A stretch of DNA of 64,000 nucleotides. Source: an uncultured Flavobacteriales bacterium (GTDB lineage: Bacteria; Bacteroidota; Bacteroidia; Flavobacteriales; Schleiferiaceae). Made by a program: the position numbers and the translations under genes. This document shows, piece after piece, positions 1-64,000 of the stretch. Location of the stretch: positions 434,001 to 498,000 of the forward strand of contig CAJXKC010000001.1 of assembly GCA_913055685.1 (NCBI GenBank). The letters are read 5' to 3'. Below the pieces are notes generated by a model, which was given only the letters and a program-made list of their open reading frames with translations, ran no database searches and was not told where the DNA came from. Position 1 is the first letter of the stretch. Each line of letters begins with the position of its first letter.

Positions 1-38
1 ACAATTTTGAATCAAAAATTATGATTTAAATCACCAGC

Positions 39-410
39 TTACTTAACTCTTTGAGCCAAGATGTCATTCAAGCGATTGATGTCGATCGGCTTGGTGATGT
101 AATCGACCATACCTGCTTCCAGAAAGCGTTCGCGGTCGCCGTCCATCGAATGAGCAGTAAGAGCAATAATAGGTGGAGCCTGATCTCCCATATCCGCTAC
201 AATGGATTTAGTTGCCGATATGCCATCCATAATTGGCATCTCGATATCCATGAATACCAAATCGTACTTAGTTGCCTTCACCGCTGCCACTGCTTCTTCT
301 CCATTAGAGGCAAAGTCTAAAGTGAGGTTATTTCTCTTAAAAAGAAGGTCAGCTAATTTGCGGTTGATCTCATTATCCTCCGCCATTAACAATTTCGGTT
401 GACTGCTCAT
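39..410 (-). CDS. Stand-alone response regulator receiver (REC) protein
   Basis: A single CheY-like receiver domain of 123 residues with no output domain. The acidic pair E11/D12, the phospho-acceptor D55 (in FMDIEMP), T85 (ALTAHS) and K107 (KPID) are all present, so it should accept phosphate from a histidine kinase. The style (AEDNEINRKL at the start, MDIEMPIMDG) is that of receivers from hybrid histidine kinases, which suggests a phosphorelay intermediate acting by protein contact. No kinase is encoded nearby, so the partner is unknown. It lies 51 bases downstream of dprA on the same strand and has its own -7-like box TAGATTTG (minus strand, 427-434), so it may be transcribed separately. 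Cytoplasmic. Family is certain; pathway unknown. Confidence 0.93.
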   Translation of the reverse strand: MSSQPKLLMAEDNEINRKLADLLFKRNNLTLDFASNGEEAVAAVKATKYDLVFMDIEMPIMDGISATKSIVADMGDQAPPIIALTAHSMDGDRERFLEAGMVDYITKPIDINRLNDILAQRVK

Positions 411-461
411 ACTTCAAATTGGAGCTCAAATCTACTACAATTGCTAAAATTGCGGAGGTTT

Positions 462-1571
462 TCAAATCAAAAGTCGATATCGACTACCAGACAAAGGCTT
501 AACTAGGCCTTCCAACTCTAGGGCCACTAAACGGCTTAAAACTTCTGAGGGCCCTAATTTACTTGCATGGCAGAGCCAGTCGAAATCTTTAACGGTATTG
601 TTTTGCCCTAGTAAATCTACCAGATCCTGATCTTGCGCCGACAGTTGCATCTGCCTTGTTGCCGCTTTGGGTCCCTTCCCCTGCTCCCAACGAAGCACAT
701 ATTCCAAATCCTTAACCGACTCGAGCAGGTTAGCTCGGTGACTTTTAATAAGCAAATTACAACCAGCCTTACTTTCCTGACCCGGCATGCCAGGAACAGC
801 AAAAACATCTCGATTGTAATCATTCGCATATTGGGCCGTAATGAGGGCCCCGCCCTTGCGCGCTGCCTCCACCACCAGTACTGCATCACTCAAGCCCGCA
901 ATTATTCGGTTGCGCTTCGGGAAATTTTCCCGCTCAGGCTCAGTCCCACTGAGAAACTCACTAACTATCGCGCCCCCTGCTTCTACCACATCTTGAGCCA
1001 GCTTTTTGTGCAGGAAAGGATATACTCGATCCAATCCATGCGCAACCACCGCTACATTATTTATCCCATTTTTTAAAGAGGAGCGATGCACAGTTCCGTC
1101 TACGCCATAAGCCAGACCGCTTATTGTTAAGACTCCATAAGAAGTAAGATCCCCACAAAAAGACTCGATAAATGCCCTTCCCTCATCCGTCATTTTGCGG
1201 GAACCCACTATCGCCAAAGCGCGACTGACATTTAAATCGGCCTCTCCTTTTTGAAAAATTACAATAGGCGCATCATTGGCATTGCGCAGTCTGCGCGGAT
1301 AAGCGGGGTCTTTTATATAATGTGCTATCCAGGCCCGCTTTTCCAAAACTTTAAGTTCTGCCTCGGCTCGATGTAGGGAAAACGAACTATTTATGGCCTT
1401 TATCCTTTCTCTTCCTAAACCTTCGATGGCCAGTAAGGCCTCCTTCTTTTCCCTAAAAACTGCGCTGGGTGAGCCACATTGCTGAATTAACTTTCGCGCT
1501 AAAATGGGCCCGATACCATCGATCTGACTTAAAGCAATTGCGTGTAATAGAGTTTCTTGACTTGTTTCCAT
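462..1571 (-). CDS. dprA: DNA-processing protein DprA (Smf)
   Basis: DprA binds incoming single-stranded DNA during natural transformation and loads RecA. The 369-residue protein has the usual three parts: an N-terminal helix-hairpin-helix region (about 10-70, with IDGIGPILARKL), the Rossmann-like DprA core (about 85-300, with VGSRKMTDEGR, SGLAYGVDG, FPKRNRIIAGLSD and GGALITAQYA), and a C-terminal winged-helix domain (about 305-369). Length is normal. It is divergent from the HU/SPOR gene at 1658; a -7-like TATTTTCG lies 16 bases upstream on the minus strand (1587-1594). Whether this organism is competent cannot be judged here because no com genes are in the window. Confidence 0.96.
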   Translation of the reverse strand: METSQETLLHAIALSQIDGIGPILARKLIQQCGSPSAVFREKKEALLAIEGLGRERIKAINSSFSLHRAEAELKVLEKRAWIAHYIKDPAYPRRLRNANDAPIVIFQKGEADLNVSRALAIVGSRKMTDEGRAFIESFCGDLTSYGVLTISGLAYGVDGTVHRSSLKNGINNVAVVAHGLDRVYPFLHKKLAQDVVEAGGAIVSEFLSGTEPERENFPKRNRIIAGLSDAVLVVEAARKGGALITAQYANDYNRDVFAVPGMPGQESKAGCNLLIKSHRANLLESVKDLEYVLRWEQGKGPKAATRQMQLSAQDQDLVDLLGQNNTVKDFDWLCHASKLGPSEVLSRLVALELEGLVKPLSGSRYRLLI

Positions 1572-1657
1572 GCTAATTAATCGAGCCGAAAATAGCTTCC
1601 CTAGCGGCTTTAAAAGGAATTTTAGTATTTTCGTAATTGCTTAAAAAGCGTATAGTC

Positions 1658-3073
1658 TTGCAACACACCTTAGATCATTACATAGGAAATCTGCTTTACG
1701 CACACGAATGTGTGGTGGTACCGGGCTTTGGAGCCTTCCTTACCCGTAACTATTCCGCCGAGATAAATGCGGCTACGCATATGTTACGCCCTCCATCTAA
1801 AAGAGTGGTGTTCAATGCGCGTATTCAAGATAATGATGGTCTTCTTGCGCAGCATATTGCTAAAGTTGAAGGGAAGAGCTACCGCGCCGCTAATGAAGGA
1901 ATTGAAATCGCCGCTAGAGGCTGGAAAAAATCCTTGAGAGCCGGCAGAAAAGTGAACCTTTCTGGCATCGGTCGCTTGTATATCGATGACAAAGGCAAGC
2001 TGCAATTTAACCCTGCCCATGATGTTAATTATGACATCTACTCCTATGGTCTAAATATCTTTAGAGCAAATGCTATGGAAAGAGAGCAAGAGATTAAGCG
2101 AAATGTAAATAAGGCCATTGAAAAGCATCAGAACGATACCGCTAAAAAAGGGGTAAAAGTAAGTTCAAGTGCTCCAAAAGCCACAAAAATAAATTGGGTT
2201 CGCTGGACGGCCACTTTAGGACCGGTAGCTGCGCTATTGGTAGTGGGGGCCTATTTCTATCAGCAGAATCCGGAAAGTTTAGATGACCTAGGAGCTAAAA
2301 TCACTACAGTTTTTACAAATGAGGATCAGCCTAGCGACCCTAGTCAGCTTTCAGAGACCAATGAATCGAGTATTGGCTTTAGTACTGCCAATCGTCTTAA
2401 CAAGAACTACGGTCCGGAAGACGATGTAATTTCCGAGCAACAAGAAGAAAGCAAAGCGGAAAAACCTTCAGAAGCAGCGAAGGAAGAGAAGGTATCCACT
2501 GAAGAAAATAAAGACCTTAGCCCGGCGCAAGAAAACCTAGAGAATGCAGAGGAGGAGACGCCTAATATGCCTAATCTTTCTGAGCTAGCTAAAGATGAAA
2601 ACTTTGAAATTCGTCAGAAGCCACTCTACAATGTAAAGCAGCGCCCAGGAAGTGAGGGAATGAATATGGATACCGAGCAAAGTCCGGACCCATGGTCGCC
2701 CAAAACTTCTACCAAAGAAATCGAAGCGCAAGTCCTCCCGAAAACGGCTACCGCTCTACCCCTTAAAGAAACAAAGCAGGAAGAGGCGGTGAAACCAATA
2801 CCAGTGGAAGCGGCGAAAAAGCCAGCGGTGAAAATGGCCAATAGCCAAGAAATGGGTAGCATTCAAATTATTGTGGGCGCCTTTTCTAAACTTAGTAATG
2901 CCGAGCGTTATACCGAAGATTTACAAGCCAAAGGTTGGGACGCCTACATTTATAAAAGTGGTCGCTTAAACCGTGTAGCCATTGGTAAGCTTAGCAACCG
3001 TGAAAAAGCCCAAACGCTCTTAACCAAGGTTAAACAAGAAGTTAACTACCAAGCCTGGATAAACATCCAGTAA
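1658..3073 (+). CDS. HU-CCDC81-like and SPOR domain membrane protein
   Basis: A Bacteroidota-type protein of about 471 residues. The N-terminus holds two HU-like modules (about 1-135, containing VVPGFGAFL and VNLSGIGRLYID), as in the CCDC81-like prokaryotic HU families. One transmembrane helix follows (about 183-201, WTATLGPVAALLVVGAYFY), then a long Glu/Lys/Pro-rich linker and a C-terminal SPOR domain (last about 70 residues, from IQIIVGAFSKLSNAERY). SPOR domains bind denuded peptidoglycan at division sites, so the linker should cross the periplasm while the HU part stays in the cytoplasm; coupling of nucleoid to septum is inference. No ATG is available. I chose TTG 1658 over TTG 1637 because homologues start a few residues before LDHYIG and a TATTTTCG -7-like box sits at 1626-1633, too close to 1637. 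Confidence 0.85.
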   Translation: MQHTLDHYIGNLLYAHECVVVPGFGAFLTRNYSAEINAATHMLRPPSKRVVFNARIQDNDGLLAQHIAKVEGKSYRAANEGIEIAARGWKKSLRAGRKVNLSGIGRLYIDDKGKLQFNPAHDVNYDIYSYGLNIFRANAMEREQEIKRNVNKAIEKHQNDTAKKGVKVSSSAPKATKINWVRWTATLGPVAALLVVGAYFYQQNPESLDDLGAKITTVFTNEDQPSDPSQLSETNESSIGFSTANRLNKNYGPEDDVISEQQEESKAEKPSEAAKEEKVSTEENKDLSPAQENLENAEEETPNMPNLSELAKDENFEIRQKPLYNVKQRPGSEGMNMDTEQSPDPWSPKTSTKEIEAQVLPKTATALPLKETKQEEAVKPIPVEAAKKPAVKMANSQEMGSIQIIVGAFSKLSNAERYTEDLQAKGWDAYIYKSGRLNRVAIGKLSNREKAQTLLTKVKQEVNYQAWINIQ

Positions 3074-3078
3074 TAATG

Positions 3079-3100
3079 TAGCTTTGCCAAAAATTTGGCA
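3079..3100 (+). promoter_or_regulatory. -7 box and overlapping inverted repeat at thioesterase start
   Basis: TAGCTTTG (3079-3086) matches the Bacteroidota TAnnTTTG -7 element. The perfect inverted repeat TGCCAAA-AA-TTTGGCA (3085-3100) starts in the last bases of the box and ends on the A of the ATG. No clear TTG/TTTG lies at the expected upstream distance. It could be a repressor operator or a start-codon hairpin. Confidence 0.4.
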
Positions 3101-3627
3101 TGAAAGCTAAGACGCCTGCAGATTCATTAACGGTAATGACCGAGATCGTTCTTCCGAACGATACCAATAATCTAAAAAATCTTTTTGGAGGCCAGCTATT
3201 AAGTTGGATGGACCGCTGTGCGGCAATTGCAGCGCATCGTCATTGCCGTCGAATTGTTGTTACCGCCTCGGTAAATAATGTTTCTTTCAATAAGGCCATC
3301 CCCCAAGGGGCAATTGTAACTCTTGAAGCGAAGGTATCGAGAGCCTTTAGCTCCAGTATGGAAGTCTTTGTAGACGTATACATCGAGGACCAAACGATTT
3401 CTGGAAAGAAGAGCAAAGCCAATGAGGCTATCTATACTTTTGTGGCCGTAGATCAATTGGGGAATCCTATCAATATTCCGCAAATTGAACCCCAAACTGA
3501 AATTGAAAAAGATCGCTTCGAAGGCGCACTACGTCGTCGTCAATTGGCCTTAATTCTCTCGGGTAAAATGAAGCCCTCCGAGGCTAGCGAACTCAAAGCT
3601 CTCTTTTTAGAGGAAGACGGCGAGTAA
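3100..3627 (+). CDS. Acyl-CoA thioesterase, hotdog fold (YciA/BACH-like)
   Basis: Hydrolyses acyl-CoA to free fatty acid and CoA. The 175-residue protein shows the hotdog-fold signature of the acyl-CoA hydrolase family: MTEIVLPNDTNNLKNLFGGQLLSWMD with the conserved N/GG(Q)L-D segment where catalysis and CoA binding occur, followed by VNNVSFNKAIPQGAIVTLEAKV. One hotdog domain plus a C-terminal helical tail. A TAGCTTTG -7 box lies at 3079-3086, giving a very short 5' leader; a 7-bp inverted repeat overlaps this box and the start codon. The 3' end overlaps the convergent DUF6427 gene by 21 bases. The physiological acyl chain is not predictable. Confidence 0.9.
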   Translation: MKAKTPADSLTVMTEIVLPNDTNNLKNLFGGQLLSWMDRCAAIAAHRHCRRIVVTASVNNVSFNKAIPQGAIVTLEAKVSRAFSSSMEVFVDVYIEDQTISGKKSKANEAIYTFVAVDQLGNPINIPQIEPQTEIEKDRFEGALRRRQLALILSGKMKPSEASELKALFLEEDGE

Positions 3628-4560
3628 ATAGATAGCAATAGGGCCCAAAGCCAGACTTTCCTTTAACCAGCGATTTTCGATACTCTGCACCGCACGCGAG
3701 GCAAAAAAAGCGTAGGGAAAAATACCTAAGCTTAGCCAGAGGCCTTTATTGCCCAGACTTAGGAAAGCGACAAAAGCAAAAACAAGAATCAATAGCCAAA
3801 AGGCTAATATGCGCTTCTGTTCATTGTTATAGCGAGCAATCCCCGAAAAAGACACAATCACTGAAAGGAGTAAATGGACTCCTATAGCCGGCACACTGTA
3901 CAGTGCTACTCCTTTTAAACTAGGCCAATGCAGCTCTAAATTAAGCCAAGACTGGCCCAAATTGGCCATTATATTGGTTTCAAAAAAGAAGTCAATGCTA
4001 ATGGTGAAATAAAGCACCGCCCCATAGCCCAAAAGGAGGGATAAAAAACTCCGCAGATCTAATCCTCCGAAAAAGAGACCAAGTAAAAAGGGCAAAAAGA
4101 GAAAATACAAACCCTCCTTTTCAAAGAATGAAAATAGGGCGATAAGCAGGGCCAGTAGAAAGTTTAAACGCACCAAATCTTGTTTGGGTAGGATGGCGCG
4201 ATAAGCACTATGCAGCACTAAAAATAAAAAGGGTAAGGCTAATATATAATGCGCATAGGGCCATAAGTAATAAACAAAAAGGAGCGCCACAAAGAAGTAA
4301 ATCCAATAATAATAAGCGGACTTAAAGAGGTGTAGATTATTTTGCCATTCGCTAAAGCTGAAGCTAAAAACCATGGCCAATATAAAAAGGCAGCTAAAGT
4401 AAAAGCCTCCGCTCATTAAGGGCCAAGACCAGGCTGAATTGGGGTACCACTGCACGGCACTAAGAGGCGTCCACCAATAAAGTGCAAGCAGGAGTGCCGA
4501 CAGAAGAGCGGCATTTACCAAACTACGTGGTCCGATATTATCAAAGAGTCTTGCGAACAT
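3607..4560 (-). CDS. DUF6427 family polytopic membrane protein
   Basis: A 317-residue integral membrane protein of unknown function with roughly eight to ten hydrophobic helices spread over its whole length (for example ALLSALLLALYWW, ILAMVFSFSFSEW, LLFVYYLWPYAHYILALPFLFLVL and LAFWLLILVFAFVAFLSL). The family call rests mainly on context: in Bacteroidota a DUF6427 protein sits next to a DUF6341 protein and purD, as here. No catalytic motif is visible. It overlaps the convergent thioesterase gene at its 3' end and is divergent from the DUF6341 gene. Confidence 0.75.
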   Translation of the reverse strand: MFARLFDNIGPRSLVNAALLSALLLALYWWTPLSAVQWYPNSAWSWPLMSGGFYFSCLFILAMVFSFSFSEWQNNLHLFKSAYYYWIYFFVALLFVYYLWPYAHYILALPFLFLVLHSAYRAILPKQDLVRLNFLLALLIALFSFFEKEGLYFLFLPFLLGLFFGGLDLRSFLSLLLGYGAVLYFTISIDFFFETNIMANLGQSWLNLELHWPSLKGVALYSVPAIGVHLLLSVIVSFSGIARYNNEQKRILAFWLLILVFAFVAFLSLGNKGLWLSLGIFPYAFFASRAVQSIENRWLKESLALGPIAIYLLAVFL

Positions 4561-4601
4561 CCCGGCTTTTTAGCTACTTTTGGAGCCTCAAATATTTTGC
4601 T

Positions 4602-4772
4602 ATGCAATTTAAGGATCTAGTTTACGCTTTAGGAGATTTTTTCACTTGGACTTTCGGCCTTTTAACTGCCGCGGAAAACATCCCTAATATTTTCTTCTCC
4701 TTGGTGATCGCCGGTTTATTCCTTTACTGGATGAAAGAAATGGCGGGCCACGCTAAGAAGGGCGAAAAATAA
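4602..4772 (+). CDS. DUF6341 family small membrane protein
   Basis: A 56-residue protein with one strongly hydrophobic helix (IPNIFFSLVIAGLFLYWM, about 27-44) and a short basic tail. The start is set at the ATG reading MQFKDLVYALGDFFTW; a longer frame reaching upstream would run into the divergent DUF6427 gene and is less likely. Similar small proteins, with a short amphipathic start and IFF...FLYWM, sit between purD and DUF6427 genes in many Flavobacteriales, which supports the call. It converges with purD with only 11 bases between stop codons. Function unknown. Confidence 0.75.
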   Translation: MQFKDLVYALGDFFTWTFGLLTAAENIPNIFFSLVIAGLFLYWMKEMAGHAKKGEK

Positions 4773-4785
4773 AAAGCCCTTTTTT
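4758..4785 (+). terminator. Probable intrinsic terminator of the DUF6341 gene
   Basis: AAGGGC (4758-4763) and GCCCTT (4776-4781) form a 6-bp stem with a 12-base A-rich loop and a run of T. It overlaps the DUF6341 stop codon and touches the end of the convergent purD. Confidence 0.5.
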
Positions 4786-6052
4786 AGAGGTCAAAGCCAA
4801 TATCCTTGCGGTATTGGATTCCCTCATAACAAATTGTTTTAGCTGCTGCATAGCTTTTGCTTAGAGCAGCTTCTTTTGTTTCACCCCTTCCGCTCATAGC
4901 TATTACACGACCACCATTGGTGAGTACCTTCCCGTTCTCCTGTTTGGTACCTGCATGAAAAACCAGGGCATCATTCACATTTTCGAGACCGGTAATTTCC
5001 TTACCCTTTGGATAGGATCCTGGATATCCTTCCGAAACTACCATTACCGTAGTACAAAAGTCCGTTGACTGCTCCATTTTCTCAGAGGCTAAATTCCCAT
5101 CGGCTGCAGCCCTTAGATGCTGTAATAAATCGCTTGCCAATCGAGGCATTACCACCTCCGTTTCGGGATCACCCATACGTACATTGTATTCGATGACCTT
5201 AGGCTCCTCACCTACTTTGATAAGACCGAAGAAAACAAAACCCGTATAGTCATATTCTTCGCCCGCCAGGCCTTTAATGGTGGGAGCTACAATTTGCTCC
5301 TCTACCTTTTTCATTAGAGCTTCGTCCACAAAACTCACCGGTGAAACAGCCCCCATACCACCTGTATTGGGACCAGTATCTCCTTCGCCAATACGCTTAT
5401 AGTCTTTGGCCACTGGCAAAATATGGTAAGACTTACCATCGGTTAGGGCAAAAACCGAAAACTCAATTCCGTCTAAAAACTCTTCGATCACTAAAGTTCT
5501 GCTGGCATCACCGAATTTACCCCCAAGCATTTCCGCCACTTGCTGCTTGGCTTCCTCTATATCATCGATAATTAACACACCCTTACCCGCAGCTAAACCG
5601 TCCGCCTTCAGCACATAGGGTGCCTTTAAACCCTCTAAAAAGGCCTGCGCTTCGGCAACTTCGCTGGCCGAAAAGCTCTGGTAAGCGGCGGTTGGAATAT
5701 TGTATTTCGCCATAAACTCCTTGGCGAATTTTTTACTGCCTTCTAATTGAGCGGCATTTTGATCGGGTCCAATAATGGCCACTTTCTTCAATGCATCATC
5801 CCCTTTAAAGAAATCTACGATCCCGGCAACCAAAGGCGCCTCGGGGCCCACCACCACAAGGTCAATTCCCTTGTCTAAAACTAATTGCTTTACCGCAGGA
5901 AAATCTTCGGGGGATAGGGCAACATTCTCAGCAATGGCATTGGTTCCGGCATTCCCTGGTGCTACATAGAGGGCTTCACAATGGGGACTCTGACTTAATT
6001 TCCAGGCGATTGCGTGTTCACGGCCACCGCCACCTAATACCAATACTTTCAT
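4784..6052 (-). CDS. purD: Phosphoribosylamine--glycine ligase
   Basis: GAR synthetase, step 2 of de novo purine synthesis: ATP-dependent joining of glycine to phosphoribosylamine. The 422-residue protein begins MKVLVLGGGGREHAIAWKL, the classical N-terminal nucleotide-fold signature, and contains the ATP-grasp core (VLKADGLAAGKGV, VIEEFLDG, RIGEGDTGPNTGGMGAVSP) and the VRMGDPETEVVMPR metal and ATP-binding motif. The frame extends seven codons upstream, but the second methionine matches the family start. It stands alone, convergent with the DUF6341 gene; no other pur genes are in the window. Length is normal. Confidence 0.97.
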   Translation of the reverse strand: MKVLVLGGGGREHAIAWKLSQSPHCEALYVAPGNAGTNAIAENVALSPEDFPAVKQLVLDKGIDLVVVGPEAPLVAGIVDFFKGDDALKKVAIIGPDQNAAQLEGSKKFAKEFMAKYNIPTAAYQSFSASEVAEAQAFLEGLKAPYVLKADGLAAGKGVLIIDDIEEAKQQVAEMLGGKFGDASRTLVIEEFLDGIEFSVFALTDGKSYHILPVAKDYKRIGEGDTGPNTGGMGAVSPVSFVDEALMKKVEEQIVAPTIKGLAGEEYDYTGFVFFGLIKVGEEPKVIEYNVRMGDPETEVVMPRLASDLLQHLRAAADGNLASEKMEQSTDFCTTVMVVSEGYPGSYPKGKEITGLENVNDALVFHAGTKQENGKVLTNGGRVIAMSGRGETKEAALSKSYAAAKTICYEGIQYRKDIGFDL

Positions 6053-6141
6053 TGCTCTTGAATTTGGCGACAAAATTAAAATTTAATCGCGGCTAGTCGG
6101 CTTATTTTGAAGCCGATTCAAAGGAATTAGACAAATATTCT

Positions 6142-6177
6142 TTTGTGGCTTAGGGATTAAAATAAAAACTACTTTTG
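6142..6177 (+). promoter_or_regulatory. Probable gdhA promoter
   Basis: TTTG (6142-6145) and TACTTTTG (6170-6177) match the Bacteroidota -33/-7 elements. The 24-base spacer is longer than the usual 18-21, so the -33 assignment is weak; the -7 box is perfect and lies 23 bases before the ATG. Confidence 0.5.
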
Positions 6178-6197
6178 CCTCATAATTAATTGCATAA

Positions 6198-7556
<1,359 letters not shown>

Positions 7557-7574
7557 AGCCAATCTTCATAAAAC

Positions 7575-7615
7575 AAGCCCTGTATTCTTCTTTGAATGCA
7601 GGGCTTTCTTTTTTT
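7575..7615 (+). terminator. Intrinsic terminator of gdhA
   Basis: A 13-bp stem (7575-7587 with 7594-7606) carrying one G-T wobble, a 6-base loop and a T-rich tract to 7615. It begins 18 bases after the gdhA stop codon. Confidence 0.9.
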
Positions 7616-7779
7616 GGGGCATTTACGGGCTATTCATTACAAATCCGGTCGCCCTCGCCACTGTTCCCTAATCGCTTGGCCGGGCTTCCTTTGGTCGCCA
7701 GCCCGCGAAAGTACACAGGGCTTGGCCGCTCCGGGTTTTCCATTCCTATCCCTAATGCAAAATTTTGCACCTTAGTACT

Positions 7780-8598
7780 GTGAATGCCCTCCGGAATATC
7801 ATCTATCTGCTATTGGCTTTGGTGGCCCTATCCGCTTGTAAAAGCAAAGCCTACCTCCATCAAGGTGAAAAACGCATCACTTTCGCGGATAGAGAATGGC
7901 AAGTTAAAAGCGGGGACTTTAAGCGCGGACCTGGTAATAATTACTTTGGGACCAGCAGCAAAAACCTTTATGTAGACCACCGTGGCTTCTTGCACTTAAA
8001 ATTGGCTCCAGAGAAAGATCGTATCTATTGCGTTGAAGTTAACACCGTGGATACGCTTGGATACGGTCGCTATACCTATTCAATTAAAGGAAACTTTCAG
8101 CATTTTGATCCCAAAGTAGTTTTGGGCTTATTTACTTGGGATCATTCCAGCTTCGATACCCAGGCCAACAGCGAAATCGATATCGAGTTTTCGCAATGGG
8201 GCTTCCCCTTAGCAGAAAGTATCCTTCATTATTCCGTCCACCCGGTTGCTTTGGAAAGACTGCATTTAGAACGAACTTTTTCATCGGCTTTAAGCCCTAG
8301 TACCCTAAGTGGTATAACTACCCATATAATGGAATGGCGCGATACCTCAATTAGTTTTTACGCCTACAAGGGTGAAGAAGTAAGAGAGGAGGCTCTTATT
8401 GAGAGATTTCATTACAGCTTTCGCAATCCCGCACGGGTGAAATCGGCCGAAGGAAAGCGCTCGGACCCTATCCGCGTACCTAAGCCGGGCGGTGGCGTAC
8501 AGGCTCATATCAACCTTTGGCTGCTAGGCCCACAAAAAGAATTGGAGCAAGAGGCTCCTGAAATAATAATTAGAGATTTTAGCTACGAAGCTTTCTAG
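7780..8598 (+). CDS. GH16-like glycoside hydrolase family lipoprotein
   Basis: A 272-residue predicted lipoprotein: short basic start, hydrophobic stretch IIYLLLALVAL and lipobox LSAC with the acylated cysteine at residue 20. The body resembles the GH16 jelly-roll fold, including SEIDIEFSQWG, which fits the GH16 catalytic pattern E-x-D-x-E (E132, D134, E136), and W/F-rich strands typical of laminarinase or concanavalin-like domains. It may cleave or bind a beta-glucan or galactan at the cell surface; the substrate is not predictable. No ATG fits. GTG 7780 gives a clean signal peptide; TTG 7765 is the alternative. The stop overlaps that of convergent gatC by four bases. No sugar-uptake SusCD genes are nearby. 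Confidence 0.75.
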   Translation: MNALRNIIYLLLALVALSACKSKAYLHQGEKRITFADREWQVKSGDFKRGPGNNYFGTSSKNLYVDHRGFLHLKLAPEKDRIYCVEVNTVDTLGYGRYTYSIKGNFQHFDPKVVLGLFTWDHSSFDTQANSEIDIEFSQWGFPLAESILHYSVHPVALERLHLERTFSSALSPSTLSGITTHIMEWRDTSISFYAYKGEEVREEALIERFHYSFRNPARVKSAEGKRSDPIRVPKPGGGVQAHINLWLLGPQKELEQEAPEIIIRDFSYEAF

Positions 8599-8894
8599 TC
8601 TTCTTCGCGCTTCAAGACTTTGGGAACGCGGAAATAATCCGTGTCTTTATCCGGTGCATTTTTAAGCGCTTCATCTTTACTGATCACCTGCTCTACTTCG
8701 TCTTTGCGTAATACATTACGCTCATCACTCATGTAAATTAGAGGTTCTACTCCTTCGAGGTCGAGCTCACTAATTTTGTCGACAAAACCAAGAATTTTGT
8801 CCATGTCATTCTGCATGTCCTCAATTTCCTGAGCACTAAACTCCAAACGCGCTAAATGGGCCAACTTCTCTACCTCTTCTTTGGAAATTTTCAT
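8595..8894 (-). CDS. gatC: Asp-tRNA(Asn)/Glu-tRNA(Gln) amidotransferase subunit C
   Basis: Small subunit of the GatCAB transamidosome, which converts Glu-tRNA(Gln) (and Asp-tRNA(Asn) where needed) to the amide. At 99 residues the length is typical, with the family start MKISKEEVEKLAHLARLEFS and the conserved DMDKILGFVDKISELDLEGVEPL and LRKDEV segments. The gatA and gatB genes are not adjacent, which is usual in Bacteroidota. Since asnS is present at 36.6 kb, the complex probably serves mainly Gln-tRNA formation (inference). Six bases separate it from the upstream acyltransferase gene, so the two are likely cotranscribed. Confidence 0.95.
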   Translation of the reverse strand: MKISKEEVEKLAHLARLEFSAQEIEDMQNDMDKILGFVDKISELDLEGVEPLIYMSDERNVLRKDEVEQVISKDEALKNAPDKDTDYFRVPKVLKREED

Positions 8895-8900
8895 AGTGAT

Positions 8901-9623
8901 TTATTTCTGTTGCAAAGATTGCAAAATAATCCGGTAACATTCCTTTTGCAGGCGCACCGCTTCCTCCTGACTATCATCTTTGGGCTCCATAAAGGGCATT
9001 ACATCCACCCTTAAAGTGCCGGGCTTACCTCTAAAGTTATCATAAGGTAAGAGGCGCTTGCAGTCGTGAAAAGCAGCTGGGATTATTGTTACGCCTTTGC
9101 TGGCTGAGAGCCTAAATGCCCCGCTTTTAAAAGGGGCCAATAAGATATCTCCGCGTGGCGCCATCCCTTCCGGGTAAATGCAAACGCCTAGGCCTTCTTC
9201 CAATTTCTCGGCCGCCAATTGATAGGTTAGTTTACGGCTACTAAGACTGGAGCGATCTACTAAGATGTTGGTGCGTTTGTAGAAGTAGCCAAAGATGGGC
9301 AGCTTCGAAAGCTCCTTTTTACCGATAAATAAAAAGGGAAAAGGAAATACCACCAAGGTGAGCATAATATCGAGCATGCTGGTATGGTTGGCACAGATAA
9401 TATATTGCCCGTGAGGATCTGGCCTTTGGGCCCAATTTACCTTAACTCGGTAGCCCATTAAAAATAAGACGATCCGCGCCCAAATACGTTCGTAATAGAA
9501 AAACTTCAAGTAATGTTTCGGCGAACTAGAGGCCCAAAGTATAAAGGGTAATACCGCCATTATGGCGATAAAAACCGCTATATAAAACCATACTCGGTAT
9601 AAAGGTGCTAGAATATATCTCAT
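8901..9623 (-). CDS. 1-acyl-sn-glycerol-3-phosphate acyltransferase (PlsC family)
   Basis: Acylates lysophosphatidate to phosphatidate, the second acylation of phospholipid synthesis. The 240-residue protein has an N-terminal transmembrane helix (about 10-31), the catalytic HX4D motif NHTSMLD (H80, D85), the acceptor-binding region around residue 124 and the YPEG motif (150-153). The frame can be extended 22 codons upstream to 9689, but that would overlap the divergent trpS promoter, and MRYILAPLYRVWFY is the usual start. Membrane-associated. Probably cotranscribed with gatC. Acyl specificity unknown; other members of the family modify ornithine lipids. Confidence 0.88.
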   Translation of the reverse strand: MRYILAPLYRVWFYIAVFIAIMAVLPFILWASSSPKHYLKFFYYERIWARIVLFLMGYRVKVNWAQRPDPHGQYIICANHTSMLDIMLTLVVFPFPFLFIGKKELSKLPIFGYFYKRTNILVDRSSLSSRKLTYQLAAEKLEEGLGVCIYPEGMAPRGDILLAPFKSGAFRLSASKGVTIIPAAFHDCKRLLPYDNFRGKPGTLRVDVMPFMEPKDDSQEEAVRLQKECYRIILQSLQQK

Positions 9624-9673
9624 CGTGAACCCGGCAAAAATAAAATAATGCACGCTCTTGCCGACGGGCTTCT

Positions 9674-9681
9674 TACATTTG
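9674..9681 (+). promoter_or_regulatory. -7 box of trpS promoter
   Basis: TACATTTG is a perfect TAnnTTTG element 22 bases before the trpS ATG. I see no good TTG at the usual distance upstream. Confidence 0.45.
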
Positions 9682-9703
9682 TGCCTCAAAATTGAAAATT
9701 AAC

Positions 9704-10675
9704 ATGGCGCGCGTCTTAACTGGAATTCAAAGTAGTGGTATCCCACACCTCGGAAATGCCCTCGGAGCAATTGAACCAGGCATCGAGTTATCTGCAAACC
9801 CAAAGAATGAGTCGTTTTTCTTTATCGCCGACCTACATTCGCTGACCTCAGTGAAAGATGCTGCCAAGCGTAAAGAAAGTGTTTATGCCGTTGCCGCAGC
9901 ATGGCTAGCCTTGGGCTTCGACGCCGAGCGCAATTTCTTTTACCGCCAGAGCGATATTCCAGAAGTCACCGAACTCAGTTGGTATTTGTCCTGCTTTACT
10001 CCTTACCCCATGTTGGCCAATGCCCACAGTTTTAAGGATAAAAGTGATCGCCTAAGCGATGTGAACGCCGGACTATTTACCTACCCAGTACTTATGGCGG
10101 CCGATATTTTATTGTACGACGCGGACCAAGTGCCGGTGGGTAAAGACCAAATACAGCACCTAGAGATGACTCGTGACATGGCCGGGGCTTTAAATCATGC
10201 GGTGGGCAGCGAAATTTTGAAATTACCGGAAGCAGTAGTGCGCGATTCGGTTAAGACCGTACCCGGGACCGATGGTCAAAAGATGAGTAAGAGCTATGGC
10301 AATACCATCGACATTTTTGCCTCGGCAAAGGCTTTAAAAAAGCAGGTAATGGGTATTCTCACCGATAGTACTCCCCTAGAGGAGCCCAAGGACCCAGACA
10401 CCTGTAATGTATTTGCTTTGTACTCTTTGCTAGCCAACGAAGAGCAAATTGCTGAAATGCGCGCAAACTACCTTGGTGGTAATTATGGCTACGGTCATGC
10501 GAAAAAAGCTTTATTAGAACTTATCCTAGATATATATGAGCCTGCGCGTGAACGCTACGATGCCCTCATCAATAATCCTCAAGAAATTGAAGCACAGCTA
10601 TTAGCAGGAGCCGAAAAAGTTCGCCCTATCGCGCAAAGCGTACTAAAAAGGGTAAAAGACAGCTTGGGCTTTTAG
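9704..10675 (+). CDS. trpS: Tryptophanyl-tRNA synthetase
   Basis: Class I aminoacyl-tRNA synthetase charging tRNA(Trp). The 323-residue protein starts [18 protein letters not shown], with the HIGH-like motif at PHLG (14-17), and has the KMSKS loop in [13 protein letters not shown]. Normal length for bacterial TrpRS. The frame extends four codons upstream to a TTG at 9692, but the ATG matches the family start. It is divergent from the plsC-like gene and convergent with lepA; the trpS and lepA stop codons overlap by four bases. Confidence 0.97.
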
Positions 10676-12468
10676 TCATTAAGCTTTAATACCGCCAAGA
10701 AAGCTTGCTGCGGAATCTCAACGTTTCCAACCTGACGCATGCGCTTCTTACCCGCTTTTTGCTTTTCAAGTAATTTACGTTTTCGCGAGATATCGCCACC
10801 GTAACATTTGGCAGTTACATCCTTACGTAAGGCACTTAGCGTTTCACGCGCTATAATTTTTGCCCCAATAGCAGCTTGAATGGCAATCATAAACTGTTGA
10901 CGCGGAATTAATTCCTTCAACTTCTCGCAGATCTTCTTACCAATATCGTATGAATTGCTGCGGTGAATTAGCGCTGATAAGGCATCAACGGGCTCGCCAT
11001 TTAGCATTACATCTACTTTAACCATATCGCTTTCGCGATAACCCACGGGGTGATAATCGAAGGATGCATAGCCGCGGGAAATCGATTTAAGTCGATCGTA
11101 GAAGTCAAATACAATTTCTGCCAAAGGCATATCAAAGGTCATTTCTACCCGTTCAGAAGTTAGGTAAACCTGATTTTTTAGCTGACCTCTTTTTTCAATC
11201 GCTAAGTTCATTACCGCGCCCACATAATCGGCTTTTGTAATAATCTGCGCCTTAATATAAGGCTCTTCCATGCGCTCCATTTTTGTAGGATCGGGAAATT
11301 CGGAAGGGTTATTTACGATTACCTTACTATCTGGCTCCTTCTTCATGTAAGCATAATAACTTACGTTAGGTACCGTGGTAATAACGGTCATATTGAACTC
11401 GCGATCCAAGCGTTCTTGGATAATCTCCATATGAAGCATACCTAAAAAGCCACAACGGAAACCAAAACCTAAGGCCGCTGAAGACTCGGGCTCAAAGGTT
11501 AAAGACGCATCATTGAGCTGTAGCTTTTCCAGGGAAGCGCGTAATTCTTCAAACTCCTCTGTATCTACGGGGTAAATCCCTGCAAACACCATAGGTTTCA
11601 CATTCTCAAAACCTTCAATAGCGGCCGAGGCGGGACGCTCGAAGCTGGTAATGGTATCACCCACCTTCACCTCTTTGGCCTCTTTGATTCCGGAAATGAT
11701 ATAGCCCACATTACCGGTTCCGATTTCTTTGCGAGACTCTTGACCAAGTTTTAAAACCCCGATCTCATCGGCGTAATATTTACTACCGGTGTTCATGAAC
11801 TTTACCTGCTCACCCTTGCGGATTTTCCCGTTTACCACTTTAAAAAAGGCCTCAATGCCTCGATAGGGATTATAAACGGAATCAAAAATTAAGGCTTGTA
11901 AGGGCGCATCTGGGTCTCCCTCAGGAGCAGGAATGCGCTCCACTACCGCTTCCAAAATGTCGTTAATGCCTAAACCAGTTTTGGCGGATGCCATCAAAAT
12001 ATCCTCTTCCTCGCAACCGATAAGGTCGATGATCTGATCTTTAACCTCGTCGGGATTAGCACTCGGAAGGTCAACTTTATTCAAAACTGGAATGATTTCC
12101 AGATCATGTTCAAGCGCTAAGTATAAATTTGAAATAGTTTGGGCTTGAATACCTTGGGCCGCATCAACTACCAAAAGGGCGCCTTCACAAGCGGCAATGG
12201 CTCGTGAAACCTCATAGGAGAAGTCAACGTGTCCGGGGGTGTCAATTAAGTTTAGCGTGTATACCTCGCCATTGGAGAGGTAATTCATCTGAATAGCGTG
12301 ACTTTTAATGGTAATCCCTCTTTCGCGCTCTAGATCCATGTCATCGAGCAACTGATCCTTCTTTTCCCGGTCGGAAATAGTCTGCGTGTGCTCTAAGAGT
12401 CGATCCGCCAAGGTACTCTTGCCGTGGTCGATGTGAGCAATGATGCAGAAATTACGGATCTCCTTCAT
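10672..12468 (-). CDS. lepA: Elongation factor 4 (LepA)
   Basis: Ribosome-bound GTPase that acts during translation and ribosome assembly under stress. The protein, about 598 residues, carries the G1 loop [10 protein letters not shown]2 [10 protein letters not shown]3 DTPGHVD and G4 NKVDLP, then domains II, III and V and the LepA-specific C-terminal domain (ending [22 protein letters not shown]). The family start [16 protein letters not shown] fixes ATG 12468; in-frame methionines two and seven codons further upstream are possible but less likely. Monocistronic in appearance, facing away from the T9SS gene at 12644. Confidence 0.97.
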
Positions 12469-12593
12469 CTTCATGGTGGCCAATTTCAAATTTTTGCGAA
12501 AGTACGTAAAAGCTTAATGCAGACTATATTATTCTCAAGTCCTCTCTTAAACACATTGAAACCATCCTTTTACTTATTAGGGGGCCCTAAGCT

Positions 12594-12624
12594 TTTGGAT
12601 ACTTGGTTCTAAGCCTTACTTTTA
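12594..12624 (+). promoter_or_regulatory. Promoter of first T9SS paralogue
   Basis: TTTG (12594-12597), 19-base spacer, TACTTTTA (12617-12624). It lies 19 bases upstream of ATG 12644 and has the same spacing and -7 box as the promoter of the second paralogue. Confidence 0.65.
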
Positions 12625-12643
12625 CTTTTCAAAGTTCTAATCT

Positions 12644-15025
12644 ATGAATATGAAAAGATTATTAGGCCTTTTAGTTTTTGTGCTTTTGGCGAGTTTTTCG
12701 TCGGAGGTAAAGGCTTCTCACTTTTCGAGTGGTGAGATTTATTACCGCTGGGCACCGATACCCACCGACTCTAGTCGCTACGAGGTATTTGTGAACTGGT
12801 ACCGTAATAATGGCGGTATTCCTATTACTCAAACTACGCAAACAGTTTGTATTACCAGTAGCTGTTTTGGTAACGTAAACGGAACGCTTAACCGCTTGAT
12901 GCCTCCGGCAGGTCAAGCTTCCCCCAACGATAACAATGGTGGCTGGATTGTACCAGGGCTAGACGAATGTGCTAATGCCTCTGACCCTTCCTATAAAGAC
13001 TTATCCGTACACAAGTTCTCGGGTTTTGTTTCTTTACCTGGTCAGTGTGGTGATTTCAAGTTTACGGCTAGTGCGGTGTGCTGTCGTGACGTTTCCACTA
13101 ACCTATCCACCTCGCCCAATATGTATTTGGAGGCCAAGTTGAACAATACTCTCGGGGAAAGCTCTTCTCCTGAGATTCAGGCACCTGCAGGTAAAGCCTT
13201 CTGTTTGACCCAGCCTGGCGCGAAGCCATTTGAGTTTATTCAGGCGGCTATTGACCTCGATAACGATAGTATCCGCTACCGTTTTGGTCATCCTCAGTCA
13301 GGTAACAACTGTGGCCCTGGTGCGAATATTCCTTTCTCAATGGGCTTTACCGTGAACTCTCCATTCCCTAGTTCTACTGGTATCGTGATTGATCAACAAA
13401 CCGGTATCTTCCGCTTTAGCCCTTCACAGCAAGGTTCCTATGTGGTAAAGATTGTAGTAGAAGACTGGCGTTTTGATCCGGTAACCCTGCAGTGGTTAAA
13501 CATCGGTGAAACCGTACGTGAGATTCAGGTTCCCGTTACCGCTAACTGTAACCCTACTTCATCCTCTGGTCCTCGGGTATCGATAACTGCCGCTAGCAAC
13601 AATGCCCAGCTTCAGAACTTTACTCAGGCCGACATCGACTCGATGAAGACGCAGTACAATATGGCCTACTTCTTCGGTGAAGACTCCATTACCAATGGCG
13701 TAGCCACCGTGCACCAAATTCCTGTATTCCAAGGTTACAACTGCTTCGACTCTTTAGTTTCTATCGAGTTTAACAATAATGTTCGTTGTGCTTCTGCCAC
13801 GCCAACCGACTTCCGTCTGATTGGTCCTGATGGGGTAGCTCGTCCGATTGTAGAAGTAGAGACCAACTGTCAGTTCCTGGTTTCTCGTAACCTCGACTTA
13901 GTATTAAACCAACCGCTTGATGTGGATGGTAACTATATCCTTCAGATTCGTAGAGGTAATGACGGTACTACCCTCCTTAATGAGTGTGGTATTGAGCTTC
14001 CCGAGTTCTACACCTTCATTATCCCTGTAAGTGGTTGTCCGGCGCCCACCTATCAACTCGATGGGCTTACCGTAGAGCGCGATTTGGATGTGCGTCTCGA
14101 TTGGTCGGGTAATGCCGCCCTTAGTGATCCTTCTATCATTGCTACTTTCAACTCTTGGAATATCTATCGTGCCGACTCAGGTGTTCGACCTATGAGTCTG
14201 GTTAAAGTTATTGATGACCCTAATGCCCGTTTCTTTGTAGACAGCTTTGCCCCCAATGGTTTTTATGTAGACAACTATGTATACGACTACCAAGTAATGT
14301 TGGTGTACAATGGCAAGGGACGTGAGCTTACGCGCTTCTGCTCTAACATGCGCCTGCGTATGGATAGTGCTAAGTCTACCAATGAAGCCAACCAGGCTAA
14401 TACCCTAGCGCTTTACTGGAACCATTACAACTGTATGCCTCCCGCTTCACGTACTTACGATGTATACCGCGGTAAGCTGGATACCTCCAACCTGCGGGTA
14501 AACTGGAGCTTCCTTAGCAATACTTCCGATACTTCTATTACCGTGAATGTGCCTAAGGCCGATAGTCTTAATGAAGGTTCTTACGCCATACGCGTAGTAG
14601 CTCGTAACCCCAATGGTAGCGGTGCCCGTACCGACTCTTCCGAGTCGAACTGGTTCTACTACGGTATCTCCTACTTCCCACCGCCACCACCCCCACCAGA
14701 TCTAGGGCCAGTATTGGTACCTAACATCATCACCCCCAACGGAGATATGATTAATGATCGTTTCTACATCGAAAAACCGCTTAACAGCGACAAGCAATAC
14801 GAAAAAATCGTGCTTAGTATCTTTAACCGTAATGGTCAGCGCGTTTTCCACGACGAAAACTTCCAAGACCGTAACACCCAAGCCGATGGCTGGGATGGTA
14901 CTAGCAACAGCGGACAAAAGCTAACCGATGGTGTATACTTCTACATCCTCGAACTCGCTAACCCCGCTACTGGACAAAATGAAAGCATGCAAGGTAACCT
15001 TACCATTAATGCCGGCATTAACTAA
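12644..15025 (+). CDS. T9SS-secreted giant surface protein, tandem copy 1
   Basis: A 793-residue exported protein. Signal peptide at 1-24 (MNMKRLLGLLVFVLLASF...VKA), then a cysteine-containing N-terminal module opening SHFSSGEIYYRWAP and ending near VREIQVPVTANC (about residue 300). Ig/fibronectin-like segments follow (two repeats with the pattern LDWSG...WNIYRADSG), then a seven-proline linker (P679-P685) and a type B T9SS sorting domain (VPNIITPNGDMINDRFYI ... DGVYFYILEL). It should cross the outer membrane through T9SS and be anchored or released at the surface. Function unknown; adhesin or sheath component is a guess. From base 13394 to its terminator the gene is identical to copy 2. Start by ATG with TTTG/TACTTTTA promoter. 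Confidence 0.9.
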   Translation: MNMKRLLGLLVFVLLASFSSEVKASHFSSGEIYYRWAPIPTDSSRYEVFVNWYRNNGGIPITQTTQTVCITSSCFGNVNGTLNRLMPPAGQASPNDNNGGWIVPGLDECANASDPSYKDLSVHKFSGFVSLPGQCGDFKFTASAVCCRDVSTNLSTSPNMYLEAKLNNTLGESSSPEIQAPAGKAFCLTQPGAKPFEFIQAAIDLDNDSIRYRFGHPQSGNNCGPGANIPFSMGFTVNSPFPSSTGIVIDQQTGIFRFSPSQQGSYVVKIVVEDWRFDPVTLQWLNIGETVREIQVPVTANCNPTSSSGPRVSITAASNNAQLQNFTQADIDSMKTQYNMAYFFGEDSITNGVATVHQIPVFQGYNCFDSLVSIEFNNNVRCASATPTDFRLIGPDGVARPIVEVETNCQFLVSRNLDLVLNQPLDVDGNYILQIRRGNDGTTLLNECGIELPEFYTFIIPVSGCPAPTYQLDGLTVERDLDVRLDWSGNAALSDPSIIATFNSWNIYRADSGVRPMSLVKVIDDPNARFFVDSFAPNGFYVDNYVYDYQVMLVYNGKGRELTRFCSNMRLRMDSAKSTNEANQANTLALYWNHYNCMPPASRTYDVYRGKLDTSNLRVNWSFLSNTSDTSITVNVPKADSLNEGSYAIRVVARNPNGSGARTDSSESNWFYYGISYFPPPPPPPDLGPVLVPNIITPNGDMINDRFYIEKPLNSDKQYEKIVLSIFNRNGQRVFHDENFQDRNTQADGWDGTSNSGQKLTDGVYFYILELANPATGQNESMQGNLTINAGIN

Positions 15026-15083
15026 GCCTACCCTTGCGATAAATACCCAAAAGGCTCGTCGATAGACGGGCCTTTTTCTTTTA
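13394..15083 (+). repeat. Direct repeat, left copy (1,690 bp, identical)
   Basis: Base-for-base identical to 15918-17607 as read line by line (offset 2,524). It covers codons 251-793 of T9SS copy 1, the stop codon, and the whole terminator. Immediately before it, synonymous differences reappear (for example three within seven bases at 13387-13393), so the boundary is sharp. Confidence 0.9.
15049..15082 (+). terminator. Intrinsic terminator of T9SS copy 1
   Basis: A 12-bp stem with one wobble (AAAAGGCTCGTC, loop GATA, GACGGGCCTTTT) followed by T-rich sequence. Present unchanged after copy 2. Confidence 0.85.
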
Positions 15084-15116
15084 CTAATTAAAAGTGGGCT
15101 TTATTTTTTTTTCCCA

Positions 15117-15146
15117 TTGTTTACCTGAATAGCCTTCTTACTTTTA
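15117..15146 (+). promoter_or_regulatory. Promoter of second T9SS paralogue
   Basis: TTG (15117-15119), 19-base spacer, TACTTTTA (15139-15146), 18 bases before ATG 15165. Copy 2 therefore has its own promoter after copy 1's terminator. The upstream bases otherwise differ from those of copy 1. Confidence 0.6.
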
Positions 15147-15164
15147 GCCTCTAAAGATTAAGGC

Positions 15165-17549
15165 ATGAAAATTTTTAAATCACTAGGTTTTTTAGCAATC
15201 GCTCTGCTAGGTCTTCTTCCTGGCTCCGACCTAAAAGCCTCTCACTTCTCTAGCGGTGAGATTTATTACCGCTGGGCACCGATTCCTACCGACTCTAGTC
15301 GCTACGAGGTATTTGTGAACTGGTACCGTAATAATGGCGGTGCGAATATTACCCAGACCACGCAAAATGTATGTATTACCAGTAGCTGTTTTGGCAATGT
15401 GAACGGAGTCCTAAACCGCTTGATGCCTCCTGCAGGGCAGGCCTCTCCTGGCGATAACAATGGTGGCTGGATTGTTCCAGGGCTAGACGAATGTGCTAAT
15501 GCCTCTGACCCTTCCTATAAAGACTTATCCGTACACAAGTTCTCGGGCTTTGTTTCTTTACCTGGTCAGTGTGGTGATTTCAAGTTTACCGCGAATGCGG
15601 TTTGTTGTCGTGACGGGTCAACCAACCTTGCGGCTTCTCCCAATATGTATCTAGAGGCCAAGTTGAACAATACCCTAGGGGAAAGCTCTTCTCCTGAGAT
15701 TCAGGCACCTGCAGGTAAAGCCTTCTGTTTGACCCAGCCTGGCGCCAAGCCATTTGAGTTTATTCAGGCGGCCATTGACCTCGATAATGACAGTATTCGC
15801 TACCGTTTTGGTCATCCCCAACAGGGGGTAAACTGTGGTCCTGGTACCAACATTCCCTTCTCGGCAGGTTTTACAGTAAACTCTCCATTCCCTAGTTCTA
15901 CTGGTATCGTAATCGACCAACAAACCGGTATCTTCCGCTTTAGCCCTTCACAGCAAGGTTCCTATGTGGTAAAGATTGTAGTAGAAGACTGGCGTTTTGA
16001 TCCGGTAACCCTGCAGTGGTTAAACATCGGTGAAACCGTACGTGAGATTCAGGTTCCCGTTACCGCTAACTGTAACCCTACTTCATCCTCTGGTCCTCGG
16101 GTATCGATAACTGCCGCTAGCAACAATGCCCAGCTTCAGAACTTTACTCAGGCCGACATCGACTCGATGAAGACGCAGTACAATATGGCCTACTTCTTCG
16201 GTGAAGACTCCATTACCAATGGCGTAGCCACCGTGCACCAAATTCCTGTATTCCAAGGTTACAACTGCTTCGACTCTTTAGTTTCTATCGAGTTTAACAA
16301 TAATGTTCGTTGTGCTTCTGCCACGCCAACCGACTTCCGTCTGATTGGTCCTGATGGGGTAGCTCGTCCGATTGTAGAAGTAGAGACCAACTGTCAGTTC
16401 CTGGTTTCTCGTAACCTCGACTTAGTATTAAACCAACCGCTTGATGTGGATGGTAACTATATCCTTCAGATTCGTAGAGGTAATGACGGTACTACCCTCC
16501 TTAATGAGTGTGGTATTGAGCTTCCCGAGTTCTACACCTTCATTATCCCTGTAAGTGGTTGTCCGGCGCCCACCTATCAACTCGATGGGCTTACCGTAGA
16601 GCGCGATTTGGATGTGCGTCTCGATTGGTCGGGTAATGCCGCCCTTAGTGATCCTTCTATCATTGCTACTTTCAACTCTTGGAATATCTATCGTGCCGAC
16701 TCAGGTGTTCGACCTATGAGTCTGGTTAAAGTTATTGATGACCCTAATGCCCGTTTCTTTGTAGACAGCTTTGCCCCCAATGGTTTTTATGTAGACAACT
16801 ATGTATACGACTACCAAGTAATGTTGGTGTACAATGGCAAGGGACGTGAGCTTACGCGCTTCTGCTCTAACATGCGCCTGCGTATGGATAGTGCTAAGTC
16901 TACCAATGAAGCCAACCAGGCTAATACCCTAGCGCTTTACTGGAACCATTACAACTGTATGCCTCCCGCTTCACGTACTTACGATGTATACCGCGGTAAG
17001 CTGGATACCTCCAACCTGCGGGTAAACTGGAGCTTCCTTAGCAATACTTCCGATACTTCTATTACCGTGAATGTGCCTAAGGCCGATAGTCTTAATGAAG
17101 GTTCTTACGCCATACGCGTAGTAGCTCGTAACCCCAATGGTAGCGGTGCCCGTACCGACTCTTCCGAGTCGAACTGGTTCTACTACGGTATCTCCTACTT
17201 CCCACCGCCACCACCCCCACCAGATCTAGGGCCAGTATTGGTACCTAACATCATCACCCCCAACGGAGATATGATTAATGATCGTTTCTACATCGAAAAA
17301 CCGCTTAACAGCGACAAGCAATACGAAAAAATCGTGCTTAGTATCTTTAACCGTAATGGTCAGCGCGTTTTCCACGACGAAAACTTCCAAGACCGTAACA
17401 CCCAAGCCGATGGCTGGGATGGTACTAGCAACAGCGGACAAAAGCTAACCGATGGTGTATACTTCTACATCCTCGAACTCGCTAACCCCGCTACTGGACA
17501 AAATGAAAGCATGCAAGGTAACCTTACCATTAATGCCGGCATTAACTAA
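15165..17549 (+). CDS. T9SS-secreted giant surface protein, tandem copy 2
   Basis: A 794-residue paralogue of the preceding gene with the same layout: signal peptide (MKIFKSLGFLAIALLGLLPGS...LKA), SHFSSGEIYYRW N-terminal module, Ig-like segments, seven-proline linker and type B T9SS sorting domain. The signal peptides are unrelated in sequence. The N-terminal module differs at scattered positions (PI/AN in NNGGxxITQ, T/V in VNGxLNR, N/G in ASPxDNN, S/N in FTAxAV, and a cluster in PQxGxNCGPGxNIPFSxGF), while codons 252-794 match copy 1 at every base. Exported to the surface by T9SS. Recent duplication or gene conversion is the best explanation. Function unknown. Confidence 0.9.
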   Translation: MKIFKSLGFLAIALLGLLPGSDLKASHFSSGEIYYRWAPIPTDSSRYEVFVNWYRNNGGANITQTTQNVCITSSCFGNVNGVLNRLMPPAGQASPGDNNGGWIVPGLDECANASDPSYKDLSVHKFSGFVSLPGQCGDFKFTANAVCCRDGSTNLAASPNMYLEAKLNNTLGESSSPEIQAPAGKAFCLTQPGAKPFEFIQAAIDLDNDSIRYRFGHPQQGVNCGPGTNIPFSAGFTVNSPFPSSTGIVIDQQTGIFRFSPSQQGSYVVKIVVEDWRFDPVTLQWLNIGETVREIQVPVTANCNPTSSSGPRVSITAASNNAQLQNFTQADIDSMKTQYNMAYFFGEDSITNGVATVHQIPVFQGYNCFDSLVSIEFNNNVRCASATPTDFRLIGPDGVARPIVEVETNCQFLVSRNLDLVLNQPLDVDGNYILQIRRGNDGTTLLNECGIELPEFYTFIIPVSGCPAPTYQLDGLTVERDLDVRLDWSGNAALSDPSIIATFNSWNIYRADSGVRPMSLVKVIDDPNARFFVDSFAPNGFYVDNYVYDYQVMLVYNGKGRELTRFCSNMRLRMDSAKSTNEANQANTLALYWNHYNCMPPASRTYDVYRGKLDTSNLRVNWSFLSNTSDTSITVNVPKADSLNEGSYAIRVVARNPNGSGARTDSSESNWFYYGISYFPPPPPPPDLGPVLVPNIITPNGDMINDRFYIEKPLNSDKQYEKIVLSIFNRNGQRVFHDENFQDRNTQADGWDGTSNSGQKLTDGVYFYILELANPATGQNESMQGNLTINAGIN

Positions 17550-17607
17550 GCCTACCCTTGCGATAAATACCCAAAAGGCTCGTCGATAGACGGGCCTTTT
17601 TCTTTTA
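15918..17607 (+). repeat. Direct repeat, right copy (1,690 bp, identical)
   Basis: Partner of 13394-15083. Identity ends one base into the sequence following the terminator T-run (A then C in copy 1, A then T in copy 2). Confidence 0.9.
17573..17606 (+). terminator. Intrinsic terminator of T9SS copy 2
   Basis: Identical hairpin to the one after copy 1: 12-bp stem, GATA loop, T-rich tail. Confidence 0.85.
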
Positions 17608-17641
17608 TGGCTTTTGGCCTTTGCCTTTATTCTAATACTAA

Positions 17642-17668
17642 AAAAGCCCCTCACAAGGAGGGGCTTTT
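17642..17668 (-). terminator. Terminator of the accBC operon
   Basis: Perfect 11-bp stem (AAAAGCCCCTC / GAGGGGCTTTT) with a 5-base loop, 19 bases past the accC stop. On the minus strand a run of T follows. It could also work as a second barrier for rightward transcription from the T9SS pair. Confidence 0.85.
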
Positions 17669-17686
17669 GTTATTTTGGACTTTCGC

Positions 17687-19027
17687 TTAGTCTTCGTACT
17701 TAAAGCTTTCCATAAACTTAGTGGTATAATTCCCGGCGATATAGTCGGGGTCATCCATTAAAGCACGGTGGAAAGGAATGGTAGTTTTTACACCTTCAAT
17801 TACGAACTCATCCAAAGCGCGGCGCATTTTATCAATAGCCTCTTCGCGCGTTTGAGCGGTAGTAATCAATTTAGCAATCATTGAATCGTAATATGGAGGG
17901 ATTGCATAACCAGCGTATACGTGCGTATCTAAACGTACCCCATGGCCTCCCGGTGCATGGAAGGTGGTAATCTTTCCAGGACTAGGACGGAAGTCGTTGG
18001 CTGGATCTTCTGCATTAATACGGCATTCGATAGAATGCAATTTGGGCTCGTAATTCTTACCTGAGATTTTTACCCCTGCCGCTACTTTAATCTGCTCACG
18101 AATTAGATCATAGTCGATTACCTGCTCGGTAATAGGATGCTCTACCTGAATACGGGTATTCATCTCCATGAAGTAGAAGTTGCGGTGTTTATCCACCAAG
18201 AACTCAATGGTTCCAGCACCTTCGTATTTGATGTATTCACAAGCTTTCACCGCGGCTTCTCCCATTTTCTTACGCAAGGCGTCAGTCATGAAAGGAGAAG
18301 GAGTTTCTTCAGTAAGCTTTTGGTGACGACGTTGAATAGAGCAGTCACGCTCAGATAGGTGACATGCCTTTCCGGTTTGGTCACCCACCACCTGAATTTC
18401 AATATGGCGAGGCTCCTCGATTAATTTTTCCATGTACATGCCATCGTTACCGAAGGCCGCACCAGCTTCTTGACGGGCACTTTCCCAGGCCTTTTGGAGC
18501 TCTTCTTCCTTCCAAACAGCACGCATACCTTTACCACCACCACCGGCGGTAGCTTTAAGCATCACGGGGAAGCCCATTTCCTTTGCCAGCTTTTGCGCCT
18601 GTTCAAAAGACTCTAAAAGCCCGTCCGAACCAGGAATGGTAGGCACACCGGCTGCTTTCATAGTAGCCTTAGCGCTAGCCTTATCACCCATACGGTCGAT
18701 CATCTCTGGGCTAGGCCCGATGAACTTAATACCGTGTTCGGAACAAATCTTTGAGAATTTTGCATTCTCAGAAAGGAAGCCATATCCGGGATGGATAGCA
18801 TCGGCATTGGTAATTTCCGCTGCCGCAATAATGTTGGGGATATTCAAATAGCTTTCGCTACTTGCCGCCGGACCAATACAAACCGCTTCGTCGGCAAAAC
18901 GCACGTGCAAGCTGTCTTTATCGGCCTTTGAATAAACCGCTACCGTAGAGATTCCCATTTCCCTGCAGGTACGAATAACCCGTAAGGCAATTTCTCCGCG
19001 GTTAGCGATGAGTACTTTCTTAAACAT
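17687..19027 (-). CDS. accC: Acetyl-CoA carboxylase, biotin carboxylase subunit
   Basis: ATP-dependent carboxylation of biotin on AccB, the first half-reaction of malonyl-CoA synthesis. The 446-residue protein has the N-terminal [25 protein letters not shown] fold, the ATP-grasp glycine loop ([12 protein letters not shown]), the catalytic [13 protein letters not shown] segment and the C-terminal domain ([11 protein letters not shown]). Length and motifs are normal. It is the last gene of the leftward fatty-acid operon, 18 bases after accB, with a perfect terminator downstream. The carboxyltransferase subunits accA and accD are not in the window. Confidence 0.97.
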
Positions 19028-19045
19028 AGGCTATGTTTTGGTTAA

Positions 19046-19549
19046 CTAGGAAGGGTCTACCAAGAACAAAGGCTGGTCGTATTCTACTGGAGACTGATCA
19101 TCTACCAATACTTTTACGATTTTACCAGACACTTCGCTTTCGATCTCGTTGAATAATTTCATCGCTTCGATGATACAAACAACGGTACCTTCGCTTACCT
19201 CATCACCAACGTTTACAAACAAGTCTTTATCTGGACTCGGACGACGGTAGAAAGTACCGATCATAGGTGATTTAATAGTAACATATTTTGAGTCATCCTC
19301 CGCAGCAGCAGGAGCAGCTGGGCTTGCCGGAGCTTCTGGCGCTGCCGCAGCAGGAGCTGCAGCTGGAGCTGGAGCAGCCGCAGGAGCGGCAGCCATTTGA
19401 GGCATGCTGATAACCTGAGTGGTGTTCTCGCTGTTTACAGCTGACTCAGTTTTAATATTGATTTTAAAATCTTCGGTTTCGAGGTTAACCTCAGCGGCAC
19501 CAGAACGGGCCACAAACTTTATAAGATTCTGAATTTCTTTTAAGTCCAT
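19046..19549 (-). CDS. accB: Acetyl-CoA carboxylase biotin carboxyl carrier protein
   Basis: Carries the biotin that shuttles carboxyl groups between AccC and AccAD. The 167-residue protein has an N-terminal dimerisation region ([17 protein letters not shown]), an Ala/Pro-rich flexible linker (about 50-83) and a C-terminal biotinyl domain with the motif EAMKLFNE, biotinylated lysine K131. The thumb-loop sequence around [13 protein letters not shown] marks it as the acetyl-CoA carboxylase type instead of a pyruvate or propionyl enzyme. Located directly before accC in the same operon. Confidence 0.97.
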
Positions 19550-19597
19550 GGATGGTGTGTATTAAATAATTAAGGGTGCAAACAAAGCTAAAAAATT

Positions 19598-20593
19598 TTA
19601 CTTGGGGTCAAGTGCCCACTTTAAGTAGATGGCTCCCCAGGTAAATCCTCCGCCAAAAGCGGCAAAAACAAGATTATCGCCTTTTTTCAATTGCTGCTCA
19701 TAATCCCATAAGCACAAAGGCAAAGTTCCATTTGTTGTATTTCCGTATCGATCTATATTAAGCATTACTTTATCAGAATCAAGTCCCATCCTTTTTGCGG
19801 TAGCGTCGATAATACGCTTATTCGCTTGGTGCGGAACTAACCAATTTACATCGTCGGAAGATAAATTATTTCTTTCCATGATCTGAGCACTTACCTCAGC
19901 CATGTTCGTAACGGCAAATTTAAATACCTGCTGACCTTCTTGGTGCACGAAGTGCTGACCAAGCTCAACGGTTTCTTTAGTAGGAGGATACATAGAGCCC
20001 CCTGCCTTGATGTTCAAGAATTGACGTCCGATACCATCGGAGCGTAAAATACTATCCTGTACCCCTAAGCCCTCTTCATTTGGTTCTAGGAGCACCGCGC
20101 CACAGCCATCGCCAAAGATTACGCATGTGGTACGATCACTGTAGTCGATAATAGAGGACATTTTATCGCCCGCTACAATTAAAACCTTTTTATAACGGCC
20201 CGATTCAATGAACTGTGCGCCGGTAGTAAGACCAAAAAGGAAGCCCGAACAAGCTGCCTGTAGATCCATACCAAAGGCCTTATTCATGCCCATTTCACTA
20301 ATTACAAAGGAAGCCGAGTTGGCCACTGGCATATCCGGAGTAACCGTACAGAAAATCACTACGTCAATTTCGTCGGGACCAATACCGCGTTTTTCTAAAG
20401 CCTCGGTAGCGGCTTTTATGCCCATGTGTGAAACACCTTTACCTTTTTCTCTAAGGATACGACGTTCTTTGATACCGGTGCGAGTGGTAATCCATTCGTC
20501 GGAGGTATCCACCATGGTTTCAAGCACCGCATTGGTTAATCTATATTCGGGAAGATAGCCCCCTACTGCGGTTATTGCTGCTGAAATTGCCAT
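19598..20593 (-). CDS. fabH: 3-oxoacyl-ACP synthase III (KAS III)
   Basis: Starts fatty acid synthesis by condensing an acyl-CoA primer with malonyl-ACP. The 331-residue enzyme carries the Cys-His-Asn triad: C115 (LQAACSGF), H255 (VPHQAN) and N285 (YGNTTNGT). Substrate is probably a short or branched acyl-CoA, as common in Bacteroidota that make iso-fatty acids; that is inference, although a branched-chain 2-oxo acid dehydrogenase lies at 55.8 kb. It follows plsX by 11 bases in the leftward operon. Length normal. Confidence 0.96.
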   Translation of the reverse strand: MAISAAITAVGGYLPEYRLTNAVLETMVDTSDEWITTRTGIKERRILREKGKGVSHMGIKAATEALEKRGIGPDEIDVVIFCTVTPDMPVANSASFVISEMGMNKAFGMDLQAACSGFLFGLTTGAQFIESGRYKKVLIVAGDKMSSIIDYSDRTTCVIFGDGCGAVLLEPNEEGLGVQDSILRSDGIGRQFLNIKAGGSMYPPTKETVELGQHFVHQEGQQVFKFAVTNMAEVSAQIMERNNLSSDDVNWLVPHQANKRIIDATAKRMGLDSDKVMLNIDRYGNTTNGTLPLCLWDYEQQLKKGDNLVFAAFGGGFTWGAIYLKWALDPK

Positions 20594-20604
20594 ATTAAAT
20601 GGTG

Positions 20605-21519
20605 CTAAATGCTGGTTATTTGCTGAACAAAATTAGCAAGAGCAAATGACTCGGCGCTTAATATCATGCTTTTTATTGCCTCAGGGCCACTTGCACCATG
20701 GGCTAAAATAACATTTCCATTGATGCCTAAAATCGGTGAACCTCCATATTCCTCATAGTTCAAACGATCAATAAATGGATCGGAAATTCCCCTCTTAGTT
20801 GCTAAATTGTAGAAGGCCTCAGTTTGTTTTAAAACCATATTTCCAGTAAACCCGTCGCAAAGAATAACATCAAAGTCATTATCATATAAATAACGGGCTT
20901 CGAGATTACCGCCAAAGTTGGACTCTCCTTCTCGCAATAAACTATGTGCTTTCTGGTAAAGCAGATTGCCTTTGCTAGACTCCTCACCGGTGTTTAAAAG
21001 CGCCAATCTGGGCTCGGCAATATTTAATACCGATTGGGCATAAGCCTTACCGAGTTTAGCAAACTCCAGGAATTGCTCGGGCTTGGCGTCTACATTTATC
21101 CCTACGTCGAGCACCACCATTTTACCGCCGTTTAACTTTGGAAACACCGATACAACGGCTGGGCGACTAATACCAGGAATAGGTCCCAATACTTGCATCG
21201 ACGCCACCATCATTGCACCAGAGTGGCCCGCTGAGGCTAAAACATCAATAGCGCCCATTTTGAGGGCTTTAAATGCGCGTAATAAGGTGCTGTCCCCCTT
21301 TAACTGAAGCGCCTTCACGGGATGCTCATGCATACCAATCACTTCGGAGCATCGGTGACTTTGCCAGTTACCTGAAGGGAGGTTCTGAAAATCCTCTTCT
21401 AGACCGAAGAGGTGGACTTGGGTTTGGTTCTGAAGTAGGGGTAATGCTTTTTCAAGCCCCTCTAAAACAGCGGTGGGAGCATAATCGCCCCCCCGTAAAT
21501 CGATTCCGACTTTCGTCAT
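20605..21519 (-). CDS. plsX: Phosphate acyltransferase PlsX
   Basis: Makes acyl-phosphate from acyl-ACP for the first acylation of glycerol-3-phosphate. The 304-residue protein shows the PlsX pattern (GGDYAPTAVLEG near the start, DVGINVDAKPEQFLEFAKLGKAYA, LLNTGEESSKG, CDGFTGNMVLK, GINGNVILAHG). Its N-terminus reads VGIDLRGGDYAP where most PlsX have xALDAMGGDxAP; the RGG is encoded by a run of seven G. Adjacent ATGs at 21522 and 21519 could both start it. An intrinsic-terminator-like hairpin ends right before the start. Peripheral membrane protein. Followed by fabH, the usual Bacteroidota order. Confidence 0.94.
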   Translation of the reverse strand: MTKVGIDLRGGDYAPTAVLEGLEKALPLLQNQTQVHLFGLEEDFQNLPSGNWQSHRCSEVIGMHEHPVKALQLKGDSTLLRAFKALKMGAIDVLASAGHSGAMMVASMQVLGPIPGISRPAVVSVFPKLNGGKMVVLDVGINVDAKPEQFLEFAKLGKAYAQSVLNIAEPRLALLNTGEESSKGNLLYQKAHSLLREGESNFGGNLEARYLYDNDFDVILCDGFTGNMVLKQTEAFYNLATKRGISDPFIDRLNYEEYGGSPILGINGNVILAHGASGPEAIKSMILSAESFALANFVQQITSI

Positions 21520-21522
21520 CAT

Positions 21523-21549
21523 AAAAAAAGGCAGCTTTTAAACTGCCTT
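21523..21549 (-). terminator. Attenuator-like hairpin between rpmF and plsX
   Basis: On the minus strand AAGGCAG (21549-21543) pairs with CTGCCTT (21534-21528) across an 8-base loop, followed by a run of seven T (21529-21523) that ends one base before the plsX start codon. It looks like a weak intrinsic terminator that would reduce read-through from rpmF into the fatty-acid genes. Confidence 0.6.
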
Positions 21550-21570
21550 ATATTGTAAAAAAGCTATTGC

Positions 21571-21765
21571 TTAGGCAGCAGCCTCTTCTTTTTCCATTAC
21601 CACTTTACCCTTGTAGTAAAGTTTTCCCTCATGCCAGTAGGCACGGTGATACAAGTGAGCTTCACCAGTTACTGAACATACCGCTACAGTTGGCACCTCA
21701 GCCTTGTAGTGAGTTCTTCTTTTATCACGGCGAGTTGAACTTTGTCTGCGTTTAGGATGTGCCAT
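21571..21765 (-). CDS. rpmF: 50S ribosomal protein L32
   Basis: A 64-residue ribosomal protein with the family start [22 protein letters not shown] and a basic N-terminal half. Only one cysteine ([15 protein letters not shown]) remains of the four zinc-binding positions found in C+ versions of L32, so this is a zinc-free C- form, as I would expect in Flavobacteriales. The gene lies between DUF177 (11 bases) and plsX, the conserved arrangement linking ribosome and membrane lipid synthesis. Confidence 0.97.
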
Positions 21766-21776
21766 TTTTCAAATAT

Positions 21777-22310
21777 TTAGTTCAATAAATCTTTTAATTT
21801 ATCCCAACGAGGATCCGTATCCTCATCTTTTGGTTCTTCTTGATTTTGGGGACTTAAGCTTTCCAAACGTTCCAATACCTCTTGACCCTTCTTTCCGGCT
21901 TCCACATCGGGGTGAACTACTTTTAAAGGTTTGGCCAAAACGGCCATCTCATAGAAATACTGGGCTAAATTAAAACGGTGCTCACCATGCGGTAAAACCA
22001 AAAGGTCTTCTTCCGTATCGTCATAGTCTTCCCCGAACTTCACTCTTAAATCACTTTCAGCGCTAACTGGTAGCCAAAACTTCTCATCAGTGATATCACA
22101 GGGTAACCAAAGCTTACCGTTTAATTGTAAAACTAAGTCAAATTGCGTTTCGCGCTTCTGCATCTTCGCAATTCCTTGCAGTTTTACTTTTTCAAACTCA
22201 TCAAACCCAAATTCTTCAAAGAACTTCTCATCAATTTGAAACTCAAACTGATGTTCCCCTAATTTGAGCCCTGAAAATTGAATTTCAAATTGTTTTAAAC
22301 CCTTCTTCAT
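21777..22310 (-). CDS. DUF177 (YceD-like) protein
   Basis: A 177-residue cytoplasmic protein with the DUF177 core (VKLQGIAKMQKRETQFDLVLQLNGKLWLPCDIT and SESDLRVKFGEDYDD...). Family members are encoded immediately upstream of rpmF in most bacteria and have been linked to 23S rRNA maturation; the Bacteroidota form keeps one of the cysteines only. The C-terminal part ends DTDPRWDKLKDLLN, a conserved tail. A strong TTG/TACATTTG promoter precedes it, so it is probably the first gene of the DUF177-rpmF-plsX-fabH-accB-accC transcript. Confidence 0.9.
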   Translation of the reverse strand: MKKGLKQFEIQFSGLKLGEHQFEFQIDEKFFEEFGFDEFEKVKLQGIAKMQKRETQFDLVLQLNGKLWLPCDITDEKFWLPVSAESDLRVKFGEDYDDTEEDLLVLPHGEHRFNLAQYFYEMAVLAKPLKVVHPDVEAGKKGQEVLERLESLSPQNQEEPKDEDTDPRWDKLKDLLN

Positions 22311-22330
22311 GGCCGTTTTTTTGGGGAGCG

Positions 22331-22359
22331 CAAATGTATAAAAAAATTAATCTCCACAA
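22331..22359 (-). promoter_or_regulatory. Promoter of DUF177-rpmF-plsX-fabH-accBC operon
   Basis: On the minus strand TTG (22359-22357), 18-base spacer, TACATTTG (22338-22331), a perfect TAnnTTTG -7 box, 20 bases before the DUF177 start codon. Confidence 0.65.
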
Positions 22360-22366
22360 GCCTATC

Positions 22367-23419
22367 CTACTTTTTTTTGGCTTTGATTTTTAGTGGGTTG
22401 GCATTCAATTCTGCGCTTTCTGCTCGCTTACGACTAATATCTATAGCCGCATAGATCGCCTGTCTAAAGCTCGAGGGGTCGGCAAGCCCTTGTCCCGCAA
22501 TGTCGAAGGCCGTGCCGTGATCCGGGCTGGTGCGCACAATTGGTAAGCCAGCCGAATAATTAACTCCTTGACCAAAAGACAAAGATTTAAAAGCCACCAA
22601 ACCTTGGTCGTGATACATCGCCAAGACCGCATCAAACTTTTTATGGAGTCCTGCGCCAAAGAAGCTATCGGCCGGATAAGGCCCAAAAGCCATAATGCCA
22701 TTTTCCTTGGCCTTTTCAATTGCCGGCAGCACAATCTCTTGATCTTCCTTACCCATTACGCCATTGTCACCGGCATGGGGGTTAAGAGCCAATACGGCTA
22801 TTTTGCCTTTCGGCTGATGGAAGTCCCCTTTAAGACTAACGTGAATCGTCTTTAACTTATGTTCAATTAAATCAGCATTTATACGCTCGCTAACTTTATT
22901 AAGCGGAATATGCACCGTGGCCAATGCCATTCGCATTTCATCCGAAATCAGCATCATGGTGGCCTTGGCCTTAAAACGCGCTTCTAAATAGTCGGTATGT
23001 CCAGAGAATTGAAACTCCTCACTCTGAATACTCTCCTTATTCAAGGGGGCCGTAACCAAAGCGTCTATTTCTCCATTTTCCAAGGCCTCGCAGGCTGCGT
23101 CTAAGCTTTTTAAAGCGAAGCTGCCTACCACAGGATCCACTTTACCAAACTCGATGTTCACCTCATCTTTCCAAACATTCACCAAGTTGGGCTTGGACTC
23201 CAGCGCGTCTTCCGTTTTGGATATTATATGAAAATTGAAACTCTTATAGTCTATGGCATTGCGGTGATAGGAGGCTACCTTGGAAGAAGCATACACGATT
23301 GGAGTGCATAGGTCTAGCATATCTTTATCGCTAAAAGCCTTAATGATAAGCTCCATGCCTATGCCATTAAGATCTCCTACCGAAATTCCAATGCGCGGTT
23401 TTCTTAATTCTTCGCTCAT
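22367..23419 (-). CDS. pdxA: 4-hydroxythreonine-4-phosphate dehydrogenase
   Basis: NAD-dependent oxidation of 4-phosphohydroxy-L-threonine in the DXP-dependent pathway to pyridoxal phosphate. The 350-residue enzyme begins with the signature GISVGDLNGIGMELIIKA and keeps the three metal-ligand histidine regions (FSGHTDYLE, LNPHAGDNG, MYHDQGL). The start ATG overlaps the stop of the upstream aminopeptidase gene (ATGA), indicating translational coupling. PdxA needs DXP, made by Dxs encoded 5 kb away. Length normal. Confidence 0.96.
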   Translation of the reverse strand: MSEELRKPRIGISVGDLNGIGMELIIKAFSDKDMLDLCTPIVYASSKVASYHRNAIDYKSFNFHIISKTEDALESKPNLVNVWKDEVNIEFGKVDPVVGSFALKSLDAACEALENGEIDALVTAPLNKESIQSEEFQFSGHTDYLEARFKAKATMMLISDEMRMALATVHIPLNKVSERINADLIEHKLKTIHVSLKGDFHQPKGKIAVLALNPHAGDNGVMGKEDQEIVLPAIEKAKENGIMAFGPYPADSFFGAGLHKKFDAVLAMYHDQGLVAFKSLSFGQGVNYSAGLPIVRTSPDHGTAFDIAGQGLADPSSFRQAIYAAIDISRKRAESAELNANPLKIKAKKK

Positions 23420-24819
23420 TGTTGTCCCTTTAAGAAATTATACATCAGACGCACCCCTACTCCGGTGCCACCAATGCTACGATAATGGTGAGCTGCATTC
23501 AAAAATGCTGGCCCTGCAATATCTAAGTGTACCCACGGGTAGTCGGTAAATTTCTGTAAAAACTTCCCGGCCGTAATCGCTCCCGCTTCACGGCCACCAA
23601 TATTTTTTTGATCGGCAATTGTTGACTTTAGCAACTCATCATATTCCTCCCAGAAAGGGAATTGGGCAATGCGCTCATAAGCCTTGTCACCGGCCGCTTT
23701 TAAATCTGCAAATACGGAGTCCTCTGCCGTACCCATCGCTACCACACCATATTTACCGATGGCAATCGCTGCCGCTCCTGTTAAAGTGGCTAAATCGAAA
23801 ACCAATTTTGGTTGGTAATTCTTCGCATAGGCCAATGCATCGGCCAACAACATTCTGCCTTCGGCATCCGTATTTAAAACCTCCACGGTTGAACCGTCGA
23901 ACATGGTTACGACGTCGCCTGGAACATAAGCATTGTAGCCAGGACGGTTATCGGTAGCTGGAATTAAACCCACCACATGCAGGTCGAGTTCGGCCTGAGC
24001 TACTGCGCTTAAGGTTCCAATTACTGCCGCAGCCCCGGCCATATCACTCTTCATCGAATCCATGGAGCCGGGAGTTGGCTTTAAACTTAAACCACCGGTA
24101 TCATAAACCACGCCTTTGCCCACTAATACGATAGGCTGACTATTCTTGGCTTTAGCCGATTTATATTCAAGAATGCTAAAAGTAGGGGGGTCTTGACTAC
24201 CGCGGTTTACCGCTAATAAGCCGCCCATTTTTAGGCTTTCAATTTTCTTTTTGGTGAGTACCTCAACTTTAAATCCAAATTGCTTCCCGGCAGCCTCTGC
24301 CTCTTCACCCAATTTGGTAGCAGTCAAATAACTTAAAGGCTCATTAACTAAATCGCGGGCCAACATAGTACCCTGCACCATGGCTTGAAGTTCTTTAAGC
24401 TCGCCTTCTCCAACCTCATCAAGGGCAATTTCTGCTAAGGCCTTTTCGTCCTCCTTCTTAGTGAAATACTTGGTGAACTTATAAGAGGCTAATGCCAATC
24501 CTTCTGCAAAAGCTAATCGTAGAGAAAGTTCTCCACCACTAAGGAAAACCGCTTCGGTTTTGATAGACTTGGCTAATTTACTCGCTAATACTCTTGCCTT
24601 TTCCAGCTTTTGGGCCTCGCGTTTATCCTCCTCTAAAAAGGCAATACTAAGCTTTGGATCTTGGGGAAAACTAAGACTCGATCCGGCCTTAAGGTTCTGA
24701 TTTAAATAGGATTTCTGCTCCTCACTTAAGCCTAAGGAGGCAACTTCTTCCAAAGATTGAATCAAATATATCTGGTGTTTAAAGTCACTAGGTGACTTAC
24801 CTGAACTAAAAATCAACAT
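23416..24819 (-). CDS. Leucyl aminopeptidase family protein (M17)
   Basis: Cytosolic two-metal exopeptidase that removes N-terminal residues from peptides. The 467-residue protein has the C-terminal catalytic domain with the M17 signature NTDAEGRMLLADAL and the metal-site segments VGKGVVYDTGGLSLKP and KSDMAGAAAVIG. The N-terminal third is the divergent macro-like domain. The catalytic residues appear intact. It is followed by pdxA with a four-base overlap. Divergent from the large T9SS gene at 24937. Confidence 0.93.
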   Translation of the reverse strand: MLIFSSGKSPSDFKHQIYLIQSLEEVASLGLSEEQKSYLNQNLKAGSSLSFPQDPKLSIAFLEEDKREAQKLEKARVLASKLAKSIKTEAVFLSGGELSLRLAFAEGLALASYKFTKYFTKKEDEKALAEIALDEVGEGELKELQAMVQGTMLARDLVNEPLSYLTATKLGEEAEAAGKQFGFKVEVLTKKKIESLKMGGLLAVNRGSQDPPTFSILEYKSAKAKNSQPIVLVGKGVVYDTGGLSLKPTPGSMDSMKSDMAGAAAVIGTLSAVAQAELDLHVVGLIPATDNRPGYNAYVPGDVVTMFDGSTVEVLNTDAEGRMLLADALAYAKNYQPKLVFDLATLTGAAAIAIGKYGVVAMGTAEDSVFADLKAAGDKAYERIAQFPFWEEYDELLKSTIADQKNIGGREAGAITAGKFLQKFTDYPWVHLDIAGPAFLNAAHHYRSIGGTGVGVRLMYNFLKGQQ

Positions 24820-24870
24820 AAGAATCTTTAAATTTGAGCAAAGTTACCAATTCAAGAACGGGAAACATAG

Positions 24871-24902
24871 TCTGATTAACCCAACACAATTCCCTACTTT
24901 TT
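24871..24902 (+). promoter_or_regulatory. Probable promoter of third T9SS paralogue
   Basis: TCTG (24871-24874, one mismatch to TTTG), 20-base spacer, TACTTTTT (24895-24902). The -7 box resembles those of the tandem pair. ATG follows at 24937. Confidence 0.45.
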
Positions 24903-24936
24903 GCGTTATAAAGGTACACGGAAAAAACACCCTGCG

Positions 24937-27600
24937 ATGAAAAAACTCCTATGGCTCTTATTAGTACTAGGCACAAGCTTTTCGGCTTGGGCTACGCACA
25001 ATAGGGCGGGAGAAATCACTTATCGCTGGATTAATGGTCTTACCTACGAGGTAACCATTACCACTTATACCAGGGCTTGTGATTTATGTGCCGATCGATG
25101 TGAACTGGAAATCCGTTGGGGAGACTCTACCTCCTCCATACTTCCGCGTACCAATGGTAACAGTTTGCGTTGTGCTAACGCTAAGGATGGCGAAATAATC
25201 GACCAAGTAAATCGCATTCGAAAAAATATCTACATCGGGGTTCACACCTACGATGCTCCCGGAATCTATACCTTGGTGATGGAAGACCGCAACCGTAATG
25301 CAGGGATTAGCAATATTCTAAACTCAGACCAGGTTCCCTTTTACATTGAATCGGAGCTCTTTATTTCTCCGAGTTTAGGAGCCAATAGTTCACCAGTTTT
25401 GACCAATCCGCCGGTAGAGCGCGGTTGTATTAATAAGCGGTTTGAACACAATCCGGGGGCTTATGATCCTGATGGGGATAGCCTTGCCTATCGCTTGGTA
25501 TTATCGCGAGCCGAAAACGGTGATCCTATCCAAACTATTTATGATCCTACTTACGTGCAAGACTCGGTGAAAATCGACGGGAATTCGGGTATGCTCTATT
25601 GGGACGTTCCTAAAAATGTGGGACAGTATAACTTTGCCTTCGAAATCATTGAGTATCGGAAAAATCAACAGGGACGCTACGTGCGGATAGGCCATGTTAC
25701 CCGCGACTTGCAAGTCGATATCGAGGACTGTGGTAATAATCCGCCGGTAGTAAACCCGGTCGGGCCATTCTGTGTAGAAGCAGGCACCTCCTTAAATTTC
25801 GCGGTGAGCGCCACCGACCCCGATGGGGATGATATCACCTTAAGCAGTTTCGGCGGACCCTATGTGGCTTTGCCAAGAGCTAGTTTTCCGGATGTAACGG
25901 GTCCGACACCCGTTACTGGCTTCTTTAACTGGAATACTTCCTGTGCCTTAGTGCGCAAGCAGCCTTATCAGGTAAGCTTTAAGGCCACCGATATTCCCCC
26001 CGACCCCTTTGAAGTGCCCTTGTCTGATATTTACGATACCGAAATTCTAATAGTTGCACCGGCTCCCAAAAACCCAATGGCCGAGGCCGAGGGAAGAGCC
26101 TTGCGCCTTAACTGGAACCCTAGTATCTGTAGCCAGGCTGAAGGCTATTTAGTTTACCGCCGCGAAAGCCCCTATGGTTTTATCCCCAGCCAATGTGAAG
26201 TAGGGGTTCCCGCCTACACGGGCTACGAGTTTTTAGACTCCCTTGATGGAGGGTTAAACGATACCACCTACTTAGACACCAATGGCATTGAGATCGGTAA
26301 GCAATACTGTTACATGGTAGTAGCTTATTTTAGAGATGAAGCCCTTAGTTATGCCAGCGAAGAATTCTGTGCGGCTTTGCCGCTTAATCTACCCCTCCTT
26401 ACCAAAGTGGATGTCAGTGCTACCGATCCCGGTGCGGGCCGCATGGAAATTGAATGGATTGCCCCACCAGAATTCGACAGCACCCTATTTCCGCCTCCTT
26501 ACCGTATGGACCTAATGCGCAGAGTACAGGATGGTGGCGCTTTTACCTTGCTAAATAGCTTTAATGGTTTACTAGACGGTGCCTTTAGTGACGCCAACCT
26601 TAATACCAGCAATGAAGCGTACGAGTACCGAATTGATTTATACTCGGGTCCGAATGCCGATTTTGTGGGCTCTTCGGCCGATGCGAGTTCGGTTTTCACT
26701 AAGGCTAAAGGTGTGGACCAAGCTGTAGAACTCGACTTTGAGTTTGACACCCCATGGAACAATGAACGCTATGTGATCTATCGCGAGAACCCTACTGGTT
26801 CTGGTAGTTTTGATAGTATCGGAGAAAGCTTTGTTCCCGAATACAAAGACATGGGCTTGGTGAACGGCGAAACCTATTGTTACTATGCAGAGGCCTTTGG
26901 ACGTTACACTGCCAGCGACTCTTTGCCTCGTCCTCTTATAAATCGTAGTCAGATTACCTGTGCCTCGGCTCGCGACACCATCGCCCCTTGTACCCCTATT
27001 TTAAGCGTGCGCAATGTTTGTCCGGATACCATCTACTTTAGTTGGATTTTAAACCAAAGCCCGGAATGTGGCAATGATGTATATCGAGTAAACATCTATT
27101 TCCGCTCGGGAGAAAATGGATTTGGCTCTCAGCCAATTTTAAGCATCCGCACCAGTAGCGACTCTACCATAAAATTTGTGAGTGATGCCTCCATTTTTGG
27201 ATGCTATGCTATAAGCGCGGTGGATGATGCCGACCAAGACCCTAATGGTCAGGCCAATGAGAGTCCCCTTAGCGCTGAAGTGTGCATTGAGTCCTGTTTT
27301 ACCATTGGTTTCCCCAATGTCTTTACTCCAAATGGAGATAATTTCTCCGAGACCTTCCTCCCCACTGACATTGAGCAGGTTCAAGATCTGGAAATCGAGA
27401 TTTACAATCGCTGGGGAACCTTGGTATATGATGCCCGCAGTTTGAGTGAGTTTATGGCCCAAGGTTGGGATGGAAATGTCAAAAGTACCGGTATGCCGGC
27501 TCCCGACGGAGTTTACTACTACATTTGCCGTTATTATGTCGAAAGTTTAGGTCCGGCGCGCGAACAAATTGCCACTGGATTCGTCCACTTATTTAGATAA
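24937..27600 (+). CDS. T9SS-secreted surface protein, distant paralogue of the tandem pair
   Basis: An 887-residue exported protein. Signal peptide MKKLLWLLLVLGTSFSAWA (1-19), then an N-terminal module starting THNRAGEITYRW that parallels SHFSSGEIYYRW of the tandem pair and ends VTRDLQVDIEDC, matching VREIQVPVTANC. Next come several cysteine-bearing fibronectin-like repeats (RLNWNPSICSQAEGYLVYRRES; IEWIAPPEFDS; VIYRENPTGSG). The C-terminus is a type B T9SS sorting domain (FPNVFTPNGDNFSETF ... DGVYYYICRY). Surface or extracellular. An upstream TTG at 24901 gives a longer frame but would put 12 basic residues ahead of the signal peptide, so ATG is chosen. Function unknown. Confidence 0.9.
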   Translation: MKKLLWLLLVLGTSFSAWATHNRAGEITYRWINGLTYEVTITTYTRACDLCADRCELEIRWGDSTSSILPRTNGNSLRCANAKDGEIIDQVNRIRKNIYIGVHTYDAPGIYTLVMEDRNRNAGISNILNSDQVPFYIESELFISPSLGANSSPVLTNPPVERGCINKRFEHNPGAYDPDGDSLAYRLVLSRAENGDPIQTIYDPTYVQDSVKIDGNSGMLYWDVPKNVGQYNFAFEIIEYRKNQQGRYVRIGHVTRDLQVDIEDCGNNPPVVNPVGPFCVEAGTSLNFAVSATDPDGDDITLSSFGGPYVALPRASFPDVTGPTPVTGFFNWNTSCALVRKQPYQVSFKATDIPPDPFEVPLSDIYDTEILIVAPAPKNPMAEAEGRALRLNWNPSICSQAEGYLVYRRESPYGFIPSQCEVGVPAYTGYEFLDSLDGGLNDTTYLDTNGIEIGKQYCYMVVAYFRDEALSYASEEFCAALPLNLPLLTKVDVSATDPGAGRMEIEWIAPPEFDSTLFPPPYRMDLMRRVQDGGAFTLLNSFNGLLDGAFSDANLNTSNEAYEYRIDLYSGPNADFVGSSADASSVFTKAKGVDQAVELDFEFDTPWNNERYVIYRENPTGSGSFDSIGESFVPEYKDMGLVNGETYCYYAEAFGRYTASDSLPRPLINRSQITCASARDTIAPCTPILSVRNVCPDTIYFSWILNQSPECGNDVYRVNIYFRSGENGFGSQPILSIRTSSDSTIKFVSDASIFGCYAISAVDDADQDPNGQANESPLSAEVCIESCFTIGFPNVFTPNGDNFSETFLPTDIEQVQDLEIEIYNRWGTLVYDARSLSEFMAQGWDGNVKSTGMPAPDGVYYYICRYYVESLGPAREQIATGFVHLFR

Positions 27601-27609
27601 GCTTATTAG

Positions 27610-28203
27610 ATGTTTACTGGAATTATTGAAAGCCTTGGCACTTTAGAAAAAACTAAAGCCGAAGGCAGCAATTTACACCTCAGCTTTAGTTGCGACTTTA
27701 GTTCAGAATTAAAGATAGATCAGAGCTTAGCCCATAATGGGGTATGCCTTACCGTAGTCGCTATTAATGGCAATCAGTATACAGTTACCGCCATTGAAGA
27801 AACTTTGAACCGCAGTAATTTGGGGGCTATCCAAATTGGCGAACGGGTAAATTTGGAACGCTGTATGGCAGCCAATGGCAGGTTCGACGGACATATTGTG
27901 CAGGGTCATGTCGATACTGTAGGGATATGCGATGAAATCATCGAGCGTGATGGTAGCTGGGAGTATTTTTTCAACTACCCCAAAAACAGCGAGCACCTAA
28001 CCGTTTCAAAAGGTTCAATCACCGTGAACGGCGTTAGTTTAACCGTGGTTCATTCGGAGGCAAATCGATTCTCGGTAGCTATTATTCCTTACACCCATGA
28101 ACACACAAATTTTCACCAATTTAAAGTAGGCTCCAAGGTTAACCTAGAGTTTGATATCGTGGGCAAGTATGTAGCGCGAATGATGGCTGCTCAGAACTCC
28201 TGA
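27610..28203 (+). CDS. ribE: Riboflavin synthase, alpha subunit
   Basis: Dismutates two 6,7-dimethyl-8-ribityllumazines to riboflavin. The 197-residue protein is built of two similar lumazine-binding barrels: the first opens MFTGIIESLGTL with VCLTVVAI, the second has GHIVQGHVDTVG and SITVNGVSLTVV, the paired signature of the family. Length normal. It starts nine bases after the T9SS gene, probably by read-through since no promoter is obvious, and its 3' end overlaps dxs on the opposite strand by 13 bases. Confidence 0.96.
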   Translation: MFTGIIESLGTLEKTKAEGSNLHLSFSCDFSSELKIDQSLAHNGVCLTVVAINGNQYTVTAIEETLNRSNLGAIQIGERVNLERCMAANGRFDGHIVQGHVDTVGICDEIIERDGSWEYFFNYPKNSEHLTVSKGSITVNGVSLTVVHSEANRFSVAIIPYTHEHTNFHQFKVGSKVNLEFDIVGKYVARMMAAQNS

Positions 28204-29837
28204 CTTAGGGCAAGAATACCTTCTTTTGATAAAGACCTTTCTTCCAAAAGGGTCTTCCGATCAGCATGAGCGATAAATTCATCCGGAAGGTGAATACTTC
28301 GCACTACGGCATGAATAATTCCCCGTGCTTTCATCGCCTTCATACGAGCACCAACGGAAGCTTCGAACGGATTCTCATCCACGCAAATTAAGGCCTCACA
28401 ATCCTTGAGTTGCTCGGCTAAGTCACCCTCGGGAAAAGGCTTATAAATCGGTATGTGTAAGTGCGACCAATCGCTTTCTTCAGCTGCCGCCTGAGCAGGA
28501 TGTGCCATTGCTCCGTAAGATAGGATCACCTTTTTTCGCCCTTGGTTTAGCCACCAATGGGGTCGGTAAGAGCGCCATTTGCTTTCTTCCGGAACCGCTT
28601 CTTTGGCATAGCGAATCCAAACCGAATCCTCATTTTGGTTTACCGCCCAATCTAACATTTCGGCCAGGGCATGGCCATCGGCAGCCATGCCAATTCGCAA
28701 ATTAGGAATAGAGCTCAACATCGCCTGGTCAAAATTCCCATGATGAGTTGGACCATCTGCACCCACCAATCCAGCGCGATCAATAAGAAAGGTAACCGCC
28801 AACTTTTGAAGGGCCACATCATGGATGATTTGATCTAAGGCTCTTTGAGCAAAGGTGCTATACAAATGCACTATTGGTTTGAAGCCTGCCGCTGCTAAAG
28901 CCGCTGCCATGGTAACCGCATGTTGTTCGGCGATACCAACATCCAAAACCCGGTCTGGAAACTTTCGCTGGACATCATGTAAACCGGCTCCGGCTAACAT
29001 CGCTGGACTAAGTACCACTAAGTTTGGGTCGGCTTGCATAATTGAAATAAGCTTATCCCTCAAGGCGCTTTGAAAAGGAGAAGAACTGCTGGCCTCCGAA
29101 ACCTGCATTTCAAAACCCAAGGCCTTTTGGGTACGCACAATCAAAAACTTTGGACCTTTATTTTTCCCAAGAGATTTAAAGCCATCCGCCAAAGCAGAGA
29201 TAGAATTTCCCTGCTCTACTACTCCTACGCTAAAGCCCATTGATTTTGCCCAGTCTTGGTAGGAGTTAAAGGCCTGTAAAGCACCAATATTTGCGTCGAT
29301 GCTGGATTGGTTATCATTTAAAATCACCCAGCAATCATAAGCCTGCTCCCCGATGTAATTGAGGCCTTCAAAAGCCATCCCACCGGTGAGGGCCCCATCG
29401 CCAATTACCGCAATGTTTTGTCTTTGCTTGCCGCTTAATTGATCCGCCTGACAAAAGCCAGCCAAGGCCGATATAGAGGTTGAAGAATGACCAGCACCAA
29501 AAGGATCGTATTCACTTTCGGACCGGCGAGTAAAGCCGGCTATTCCGCCTTTTTTGCGGTTGGTGCTAAAGCTTTCCCTTCTGCCAGTGAGCACCTTGTG
29601 AGCGTAGGCTTGATGTCCCACATCCCAAATTAAAATATCCTCGGGCGTATTAAAATAATAGTGAAGGGCAATACTTAACTCGACCACCCCCAAGCTGGAT
29701 TTTATATGCCCCGCTTTGGTCTGCGTCTCATTCTGAATGAAGAAACGAACTTCTTCCGCCAATGTAGGCAGTTGCGCTGGCGCAAGTCTTTTTAAATCCT
29801 TCGGGCCATCGATATTTGAGAGGAGTGGATACTTCAC
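28191..29837 (-). CDS. dxs: 1-deoxy-D-xylulose-5-phosphate synthase, short form
   Basis: Condenses pyruvate and glyceraldehyde-3-phosphate to DXP, first step of MEP isoprenoid synthesis and source for PLP and thiamine. The ThDP and catalytic sites are visible: H44 (KAGHIKSSLG), H75 (WDVGHQAY), GDG at 146-148, NDN at 174-176, E304 (GIAEQHAVT) and H365 (PTHHGNFD). At about 548 residues it is roughly 70 shorter than E. coli Dxs. The gap falls after NIGAL (183-187), where the usual long segment and the GPVDGHD motif are missing (here GVVEQGNS). Start set at GTG 29837, 4 bases after a TACTTTTG box; the frame runs on to ATG 29915, adding 26 unlike residues. Activity likely but unproven. Confidence 0.85.
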   Translation of the reverse strand: MKYPLLSNIDGPKDLKRLAPAQLPTLAEEVRFFIQNETQTKAGHIKSSLGVVELSIALHYYFNTPEDILIWDVGHQAYAHKVLTGRRESFSTNRKKGGIAGFTRRSESEYDPFGAGHSSTSISALAGFCQADQLSGKQRQNIAVIGDGALTGGMAFEGLNYIGEQAYDCWVILNDNQSSIDANIGALQAFNSYQDWAKSMGFSVGVVEQGNSISALADGFKSLGKNKGPKFLIVRTQKALGFEMQVSEASSSSPFQSALRDKLISIMQADPNLVVLSPAMLAGAGLHDVQRKFPDRVLDVGIAEQHAVTMAAALAAAGFKPIVHLYSTFAQRALDQIIHDVALQKLAVTFLIDRAGLVGADGPTHHGNFDQAMLSSIPNLRIGMAADGHALAEMLDWAVNQNEDSVWIRYAKEAVPEESKWRSYRPHWWLNQGRKKVILSYGAMAHPAQAAAEESDWSHLHIPIYKPFPEGDLAEQLKDCEALICVDENPFEASVGARMKAMKARGIIHAVVRSIHLPDEFIAHADRKTLLEERSLSKEGILALSQEF

Positions 29838-29841
29838 GACA

Positions 29842-29871
29842 CAAAAGTAAGCTTTGATAAAGGATCGCAAA
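29842..29871 (-). promoter_or_regulatory. Promoter of dxs
   Basis: On the minus strand TTTG (29871-29868), 18-base spacer, perfect -7 box TACTTTTG (29849-29842). The GTG start at 29837 lies very close to the expected transcription start, implying a leaderless or nearly leaderless message. If the start were upstream at 29915 this motif would be inside the gene. Confidence 0.55.
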
Positions 29872-29873
29872 CA

Positions 29874-29906
29874 AAAAGACCTCGGTAGAATATACCGAGG
29901 TCTTTT
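29874..29906 (-). terminator. Terminator of the tetR-efflux operon
   Basis: Perfect 14-bp stem (AAAAGACCTCGGTA / TACCGAGGTCTTTT) with a 5-base loop, about 30 bases past the RND gene stop; T-rich on the minus strand. Confidence 0.9.
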
Positions 29907-29934
29907 GTCAACCAATTAACCAAACCTTAATAGA

Positions 29935-32900
29935 CTAACCGCGTACAAGGGATCTCAGCCAGCGGCTGAAACGTTCCAGCAGTAAGTATAAAACTGGAAC
30001 TACGATTAGTGTTAAGAAAGTTGCAAATACCAGACCAAATATTACGGTCCAAGCCATCGGGCTCCAGAATATTGCATTATCGCCGCCAAAGTAGATGTTG
30101 GCTCCTCGACCATCGAGCAATCCGATAAAGTCGATGTTGAGTCCCACCGCCAAGGGCAATAGTCCCAATACCGTAGTTATGGCAGTTAGCAATACCGGAC
30201 GTAAACGTGTTTTACCGCCAATTTCAATGGCCTCAACCAACTTTGCGTCTTCTAATTCATCTTCGCGCTTCATGCCAAGTTCCTCTTTCATTCGCTCCCG
30301 ACTCAATTCAATAAAGTCGATCAGTACAATGCCATTGTTTACTACAATACCCGCTAATGAAACGATCCCAATTCCCGTCATAATAACAACGAACTCCATT
30401 TGGAAAATGCCCAAGCCAAGGAAAACTCCGATGGTACTAAATAATACGGTTAGGATAATAATGAAAGGCTTAAGCGCCGAGTTAAACTGGGATACTAGGA
30501 TAATAGCTATCAGGGAAACCGCAATTAAAAGTGCCGTACTTAAGAAGGCAAAACTCTCGTCTTGCTCTTGTTGAGAACCAGTAAATTTGAGACTGTAGGC
30601 ATCGGGCAATTTATAGCCCTTCAATGATTCTTTAATAGCATTATTCACTTCGGTTTTATTGAAGCCTTCCACCACATTAGAATAGATGGTGATTAAGCGC
30701 TCAGAATCCTTACGTTTAATCGCATTATAAGAACTTACAAATTCGTAGCTAGCTACCGCCGAGATGGGTACTTGCACAATTTGACCAGTCGCCTGTGAGC
30801 GGAAGGTTACCAATTGATTCATTAAGCTGGCTACATCATAACGATACTCCTTTTTAAGGCGCACTTCCATAGGGTATTCATCTTCACCCTCTTTGTACTT
30901 ACTGGCTTCCGAACCGTAAAGCGCGGTACGTAATACCAAAGCAATTTGCTGGGTGCTCACCCCAAGACGACGCGCACGCTCGCGATCGATGCGCACCAAC
31001 ATCTCGGGTTTGTTTGTCTCCAAGTCAATTTGCAAACCTTCAATACCTTTAATATTGGCCGCTTCAATGGTCTTTTTTACCTCATTGGCCGTTGCGATTA
31101 GGGTATTAAACTCATCGCCGGTTATTTCAATATTAATATCCCGACCAGTAGGAGGACCATTCTGTTCCTTCTCTACGCTTACCGTAAGGCCCGGCATCCA
31201 GTTAACCAGACGCTCAGTTACTTCTCTTTGGATATCGGTAGTACGCACCTCGTTTCGCAGTTCGTACTCTACAAACGAAACGGTGATCCGCGCCTTATTA
31301 GGGGTATTCTGACCCCCAGCAGCAAAATCATTCTGACTAGAAGTTTCGGCACCCACGTTGGTAACTACACTTTCTACCAAATCTTGGTAAGGCTCTAAAA
31401 TAGATTTTAGCTCCTCTTCCACTTCTCTCGCTACCTCATCAGTAGCCATTACATCGGTTCCAAGTGGCAGCTCCACAAATACATTGATGTAATTGGGTTC
31501 ATTCACTGGGAAGTCTACCATCTTAGGGTTGGAGCCGAAATAGAAAGCAACGCTGAAGATCATCAAGAAAATTGTTCCTACGACAATTGCCGCTGGACGC
31601 CATTTACGCAGGGAGTAAGCCAACGACACTTCGTAAATGCGCTCTAAGCGTGGCAATAATACCTTTTGGAACCATTCCGATAGAGGGTTTAAAAGGTAGG
31701 TAAAAGCTAAGACTCCAACCGCTGCGGTTAAACTTAAATTAGCCAAGATGGTGGAATCGGCAAAGTGCAATAAAAGTCCCACAATGGCTAAAGCAATAAA
31801 CCAAGTAAGGGCCTTGCGGTGATCCTTATCGGCATTAAAGTTTTGCTTTTTAATAAAGCTCGCCGCCACCACGGGATTAATTACCAAGGCTACGAATAAG
31901 GAGGAACCCAAAACGATAATAAGTGTACGCGGCAAGTAGCCCATAAACTCACCGATAAGACTGTCCCAGAACAATAAGGGGAAAAAGGCAGCCAAGGTGG
32001 TAGCGGTAGAGCTAATAATTGGTACCGCTACCTCTCCTACTCCTTGTCGGGAGGCCTCAAAAGCACTTAGGCCTTCCTCTGCATATAGCCGGTATATATT
32101 TTCAATAGTAACAATGGCATTGTCTACCAACATACCTAAGGCTAGGATAAGGGAGAACAGCACTATAAAGTTTAAGGTTACTCCTAAGGCACTTAAGGTT
32201 AAGAAGCTCAAGAACATGGAGAAGGGCACCGATAATCCTACGAAGGTGGCATTGCGCAGACCTAAGAAGAATAGTAGGGTGAGCGTTACCAGAATAAAGC
32301 CAAAAATGATACTGTTTTCAAGGTTGGCAATCTGGTTACGGGTTTGCTTACTCTGATCATTAGTGATGGTAATTCGTAAACCTTCGGGCAAGTCGTATTT
32401 CTTAGCCTTTTTGATGATTTCTCGAATCTTATCGGTAGCGTCGAGTAGGTTTTCTCCGCCTTTTTTAATCACGTTAAGTGAAACCACCGACTCACCATCT
32501 AGGCGGGCAAAGCTTTCCACCTCCTTGTAGGTAAATAAAACATCCGCCACATCTTTGAGGTAGACGATATTCCCTTTCTCATGTTTAACAATAACATTCC
32601 GGATTTCATCCATAGAGCTAAACTGGGCATCGGTACGAATACTACGCCTCGTCTTACCCAGTAAAATGTCGCCGGCACCAATGTTCACGTTCTCCGATGC
32701 TAAGGCATTTTGAACATCATTAAAGCTCAGCTCATTGGCCTGCAGTCTAGGAAGGTCAATATTAATCTGAACTTCTTTCTCCTTGTCTCCGGTAATAGTT
32801 GCTTCCGAAATTTCGCTAAGCTCTTCGATTTCATCTTGCAGTACTTCGGCATAATCCACTAAATCATCAATGGAGTATTCACCCGAAAGGTTGATGTTTA

Positions 32901-33342
32901 GAATGGGCACTCGACTTAAGTCAATGTCCAAGACCACCGGATCTTGGTCTAGGTCACTCGGTAAATCGCTCTTCGCTCGGTCTACCGCATCTTTTACATC
33001 CTGAAGCGCCTTTTCGGTGTCGACATCAATATTAAATTCTACATTGATAATACTCGCATCCTGTACCGACTGCGAGTTTAACTTCTTAATCCCGTCAACC
33101 GACTTTATTTCCTTCTCGAGCGGACGAGTAATTAGGTTTTCGATATCCCCCGGCGTATTGCCCGGATATGGGGTCTGCACGTAAATAAGGGGGAAAACGA
33201 TCTCGGGAAAAGACTCCTTAGGCATGGTGAGGTAGGAATACACTCCAAAGAGCACCAAAAGAGCCGAGAGTATAAATACACTAATGCTATTATTAAGCGC
33301 TAGTGTGCTCAGTTTAAAATTACGATCCGTTTTTGTCGCCAT
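29935..33342 (-). CDS. RND efflux transporter permease subunit
   Basis: Inner-membrane proton-driven pump of a tripartite efflux system. The 1,135-residue protein has the RND layout: a transmembrane helix after residue 15, two large periplasmic loops and two helix bundles. Helix 4 carries GMLVDNAIV, with Asp-Asn where AcrB has Asp-Asp. The helix 10 region reads AGIVVNNGIVLIDF, without the Lys seen in AcrB. Two extra hydrophobic segments (KALTWFIALAIVGLLLHF and ILANLSLTAAVGVLAFTYLL) sit between the halves, so total helix count may be 14. These are features of a Bacteroidota subgroup. It is last in the tetR-tolC-mfp-rnd operon. Substrate unknown. Confidence 0.93.
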   Translation of the reverse strand: MATKTDRNFKLSTLALNNSISVFILSALLVLFGVYSYLTMPKESFPEIVFPLIYVQTPYPGNTPGDIENLITRPLEKEIKSVDGIKKLNSQSVQDASIINVEFNIDVDTEKALQDVKDAVDRAKSDLPSDLDQDPVVLDIDLSRVPILNINLSGEYSIDDLVDYAEVLQDEIEELSEISEATITGDKEKEVQINIDLPRLQANELSFNDVQNALASENVNIGAGDILLGKTRRSIRTDAQFSSMDEIRNVIVKHEKGNIVYLKDVADVLFTYKEVESFARLDGESVVSLNVIKKGGENLLDATDKIREIIKKAKKYDLPEGLRITITNDQSKQTRNQIANLENSIIFGFILVTLTLLFFLGLRNATFVGLSVPFSMFLSFLTLSALGVTLNFIVLFSLILALGMLVDNAIVTIENIYRLYAEEGLSAFEASRQGVGEVAVPIISSTATTLAAFFPLLFWDSLIGEFMGYLPRTLIIVLGSSLFVALVINPVVAASFIKKQNFNADKDHRKALTWFIALAIVGLLLHFADSTILANLSLTAAVGVLAFTYLLNPLSEWFQKVLLPRLERIYEVSLAYSLRKWRPAAIVVGTIFLMIFSVAFYFGSNPKMVDFPVNEPNYINVFVELPLGTDVMATDEVAREVEEELKSILEPYQDLVESVVTNVGAETSSQNDFAAGGQNTPNKARITVSFVEYELRNEVRTTDIQREVTERLVNWMPGLTVSVEKEQNGPPTGRDINIEITGDEFNTLIATANEVKKTIEAANIKGIEGLQIDLETNKPEMLVRIDRERARRLGVSTQQIALVLRTALYGSEASKYKEGEDEYPMEVRLKKEYRYDVASLMNQLVTFRSQATGQIVQVPISAVASYEFVSSYNAIKRKDSERLITIYSNVVEGFNKTEVNNAIKESLKGYKLPDAYSLKFTGSQQEQDESFAFLSTALLIAVSLIAIILVSQFNSALKPFIIILTVLFSTIGVFLGLGIFQMEFVVIMTGIGIVSLAGIVVNNGIVLIDFIELSRERMKEELGMKREDELEDAKLVEAIEIGGKTRLRPVLLTAITTVLGLLPLAVGLNIDFIGLLDGRGANIYFGGDNAIFWSPMAWTVIFGLVFATFLTLIVVPVLYLLLERFSRWLRSLVRG

Positions 33343-33351
33343 GTATAATGC

Positions 33352-34482
33352 TTATTTGAGGTCTACAGTCTGACCATCATTAATCTCGTTATAGCCCGCG
33401 GTTACCACCTGGTCTCCAACTGCCAAACCCGAAAGAATCTCGGTTTCTTCACCAAAAGATTTTCCAAGTTGAACATAGGCTTTCTGCACTTTAGTAACTT
33501 CGCCTTCAGCCTTAGCTAAATACACATAATCACCTTTAAGATCCTTTTGTACGGCTAGTGAAGGAAGCACCAAGGCATTCTTCTTGGCGTAATCTTTCAA
33601 CTTAATTTCCGCTAAAAGATTTGGCTTAATTAGGGCGTTTTTATTGTTTAAACTCACCTTAACGGTAAAGCTGCGGTTGGCCGGATTAATGTATTGACTG
33701 GTGAAGATTACCGTTTCCATCTGATTTAAATCCAAAGCAGGGATATTCACTTCTACGGAGTCTCCAACCTTAATTGCTTTCAAATAACTTTCCGAAACCT
33801 CAGTTTCCAGTTCTAGATTAGCTAAATCTACCACCCTTGCTACCGGTGTACCCGGGGCCACAAACTCTCCTTCATTTACGGTAATGGCATCTAAGGTGCC
33901 GCTTACGGGCGCTTTAACAAAGGTATTCTCGTACTGAGCGCGCACTTGTCGTAAACGATTCTCGGAGGCCTTGTAATTGGTTTCCGAACTTAAAAATTCG
34001 ATTTCCGATCCGATGCTATCTTTCCACAAGCGTGCTCTACGTTCGTAAGTGGTCTTGGCCAATTTATAGGCCGCTTCTGCCTCTTGCAATTGGCCCTCAA
34101 TAAAGTCGCTTTCGAGACGAAGAATAACATCCCCCTTGCGCACGCGGTCGCCTTCCTTCGCATTAACGCTAACTACGCGGCCATTGGACTCAGCGCTTAA
34201 CAGCACGTTTTCCTTACTGGTAATGGTTGCCGATAAGCGTAAAAAGTGCTCGAAGGGCCGCTCGGCCATGCTTAGCGTATTTACCGGCACCAGCTTTTCC
34301 TGCTTAGGCGCGGACGTGTCCATTCGTGCAATTTTAGCTTCAAGACTATCAATTTCAAGCTTTAGGGCACTTAGCTCATCCTGCTTTTCACTTAAGTTCT
34401 TCTTTAAACTACCTAAGTCTTCTGGGTTTTGGTTGCAGGCCACAATTAGACCTAGAGATAATAGTGCAATTAGTTTTTTCAT
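33352..34482 (-). CDS. Efflux RND periplasmic adaptor (membrane fusion) lipoprotein
   Basis: Connects the RND pump to the outer-membrane channel. The 376-residue protein has a lipoprotein signal (MKKLIALLSLGLIVAC, acylated C16), a short coiled coil (SLKKNLSEKQDELSALKLEIDSLEAKI, about 23-50), then the lipoyl (GRVVSVNAKEGDRVRKGDVILRL), alpha-hairpin, beta-barrel and membrane-proximal domains. The frame extends 17 codons upstream into tolC, but the second methionine gives the signal peptide. Nine bases before the pump gene. The extra N-terminal coiled coil is common in Bacteroidota. Confidence 0.93.
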   Translation of the reverse strand: MKKLIALLSLGLIVACNQNPEDLGSLKKNLSEKQDELSALKLEIDSLEAKIARMDTSAPKQEKLVPVNTLSMAERPFEHFLRLSATITSKENVLLSAESNGRVVSVNAKEGDRVRKGDVILRLESDFIEGQLQEAEAAYKLAKTTYERRARLWKDSIGSEIEFLSSETNYKASENRLRQVRAQYENTFVKAPVSGTLDAITVNEGEFVAPGTPVARVVDLANLELETEVSESYLKAIKVGDSVEVNIPALDLNQMETVIFTSQYINPANRSFTVKVSLNNKNALIKPNLLAEIKLKDYAKKNALVLPSLAVQKDLKGDYVYLAKAEGEVTKVQKAYVQLGKSFGEETEILSGLAVGDQVVTAGYNEINDGQTVDLK

Positions 34483-34492
34483 GATTCGTCGA

Positions 34493-35851
34493 TTAGTATT
34501 TGCCCAAAGCATATTCCAATGCTTCACGTGCATTTAATAGGTTTAATAAGGCGTTGATGTAGTTTCTTTCGGATTCGAGGTATTGGTTTTCCGCCTGAGT
34601 AAGCTCGAGGCTGGAGCTGATACCCTCTTGGTATTTACGTAAGGTCTTTACCAAGATTCGCTCACTTAAACCGCGATTTCGCATTTGGTTATTGAGATTG
34701 TCCATGGCAAAGTTGTAGTCACTTAGAGCTTGTTGGTACTGTAGTTGCAGCTGACTCTCCGTAGCTTGCTTGGCAATCTGAATACGATCTAAGTCGATTT
34801 TAGCTTTCTGAACCTTAGCTTGGCGACCTAAACCGGTAAAGATGTTCCAGTTTAAACTCGCGCCAATGGTAGTACCCGGAATCCAATAAGTATTAAAGCT
34901 AAAAGCATCCGCGAAATCATTAGCAAAATTGCTTTGGGAGTGATTTACAAATCCTCCTAAAGTGGGAAAGTATTTTGCTCTTTCATTAGCAAGCTGCAAG
35001 CGAGCACCTTTTTCCTGAGTCAATAAAGTTTTATAGGTAATATGCTGATCTAAAGTGAAGTCTTCCGCCACCAAAGTCGCGTCTAATTTTATCGGCGCTA
35101 AAATTTCTTCTAAGCCAGAGCTCAGAATGATTTCCTCTTGCAAATCGATACCCATATTAAACTTGAGCAGTTGCAAGGCTAGACTTACCTGACGATTAGC
35201 TTGATTTAGATTATTGCGTAGGTTGTTCACCAAAAGCTCCAGCTGAGAGACATCTTGATCTTCTACGAAGCCATTTTCAAAAAGTTTCGAAGTTTCTTCG
35301 AAATTCTCTTCCAAAATCTGCAGGTTGTTCTCCAGGATTTCTTTGGTGCGCATGCTTACCAATGCGCCGTAATAAGCCTGAGCCACATTCTTGCGAGCCT
35401 CAATCTCCGCTTCTTCCTTTTCGAGTCGTTTAGTTTCCTTTACCACCCGCGTAGCTTGCAAAGCGACAAAATAGGATCCATCTAATAAAAGTTGACTCAC
35501 TTGTATTTGTCCTTGATTCTGATGGGCAACCCCAAAAGCTACGGTAGTAAAGGACCCCTCTGGAGCGCTGGGGTCAAAGAACTGAGCAGGAATAGGTTGT
35601 TCGGGAATTTGTGCATTGTAGCTGTAACCAAAAGAGGCCGAAATTTGGGGTAAACCTAATGCGGCCGTCTCCTTAATGGTTTTGCGGGCCTTTTCATAAT
35701 CCAAGACCTTATCCAAAACGGTATAAGAATTTTGTGAGGCATATTCCTGGGCCTCCTGGATGGTAAAGGCCCTTGCTTCCTTTTGGGCTTGCAGCACAAG
35801 GCTGGCGCCAAAAGTGAGCCAAAGGCCGATAAGCACTCGTATTACTTTCAT
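34493..35851 (-). CDS. TolC family outer membrane efflux protein
   Basis: Outer-membrane channel of the efflux system. The 452-residue protein has a signal peptide (first 22 residues, to QAQ) and two tandem TolC repeats rich in long helices (SYTVLDKVLDYEKARKTIKETAALGLPQISASFGY; KVQKAKIDLDRIQIAKQATESQLQLQYQQALSDYN). The final helices end LLNARAEALEYALGKY-like (LLNLLNAREALEYALGKY), typical of the family. Its ATG overlaps the tetR stop codon (ATGA), so translation is probably coupled. Eleven bases before the adaptor gene. Confidence 0.93.
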   Translation of the reverse strand: MKVIRVLIGLWLTFGASLVLQAQKEARAFTIQEAQEYASQNSYTVLDKVLDYEKARKTIKETAALGLPQISASFGYSYNAQIPEQPIPAQFFDPSAPEGSFTTVAFGVAHQNQGQIQVSQLLLDGSYFVALQATRVVKETKRLEKEEAEIEARKNVAQAYYGALVSMRTKEILENNLQILEENFEETSKLFENGFVEDQDVSQLELLVNNLRNNLNQANRQVSLALQLLKFNMGIDLQEEIILSSGLEEILAPIKLDATLVAEDFTLDQHITYKTLLTQEKGARLQLANERAKYFPTLGGFVNHSQSNFANDFADAFSFNTYWIPGTTIGASLNWNIFTGLGRQAKVQKAKIDLDRIQIAKQATESQLQLQYQQALSDYNFAMDNLNNQMRNRGLSERILVKTLRKYQEGISSSLELTQAENQYLESERNYINALLNLLNAREALEYALGKY

Positions 35852-36462
35852 GTATTTGGTGTTTTCAGTTTTTGTTCTAAATATTCGATGCCTTTAGGAC
35901 TGGCCACGCCGCGCACGTGATAAATAAGAATCTCACGCATAACTTCGTCAATGGGGCGGTCTTTAAAGGGGCCCATATCCTCTTCCATCATTAGTTGGGC
36001 TCGACTGTAATATAAAAAGGTAACTACCTCTGCGTCTAGCTCAGGTCGGTATAAGCCTTCGGCCTTACCCTTTTTTATATTGTTGTACATCATTTTAAAG
36101 ACCTGCTCCTTTTTAAGGCTCTCTAGCATGGCACTTACCTCCGGGTAGTAACGGTCCAGCTGAAATTGCATACTCGGGTCGTGACGCTCAATGGTCGTAC
36201 ACACCACATTATCCATTGCAAAAAGCATATCGATAGCATTACCGCTATGCTCTAACAATTGATCCATATTGCCGCGAATTTCTTCAAACATCGCCATAAC
36301 CGCTTTTCGCACTAAATCCTCTTTATTGGAGAAGTACTTATAAAGGGTCTTTTTGGAAATACTCATTTCGCGAGCAATGTCATCCATCGTTACTGGCCTT
36401 AAACCGTAACGATTAAACATCTCGGTTGCTTTGCGCAATATTTCTAACTCCATTTCTTCCAT
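35848..36462 (-). CDS. TetR/AcrR family transcriptional regulator
   Basis: Probable repressor of its own efflux operon. The 204-residue protein has the TetR DNA-binding helix-turn-helix at about 20-60 (VTMDDIAREMSISKKTLYKYFSNKEDLV) and an alpha-helical ligand-binding C-terminal domain. First gene of the four-gene operon. A TATTTTTG -7 box lies at 36477-36470 (minus) and a perfect 9-bp inverted repeat at 36496-36520 just upstream, a likely operator. Inducer unknown. An in-frame methionine three codons later (MELEIL) is an alternative start. Confidence 0.92.
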   Translation of the reverse strand: MEEMELEILRKATEMFNRYGLRPVTMDDIAREMSISKKTLYKYFSNKEDLVRKAVMAMFEEIRGNMDQLLEHSGNAIDMLFAMDNVVCTTIERHDPSMQFQLDRYYPEVSAMLESLKKEQVFKMMYNNIKKGKAEGLYRPELDAEVVTFLYYSRAQLMMEEDMGPFKDRPIDEVMREILIYHVRGVASPKGIEYLEQKLKTPNT

Positions 36463-36469
36463 AGCGCGG

Positions 36470-36520
36470 CAAAAATAACACAGAAAAGCAACTAGGAAAC
36501 TTTTTCGGTTTAAAAGTTTC
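36470..36520 (-). promoter_or_regulatory. Promoter and candidate operator of the tetR-efflux operon
   Basis: Minus-strand -7 box TATTTTTG (36477-36470). The inverted repeat GAAACTTTT / AAAAGTTTC with a 7-base spacer (36496-36520) covers the region where the -33 element would fall. A further GTTTCCT copy at 36532-36538 mirrors AGGAAAC at 36494-36500. Confidence 0.55.
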
Positions 36521-36600
36521 TCAGTTTTAATGTTTCCTTAACATTCTGACTATTCGGACCGGAAAAATTGTGAACTTTGCCGCTTCAAAATGGATGACCT

Positions 36601-38025
36601 ATGTTATTGATAAAGGATATTCTTCAACAGCAACCGATTGGCACCACCCTTAGCCTGCGTGGTTGGGTGCGTACTTTTCGCAGCAATCGCTTTATTGCCT
36701 TAAGCGATGGTAGTACCATTAAAACTTTGCAAGCGGTAGTTGACTTTGAGAATTTTGATGAAGCAGAGTTAAAACGCATAACTACCGGCGCCGCCATTTC
36801 GGTTACTGGTGACCTCGTAAAATCACAAGGCCGCGGTCAGGAGGTAGAGCTTTTGGTGCGCAGCTTTGAAGTATTAGGTGATTCTAATCCAGAAGAATAC
36901 CCCTTACAACCAAAGAAACACTCACTGGAGTTTTTGCGAGATATTGCACACCTGCGCATGCGCACCAACACTTTTGGAGCGGTGATGCGTTTACGTCATA
37001 GTCTTGCTTTTGCGGTTCACCAGTATTTCCACAAACAGAATTTCTTTTGGTTACACACTCCTATTATCACCGGTAGCGATGCCGAGGGAGCAGGAGAGAT
37101 GTTTAACGTTTCGATACTCGATAAAAAGAATCCCCCTTTAACTGAAGATGGGGCAATCGACTACAAGCAAGATTTTTTTGAAAAGGAAACCAATCTTACG
37201 GTATCAGGCCAGCTTGAAGCTGAGCTAGGCGCCACTGCCCTTTCAAAAGTCTACACCTTCGGACCTACCTTCCGGGCCGAAAACTCAAATACCAGCCGCC
37301 ACCTAGCGGAGTTCTGGATGATTGAACCCGAGGTTGCCTTCGCAGACCTTAATGATAATATGGACTTAGCGGAAGACTTTTTAAAGTATGTTATCCGCTT
37401 CGCCCTAGAGAACTGTCAGGACGATCTTGAATTTTTAGAAAAGCGCCTTTTAGATGAGGAAAAATCCAAACCTCAAAACGAAAGAAGTGCTATGCCTCTG
37501 CGGGAAAAACTTCAATTTGTAATCGACAATAATTTCCGTCGGGTTAGTTATACCGAGGCCATCGATATTCTCCGCAACTCAAAGCCCAACAAGAAGAAGA
37601 AATTCAAATATCTAATCGAAGAATGGGGAGCCGATTTGCAATCGGAACACGAAAAGTTCTTAGTGCAACATTTTAATGCCCCAGTGATATTATTTGATTA
37701 CCCTGCAAAAATTAAGGCCTTCTATATGCGCCTTAACGACGACGAAAAAACCGTTCGGGCCATGGACATCCTCTTCCCGGGCATTGGAGAAATTGTTGGC
37801 GGTTCACAGCGGGAAGAACGTTACGATGTTTTAAAAGGTAAAATGAATGACTTCGGTATCGACGAAGAAGAATTATCCTGGTACCTCGATACCCGTAAGT
37901 TCGGAACATGTGTACACAGTGGTTTCGGCTTAGGCTTCGAAAGACTGGTTCTATTCGTAAGCGGAATGACCAACATTAGAGACGTTATTCCCTTTCCCCG
38001 AACTCCGGGAAATGCAGAATTTTAA
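36601..38025 (+). CDS. asnS: Asparaginyl-tRNA synthetase
   Basis: Class II synthetase charging tRNA(Asn). The 474-residue protein has the N-terminal OB-fold anticodon domain ([21 protein letters not shown]), motif 2 ([25 protein letters not shown], which identifies AsnRS over AspRS) and motif 3 ([16 protein letters not shown]). Normal length. With asnS present, direct Asn-tRNA formation is available, so GatCAB need not make it. A UUCG-loop terminator follows. Confidence 0.97.
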
Positions 38026-38027
38026 AG

Positions 38028-38057
38028 AAAGCGGCTTCGGCCGCTTTTTTTGTTTTT
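38028..38057 (+). terminator. asnS terminator with UUCG tetraloop
   Basis: Stem AAAGCGGC / GCCGCTTT closed by a C(TTCG)G tetraloop, followed by a T-rich run. Very stable; starts directly after the asnS stop. Confidence 0.92.
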
Positions 38058-38107
38058 TATGCATTACGGCACGAGCTTTGTTAAAATGATGCAAAAGCGG
38101 CAAAATT

Positions 38108-38139
38108 TTTGATAGAAGGCCGCGAAAATCATACCTTCA
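38108..38139 (+). promoter_or_regulatory. Possible rpoN promoter
   Basis: TTTG (38108-38111), 20-base spacer, TACCTTCA (38132-38139, two mismatches to TAnnTTTG), 18 bases before the ATG. Confidence 0.4.
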
Positions 38140-38157
38140 CCCTAGTGATTTTAGCCC

Positions 38158-39618
38158 ATGCTCAAACAACAACTTAGTCAGAAGTTACTGCAAAAATTAA
38201 GTCCGCAGCAAATTCAGCTCATGAAGCTGATTCAGCTGCCTACTTTGGCATTTGAGCAAAGAATCAAAGAAGAGTTGGAAAGCAATCCGGCCCTCGATGA
38301 GGGACCTGAGCCACAAGAAAGTCAGGATAGCGAGGACGACTACCTTAATGACGATAGTTTTGAAAAAGAAAATGAAAGCATCGAAGCCGATGACATTAAT
38401 GTCGACGACTATCTAAGTGATGATGAAATTCCAGAGTATCGCTTACAAGCCAATAATTATTCTGCCGATGACGAAGAGTCCAAGGTTCCCATCACGGGCG
38501 GAAAGAGTTTCCATGAATATTTAAGCGAGCAATTAGGCACCTTCCCTTTAGAAGAACAGGACCGGCAAATTGCCGAGTACTTGGTGGGCAATATCGATGA
38601 TGATGGATATATCCGCCGCGACTTATTGGCGATTGTGGACGACCTAGCCTTTACACAAAATATATTCGTAGAAGAAGATCATTTAGAAAAGATTCTAAAA
38701 CTCATTCAAAGTTTAGACCCAGCTGGAGTTGGGGCGCGAAACCTTCAAGAGTGTCTACTCATCCAATTGCGTCGAGAAAAATCGGACTACCATTTACGTC
38801 TAGCTATCGAAATCCTGGAAGATCACTTTGAGGAATTTACCAAAAAGCATTACGACAAACTAATTCAAAAACTAGATTTAGACCAAGAGGACTTAAGACT
38901 AGCAATTGAAGAAATTACCCGCCTCAACCCTAAGCCGGGAAACAGCTCGAGTAATACCAATAGCGATGTTCAAGTAGTGGTGCCCGACTTTAATATAAAA
39001 GTGCAAGAGGGGCAGTTAGAGCTTACCCTTAATGGCCGCAACGCACCCGAACTAAACGTAAGTCGAGAATACCGCACCCTTCTGGAAAACTACAAGCAGG
39101 ACAAAAAAAGCAAGGCGCAAAAAGACGCCGCCCTATTCGTAAAGCAAAAGTTAGATAGCGCTAAATGGTTTATTGAGGCCATCCGTCAAAGGCAGCAAAC
39201 CCTCTTATTAACTATGGGGGCTATTATGAAATACCAAGAAGACTATTTCCTGAGTGGCGATGAGCGTAAGTTAAAGCCTATGATTCTTAAGGATATTGCT
39301 GATGAGATTGGAATGGACATATCCACCGTTTCTAGGGTAGCCAGTAATAAATACGTGGCCACGCCCTATGGTACTTTTCTAATCAAAGAGTTTTTCAGCG
39401 AAAGCATGAAAAACGATGCGGGCGAAGATGTAAGTACACGTGAAATCAAAAAAATCCTCGAAGATTCGGTGGCCGAAGAAGACAAACGTAAGCCATTGAC
39501 CGACGATAAATTGGCGGCTTTACTCAAGGACAAGGGCTATCCCATTGCCCGTCGAACCGTGGCTAAGTATAGAGAGCAACTCGACATACCCGTGGCGCGC
39601 CTGCGCAAACAGTTATAA
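38158..39618 (+). CDS. rpoN: RNA polymerase sigma-54 factor
   Basis: Alternative sigma factor that needs AAA+ activators and reads -24/-12 promoters. The 486-residue protein has the Gln-rich activator-contact region at the N-terminus (MLKQQLSQKLLQKLSPQQIQLMKLIQLPTLAFEQRI), a long acidic stretch (about 45-115) that serves as region II, the core-binding region, and the C-terminal DNA-binding part with the RpoN box ARRTVAKYRE. No sigma-54 activator gene is in the window. The next gene starts one base after its stop codon. Confidence 0.97.
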   Translation: MLKQQLSQKLLQKLSPQQIQLMKLIQLPTLAFEQRIKEELESNPALDEGPEPQESQDSEDDYLNDDSFEKENESIEADDINVDDYLSDDEIPEYRLQANNYSADDEESKVPITGGKSFHEYLSEQLGTFPLEEQDRQIAEYLVGNIDDDGYIRRDLLAIVDDLAFTQNIFVEEDHLEKILKLIQSLDPAGVGARNLQECLLIQLRREKSDYHLRLAIEILEDHFEEFTKKHYDKLIQKLDLDQEDLRLAIEEITRLNPKPGNSSSNTNSDVQVVVPDFNIKVQEGQLELTLNGRNAPELNVSREYRTLLENYKQDKKSKAQKDAALFVKQKLDSAKWFIEAIRQRQQTLLLTMGAIMKYQEDYFLSGDERKLKPMILKDIADEIGMDISTVSRVASNKYVATPYGTFLIKEFFSESMKNDAGEDVSTREIKKILEDSVAEEDKRKPLTDDKLAALLKDKGYPIARRTVAKYREQLDIPVARLRKQL

Positions 39619-39619
39619 A

Positions 39620-40222
39620 ATGAATAGCAAGCTGGCCAAAGCCATTTCCATTCTCTTTCATCCCGCCATTTACCCTTTGGTAGGGCTCTTCTTTGTTTTA
39701 AAGTATTTGCCTTACCATTACGATCGAAAGGTTGTAGTCCTCTCCATGATCATGGTCTTTTGTGGAACCTACTTAATACCGGTAGTGGTTAGTGTTTTAC
39801 TCTACCGCTTTAAAGTTATCGGTAGCCTTATGATGGAAAAAGCAGAGGATCGCAAATGGCCCTATGCGGTAGGAGCGCTCTGCTTCTATTTTACCGCCAG
39901 CTTGGTGAATAGCGCCGGCTTGGCCAAAGAAGCATATCTCTTTTTGCTGGGCAGTGCTTCTACGATCTTATTGCATCTACCCTTATTGAGATATTTGAAA
40001 CCTAGTGCTCACATGGCCGGATTTGGGGGATTTTTAGGCCTCCTCTTGGCCGTGTCTGCCAAATATGCTTTAAACCTACTTCCCTTCATCGCTGCCTTTT
40101 TGGTTTTAGGCGGACTCATTGCCAGCGCCAGATTAGCGCTTAAGGCTCATACCGGCAAAGAGCTTTTACTTGGCTTTCTTAGTGGCTTGGTGCTCATTTT
40201 TTGCAGCGTCTACTTTCTATAA
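39620..40222 (+). CDS. PAP2-like membrane protein downstream of rpoN
   Basis: A 200-residue integral membrane protein with about six hydrophobic helices. The arrangement of short polar motifs between helices recalls the PAP2 phosphatase superfamily: K(x)DRKWPY, then KPSAHM (where PAP2 has PSGH), and SARLALKAHTGKELLLG (where PAP2 has SRxxxxxH). The catalytic serine-glycine-histidine is altered, so phosphatase activity is doubtful. Located one base after rpoN and likely cotranscribed, an arrangement I recall from other Flavobacteriales. Start set at the ATG following the rpoN stop. Function unknown. Confidence 0.7.
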   Translation: MNSKLAKAISILFHPAIYPLVGLFFVLKYLPYHYDRKVVVLSMIMVFCGTYLIPVVVSVLLYRFKVIGSLMMEKAEDRKWPYAVGALCFYFTASLVNSAGLAKEAYLFLLGSASTILLHLPLLRYLKPSAHMAGFGGFLGLLLAVSAKYALNLLPFIAAFLVLGGLIASARLALKAHTGKELLLGFLSGLVLIFCSVYFL

Positions 40223-40371
40223 TGCACCCCTTTTTAGGCATCCAAATTGTCTGATACAGTCGCTTTGGCTCGCCTAAAAGATTGAGCTGCCCTTTAAACA
40301 GATAGATGGCGGTGATAGAAGCTGCTCATCCTGTTAATTTTAGGTATTTTTGCGCGAAATTTAAGACGGTC

Positions 40372-42096
40372 ATGAGTCAGAATTTATCGGAGCAAGAAGT
40401 ACAGAGACGCGAATCTTTAGAAGCCTTACGGCAGATGGGGGTAGAACCATATCCTGCCGCCGAATATAAGTCTAGCCACTTTTCTACTGCTATTCTAGAA
40501 GGTTTTGCTGAGGATGAGAAAGCCAGCACCTGGGAGAAGGTAAGTATAAGTGGGCGAATCATGACCAAACGTATAATGGGCAAGGCCTCCTTCCTTGATA
40601 TTATGGACAGTCAGGGGCGCATTCAGGTTTACCTTAATCGCGACGTACTTTGCCCCGGCGAGGACAAAGGCCTCTACAATGTAGTCTTCAAACGTCACTT
40701 AGATATCGGTGATTTCATCGGAATCGAAGGGAAAGTATTTCGCACCCAATTAGGGGAAATCACCATTGAAGCTAGCCAATTGACAGTTTTAAGCAAATCG
40801 CTTCGTCCCCTACCCATTGTAAAGAAAGATGAAGAAGGTAATGTTTACGATGCCTTTACCGATCCGGAGCAACGTTATCGCATGCGCTATGTAGACTTGG
40901 TGGTAAATGATCATGTAAAACAAACCTTTATTACCCGCACCCGGATAATGAATGCCATGCGTGAGTTTTTCAATTCCTACGATTACCTGGAAGTTGAAAC
41001 CCCTATTCTGCAACCCATTCCTGGCGGGGCTGCAGCGCGACCCTTTATCACCCATCACAATGCGCTAAACATTCCGCTTTATTTGCGTATCGCTAATGAG
41101 CTTTACCTAAAGCGATTAATCGTGGGCGGCTTTGAAGGCGTTTATGAATTCGCGAAAGATTTCCGAAATGAAGGAATGGACCGTACCCATAATCCTGAGT
41201 TTACGGTGATGGAGATTTATGTCGCCTACAAAGACTATTTCTGGATGATGGACTTTACCGAACGCATGTTAGAACACGTGGTGAAATCGGTTCATCAAGG
41301 CAAAACAGAAGTTCAATTGGGCGATAAGAAATTAAATTTCCAAGCGCCCTTTGCCCGAGTAACGATGCGTGACGCCATTTTAGAACATACCGGCCACGAT
41401 ATCGATGGGAAGTCAGAAGAGGAGCTTCGAGCAATTTGCCAAGATCTCGGTATAGAGGTTGAAAAGAGCATGGGCAAAGGCAAGCTTATCGATGAAATTT
41501 TCGGTGAAAAATGCGAGCCTAATTACATCCAGCCGACCTTTATAATCGACTATCCGGTTGAAATGTCGCCGCTTTGTAAAAAGCATCGCGATAATCCAGA
41601 ATATACCGAACGATTCGAATTAATGATTAACGGAAAGGAAGTGGCTAATGCCTATTCCGAGCTTAATGATCCTATTGATCAACGGGAGCGCTTCGAAGAG
41701 CAATTGCGTCTAAGCGAAAAAGGTGATGACGAAGCAATGTTCATTGACCAAGACTTTATTCGCGCCCTTGAATACGGTATGCCCCCTACTTCCGGGATGG
41801 GAATTGGCATCGACCGCTTAACGATGATGCTTACTAACAATGCCAGCATCCAAGAAGTGCTTTTCTTCCCGCAAATGAAACCAGAGAAGAAAGCAGAGAA
41901 AAAAGTTGAATTAAACGACAATGAAAAGCTCGTTTATGAAATCCTTAAGCCAGAAGGCCAAATGGACCTAACGGCCTTGAAAGAAAAAGCCGGTTTATCG
42001 AATAAACAATGGGATAAAACCGTGAAAAGCTTAACGAAAAGCGGATGGATTTTAGTCGAAAAGGACCAGCAAGGTCTTTTGGTTAAGTTAACTTAA
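40372..42096 (+). CDS. lysS: Lysyl-tRNA synthetase (class II) with C-terminal extension
   Basis: Charges tRNA(Lys). The 574-residue protein contains the OB-fold anticodon domain ([21 protein letters not shown]), motif 2 ([23 protein letters not shown]) and motif 3 ([13 protein letters not shown]). Typical bacterial LysRS ends shortly after FFPQMKPE; here about 65 more residues follow (from KKAEKKVEL), resembling a small winged-helix or helical module ([35 protein letters not shown]). I recall similar tails in other Flavobacteriales. The ATG at 40372 fits; the frame extends 22 codons upstream. A TATTTTTG -7 box lies at 40345-40352. Confidence 0.96.
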
Positions 42097-42100
42097 TTCC

Positions 42101-42244
42101 TTAAACCCAAAAAAGGGTTCGGAAATCAAGTTTACTGTCTTCCTTGGGCTCCTTGTATATCCTTGGCGCTTTTTTCCTCACTTTCGATGCGAAATAAGAT
42201 AATACGAAAAGCAAGAAGGACGGACCATACAATGCAGTAAGCAT
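42101..42244 (-). CDS. Possible small membrane protein (47 residues)
   Basis: An open frame on the minus strand, ATG to TAA, in an otherwise empty 330-base gap between lysS and the sulfotransferase. The product would have one hydrophobic helix (LTALYGPSFLLFVLSYFA) followed by a basic then mixed tail (KVRKKAPRIYKEPKED...), obeying the positive-inside rule. An in-frame stop lies four codons upstream. No ribosome binding site or clear promoter is seen. I do not recognise it. The remainder of the gap (42245-42424) holds nothing recognisable. Confidence 0.3.
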   Translation of the reverse strand: MLTALYGPSFLLFVLSYFASKVRKKAPRIYKEPKEDSKLDFRTLFWV

Positions 42245-42424
42245 AACTTTGAATTTTCAATAAAAATCCCCAATCTGAACAGGTGTTTTTATTTAATTCG
42301 TTGGAGAAGGGTCAGAACCGGTTGAAATGGTCATTTTATCCGACGAATGGAAAATTAGATTAAATCTTTTATCGTTTTAAACCTTGATAATTGGTCTTTC
42401 TAATTGACCAATTTTATTGTCAGA

Positions 42425-43198
42425 TTAGTTTATTAATAGACGGTAAGGGGTCCTTTTGAGTTCCGCTCGAAGTTCTTCGACATTCTCAACAAAATCTTCG
42501 AGAGCTTCCGAAGTGATTTTTCGCAAGGAGGTGCTAGGCTCAAAGTGCTCAATCCCGAGGTATTCACATACCCGATGAATAGTTTCCTCTTGCGCTTCTA
42601 CCGTTTTTAAATCCTCTTCATAGGTAATCGTTAGATAGTCTAATCCCTCTAATGCATCTTCTTCATAACAGTCGAGGATTCTTCCTTCTTGTAAATGATT
42701 CATAAGGGTGGGCACATGCACCTTCATCTTAGGGCGATGCGCACTGTTCCCTTTATCATGCCAAGCATTTCTATGTTCTGCATAGTGCTTGCTTAAGGTC
42801 TGACGCAATAAATTGTCGCGTCGAAGGAAAATAATCTTATAACCAAGCTCTTCGCTTAAAAAGCGCATAAAAGCATTGGGGTCACTCGGGTTTAGGTAAT
42901 TGCGTAACTGATAAGACAAAAGTTTAAATCCGTACACCGGCTTGCTAAACAAATTCTCTCTAGAAGCTAAAAAAGACTGTGGAGATCGTACCGGACGGTT
43001 AAAGATTTCTTTATCACAATCTACCTCATTACTGGAATTTAGTAAATCGGTGAGCAGTGTACTCCCAGTCCTTCCTCTACCAAACAAAACAAACTTATTT
43101 TGGTGTTCCTGCTCTTCATAAATAGAAGCCATCAGCTGAGTAGCTAGCTCACGGGCGTAGCCTCCGTAGTTTTGATTGATATGCTGGAGTAACTTCAT
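42425..43198 (-). CDS. Sulfotransferase family protein (Stf0-like)
   Basis: Transfers sulfate from PAPS to an acceptor, in bacteria often a glycolipid or polysaccharide. The 257-residue protein has the 5'-PAPS loop FGRGRTGSTLLTDLLNSS (about 39-56, core G40-T47) and a 3'-phosphate-binding segment (IIFLRRDNLLRQTLSKHYAEH). The pattern is closest to Stf0/NodH-type sulfotransferases. Acceptor unknown. Divergent from the small exported protein gene, with a 308-base gap; a TATCATTG -7-like box lies at 43227-43220 (minus). No PAPS synthesis genes are in the window. Confidence 0.85.
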   Translation of the reverse strand: MKLLQHINQNYGGYARELATQLMASIYEEQEHQNKFVLFGRGRTGSTLLTDLLNSSNEVDCDKEIFNRPVRSPQSFLASRENLFSKPVYGFKLLSYQLRNYLNPSDPNAFMRFLSEELGYKIIFLRRDNLLRQTLSKHYAEHRNAWHDKGNSAHRPKMKVHVPTLMNHLQEGRILDCYEEDALEGLDYLTITYEEDLKTVEAQEETIHRVCEYLGIEHFEPSTSLRKITSEALEDFVENVEELRAELKRTPYRLLIN

Positions 43199-43506
43199 AG
43201 CCTCTTGCTATTATACCGCAATGATACAAGGAAGCTTTTTCTTAAAATTTAGTTCTCGCTAAACTGGTCGGAATAAGAGTCGAACAGGCAAAAATCCTCG
43301 ATGAATAAATAGACCATGAATAGAAAAAACTAACTCCTATAAAGGCACAAAAAGGCTTAATAAAAATTTGATTTTCAGTCACTTGGTTTTCCAATATCGA
43401 TTCTAAATAACCACAAAACGATACGTATATTCGATAAGCAGTTGTATGTTTTTAACAAAATTCTTGCGCGAGCCATAACACATTAGCTAATTTTGCATCG
43501 CAGACA
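43199..43506. other. Intergenic region, AT-rich, promoters only
   Basis: A 308-base divergent gap. It holds the likely start of the sulfotransferase message near 43220 and a good promoter at 43464-43495 for the rightward gene. ATACGTAT is an 8-bp palindrome inside. No ORF, RNA gene or repeat is visible in the rest. Confidence 0.5.
43464..43495 (+). promoter_or_regulatory. Promoter of small exported protein and downstream efflux operon
   Basis: TTG (43464-43466), 21-base spacer, perfect -7 box TAATTTTG (43488-43495), 11 bases before the ATG. Confidence 0.65.
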
Positions 43507-43863
43507 ATGAAACAACTCGCTTTAAATTCGCTTTTTAGACGCTCTTGGCAAATAGTCTTGCTAATTGGCATTAGTCTCTTTAATGTTTCATTGGTTCAAG
43601 CTGCTGTAGAAGGCCCTACAGAAAATCAAGTTTTCGAGCTTTCTAAACAGGATATTAGTCAGCGTTTATACCTGGCGCATAATCCTACTACCGCCGAATT
43701 TGAAGCAGAGGAAGAAATTCTGGAATTTGATTTTGATGCTTCCGACTTTTCCGAGGTTCAAAACTCAGACCAGCACCTTCAAGGAAATGGCAGATCATCC
43801 TTAGTCCATCTACTAGCCCATAAAGCCTCAAAGCTTTACCTTCTCTTTAGTCAGTTAATTTAG
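43507..43863 (+). CDS. Small exported acidic protein of unknown function
   Basis: A 118-residue protein with a long signal peptide (MKQLALNSLFRRSWQIVLLIGISLFNVSLVQA, about 1-32) and an acidic mature part of about 86 residues (EFEAEEEILEFDFDASDFSEV) followed by a histidine- and serine-bearing stretch and a hydrophobic end (LYLLFSQLI). It has no domain I can recognise. It has a strong promoter of its own and lies 104 bases before the adaptor gene of an RND efflux operon, in the same direction. A periplasmic sensor, metal chaperone or leader for the operon is possible, none shown. Confidence 0.65.
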   Translation: MKQLALNSLFRRSWQIVLLIGISLFNVSLVQAAVEGPTENQVFELSKQDISQRLYLAHNPTTAEFEAEEEILEFDFDASDFSEVQNSDQHLQGNGRSSLVHLLAHKASKLYLLFSQLI

Positions 43864-43921
43864 ACTGCTAGGTCCCTTTCATTGGTTTACACCGATTTAA
43901 AAAATCAGTGATTTTCAATCT

Positions 43922-43941
43922 TGAAGCATAGGCTTCAGGAG
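43922..43941 (+). other. Small hairpin before the second efflux operon
   Basis: TGAAGC and GCTTCA with loop ATAG (about 43922-43937) form a short stem in the 104-base leader between the small exported protein and the adaptor gene. No T-run follows, so it is unlikely to terminate. Confidence 0.3.
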
Positions 43942-43967
43942 ATTCTTTATTCCTTAAAAAAATACAA

Positions 43968-45056
43968 ATGAAAGGACCAAAAATGCTTTGGCTTGCCCTG
44001 CTAGCTGGTACATTAAGTACGGCTTGTAATCCCGAAAACCATCACGAGGCCAGTCACGATAATTCTTTCAGCGTTTGTCCAACGCTTAAATTGGACACCA
44101 CCCTTCAAAAAGAATACGTTTGTCAAATTCAATCGGTTCGTCATATCGAGCTGCGCGCCCTGGAACGAGGCTATTTGGAGCATATTTTCATCGATGAGGG
44201 TCAGATGGTGCACAAAGGGCAGTTGCTCTTTAAATTAATGCCGAACTTTTTCAAAGCAGAATTGGAAAAAGCCCAGGCCGAAGCTAAGATTCGTGAAATT
44301 GAATACCAGAACACCAAATCACTGGCCGAACGCAATGTTGTCTCTGCTGCAGAATTAGCCATGGCTAAAGCCGGTTATGACCGCGCTAAAGCTGAAGTGT
44401 CCTTAGCGGAGGCACACTATTCCTTTACCGAAATTAAAGCTCCCTTCGATGGGATCATCGATCGTTTTCACGTAAGAGAAGGAAGTTTAGTAGACGAAGG
44501 AGATCTCCTTAGTACCCTCTCCGATAATCATGAGGTGTGGGTCTACTTTAACGTTCCTGAAGCGGAATACCTAGAGTTTCAAGGCGAAATAAAGCCCGGT
44601 GAAACTACCAAGCTTGAACTACGCATGGCCAATAACCAAATCTTTGCGCATTCTGGAATTCTAAACACCATCGAGGCGGAGTTTGATAACGAAACCGGCA
44701 ACATTCCTTTTAGAGCCACCTTCCCGAACCCAGAGGGTTTACTGCGACATGGAGAAACCGGTAATATTATTATGAAGCAAAAGCTTCGTGATGCGCTTAT
44801 TATTCCACAAAAGGCCAGCTTCGAAATTTTGGATAAAAAATTTGTTTTTGTGGTAAATCAAGAGGGATTGGTTTCGCAAAAAGAAATCCAAATAGCACAT
44901 GAACTTGAAGACCTTTATGTCGTATCTGCCGGTCTCGCTGAGGGTGAATGGGTTCTACTCGAAGGATTACGCAAAGTACGCGATGGCAAAAGCATAGACC
45001 CAAAGGTGGAAAACCCGAGGTCGGTGATTGAAGAACTGAAACTTTACGCAGAATAA
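43968..45056 (+). CDS. Efflux RND periplasmic adaptor lipoprotein (second system)
   Basis: Membrane fusion protein of a second tripartite pump. The 362-residue protein has a lipoprotein signal (MKGPKMLWLALLAGTLSTAC, acylated C20) and a His-rich start to the mature chain (NPENHHEASHDN). Then come the lipoyl half-domains (ERGYLEHIFIDEGQMVHKGQLL; IKAPFDGIIDRFHVREGSLVDEGDLL), a helical hairpin, and the beta-barrel and membrane-proximal domains. Nine bases before the RND gene. The histidines could indicate metal contact but are not a known motif. Closest in style to MexA/AcrA-like adaptors. Confidence 0.93.
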   Translation: MKGPKMLWLALLAGTLSTACNPENHHEASHDNSFSVCPTLKLDTTLQKEYVCQIQSVRHIELRALERGYLEHIFIDEGQMVHKGQLLFKLMPNFFKAELEKAQAEAKIREIEYQNTKSLAERNVVSAAELAMAKAGYDRAKAEVSLAEAHYSFTEIKAPFDGIIDRFHVREGSLVDEGDLLSTLSDNHEVWVYFNVPEAEYLEFQGEIKPGETTKLELRMANNQIFAHSGILNTIEAEFDNETGNIPFRATFPNPEGLLRHGETGNIIMKQKLRDALIIPQKASFEILDKKFVFVVNQEGLVSQKEIQIAHELEDLYVVSAGLAEGEWVLLEGLRKVRDGKSIDPKVENPRSVIEELKLYAE

Positions 45057-45065
45057 GCTATTGTC

Positions 45066-48000
45066 ATGTTTAAAAAGTTCATTCATCGACCCGTATTGTC
45101 GATCAGTATTTCCTTGGTTATCATCTTCCTGGGAATCCTCGCAATCAATTCACTTCCTGTATCCCAGTTTCCCTCCATTGCTCCTCCAAGGGTTAACATA
45201 TTTATCGCCTATCCTGGGGCCAGCGCAGATGTACTTGTAAAGTCAGTTTTAGTGCCAATGGAGAAGGCTATTAACGGTACACCTGGCATGAAATATATGA
45301 CTTCCGATGCTACCAGTGCGGGCGAAGCCACTATACAGGTAGTATTTGAATTAGGAACCGATCCAAACCAAGCGGTAGTTAGTGTCAAAAACCGCATCGA
45401 ACAGGTTACAAACCGGCTTCCGCCTCTAGTACAAAGAGAAGGGATTATTGTTAGTAGATCTCAGCCCAATATGCTGATGTACGTTAACCTCTTCAGTGAA
45501 GCAAAAGGCGCCGATCAAAAGTTCTTATACAACTATGCGAGCGTTAATATCCTTCCAGAGTTAAAGCGACTTCACGGAGTTGGTCAGGCTAAGGTTTTAG
45601 GTAGCCGACAATATGCTATGCGCATATGGCTTAAGCCCGATCGGATGCGCGCCTACAATGTGTCAACCGAGGAGATTATGGAGGCTCTAGCCGAACAAAG
45701 CATAATTGGCTCCCCGGGCCGGATTGGTCGGAGCTCGGGTAAAACCTCTCAAGCCCTAGAATACGTGCTCACTTACCCCGGTCGCTATAATAAGCCCGAG
45801 GAATATGAAAATGTTATTATTCGGGCAAGTTCAGAGGGCGAGGTCCTTCATTTAAAGGATATCGCGAGAGTGGAGTTTGGTAGTGAATTTTACGATATCT
45901 ATTCCAATTTGGATAATCGTCCTTCAGCGGCAATCACCTTAAAGCAAACTTATGGCAGTAATGCTAGTGAGGTTATTGAGGAGGTAAAAGAGAAGCTTGA
46001 AGAAATTAAAACCGAGCGCTTTCCGCCGGGAATGGATTTTGAAATCAGCTATGATGTTTCAGGCTTTTTAGATGCCTCTATCGATAAAGTAATCCACACC
46101 CTGGGAGAGGCATTTATTCTGGTTGCCTTAGTGGTATTCTTGTTCTTAGGCGATTGGCGATCTACCCTTATTCCGACTCTGGCGGTGCCGGTTTCTCTTA
46201 TCGGCACCTTCATTTTTATGCAGGCTTTTGGGCTAACTATTAATCTTATTACCCTTTTTGCCTTGGTACTTGCCATTGGCATTGTAGTGGATGATGCGAT
46301 TGTAGTAGTAGAGGCAGTGCATGCTAAAATGCATGAGCTTCCCAATATTAGTCCCTATCAAGCGGTAAAGCTTGTTTTGCATGAAATAAGTGGGGCGGTA
46401 ATAGCCATAACTTTATTAATGGCTGCTGTTTTTGTCCCGGTAGCATTTATGTCGGGTCCCGTAGGTATTTTCTATCGGCAGTTTTCGATAACCATGGCCA
46501 CGGCAATCATTCTTTCTGGCTTAGTGGCCCTCACCCTCACCCCGGTTCTCTCGGCTATGATTCTAAAGAACAAGCATGGTAAGGAGCGCAAACAAAACCC
46601 GCTAGAAAAAGCCTTAAGCGCTTTTGACCGTGGTTTTGAAAAACTGACCGGAAAATATAGCCAAGTCCTTAAGCGCATTGTCCATAGGCGGGTATTGACC
46701 TTTGGAATCTTAGTTCTATTTGGTCTGGGCATTTTTGGAATTTCCAGCAATTTACCTTCGGGCTTTATTCCTAGTGAGGATCAAGGTATGATCTATGCCA
46801 TAATCCAAACTCCACCCGGATCTACCCTGGAGCGCACCAACGAAATTTCCAGACAATTGCAGGAGATTGCCGAGGAAGTAGAGGGTATTCAGTCCGTTTC
46901 CGCCCTTGCCGGTTATGAGGTTTTAACCGAAGGTCGTGGTTCAAATGCAGGAACTTGTTTAATAAACCTTGAGCCCTGGTCGAAGCGCGATAAAACCGTT
47001 TGGGAGATCATGGAAGAATTGGAGGAAGAATCGCATCAGCTTAAAGGTGCGACTATCGAATTTTTCCAGCCTCCGGCAGTTCCTGGCTATGGTGCCGCGG
47101 GTGGCTTTGCCTTACGGCTATTGGATAAAACCAACAGCGATGATTACAAAGCCTTTGAAAAAGTGAACGAAGAGTTTATGGCGGCCTTGGCGGAAAGACC
47201 AGAGCTTAAAGGGCTATTTACCTTTTTTGCGGCTAATTACCCTCAGTACAAGATCGAGATCGATAACCAGGCCGCCATGCAAAAAGGAGTTTCAATTGGA
47301 AAGGCTATGGATAATCTAGGCATCCTAATTGGCTCTACTTACGAACAAGGCTTTATCCGTTTCGGTAGTTTTTATAAGGTCTACGTCCAAGCGGCTCCCG
47401 AGTACCGCCGCTTACCGGAGGATATCATGAAGCTCTACGTGAAAAACAATCGCGACGAAATGGTCCCCTACTCTTCCTTTATGAAAATTGTTAAAACGCA
47501 GGGACTAAACGAAATTACCCGCTACAATATGTACACCTCGGCAGCCATTAATGGCTCTCCCGCCGATGGCTATAGCTCTGGCGAAGCCATCGCTGCGATC
47601 CAAGATGTAGCAGAAAAGGTACTGCCTCGAGGCTATGACATCGATTGGCTCGGCTTATCTAAAGATGAGGTTGAAAGGGGTAATGAGGCCTTGTATATCT
47701 TCTTTATTGTTTTGGGTTTTGTTTACTTGGTTCTAGCCGCTCAATACGAAAGTTTCATTCTGCCATTGGCGGTGATTTTCTCCTTACCAGCAGGTGTTTT
47801 TGGGTCTTTCCTATTGCTAAAGTTCATGGGACTTGCCAATGACATTTACGCACAGGTAGGTTTGGTAATGTTGGTTGGCTTGCTTGGAAAAAATGCTGTG
47901 CTTATTGTGGAGTTCGCCGTACAAAAAAACCAGCAAGGCATGTCGGTTCTTAAGTCCGCAATTGAGGGGGCAAGAGTACGATTTCGTCCCATATTAATGA

Positions 48001-48260
48001 CTTCATTCGCTTTTATTGCAGGACTAATACCCCTAGTTATAGCCCATGGCCCCGGAGCAATAGGCAACCGCACTATTGGCGCCTCTGCTTTAGGAGGAAT
48101 GCTCTTTGGTACCCTTTTCGGGGTAATTATTGTACCCGGTCTCTACTACATTTTTGGGGGTCTAGCCGAAGGAAAAAGTCTTATTAAGGACGAAGATAAT
48201 AGCCCCTACACCGAGTCCTATGCACCTGAATTAGAAAGCGATAATGATCAAAGCAATTAA
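45066..48260 (+). CDS. Efflux RND transporter permease (HAE1 type, second system)
   Basis: AcrB-like multidrug pump of 1,064 residues. The N-terminal FIHRPVLSISISLVIIFLG, the periplasmic porter domains, and both helix bundles are typical. The proton relay is complete: Asp-Asp in helix 4 (AIGIVVDDAIVVVEAVHAKM) and Lys in helix 10 (VGLLGKNAVLIVEFA). In contrast with the first pump of the window, this one matches the canonical HAE1 pattern. The C-terminus has a short acidic tail. The outer-membrane protein gene follows after three bases. Substrates unknown. Confidence 0.95.
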   Translation: MFKKFIHRPVLSISISLVIIFLGILAINSLPVSQFPSIAPPRVNIFIAYPGASADVLVKSVLVPMEKAINGTPGMKYMTSDATSAGEATIQVVFELGTDPNQAVVSVKNRIEQVTNRLPPLVQREGIIVSRSQPNMLMYVNLFSEAKGADQKFLYNYASVNILPELKRLHGVGQAKVLGSRQYAMRIWLKPDRMRAYNVSTEEIMEALAEQSIIGSPGRIGRSSGKTSQALEYVLTYPGRYNKPEEYENVIIRASSEGEVLHLKDIARVEFGSEFYDIYSNLDNRPSAAITLKQTYGSNASEVIEEVKEKLEEIKTERFPPGMDFEISYDVSGFLDASIDKVIHTLGEAFILVALVVFLFLGDWRSTLIPTLAVPVSLIGTFIFMQAFGLTINLITLFALVLAIGIVVDDAIVVVEAVHAKMHELPNISPYQAVKLVLHEISGAVIAITLLMAAVFVPVAFMSGPVGIFYRQFSITMATAIILSGLVALTLTPVLSAMILKNKHGKERKQNPLEKALSAFDRGFEKLTGKYSQVLKRIVHRRVLTFGILVLFGLGIFGISSNLPSGFIPSEDQGMIYAIIQTPPGSTLERTNEISRQLQEIAEEVEGIQSVSALAGYEVLTEGRGSNAGTCLINLEPWSKRDKTVWEIMEELEEESHQLKGATIEFFQPPAVPGYGAAGGFALRLLDKTNSDDYKAFEKVNEEFMAALAERPELKGLFTFFAANYPQYKIEIDNQAAMQKGVSIGKAMDNLGILIGSTYEQGFIRFGSFYKVYVQAAPEYRRLPEDIMKLYVKNNRDEMVPYSSFMKIVKTQGLNEITRYNMYTSAAINGSPADGYSSGEAIAAIQDVAEKVLPRGYDIDWLGLSKDEVERGNEALYIFFIVLGFVYLVLAAQYESFILPLAVIFSLPAGVFGSFLLLKFMGLANDIYAQVGLVMLVGLLGKNAVLIVEFAVQKNQQGMSVLKSAIEGARVRFRPILMTSFAFIAGLIPLVIAHGPGAIGNRTIGASALGGMLFGTLFGVIIVPGLYYIFGGLAEGKSLIKDEDNSPYTESYAPELESDNDQSN

Positions 48261-48263
48261 AGG

Positions 48264-49694
48264 ATGAAATCAACCTCAATTAGAACCATAGGGCTATTGG
48301 TAATAGCCATTACTTTCCTGACTTCATGCGTGCCCCAAATTCAAACGAAAGTAGCTAAAACCCCTATTCCCGAAACATTTCAAGAATGTTCGGATACGCT
48401 CAATCAAGCCCAAATCAATTGGCGGGATTATTTTAAGGACAGCGCCTTGGTTGCCCTTATAGACACAGCCCTTGGCCATAATCAAGAATTGAGCATTCGG
48501 CTTCAGGAAATGTTGATTTATAAGAATGAGATTGAAGCCCGAAAGGGTGAATACTTACCAAGTGTGAATCTCAAAGCCGGGGCAGGTTTGGATAAAAAAG
48601 CGCGCTATACCCCGCTGGGTGCAAGCGAAGCAAATACAGAAATAGAACCGGGCAAGGCAATGCCGGATCCAGTTCCAGATTTTACCCTCGGAGCTGTTGC
48701 TAGTTGGGAGATCGATATTTGGAACAAACTTCATCAAGCCAATGATGCTGCCGCAGCAGAATACTTAGCTTCAGTTGAAGGTCGTAATTTCATGATTACC
48801 CAGCTTATTACCGAAATCGCTAGTACCTATTACGAGCTTTTAGCCCTCGATAATCAAAAGGAGATTTTACAACGCAATATTCAAATTCAGAGTAATGCCC
48901 TGGAAATCGTAAGGCTTCAAAAGCAAGCTTCAAAAGTGAATGAATTAGCCGTAAAGCGATTTGAAGCTCAAGTTTTTCGCAGTAAATCGATGCTTTTCCA
49001 GCTTAATCAAGCCATTGTTGCCAATGAGAATAAGCTCAATCTAATGATTGGTAAATACCAAAACGGAATTAAGCGTCATAAAGGTAGTATTCTGGATATA
49101 GAAGAGGGCCAGCTCCAATGCGGCGAACCACTTGACCTTCTGGAAAACCGCCCCGACATTAGAGCTGCAGCACAAGAATTACAAGCTGCTAATCTAAAGG
49201 TTAAGGTGGCCAAAGCCGACTTTTACCCCTCCCTCGGGCTAAACAGCGGCCTCGGTTTGCAGGCCTTTAACCCTTCCTACCTTTTGATAGGACCAGAATC
49301 ACTACTCTTTGGACTGGCCGGCGATATCAGCTCCCCTTTAGTTAATCGAAGGGCTCTAAAGGCAAACTATAAAAATGCAGGAGCACTGCAAGTAAAAGCC
49401 GCCTTTGAATATGAGCAAAAAGTGCTCTCGGCTTATCTGGAAGTAAGTACCCAGGTGGCTAAACTCCAGAACTTAAAAGAAGGCTTAGCACTGCGAAGGC
49501 AAGAGGTAGATGCCTTAAACCAATCTGTAAGTATTGTAAACGACCTGTTTAAGTCGGCTCGAGCCGATTATATGGAAGTATTAATGACCCAAAGAGATGC
49601 TTTAGAGTCGAAGTTCGAACTAATCGAAACCAAAAAGGAGCAGCTCATTAGTGAAATCAGATTATACCAAACACTTGGAGGTGGTTGGAGGTGA
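48264..49694 (+). CDS. Efflux outer membrane lipoprotein (NodT/OprM family)
   Basis: Outer-membrane channel of the second pump. The 476-residue protein has a lipoprotein signal (LTSC, acylated C22) and the OprM-type repeats (GEYLPSVNLKAGAGLDKK; LLENRPDIRAAAQELQAANLKVKVAKADFYPSLGLNSGLGL), with LENRPDI being the family hallmark. Ends in a coiled coil (EVLMTQRDALESKFELIETKKEQLISEIRLYQTLGGGW). Third gene of the mfp-rnd-omf operon, with two hairpins after it, the first overlapping its stop codon. Confidence 0.94.
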   Translation: MKSTSIRTIGLLVIAITFLTSCVPQIQTKVAKTPIPETFQECSDTLNQAQINWRDYFKDSALVALIDTALGHNQELSIRLQEMLIYKNEIEARKGEYLPSVNLKAGAGLDKKARYTPLGASEANTEIEPGKAMPDPVPDFTLGAVASWEIDIWNKLHQANDAAAAEYLASVEGRNFMITQLITEIASTYYELLALDNQKEILQRNIQIQSNALEIVRLQKQASKVNELAVKRFEAQVFRSKSMLFQLNQAIVANENKLNLMIGKYQNGIKRHKGSILDIEEGQLQCGEPLDLLENRPDIRAAAQELQAANLKVKVAKADFYPSLGLNSGLGLQAFNPSYLLIGPESLLFGLAGDISSPLVNRRALKANYKNAGALQVKAAFEYEQKVLSAYLEVSTQVAKLQNLKEGLALRRQEVDALNQSVSIVNDLFKSARADYMEVLMTQRDALESKFELIETKKEQLISEIRLYQTLGGGWR

Positions 49695-49716
49695 TTCCTA
49701 TCTGCAGGAATCACCT
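49689..49716 (+). other. 11-bp stem-loop overlapping the efflux operon stop codon
   Basis: AGGTGATTCCT (49689-49699) and AGGAATCACCT (49706-49716), a perfect stem with a 6-base loop, includes the TGA stop (49692-49694) and abuts the following terminator. Confidence 0.7.
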
Positions 49717-49748
49717 AAAGCCCGGCGTCGAATGATGCCGGGCTTTTT
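49717..49748 (+). terminator. Terminator of the second efflux operon
   Basis: Perfect 10-bp GC-rich stem (AAAGCCCGGC / GCCGGGCTTT) with a 10-base loop and T-run. It directly follows another hairpin. Confidence 0.9.
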
Positions 49749-50015
49749 ATTTCCAGCTCTAGGTAAATAAGTCTTCTTTCTTTTTGCATGCAAAGTAGAC
49801 CTTTGCTTCCCGAATAGCTATAACCTGCTTATTCGAGTGGGTATAGAAGCTGAAGTCCCATTAAATGACCGCTAGGAGTGGACACCCACATTATACCTCG
49901 ATCAAAGAATCTACGGCCATAGGGTATGGACCATCGCCGTAGGAATAGCGCATTATCTTTAGCCAGCGCGAACAATATCCTCTCTAAGTCTTTATTTTGT
50001 GAAAAATTACACTTT
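49749..50015. other. Gap before mutS2 with inverted repeats
   Basis: About 270 bases without a confident gene. CTACGGC (49911-49917) and GCCGTAG (49936-49942) enclose further small palindromes (CATA-GGG-TATG). GTGG-ACAC-CCAC lies just upstream. A frame open from 49926 joins mutS2 but its first 30 residues are unlike the family. Possible structured leader; no tRNA or riboswitch pattern is recognised. Confidence 0.35.
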
Positions 50016-52325
50016 TTGCAACTCTATCCCCCTGACTTAGCACAGGCGCTCGACTTTGAATTCATCCGCAAGGAGCTGGCTCGCTTTTGCTCTAACCTCA
50101 GAACAAAAGAACAAGCCTTAAGGCTATTGCCTATAAGCAATGCCTCAGAATTGGCAGAAAGCATTGCTCAAAGTGATCAAATTTTAGCCCTTCTCCTTTC
50201 CGAGGAAAGTTTTCCCACCGCAGAGTTCCCTAGCTTGGATAGCTTTCTATCGAAGCTAAGTGTTAAAGGCCATGCCTTAAGGGAGGAACAGTTCGTCGAT
50301 ATTCGTACCACGGTGCTTAACTATAAACACTTGGAGCGATTTATCAGCACCAAAAAAGAGCGCCTACCGGCTCTTTGGGAAAGGGTTCAGTTTTTACCCT
50401 CTGAAAAGTTTATCACTGAAGAGATTGATCGCGTTTTGGATGAAAGAGGAATCGTGCGCTCCAATGCCTCACCGGAACTCAACCGAATACGGCGCGATCT
50501 GGTTCGGAAACGAGCCTCGGCCGACCGCATCTTTAATCGGGTATTAAAGAAGTGGCGGGATAAAGGCTATGTCGCAGACTTTGATGAAACTGTTTCCGAA
50601 GACCGGCGGGTCTTAGCTATTCAATCGAGTTTTAAAGGCCAAGTGCAGGGGATTTTACACGGTAGCTCCAATCGACACAGTATTGCCTTCATAGAACCGG
50701 GGGAGACAGTCGAAATAAACAATGAAATTGCCGAGTTACTGGAAGGGGAAAAAGAAGAAATCAAGCGCATCATGCGAGAGCTCACTACCCTGCTCTCGCC
50801 CTATCGAGAGCACTTAGAGGCAGTAAGCGAAACCCTTATTTGGCTTGACTTCTGTCGGGCTAAAGCCTTATTCGCCCAGCGAGAAGAAGCCTGTTACCCC
50901 GAAATTCTTAGTGAGAAAAAACTCTACCTGAAAGAAGCCTTTAACCCGGTACTAAGGCATTTCAATAAGGAAAAGAACAAAGAAACCGTCGCGCTTAATT
51001 TAGAGCTAAATGCCCGGCAACGCCTTTTGGTAATTAGTGGTCCAAATGCGGGGGGTAAATCTCTTTCTCTTAAAACGGTAGGACTCCTTCAAATTATGTT
51101 GCAATGCGGTTTAGCGGTGCCAGTTCACCCTGAGTCCAAGTTTTGCTTATTTGAACAACTTCTTGGCGATATCGGCGATGCGCAAAGCATCGAAAACGAA
51201 TTGAGTACTTATAGCTCCAAACTGCAGAAAATGGAGCACTTTTTAACCTATACCGACTCCAGCACGCTTTTACTTATTGATGAATTTGGATCGGGTTCTG
51301 ATCCCGAATTGGGCTCTGCTCTAGCTCAAGTATTTCTAGAGCGCCTTAATGCCTATGGTGCCTATGGGATTATGACCACCCACTTCAATGCCATTAAAGC
51401 TCTGGCCGCCGAAACAGCAGGAGTTATAAATGGTGCCATGCTCTTCGAGCAAAAGACTTTTAACCCACGTTATGAACTACAGATTGGTCAGCCAGGGAGC
51501 TCCTACACTTTCGAAGTAGCGCAAAGGAGCGGAATACCCAAGCATATTATCGAAGACGCTAGAGGCCGAGTACAACAAAACACCCTTGAGGTAGATAAAC
51601 TTTTGGTTCAGATTCAACAGGATAAGGTAGCCATAGAAAAGGTAAGGGCTGCGCAGGAAGAGGAGCTTCAAAAATTAAGAAAGCTCGAAAAGCAACAAGA
51701 GGAACGCATTGCGAAACTGGAGGAAAAAGTACAGAAGCATAGTAGGCTTAATGAGGAACAAGACCGACTAATGTATTGGGGTCAGCGTTTCAATAAACTG
51801 ATTGAGTCTTGGATGGACCAAAAAGGTCAAAAAGACAAAAAGGAAATTGTGGCGCGCTTTATTGCTATGCTCAATCAACGCTCAGGCGAAGTTCAAAAGG
51901 AAGAAGGCAAAAGCCATCGTAAAGAGGTGAAGCAGCATCACCAGAAATTGGATAAATACCTCAAAGAGGAGGTGGCAATTGGCATGGAAATCCGAATGGT
52001 CGACTCTGGAATCAAAGGTCAGATTCTCGAAAAACGCGGCGATAAGTTTTTGGTCGCTCTCGGTGGAAATATGACCAGTTTAATGGAAAGGGAAAAATTC
52101 GTGCGCGCCGATGCGGATTTAGGCGCTAAGCCAAAACGAAAAAAGCGAAACAAAAACTTTAGTAAAAAAGCCGGAAACTCCGAAAAGCAAGGGCCAAAAG
52201 CAAAGCAAGAAGAAAAGAAAAAAGCACGGTCTGAGGAGAGCGAACAAACTAAAGAGCAGAATCCCCATCCGCCGAAAGGCCAAAAAACCAAAGGTAGGAA
52301 AGGGCATAGACCAGTAAATCAATAG
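50016..52325 (+). CDS. mutS2: MutS2-like ATPase without Smr domain
   Basis: DNA- or ribosome-associated ATPase of the MutS2 family. The protein, about 769 residues, has the core and clamp helices, then the ATPase with Walker A SGPNAGGKSLSLKT (about 340) and Walker B LLIDEFGSGSDPELG (about 418), followed by a long coiled coil and an SH3-like segment (AIGMEIRMVDSGIKGQILEKRGDKFLVALG). Typical MutS2 ends in an Smr endonuclease domain. Here it is missing and about 80 Lys/Glu/Gln-rich residues follow instead. Start chosen at TTG 50016 (LQLYPPDLAQALDFEFI) because the upstream 30 residues do not resemble the family. Family assignment firm, start uncertain. Confidence 0.9.
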   Translation: MQLYPPDLAQALDFEFIRKELARFCSNLRTKEQALRLLPISNASELAESIAQSDQILALLLSEESFPTAEFPSLDSFLSKLSVKGHALREEQFVDIRTTVLNYKHLERFISTKKERLPALWERVQFLPSEKFITEEIDRVLDERGIVRSNASPELNRIRRDLVRKRASADRIFNRVLKKWRDKGYVADFDETVSEDRRVLAIQSSFKGQVQGILHGSSNRHSIAFIEPGETVEINNEIAELLEGEKEEIKRIMRELTTLLSPYREHLEAVSETLIWLDFCRAKALFAQREEACYPEILSEKKLYLKEAFNPVLRHFNKEKNKETVALNLELNARQRLLVISGPNAGGKSLSLKTVGLLQIMLQCGLAVPVHPESKFCLFEQLLGDIGDAQSIENELSTYSSKLQKMEHFLTYTDSSTLLLIDEFGSGSDPELGSALAQVFLERLNAYGAYGIMTTHFNAIKALAAETAGVINGAMLFEQKTFNPRYELQIGQPGSSYTFEVAQRSGIPKHIIEDARGRVQQNTLEVDKLLVQIQQDKVAIEKVRAAQEEELQKLRKLEKQQEERIAKLEEKVQKHSRLNEEQDRLMYWGQRFNKLIESWMDQKGQKDKKEIVARFIAMLNQRSGEVQKEEGKSHRKEVKQHHQKLDKYLKEEVAIGMEIRMVDSGIKGQILEKRGDKFLVALGGNMTSLMEREKFVRADADLGAKPKRKKRNKNFSKKAGNSEKQGPKAKQEEKKKARSEESEQTKEQNPHPPKGQKTKGRKGHRPVNQ

Positions 52326-52428
52326 CCCAAAGCCCAGCAAGGCTCCAGCAAAAAAGAGGACGATACCAAGACAAAGTCTTAGATCGCGGGGCAATCCTTA
52401 CATTTGGGCTTCAAAGCAAAAAACACCT

Positions 52429-53832
52429 ATGGAAGAAGTAGTATCCGACATTCCTTTAATCACCAACGATGCTGTGGTCTTTGGTATTTTAATGGCCTTA
52501 CTCTTGGCCATTTTTCGCACCAGCGAAATGCCTGCCTTTAAAAAGTTTTATACCATTATTCCTACCCTGCTGCTCTGCTATTTCTTACCCTCCCTTTTTA
52601 GCACCCTAGGAATAATCTCTCCGCATTGGATTGATGTGGCCGCGGCCAAGCAATTCTTAATGGAGCAAGGCTATGCTATGGGAGACATCAACAGCTTTAA
52701 AGCTTTTAAAAACTTTGTGATTAATGAGGAAATCGACCGTCATCTGATCGAACCCTTTATGGGAAAATCGCAGCTGTACTTCGTTGCCTCTCGTTATCTA
52801 TTACCGGCGAGTTTAATCTTACTTACCCTGAGTATAAACCTCAAAGAAGTCTTTCAGCTAGGGCCCAAAGCCTTAATCATGTTCTTTACCGGTACAGTAG
52901 GGGTTGTTTTAGGCGGACCATTGGCCATTCTTCTATTTAGCGCTATTGCACCAGATGTAGTTGGCGTGGGAACCGATGAAATTTGGCGCGGTATGACCAC
53001 CATTGCTGGTTCTTGGATTGGTGGAGGAGCAAATCAGGCTGCAATGTTCGAAATCTTTGGAGAGAATGGTCAGATTTCAGGTAAGATTTACTCGGTGATG
53101 ATTACCGTAGACATTATTGTCGCCGAAATTTGGATGGCCTTTCTATTATTAGGAGTTGGTAAGTCGGATAGTATCGACAAGTTCTTTAAGGCGGATGCCC
53201 GTGCCGTAACCAGCCTTAAAGATCATATGCAAGAGTTTTCACAAAAAATTGCCCGTATTGCCAGCTTTGTGGATCTCACCGTAATTTTAGGTATCGCCTT
53301 TGGCGCAACCGGTTTGGCCCATTTACTAGCCGATACCATTGCCCCAGCGATTAGTGAGCATGCTCCCTATTTAGCAGAGCGTTTTAGTTTAGGCTCTGGT
53401 TTCTTCTGGCTTATCGTAATTGCCACCACGGTTGGTATAATCTTATCCTTCACTAAGGTTCGGAATTATGAAGGAGCGGGTGCCTCCAAAATAGGCAGCG
53501 TGTTTATTTACATTCTAGTAGTAACCATTGGCATGAAGATGAATATCCTGGGCATCTTTGAAAACCCGGGTCTCTTCTTGGTGGGTTTAACCTGGATGGC
53601 CTTCCACGTGGGTTTACTCTTTGTGATTGGGAAAATAATTAAAGCCCCATTCTTCTTCTTAGCGGTAGGCTCAAAGGCCAATATTGGTGGTGCTGCGTCA
53701 GCACCGGTAGTAGCCGCAGCCTTCCACCCAAGCTTGGCTCCGGTTGGTGTATTACTGGCTGTACTAGGTTATGCCTTGGGAACTTATGGCGCTTATATAT
53801 GTGGAATTTTAATGCAAATGGCAGCCGGATGA
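52429..53832 (+). CDS. DUF819 family membrane protein
   Basis: A 467-residue polytopic membrane protein with about ten to twelve helices. The glycine-rich segment (AGSWIGGGANQAAM) and the repeated pattern near the end (VGSKANIGGAASAPVVAAAF) match the DUF819 family (YjcL-like), which has an inverted-repeat fold related to anion or amino-acid transporters. Substrate unknown. Its last four bases overlap the start of the M28 peptidase (ATGA), so the two are likely translated together, perhaps peptide breakdown plus uptake of the product (inference). Confidence 0.85.
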   Translation: MEEVVSDIPLITNDAVVFGILMALLLAIFRTSEMPAFKKFYTIIPTLLLCYFLPSLFSTLGIISPHWIDVAAAKQFLMEQGYAMGDINSFKAFKNFVINEEIDRHLIEPFMGKSQLYFVASRYLLPASLILLTLSINLKEVFQLGPKALIMFFTGTVGVVLGGPLAILLFSAIAPDVVGVGTDEIWRGMTTIAGSWIGGGANQAAMFEIFGENGQISGKIYSVMITVDIIVAEIWMAFLLLGVGKSDSIDKFFKADARAVTSLKDHMQEFSQKIARIASFVDLTVILGIAFGATGLAHLLADTIAPAISEHAPYLAERFSLGSGFFWLIVIATTVGIILSFTKVRNYEGAGASKIGSVFIYILVVTIGMKMNILGIFENPGLFLVGLTWMAFHVGLLFVIGKIIKAPFFFLAVGSKANIGGAASAPVVAAAFHPSLAPVGVLLAVLGYALGTYGAYICGILMQMAAG

Positions 53833-55205
53833 TAAAATACTTTAGTGCGCTTCTAATTGGATTTGGAAGCATTGGCCTCGTAAAGGCCCAAAACGACAGC
53901 ACCGCCGAAAGTATCCGTGAGATTTACAATCTAGCCCTTAATGAACAACAAGGCTACAAATGGCTGGGAGAGCTCTGTGGCTTAGGTCCTCGCTTTGCAG
54001 GGAGTGAACAAGCTACTTCTTCCCTTCTTTACTTTAAAGCTAAGCTTGATTCGATGGGCTTTAAAACCAGTTTGCAAGCGGTAAAAGTGCCCCATTGGGT
54101 GCGCGGATCGCAAGAAAAAGCCTGGATAGTTGAAGGAATTGATGAAACCGAAATGGCCATCACGGCCTTAGGTGGGTCCATAGCCACTCCTGCCGGAGGA
54201 CTTCAGGCTCAAGTGGTGGAAATCCCCAGTTTTGAAGCCCTTGACACGCTAGATCTAGAGGGGAAAATCGCCTTTTACAATATTCCCATGGACCCCACCT
54301 ATATTAACACCGGCTTTGCCTATGGTTCGGCGGTGAAACAACGCTGGGGTGGAACTATTGAAGCGGCCAAGAAAGGAGCGATTGGTGTGGTTATACGCAG
54401 TTTATCGAGCAGCATTAATAAATACCCGCATACCGGTAGTATGCGCTATGCACCCGATGTTAAAAAAATCCCTTCGGGCGCTTTGAGCACTTATGATGCC
54501 GAGCTTTTGCATCGTAGCTTGAAAGAAAACCCAGACCTATTAGTGAAATTTCAAATTAATAGTGAATGGCTGGACTCTAATTACAGCTACAATCTAATCG
54601 CGGACTTGCCCGGCAGCGAAAGACCTGAGGAAATCATCTTGGTCTCCGGACATATCGACTCTTGGGAGCTGGGTACCGGTGCTCATGATGATGGCGCTGG
54701 TAGCATGCATGCCTTGGAGTCCCTTCATCTATTAAAAAAACTAAATTACCCGATTAAGCGAACCTTGCGCTTAGTGTGGTATATGAACGAAGAGTTTGGT
54801 TTAAGCGGAGCTAAAGTATATGCCCGTAATGCTAAGAACATGGAAATGCGCCACGTGATTGCGATGGAAAGCGATGGGGGTGGCTTTACCCCCAAAGGGA
54901 TTAGCATGCAAACTAGTCCAGAGATGGTGGAACGCATTAAGGGCTACCGAAAACTTCTAGAACCTTATGGCATCTATCAGTTCTCCAGTGGCGGCTCAGG
55001 GGCCGATATTGGTCAGCTGCAAAGTGACGACATTGTACTTATTGGGCTAAGACCAGATAGCCATCGCTATTTTGAGGTGCATCATTCTGCTCTAGATACC
55101 TTTGAATCGGTAAACCCACGTGAGTTCACCATGGGATCGGCCACTTTAGCCAGCCTAATTTGGCTCTTAGACCGTGATAATGTGTGCTTTAACTGCGGTG
55201 GTTAG
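53829..55205 (+). CDS. M28 family metallopeptidase (carboxypeptidase Q-like)
   Basis: Exported zinc exopeptidase of 458 residues. Signal peptide MIKYFSALLIGFGSIGLVKA (1-20), a PA-like insert, then the catalytic domain with the metal ligands in HIDSWELGTGAHDDGAGSM (His, Asp), the Glu pair in MNEEFGLSGAKVY, an Asp in IAMESDGGG and a terminal His in VHHSALDTFE. Most similar in layout to plasma glutamate carboxypeptidase. Releases amino acids from peptides outside the cytoplasm. The longer frame from 53799 overlaps DUF819 and lacks a signal. Confidence 0.92.
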   Translation: MIKYFSALLIGFGSIGLVKAQNDSTAESIREIYNLALNEQQGYKWLGELCGLGPRFAGSEQATSSLLYFKAKLDSMGFKTSLQAVKVPHWVRGSQEKAWIVEGIDETEMAITALGGSIATPAGGLQAQVVEIPSFEALDTLDLEGKIAFYNIPMDPTYINTGFAYGSAVKQRWGGTIEAAKKGAIGVVIRSLSSSINKYPHTGSMRYAPDVKKIPSGALSTYDAELLHRSLKENPDLLVKFQINSEWLDSNYSYNLIADLPGSERPEEIILVSGHIDSWELGTGAHDDGAGSMHALESLHLLKKLNYPIKRTLRLVWYMNEEFGLSGAKVYARNAKNMEMRHVIAMESDGGGFTPKGISMQTSPEMVERIKGYRKLLEPYGIYQFSSGGSGADIGQLQSDDIVLIGLRPDSHRYFEVHHSALDTFESVNPREFTMGSATLASLIWLLDRDNVCFNCGG

Positions 55206-55667
55206 AAATTATTCTCCTTGATTATCAGGAACTTATAAAATATTTGCGGTTTTTTTTAAATCAGCGTGAACCAAGGCCTTCATCTCTAGTTATTTATGTC
55301 AGGTTAAGGTTTGGTTAATTGTTTTGATTTAGTTTGAAACAAGAGGGGAAGTATCTAAAGCTTCCCCTTTCTTTTTGACTAAAACTTTCTTTTTAAGCAA
55401 AATCACCTACAAAACCGGCATCACATTGCACCCAATGCTCATTCATTAAAAATTCCAAGCTTTCTTTGGTAAATCCCTGAGACAGCGACGGCTAGTAAAA
55501 ACTAATTATTCGCAGGCAATAATTCGCCTGTTTATAAGTTGTTAATAAGTGTGTCGCTTTTTCTTAGGTCTGGCGCGGAATACAGGCTAATTGACTGTAA
55601 AATAGCTCTTTGCCCTTGTTTTATTGAATCACACTTTTTACCTTGGGTTCATCAAAATGAGGGGAAA
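55206..55667. other. Long intergenic region, possible gene remnant
   Basis: About 460 bases. It holds a terminator at 55344-55376, a 32-codon minus-strand open frame ending at 55393 with protein-like composition (ESLEFLMNEHWVQCD... part) but no start codon, a TGTTAATAA (55540-55548) that resembles a DnaA box, and short repeats of ATTCGC. I see no tRNA or confident gene. Confidence 0.4.
55344..55376 (+). terminator. Intrinsic terminator downstream of the M28 gene
   Basis: AGGGGAAG / CTTCCCCT (8 bp) with a 9-base loop and T-rich tail, 138 bases past the peptidase stop. The unusual distance leaves room for an RNA of its own. Confidence 0.75.
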
Positions 55668-55841
55668 ATGGGAATACTAAACAAAATCTTTCTTTCGAGT
55701 GGGGACTCGAAATGTGAGGGCCGAATTCGACTAATTAATAATCGACATTCAGCACCAGCGATTACTTATAATCGCCGCACTTTATTCAAAGAGTTTAATT
55801 ATCGCTTCCGAGTTTTAGAACTCAATTCAGTAGCGAGCTAA
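55668..55841 (+). CDS. Possible small basic protein (57 residues)
   Basis: A frame from ATG 55668 to TAA, preceded by GAGGGG five bases ahead of the start (SD-like, rare in this genome) and a TACCTTGG -7-like box about 30 bases upstream. The product would be basic (GRIRLINNRHSAPAITYNRR) with no signal peptide or helix pattern that I recognise. Its last 15 bases overlap the convergent dehydrogenase gene. Codon use is plausible but not decisive. Confidence 0.3.
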   Translation: MGILNKIFLSSGDSKCEGRIRLINNRHSAPAITYNRRTLFKEFNYRFRVLELNSVAS

Positions 55842-57905
55842 ATGCTCTAATTTTTCTTGGACTTTTTTCGCATTTGGAATCATGGTTGCTTCCAAGGTGC
55901 TATTTAATGGTATAGCCGGCATGTTTTCGGCACCAATTACCATTACAGGGGCATCTAGGCTTTCGAAAGCTTCTTGCTGAATCCAGCCGGCGAGACCCTG
56001 GGAGAAACCGTTACGGCTAGGCTCTTCGGTTACAATAAGCACCTTGTGGTGTTTGCGTACCCGCTCTAAAATCAATTCCTCGTCTAGGGGATAAAGGGTA
56101 CGAAGATCTACTACCTCTACTTTATGATCTAAAGCCTTGCGCGCTTCTTTGGCCCAGTAAACCCCCATTCCATAAGTGATTACCAGCAAACTTTCATTAT
56201 TGCTAATGCTTTCTTCACTGGCCTCATAAGCAATGCGACCTTTACCAAAGGGAATTACATAATCTTCGGAAGGCTCTACGGTTTTTGCGTCCTCAGTACC
56301 TTTAATTTTAGACCAATATAGACCCTTATGCTCCAGCATTACCACCGGATTGGGATCGTGATAGGCTGCTTTCATTAGGCCTTTAAGATCTGCCCCCGTA
56401 CTCGGATAGGCGATTTTAATACCGCGGATATTAGTAAGCACACTTTCTACACTGGAAGAGTGATAAGGTCCACCGCTGCCATAAGCACCGATAGGCACGC
56501 GAATAACTGCACTCACTGGCCATTTACCATTTGATAAATAGTTACTACGACTCACTTCTGTAAAGAGCTGATTAAGGCCTGGCCAGATATAATCGGCAAA
56601 CTGAACCTCAACAAAGGGCTTAAGTCCAACGGCGCTCATCCCAACGGTTGAACCAATAATAAAGGCTTCTTGAATGGGGGTGTTAAATACCCGTTCGTCA
56701 CCAAACTTTTGGGCAAGAGTCGCCGCTTCACGGAAAACACCGCCTAAGCGGCCGCCAACATCCTGACCATAAAGCAGGGCTTCTTTATGCTCGGCCATTA
56801 ACTCTTGGATCGCAAATAATGCCGCGTCTACCATTACCGTTTTATCCTTGCCAGACGGACTGCGCTCTCCTTTTTCTTCGGTAATTGGGCTTGGCTCAAA
56901 GTCATGCGTAAAGAGGTCTTCCGGGCGCGGATCCTCCTGCTTTAAAGCCTCTTCATAATCAGCCTTTACGGTTGCTCCAGCCTCCTCATAAATTTTATTC
57001 AACTCCTCTTCGGAAAGACCCTGATCCAACAAATACTGATGTAGTTTTGGATGTGGGTCGCGTTGAGCATGTTCTTCTAAATCATCGCGGTACCACTCTT
57101 TGCGCACTCCTGATGTATGGTGACCTAATAAGGGCACCTTAGCGTGAATCAAGAAGGGGCGGCGCTCTTCGCGCATAATTGCCAATACTTCCTGAACGGT
57201 ATTATAAGACTCCTCGAAATTGGAGCCGTCTATGCTTCTTGTTTCAATACCATGAAATCCCCTGGCAAACTCCGCTGCATTTTGAGCGCGAGTTTCTTTG
57301 GCATTAGCGGAAATATCCCATTCATTATCCTGTACCAAAAAGAGCAAAGGGAATTGCTTTAGGGCGGCCATTTGCAAAGCTTCGGAGACCTCTCCCTCGG
57401 TCATTGCCGCATCACCAATGGAACAAACGGCAATTGCCTTCTCCGCCTCCTCAGCTAAACCCATTTTTTCACGGTACTGAATCCCCATGGCCACCCCTGC
57501 AGTAGGAATAGCCTGCATTCCGGTGGCGGAAGATTGGTGAGGAATCTTAGGTTTATCCGCATCTTTCAAACTAGGATGCGAGTAATAGCTTCGGCCACCA
57601 CTGAAAGGGTCATCGCGTTTTGCTAGCAATTGCAACATGCAGTCGTAGGGCCTCATCCCTATCGAAAGCAAAATTGAGTCATCGCGATAATAGGGCGACA
57701 CATAATCATAATGCTTCAACTGTAAGCCCAGGGCTAATTGGATAGCCTCATGTCCGCGCGAAGAGGCATGCACATACTTAGCCGTAACTTCTTTGTTGGC
57801 TTCATATAATTCGGCCATTTGCTTGGACATACTCATTAGGCGGTAGGCCTTTAAAGCAGTCTCTTGATCCAATTTTTTCTCTGAAGTTTTCGGGCTTGAA
57901 GACAT
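55827..57905 (-). CDS. 2-oxo acid dehydrogenase E1, alpha-beta fusion (branched-chain type)
   Basis: Thiamine diphosphate-dependent decarboxylase of a branched-chain 2-oxo acid dehydrogenase complex (valine, leucine, isoleucine breakdown and iso-fatty-acid primers). The 692-residue protein fuses E1 alpha (about 1-330; SRGHEAIQLALG, GDAAMTEGEVSEALQMAAL, QDNEWDIS) and E1 beta (about 370-692; LLYGQDVGGRLGGVF, EAFIIGSTVGMSAVGLKPFVEVQFADY, LTNIRGIKIAYPS). Such fusions are common in Bacteroidota. E2 and E3 are not in the window. The frame extends 17 codons upstream; ATG 57905 (MSSSPK) fits the family start. Cytoplasmic complex. Confidence 0.93.
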   Translation of the reverse strand: MSSSPKTSEKKLDQETALKAYRLMSMSKQMAELYEANKEVTAKYVHASSRGHEAIQLALGLQLKHYDYVSPYYRDDSILLSIGMRPYDCMLQLLAKRDDPFSGGRSYYSHPSLKDADKPKIPHQSSATGMQAIPTAGVAMGIQYREKMGLAEEAEKAIAVCSIGDAAMTEGEVSEALQMAALKQFPLLFLVQDNEWDISANAKETRAQNAAEFARGFHGIETRSIDGSNFEESYNTVQEVLAIMREERRPFLIHAKVPLLGHHTSGVRKEWYRDDLEEHAQRDPHPKLHQYLLDQGLSEEELNKIYEEAGATVKADYEEALKQEDPRPEDLFTHDFEPSPITEEKGERSPSGKDKTVMVDAALFAIQELMAEHKEALLYGQDVGGRLGGVFREAATLAQKFGDERVFNTPIQEAFIIGSTVGMSAVGLKPFVEVQFADYIWPGLNQLFTEVSRSNYLSNGKWPVSAVIRVPIGAYGSGGPYHSSSVESVLTNIRGIKIAYPSTGADLKGLMKAAYHDPNPVVMLEHKGLYWSKIKGTEDAKTVEPSEDYVIPFGKGRIAYEASEESISNNESLLVITYGMGVYWAKEARKALDHKVEVVDLRTLYPLDEELILERVRKHHKVLIVTEEPSRNGFSQGLAGWIQQEAFESLDAPVMVIGAENMPAIPLNSTLEATMIPNAKKVQEKLEHLARY

Positions 57906-57970
57906 AGTAGATGTTTTGCTCTGCAAATATCGCAAATGCTCGGCGAAGAGCCTCATGGAAGTAAATCAAT

Positions 57971-57997
57971 AAAAAAGGCCGCCCTTAGAGGCAGCCT
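57971..57997 (-). terminator. Terminator of the paaZ-DUF3078 operon
   Basis: Stem AGGCCGCC / GGCAGCCT with one mismatch and a 6-base loop; T-run on the minus strand. Follows the DUF3078 stop by about 20 bases. Confidence 0.7.
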
Positions 57998-58020
57998 AAT
58001 TCTCATCAGCCAAAAGGCTT

Positions 58021-58917
58021 TTAATCTTTTTTAGCCCCGAAACTGTAGCTAAAGCCAATGCTTAAAACCTGCTTAAACTGGCCCCGCGGCACCCCCGCAG
58101 TAGCAGGATTATCGTCGAGGTCAAACTTCACGTCATGATCATAAATATAGGCCAAGGTTATATTTGCCTTTATGTAATCGTTGACTTGAAAGAAAAGCAA
58201 TAATTCGCTGTTCACATCAATAAGCGTAGGGTCTTCCGCATAATTACTAAAGAGGTCTACCCGGGCCTGTAGGTCCACATTGTCCCAAAGCTTTTGCTTG
58301 TAAGTTAAATTCACATAAGCCCCCACTTCAAAACGAATATTATTGGAATCCTTTACCCCAAAAGCGCCCGCCTGAGCGAGGCGGTCGACCATCACAAAAG
58401 TTGTTTTTGAAGTTAAAGGCGAGAGGTAAGCGGTGAGGTGTTCGTCCTTATAAGTGGCACCAAAACTGTTGATCAAATAAGCCGGTGCAAGAAAGTCTGA
58501 AATCCGTAAAGCGTCGCCCGACTCCCCCGGGTTTTTAAAGCCTGGCGCAAACTGGGAACGGAAATTAAGTAAGGCGGAATAGTTCCAATGCTTACTTTTA
58601 TTGTAGTCCAATCGCGACTCCAGCTCAATGCGGTCCTCGGTTTTATTGAAGATTGTGTCTTGATAGTTTAAGCCATAAGCCAGGGTGAGGCTATTATTCC
58701 AACTCCACTTCTCATTAGGGTCGTAATTGGCAAAAAGGTTAACAATCGAATTCCCAGCAATCGAATTCACTCCACCTGCCTGCCAGTTAGTGTAGGAAGC
58801 CTGGGTAAACTGCAAACCGAAATTTCCTCCGGTTGCCCAAGGACCTTTTTTATCTTCCTCCTGTGCGCTCAGCTGAGTGCCGAGGACCAAGGCTAAAATC
58901 AAGGAAAGCTTTTTCAT
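58021..58917 (-). CDS. DUF3078 outer membrane beta-barrel protein
   Basis: A 298-residue exported protein: signal peptide MKKLSLILALVLGTQLSA, then a barrel-like run of alternating strands with the DUF3078 pattern (GGNFGLQFTQASYTNWQAGGVNSIAGN, aromatic strand ends, and a terminal Phe-Ser-Tyr-Ser-Phe strand FSYSFGAKKD). Outer-membrane location likely; function unknown. It starts one base after the enoyl-CoA hydratase gene stop, in the same operon as paaZ, so a link to aromatic compound handling is possible but unproven. A terminator follows. Confidence 0.85.
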   Translation of the reverse strand: MKKLSLILALVLGTQLSAQEEDKKGPWATGGNFGLQFTQASYTNWQAGGVNSIAGNSIVNLFANYDPNEKWSWNNSLTLAYGLNYQDTIFNKTEDRIELESRLDYNKSKHWNYSALLNFRSQFAPGFKNPGESGDALRISDFLAPAYLINSFGATYKDEHLTAYLSPLTSKTTFVMVDRLAQAGAFGVKDSNNIRFEVGAYVNLTYKQKLWDNVDLQARVDLFSNYAEDPTLIDVNSELLLFFQVNDYIKANITLAYIYDHDVKFDLDDNPATAGVPRGQFKQVLSIGFSYSFGAKKD

Positions 58918-58918
58918 T

Positions 58919-59689
58919 TTATTTCTTTTTAAATGCTTGGATAGCGTTTCTTGTAAAGTCGGAAAGTACCAATTTCCCAGACATTGCGGCGCGCTCGGCT
59001 AGCAAGTCGTCCCAATTCTCAGTGCCGCGCCAGAAAACCTTTTTCAATTCGGCCATCGCTTCTGGGTTAAAGCCCTTTAAACGCTCGATTAGGGCCTCAA
59101 TTTCTTTATCCATTTCTTCCACGCTATCGTGCAAGTGGTAGTACAATCCCCGCTGGTGTGCCCATTGGGCATCGCGCCATTCCGTGGCATTAATCGCTAA
59201 TTCACTCATACCGCTTAATCCAATCTTGCGCTCCACTGCCGGACCAACCACGAAGGGGCCAATGCCTACCGCCAATTCGCTTAGCTTAACACTTGCGAAT
59301 TTAGTCGCAAAGCAATAATCAACCGAGGACGCTAAACCTACTGCTCCGCCTACCGCTTTGCCATGTACGCGACCCACGATAAACTTGGGGCATTTACGCA
59401 TCGCATTAATCACATTGGCAAAGCCGCTAAAGAATTTTTTCCCTTGATCCATATCTTGGATAGAGATTAGCTCATCAAAAGAGGCTCCTGCACAAAAGGC
59501 CCGCTCTCCTGCCGATTTAAGTAAGATAACTTTAACCGAATCATCCTCACCCGCAGCACTTATAGCATCCGCTAATTCCCGTAACAACTTGCTTGGCAGG
59601 GAATTACTGAGGGGGTGAAAGAATTCGATGGTGGCTAAACCATCTTTAATTTCAGTTTTAATATAACCTTGTTCTAATGCGTCTGACAT
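58919..59689 (-). CDS. Enoyl-CoA hydratase/isomerase family protein
   Basis: Crotonase-fold enzyme of 256 residues encoded in the paaZ operon. The oxyanion-hole segments are visible (AGERAFCAGASFDELI and GKAVGGAVGLASSVDY). The first catalytic Glu of classical hydratases (GGGCEL) is replaced (GGAVGL), while the second is kept (KLSELAVGIGPF). It may be an isomerase of the PaaG kind or a specialised hydratase; the exact step of the phenylacetate route is not determinable. Located 30 bases after the ABM-domain gene and directly before DUF3078. Confidence 0.88.
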   Translation of the reverse strand: MSDALEQGYIKTEIKDGLATIEFFHPLSNSLPSKLLRELADAISAAGEDDSVKVILLKSAGERAFCAGASFDELISIQDMDQGKKFFSGFANVINAMRKCPKFIVGRVHGKAVGGAVGLASSVDYCFATKFASVKLSELAVGIGPFVVGPAVERKIGLSGMSELAINATEWRDAQWAHQRGLYYHLHDSVEEMDKEIEALIERLKGFNPEAMAELKKVFWRGTENWDDLLAERAAMSGKLVLSDFTRNAIQAFKKK

Positions 59690-59719
59690 TTGAATTTGAA
59701 TTTTTAAGCTTTTTCGTTT

Positions 59720-60079
59720 CTATAAATGGTCACCGCCAATAGCCTCGAGCCACTGACCATGAACTTTTGAACTCTCCACCCTAGCAATCATGCTGTGATA
59801 ATAGGCATACCACTTTGAAGCCTGAGATTTAGCCTCACCGTGCTCCCTATCTGCCCGCCATTTGGCGATACTTTCTTCGTCGCGCCAATAGGAGATGAAA
59901 ATTCCCCCTGCTGCCGTGCTTGCCGATGAATAACCCAAATAGCCTTCTTGCTCCTGAGCCATGGTCATCATTTTCTCATCCATTTCTGAGTAGCCTTCAA
60001 GATCCTGAGATTTTTGGGAAATGAAAATCACCGCGTAAAATGGTGCCTCGGGCGGACTATCTTGCCAATGGGTAAGCAT
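59720..60079 (-). CDS. ABM-domain protein in the paa operon
   Basis: A 119-residue protein with the fold of antibiotic biosynthesis monooxygenase domains: AVIFISQKSQDLEGYSEMDEKMMTMAQEQEGYLGYSSAS and SYWRDEESIAKWRADREH. Such small proteins act as cofactor-free oxygenases, heme-degrading enzymes or dimeric ligand-binding proteins; which one is unknown. The start is set at the second methionine (MLTHWQDS), because the longer frame runs into the paaZ stop; one base separates the two genes. Context suggests a role with aromatic or CoA-linked intermediates. Confidence 0.8.
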   Translation of the reverse strand: MLTHWQDSPPEAPFYAVIFISQKSQDLEGYSEMDEKMMTMAQEQEGYLGYSSASTAAGGIFISYWRDEESIAKWRADREHGEAKSQASKWYAYYHSMIARVESSKVHGQWLEAIGGDHL

Positions 60080-60080
60080 C

Positions 60081-62132
60081 TTATTGGCTTTGATCAATTT
60101 TCTTAACCATCGTTAAAATGGTGGCTAGCGCTACTGTTTCTCCCTCTTCATCGTAAACATCTACATTGAACTTCACGATGCCTTTGGCGATGTCGTCCTC
60201 GCTGCGCTTTTCCTGGTCGATTTTTTCCTTCACGGTGAATTTCACCCCAATGGTCATTCCTGGATAAACCGGTTTAGTGAAACGACATTCATCAATACCA
60301 TAGTTCAATAAAACTGGCCCTTTACGGGGGTCTACAAACATGCCTGCCGCCTTAGAAAGGACATAATAACCATGGGCCACCTTGCCTTCGAAAATGGTGC
60401 CTTCCAATGAGGTTGCATCCACATGAGCGTAGAAGTTATCGCCACTAACCTGAGCAAAACTGGCGATATCCGCATCGGTCACGGTGTGGCGATGCGTATA
60501 AACAGTATCCCCAACTTTCAATTCTTCAAAGTGCTGACGGAACAGGTGTTTTTCCACCTCGGGGCGAGAAGCTCCCGGCTGGTATACCTGAGTGATTTCG
60601 GTAATAGTATCAGGGTGACCCTGAATAGCCGTGCGCTGCAAATAATGTAGAATTCCTCTTTTTCCTCCCATCTCTTCACCACCACCGGCACGTCCAGGAC
60701 CACCGTGAGTTAAGAGTGGCATGGGCGAACCATGACCAGTACTTTCCTTAGCCGATTTGGCATTGAGAACCAAAATACGACCGTGCATATGTGCGGCTTC
60801 TACCACAAATTCACGTCCAATTTTATCATCGGCGGTAATAATGGAGCTCACTAATGAGCCTTTACCCATATTGGCCAATTCAGCGGCCTGATCTAATCCC
60901 TTGTAGGGTATTAAAGTAGACACCGGGCCAAAGCATTCAACGTCATGCACATCAGTGTTTTTGAAAGGATCTGTGTTTAGGAATAAGGTCGGACTCACAA
61001 AGGCCCCTTTATCCTTCTGGGCCCCTAGGACATCAAAGTCGCGTAAATCGCCATAAACCACTTCCTGTGATTGCTTCAATCGCTCAATGTTTTCCTGTAG
61101 TCTTTCAACTTGTAACTGAGAGGTTAATGAGCCCATACGAGTTTTTTCATCGCGAGGGTCACCAATAGTAGTTTTCTGTAATCTTGCGGTAAGCGCCTCT
61201 TGTACCGCCTCAAGTTTATCTTCCGGAACCAAGATTCGGCGAACTGCCGTACATTTTTGACCCGCCTTAGTGGTCATTTCACGGTGTACCTCCTTTACAA
61301 AAATGTCAAACTCGGGCATCCCCGGCTCCACATCCGGACCCAATACCGAAGCATTCAAAGAGTCGGCCTCCAAGTTAAAAGTCACCGAGCGATCAATAAT
61401 ATGTGGCAAAGCCTGTAGCTTTTTTCCCGTTGCAGCAGAACCGGTAAAGGTTACCGTGTCTCCGGTTTGCACATGGTCAATAATACCGCGACCTAAACCC
61501 GTTACCAATTGTAAGGCACCCTCTGGTAGGATTTTAGATTTTATAATTTCTTGAACTACATGCTCGGTTAAATAGGAAGTGTGTTCCGAGGGCTTAACCA
61601 CCGCTGGAACACCAGCCATTAGGTTCACCGCAATTTTCTCCAGCATTCCCCAAACCGGAAAGTTAAAGGCATTGATGTGCACCGCAACGCCCCGTTTAGG
61701 AACCATAATATGGTGACCAATAAAGGTTCCTCCTTTTGATAATGGCGCAGCCTGACCATCCACATAATAAGGAAGGTCTGGAAATTGGCGGCGTAAGGAT
61801 GCATTGGCAAAAAGGTTTCCAAAGCCCCCTTCAATATCTACCCAGGAGTCAATTTTTGTAGCTCCGGTTTTGAAACTGGTTTCGTAAAACTGATTCTTGA
61901 TTTTGACAAGATGTAAGGCCAGTGCCTTAAGCATGCGACCTCTTTCCTGAAAAGTCATTTTACGTAAGGCGGGGCCTCCAACTCGACGGCCATAGTCTAA
62001 AATGGCTTCATAATCTAAACCCGCGCTGGAAACAATTCCGATGGCATCGCCATGAATGGCATCATAGGCAATGAGCTCTTCGCCTTGGCCTTCGACCCAC
62101 TCGCCTTGAACGTAGTTCTTTATTTTTTGCAT
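60081..62132 (-). CDS. paaZ: Phenylacetate degradation bifunctional protein PaaZ
   Basis: Hydrolyses oxepin-CoA (ring opening) and oxidises the resulting semialdehyde. The 683-residue protein has an aldehyde dehydrogenase domain (about 1-515) with catalytic E255 (FNLEADS) and C294 (AGQKCTAVR), matching E. coli E256/C295, and a C-terminal MaoC-like hydratase domain (about 530-683) with D565/H570 (SGDNFYAHVD), matching D561/H566. The frame extends 13 codons upstream; ATG 62132 (MQKIKNYVQGEW) is the family start. First gene of paaZ-ABM-crotonase-DUF3078. No paaABCDE or paaK here, so the rest of the route is elsewhere or absent. Confidence 0.95.
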   Translation of the reverse strand: MQKIKNYVQGEWVEGQGEELIAYDAIHGDAIGIVSSAGLDYEAILDYGRRVGGPALRKMTFQERGRMLKALALHLVKIKNQFYETSFKTGATKIDSWVDIEGGFGNLFANASLRRQFPDLPYYVDGQAAPLSKGGTFIGHHIMVPKRGVAVHINAFNFPVWGMLEKIAVNLMAGVPAVVKPSEHTSYLTEHVVQEIIKSKILPEGALQLVTGLGRGIIDHVQTGDTVTFTGSAATGKKLQALPHIIDRSVTFNLEADSLNASVLGPDVEPGMPEFDIFVKEVHREMTTKAGQKCTAVRRILVPEDKLEAVQEALTARLQKTTIGDPRDEKTRMGSLTSQLQVERLQENIERLKQSQEVVYGDLRDFDVLGAQKDKGAFVSPTLFLNTDPFKNTDVHDVECFGPVSTLIPYKGLDQAAELANMGKGSLVSSIITADDKIGREFVVEAAHMHGRILVLNAKSAKESTGHGSPMPLLTHGGPGRAGGGEEMGGKRGILHYLQRTAIQGHPDTITEITQVYQPGASRPEVEKHLFRQHFEELKVGDTVYTHRHTVTDADIASFAQVSGDNFYAHVDATSLEGTIFEGKVAHGYYVLSKAAGMFVDPRKGPVLLNYGIDECRFTKPVYPGMTIGVKFTVKEKIDQEKRSEDDIAKGIVKFNVDVYDEEGETVALATILTMVKKIDQSQ

Positions 62133-62153
62133 GCTGTGCTTTTTTGAGAGCGC

Positions 62154-62184
62154 TAAAGGTACGGCGAGCAAAAGGGCTTTACAA
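62154..62184 (-). promoter_or_regulatory. Promoter of the paaZ operon
   Basis: On the minus strand TTG (62184-62182), 20-base spacer, TACCTTTA (62161-62154, one mismatch at the final G), 21 bases before ATG. Confidence 0.55.
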
Positions 62185-62240
62185 GTTTTAAGATATCACT
62201 GGATTGGAATAAATAGAAGATGGTTTTATATGGTTTCCTC

Positions 62241-62248
62241 TATCTTTG
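62241..62248 (+). promoter_or_regulatory. -7 box before the arylsulfotransferase-like gene
   Basis: TATCTTTG, a perfect TAnnTTTG, 17 bases before ATG 62266. No clear -33 element. Confidence 0.4.
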
Positions 62249-62265
62249 ACCCACAATATTTCCCG

Positions 62266-63558
62266 ATGAAAAAAATCATCACTGCTTTTGCCTATTTGGT
62301 TATTATTCTATTTGGCCTCTCTGCTTTTGGCTGGATGGTAAAACACATTACCAAAGGCGACAAGGATTTTGGTACAAACCTTACTAAAGGCTTAGACTCC
62401 TTTGTTTCTTTCTTAGACCTTTTTGAGCAATCGGTTGAAGAGGTTAAAAAGCTTCCCGAGACCTTTGTGCCCACCCCTAAAGACTTTGAAGCCGTAAATA
62501 ATCTTGAGGAAGACCTCATCGTGCTTACTTCCTACAGTAATGAGGCAAAAAACCGAACGGTTGAAATTCGCAACCTACGAGACGACAGCGTCCTCCATAG
62601 TTGGAATATCCCCAATCCGCATCAGGAGCACGATCGCATAATGGACCCTTTACTCCTACCCAATAAAACTTTGGTCTACTCTTACAATGGTGTAACTGGA
62701 ATAAGGGCGGTGGACAGTCTGGGAAATGAAGTGTGGAAGCAAGACACTATTGCCCATCACCACAGTATGAATTTGGATAGCGCAGGCAATATCTGGGCCT
62801 GCACCTACACCAAGGAAAACGGTGGTTTTATTATTTATAAAGGCTTTTACCATTTAGACGGTCGCGAACTAGCCTATATTGACAACACTATTTCTAAGCT
62901 GGATGCCAAAACGGGTCACCTGCTTTTCCATAAGTCCATTACCGAAATCTTGGTGGAGAACGGCTTGGAAAACATTCTAATTAAGTCCAATAATTCGGAT
63001 GATCCCATCCACTTAAACGACGTGCAGCCGGCTTTAAGAACAACGGAATATTACCAGGAGGGTGATTTGTTTTTAAGCTTTAGAAATATTTCAGCCATTA
63101 TTCATTACCGCCCTTCAAACAATAAGGTTATTCGATTACTGGAAGGAGCTTTTTATAGTCAGCATGACGTTGACTTCCTAAACGACAGCACGATTTATTT
63201 CTTCAATAACAACTCCCAGACCTTATGGTTAGGTCGGGCTACCACTTGGCGTACCGCCGATGAGCGCATTAACGCAGGAGACTTCTACTCAAACGTTATG
63301 GCTTATGACCTTAAGAATGAGCGTTATTTTTACCTCAGTAAGGAAGCTTTTGCCGCTAATGATATCTTCACCTTTACCGAGGGCATGTCCGAGATCTTAG
63401 CTAATGGCAACCTTTGGGTCGAAGAACAAAATAGTGGTGTATTATGGGTACTGAATGGCGAGGAAGTCGTTTACAAAAACGTGATTGAAAGTCAGCACCC
63501 TGGCCATCATCACCTTAGCAACTGGACGCGAATATTAAAAGATTATGATAAGCAATAG
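62266..63558 (+). CDS. Arylsulfotransferase (ASST)-like membrane-anchored protein
   Basis: A 430-residue protein with one N-terminal transmembrane helix (about 5-25, KKIITAFAYLVIILFGLSAF) and a large extracytoplasmic domain resembling ASST-type beta-propellers. Histidine-rich turns typical of the family are present (IAHHHSMNLDSAGNIWA; FYSQHDVDFLNDSTIYFFNN; ESQHPGHHHLSNW). Classical ASSTs pass sulfate between phenolic compounds without PAPS through a phospho-His-like intermediate; many relatives are probably not sulfotransferases. The ATG at 62266 follows a TATCTTTG box. The next gene overlaps its last 14 bases, pointing to an operon with small membrane proteins. Confidence 0.8.
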   Translation: MKKIITAFAYLVIILFGLSAFGWMVKHITKGDKDFGTNLTKGLDSFVSFLDLFEQSVEEVKKLPETFVPTPKDFEAVNNLEEDLIVLTSYSNEAKNRTVEIRNLRDDSVLHSWNIPNPHQEHDRIMDPLLLPNKTLVYSYNGVTGIRAVDSLGNEVWKQDTIAHHHSMNLDSAGNIWACTYTKENGGFIIYKGFYHLDGRELAYIDNTISKLDAKTGHLLFHKSITEILVENGLENILIKSNNSDDPIHLNDVQPALRTTEYYQEGDLFLSFRNISAIIHYRPSNNKVIRLLEGAFYSQHDVDFLNDSTIYFFNNNSQTLWLGRATTWRTADERINAGDFYSNVMAYDLKNERYFYLSKEAFAANDIFTFTEGMSEILANGNLWVEEQNSGVLWVLNGEEVVYKNVIESQHPGHHHLSNWTRILKDYDKQ

Positions 63559-63691
63559 CCTTTTTTATATAGGCCCCGGAATGGGTGCCGGCACCATGAT
63601 TTTGGTTTTGGTAATTGCCGCCATAGTGGTTTTTTCCATTGGCTATATCATCTGGCTAAAAGCCAAAAAGCTATTTAAGAAAAAAGACTAA
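63545..63691 (+). CDS. Small membrane protein with YIGPGMG motif
   Basis: A 48-residue protein: MISNSLFYIGPGMGAG, one transmembrane helix (about 17-38, TMILVLVIAAIVVFSIGYIIW), and a strongly basic tail (LKAKKLFKKKD). The YIGPGMGAG start resembles the YIDPGTGS start of small membrane proteins that I recall next to ASST- or phosphodiesterase-like genes in other bacteria. It overlaps the upstream gene by 14 bases and the next by one (TAATG), so the three genes are likely one transcript. Function unknown. Confidence 0.7.
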   Translation: MISNSLFYIGPGMGAGTMILVLVIAAIVVFSIGYIIWLKAKKLFKKKD

Positions 63692-64000
63692 TGCCCTATT
63701 ATTTGCTCTTAGCTTTTGGGGGCTTATGGGCCGTTCTCTTCTTGCGCTTTAATCGCGCTTGGCTTTATAAAGTTGCCTTGAATAGTGTGGCGGTTCTCGA
63801 CACCATGCTTAGCGACAAGAGCGATGACGAAAAATTGGAAATACTGCCCAAGGCTACTGCCAGTTTACTGGGCTCACTTTTACTAAGTTTACTGCTTATT
63901 GTGCTGGCAATTGGCATTGCCTATTTGCCTTACGGCGGAAGCGAATACCTCTTTGGTCCTTCACCAGAAAGGCCAGCTTGGCTGGAGATTACCGCCCTTT
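63691..64000 (+). CDS. Partial membrane protein, runs off the window end
   Basis: An open frame from ATG 63691 with no stop before the end (103 complete codons). Two hydrophobic helices are visible: YYLLLAFGGLWAVLFL near the start and LLGSLLLSLLLIVLAIGIAYL further on. A charged segment (LSDKSDDEKLEILPKA) lies between. Its start overlaps the small membrane protein stop by one base, so it belongs to the ASST-like operon. Not recognised. Confidence 0.7.
   Translation, partial: MPYYLLLAFGGLWAVLFLRFNRAWLYKVALNSVAVLDTMLSDKSDDEKLEILPKATASLLGSLLLSLLLIVLAIGIAYLPYGGSEYLFGPSPERPAWLEITAL

Follow-up and report, generated by a model that had tools for sequence, protein, structure and literature searches.

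Recurrent gene conversion as the probable cause of mosaic identity in tandem T9SS cargo genes beside lepA

How do two neighbouring genes come to differ in their 5′ parts while every base of the rest, terminator included, is the same? This question is raised by a tandem pair of an uncultured Flavobacteriales bacterium, located in the window, i.e. the whole 64,000-nt stretch of DNA analysed, which sits in a 1.54-Mb contig (C1). Copy 1 (12644-15025, + strand) encodes a 793-aa T9SS type B cargo protein with a signal peptide, an N module, an Ig/FN3-like middle and a CHU_C tail, as assigned from the ORF, profile matches and the predicted structure. Copy 2 (15165-17549, + strand) encodes a 794-aa paralogue with 97% identity to copy 1, as assigned from the ORF, protein comparison and a CHU_C match. 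CHU_C (PF13585) was found over its cut-off in both copies (E = 5.3e-21 in copy 1 and 5.4e-21 in copy 2; 75 bits against a cut-off of 27), and TIGR04131 scored 40.3 bits against a cut-off of 35, indicating a type B sorting domain. On these matches both genes would rank as T9SS cargo by the type B sorting-domain criterion, and export to the surface is predicted. A search of the window's genome for the T9SS machinery components SprA and PorU detected both (SprA_N, 528.8 bits, cut-off 27; PorU NF033707, 1241.2 bits, cut-off 420).

The identical tract and its silent sites

Direct comparison of the copies showed that positions 13394-15083 equal positions 15918-17607 (both + strand, register +2524) base for base over all 1,690 nt, from residue 251 through the terminator, exactly as an earlier note on this DNA had claimed. 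The two intrinsic terminators, hairpins with a T tail at 15049-15076 in copy 1 and at 17573-17600 in copy 2 (+ strand), lie within the tract. The last upstream mismatches are at 13387, 13390 and 13393 and the first downstream mismatch is at 15084; the spacers downstream of the two terminators do not match each other. Just 5′ of the tract, the alignable part of copy 1 (12701-13393, + strand) showed 86 mismatches over 693 nt when aligned against that of copy 2 (15225-15917, + strand). Under even placement, the chance that all 86 mismatches fall within the first 693 of 2,383 positions is about 10^-46.

In residues 25-250 (the N part), 35 of the 102 four-fold sites carry a difference, and none of the 260 in residues 251-793 (the C part) does (Fisher 4e-22), bearing out the diverged 5′ ends with many silent changes described in the note. 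The strong divergence of the signal peptides (residues 1-24; pS 0.75, pN 0.35) was likewise seen, although to call them unrelated, as the note did, is too strong; residues 1-24 are equally fast in the within-genome pairs of the related genomes G003, G005 and G006 (pN 0.39-0.46).

A silent-run (Sawyer-type) test was carried out on 390 silent polymorphic codons of eight aligned genes. The result showed a run of 253 identical codons in the window pair (residues 251-789, P <= 1e-4), one of 120 codons in the G003 pair (P <= 1e-4) and one of 32 codons in the G005 pair (P = 0.0018), and the seven between-genome control pairs gave P values of 0.045-0.79, the lowest for the first copies of G004 and G002. 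The runs and the four-fold sites together exclude a single even-aged duplication, in agreement with the note's argument that one old duplication does not fit; equal silent divergence along the whole gene, which it had named as refuting, is not seen, and the divergence instead breaks sharply at residue 250/251. The silent-run test was added because a second statistic, a permutation of the lowest 80-codon synonymous window (hereafter the trough test), is ill suited to the window pair, which is mostly identical (P = 0.07).

The 1,690-nt block is present exactly twice in the window's genome (8 contigs, 2.96 Mb searched). Antigenic variation from silent cassettes does not fit, as no reservoir of partial donor copies was found: the block occurs in these two genes only, and none of the 14 further protein matches in the genome exceeds 44% identity. 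A coincidence of the tract start with a domain border was also rejected, since the predicted structure (mean pLDDT 78.5, pTM 0.44) puts residue 251 inside the N module, between strands and not in a low-confidence linker.

Homogenisation in related species

The relatives are recorded in the databases as Flavobacteriales or Bacteroidetes metagenome-assembled genomes. The comparison was made between species, a distance at which silent sites are close to saturation, and included seven genomes of the genus. In G003, whose copies lie on one contig, amino acid identity between copies 1 and 2 is 100% (rounded) in residues 251-793 versus 84% in residues 25-250, and an exact run of 872 nt spans residues 481-773. 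The two G003 terminators match each other and, by eye, differ from those of the window; identity extends, again by eye, nine bases beyond the T run. In G005, also on one contig, the copies share 96% of the C part versus 87% of the N part; from residue 241 on, identity per 60 residues is 81, 93, 89, 97, 97, 100, 92, 93 and 89%, a profile that reads as partly decayed homogenisation. The C part of the window's genes is only 69-71% identical to copies 1 and 2 of the G003 and G005 species, so the homogenisation events were separate. The sequence profiles thus point to recurrent, separate homogenisation, in G003 and G005 and, by the trough test, in G008, G019 and G027 as well.

The same comparison bears on an old duplication followed by extreme DNA-level constraint on the C part. 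The C part does contain the CHU_C signal, which needs conservation; however, while it is 100% identical within the window, that of copy 1 is 69-71% identical at the amino acid level to copy 1 of four congeners (G002, G003, G004 and G005), and copy 1 C parts across species share 69-84%. Silent sites of the window's copy 1 C part are near saturation against copy 1 of G003 and G005 (pS 0.56-0.76), and the stretch after the stop codon up to the terminator is identical between the window's copies too. Export-domain constraint as the cause of identity was therefore rejected, its probability being practically negligible.

In the tree of residues 400-793, copies 1 and 2 group by genome in the window, G003 and G005 with 100% support, and grouping of G003 and G005 by position was rejected (delta lnL 543, AU 2e-55). 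For residues 25-250 of the same two genomes, enforcing grouping by genome lowers the log likelihood by 24.6 and is not rejected (AU 0.08). Quartet sites of G003 and G005 supporting grouping by position, grouping by genome and the cross arrangement numbered 34, 11 and 10 in residues 1-150, 10, 37 and 6 in residues 151-300, and 1, 288 and 1 in residues 301-793. In all bins, window quartets with G003 and G005 favoured grouping by genome; the window's N parts cluster together with 100% support and show no grouping by position.

The trough test covered 12 of the 33 listed within-genome pairs, drawn from 11 genomes (each genome's closest pair and, in addition, copies 1 and 3 of G005); pairs of G001 and G002 and a second G009 cluster were left out. 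P was at most 0.01 in five of the 12 (G003, G005, G008, G019 and G027), 0.065-0.073 in the window, G006 and G009 (the G009 trough lying in the N part, 203-286), and at least 0.28 in copies 1 and 3 of G005 and in G004, G021 and G014; copies 1 and 2 of G004 show no homogenisation in the synonymous profile. Among 16 between-genome pairs, one reached P <= 0.01 (G1_c/G5_3), with its trough in the N part (165-235). The lowest synonymous windows are residues 251-793 in the window pair, 481-772 in G003, 524-609 in G005, 401-479 in G008, 425-507 in G027 (where the second copy is cut short) and 715-792 in G019 (with a second dip at 451-540), a distribution suggestive, though not proof, of a common centre for the low-divergence tracts.

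The array locus and probable gene conversion

The pair is placed between trpS-lepA and accC-accB-fabH-plsX (names by NCBIfam; plsX lies slightly under its cut-off, 240.5 versus 243.4 bits). The left neighbour is lepA (10672-12489, - strand; TIGR01393 and synteny) and the right neighbour is accC (17687-19027, - strand; TIGR00514 and synteny). In relatives, the number of type B T9SS cargo genes in this interval ranges from one to four. Among 16 stretches from 14 genomes, six have both flanks, seven lepA only, two accC only and one (in G007) neither; where one flank was seen, the other side ends at the contig or stretch end or gave no match in the portion read (no accC in the 5.9 kb read in G020). 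In G007, no lepA was found in the 6.5 kb read on the upstream side. A further 12 stretches include four with lepA upstream (G010 and G016, and G027 and G036 from outside the family; in G036 the distance is about 1.5 kb). All seven genus genomes compared carry array genes, with two to four matches each: two copies in the window and three or four matches in the other six. In G006, the most divergent array copy is the one closest to lepA. G008 has a tandem pair on the opposite side of lepA (L066:5203-12265); this pair converges on lepA, and array and lepA diverge in the other 12 + 4 lepA-bearing stretches.

A recent unequal crossing-over or fresh tandem duplication could leave one gene as a 5′/3′ chimera without any conversion. 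The variable copy number shows that the array expands or contracts, and the window has two copies against three or four matches in its six congeners. A single crossover, however, would take along the spacer after copy 1, and the spacers after the terminators mismatch; several tracts would also account more readily for the uneven G005 profile. Crossing-over as the sole cause was rejected on account of the differing downstream spacers, and we regard this reading as improbable.

Still less probable is an assembly or polishing artefact that merged truly different C parts into one consensus. Contigs end inside the array in G001 (L057, L058), G002 (L059, L060) and G022 (L065), as would be expected if near-identical copies break assemblies, and the locus may therefore assemble badly. 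However, both flanks and both N parts of the window's genes are placed in contig C1, the pattern is repeated with different sequences in two single-contig genomes, and the decayed G005 tracts could hardly be produced by an artefact.

We consider it highly probable that these tandem T9SS type B cargo paralogues are in concerted evolution via recurrent, recent gene conversion. The note had left gene conversion and very recent partial duplication side by side; the present data strongly support conversion, or an equivalent non-reciprocal transfer, and it recurs in related species, so that copying at the locus looks like a habit rather than an accident. Some observations weigh on the other side: the trough P of the window is 0.07, seven of the 12 within-genome pairs lie above 0.01, the N-part trees of G003 and G005 still allow grouping by genome while their quartets already favour it from residue 151 on, the window's own N parts cluster together, copies 1 and 2 of G004 are not homogenised, and one control has P = 0.045.

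In the proposed mechanism, non-reciprocal homologous recombination, presumably of the RecA type and acting between sister chromosomes or inside one, would overwrite one copy, from residue 251 to 793 and on through the terminator, with the sequence of the other; its upstream end would fall within the gene and its downstream end at the loss of homology just past the terminator. Because the tract ends near the terminator in the window and in G003, RNA-templated conversion that stops there was weighed as well; since G003 identity runs past the T run, simple loss of homology would be enough. Conversion may be self-reinforcing, the similar C part continuing to recombine and the N part having diverged enough to escape; purifying selection on copy-specific N modules may also hold the N parts apart. 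Because the window's N parts group together, an older duplication or whole-gene conversion is needed in its lineage, and the order of events would be whole-gene duplication or conversion, then divergence of the N parts, then renewed copying of the C part.

A second, bidirectional hairpin lies at 17642-17668, between the copy 2 terminator and accC, where by eye a single hairpin follows the last array gene in G003, G004 and G005. It is probably the terminator of accC, or may be a leftover of a lost last array copy. The presence of two hairpins after copy 2 hints either that this copy received the end of copy 1 or at loss of a last copy, and for this reason copy 1 is slightly favoured as the donor. 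In G001, a stop codon splits the last array gene into two reading frames (L057:3091-5394), and array genes may thus also be decaying.

N part, export end and known systems

The note had further suggested diversification of a probable exposed tip combined with homogenisation of the export end. The first suggestion was not supported. Identity of copy 1 between species is higher in the N part than in the C part (88 versus 71% for window and G003, 90 versus 71% for window and G005, 93 versus 84% for G003 and G005), and copy 1 dN is higher in the C part (0.24 versus 0.10 for window and G003; 0.116 versus 0.053 for G003 and G005). The contrast is weaker or absent in copy 2, with identities of 79 versus 71% (window and G003) and 85 versus 84% (G003 and G005) and no excess of dN in the C part (0.115 versus 0.116 in the latter pair). 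Differences between the N parts of the window's copies are mostly silent (dN/dS 0.080, dS 0.54). Conservation of the copy 1 N part and these mainly silent differences do not fit a diversifying tip.

The second suggestion was borne out in part: the tract takes in the whole secretion tail in the window and nearly all of it in G003, and in G019 the tail has the lowest pS (0.33), but the tail is diverged in G005 and G006, so that the pattern is not general. The secretion-signal segment (residues 691-793) has a pS of 0.35 versus 0.08-0.09 in residues 451-620 in G005, and of 0.85 versus 0.48 in G006. The tract lies mid-gene, away from the tail, in G005, G008 and G027, with G019 as the exception. It is conceivable, though we hold this only tentatively, that the lepA-adjacent tandem T9SS genes form a self-maintaining mosaic, with a middle (about 400-610) that is re-copied between neighbours across several genera and copy-specific N modules that escape or are protected by selection, i.e. 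position-specific heads on a shared, rapidly evolving stalk; its scope would be this Flavobacteriales family and at least one genome of another family.

For H. pylori, the source cited for segment-wise concerted evolution is reportedly the 2002 work of Pride and Blaser. According to two papers, the 5′ parts of H. pylori babA/babB and homA/homB group by gene and the 3′ parts by genome, intragenomic gene conversion with concerted evolution of segment 3 has been proposed, and homA/homB are under purifying selection (PMC2795765, PMC3960876). The likeness lies in paralogous surface-protein genes with a segment that is homogenised within genomes and, in residues 1-150 of G003 and G005, in quartet sites that favour grouping by position. 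In contrast, the window's genes lie side by side with housekeeping genes on both flanks, their tract extends through the terminator, species rather than strains are compared, and the window's own 5′ parts are not grouped by position. The window's bacterium also belongs to a different phylum, and its protein is a predicted T9SS cargo. In Porphyromonas gingivalis, gingipain and HagA genes show module rearrangement and allelic exchange between strains, with antigen variation suggested (PMC5266723). The likeness is that T9SS cargo proteins with a common C-terminal domain have domain modules that recombine (PMC5266723), whereas exchange in the window homogenises two neighbours.

Gene conversion between tandem T9SS paralogues was not described in the literature searched, most subscription papers lying outside the search. 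For T9SS cargo genes of environmental Bacteroidota, the locus is a clean, replicated case of concerted evolution, with one genomic slot, several species and unmistakable tracts. The C part of such genes can be a misleading basis for orthology, dN/dS and typing, and draft assemblies may break at the lepA-accC array. With tracts that differ in age, the locus is also a natural series in which conversion could be measured in uncultured bacteria.

Compared with T9SS type B (CHU_C/TIGR04131) cargo, the tail of the window's proteins is ordinary and lies over the curated cut-off, whereas the N module (12716-13543, residues 25 to about 300) gave no Pfam match over cut-off. The best 50 rows of a fold search with the predicted structure were Ig/FN3-type and other multi-domain proteins (TM-scores by query at most 0.16), and a profile search of solved structures gave weak matches (E 0.002-0.005); neither bears on function. 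The N module, which starts near ASHFSSGEIYY, is also found in three other proteins of the window's genome (30% identity) and in related genomes. A further ORF of the window (24901-27600, + strand, 899 aa) has a CHU_C-like tail with 37% identity to copy 1 over residues 692-770.
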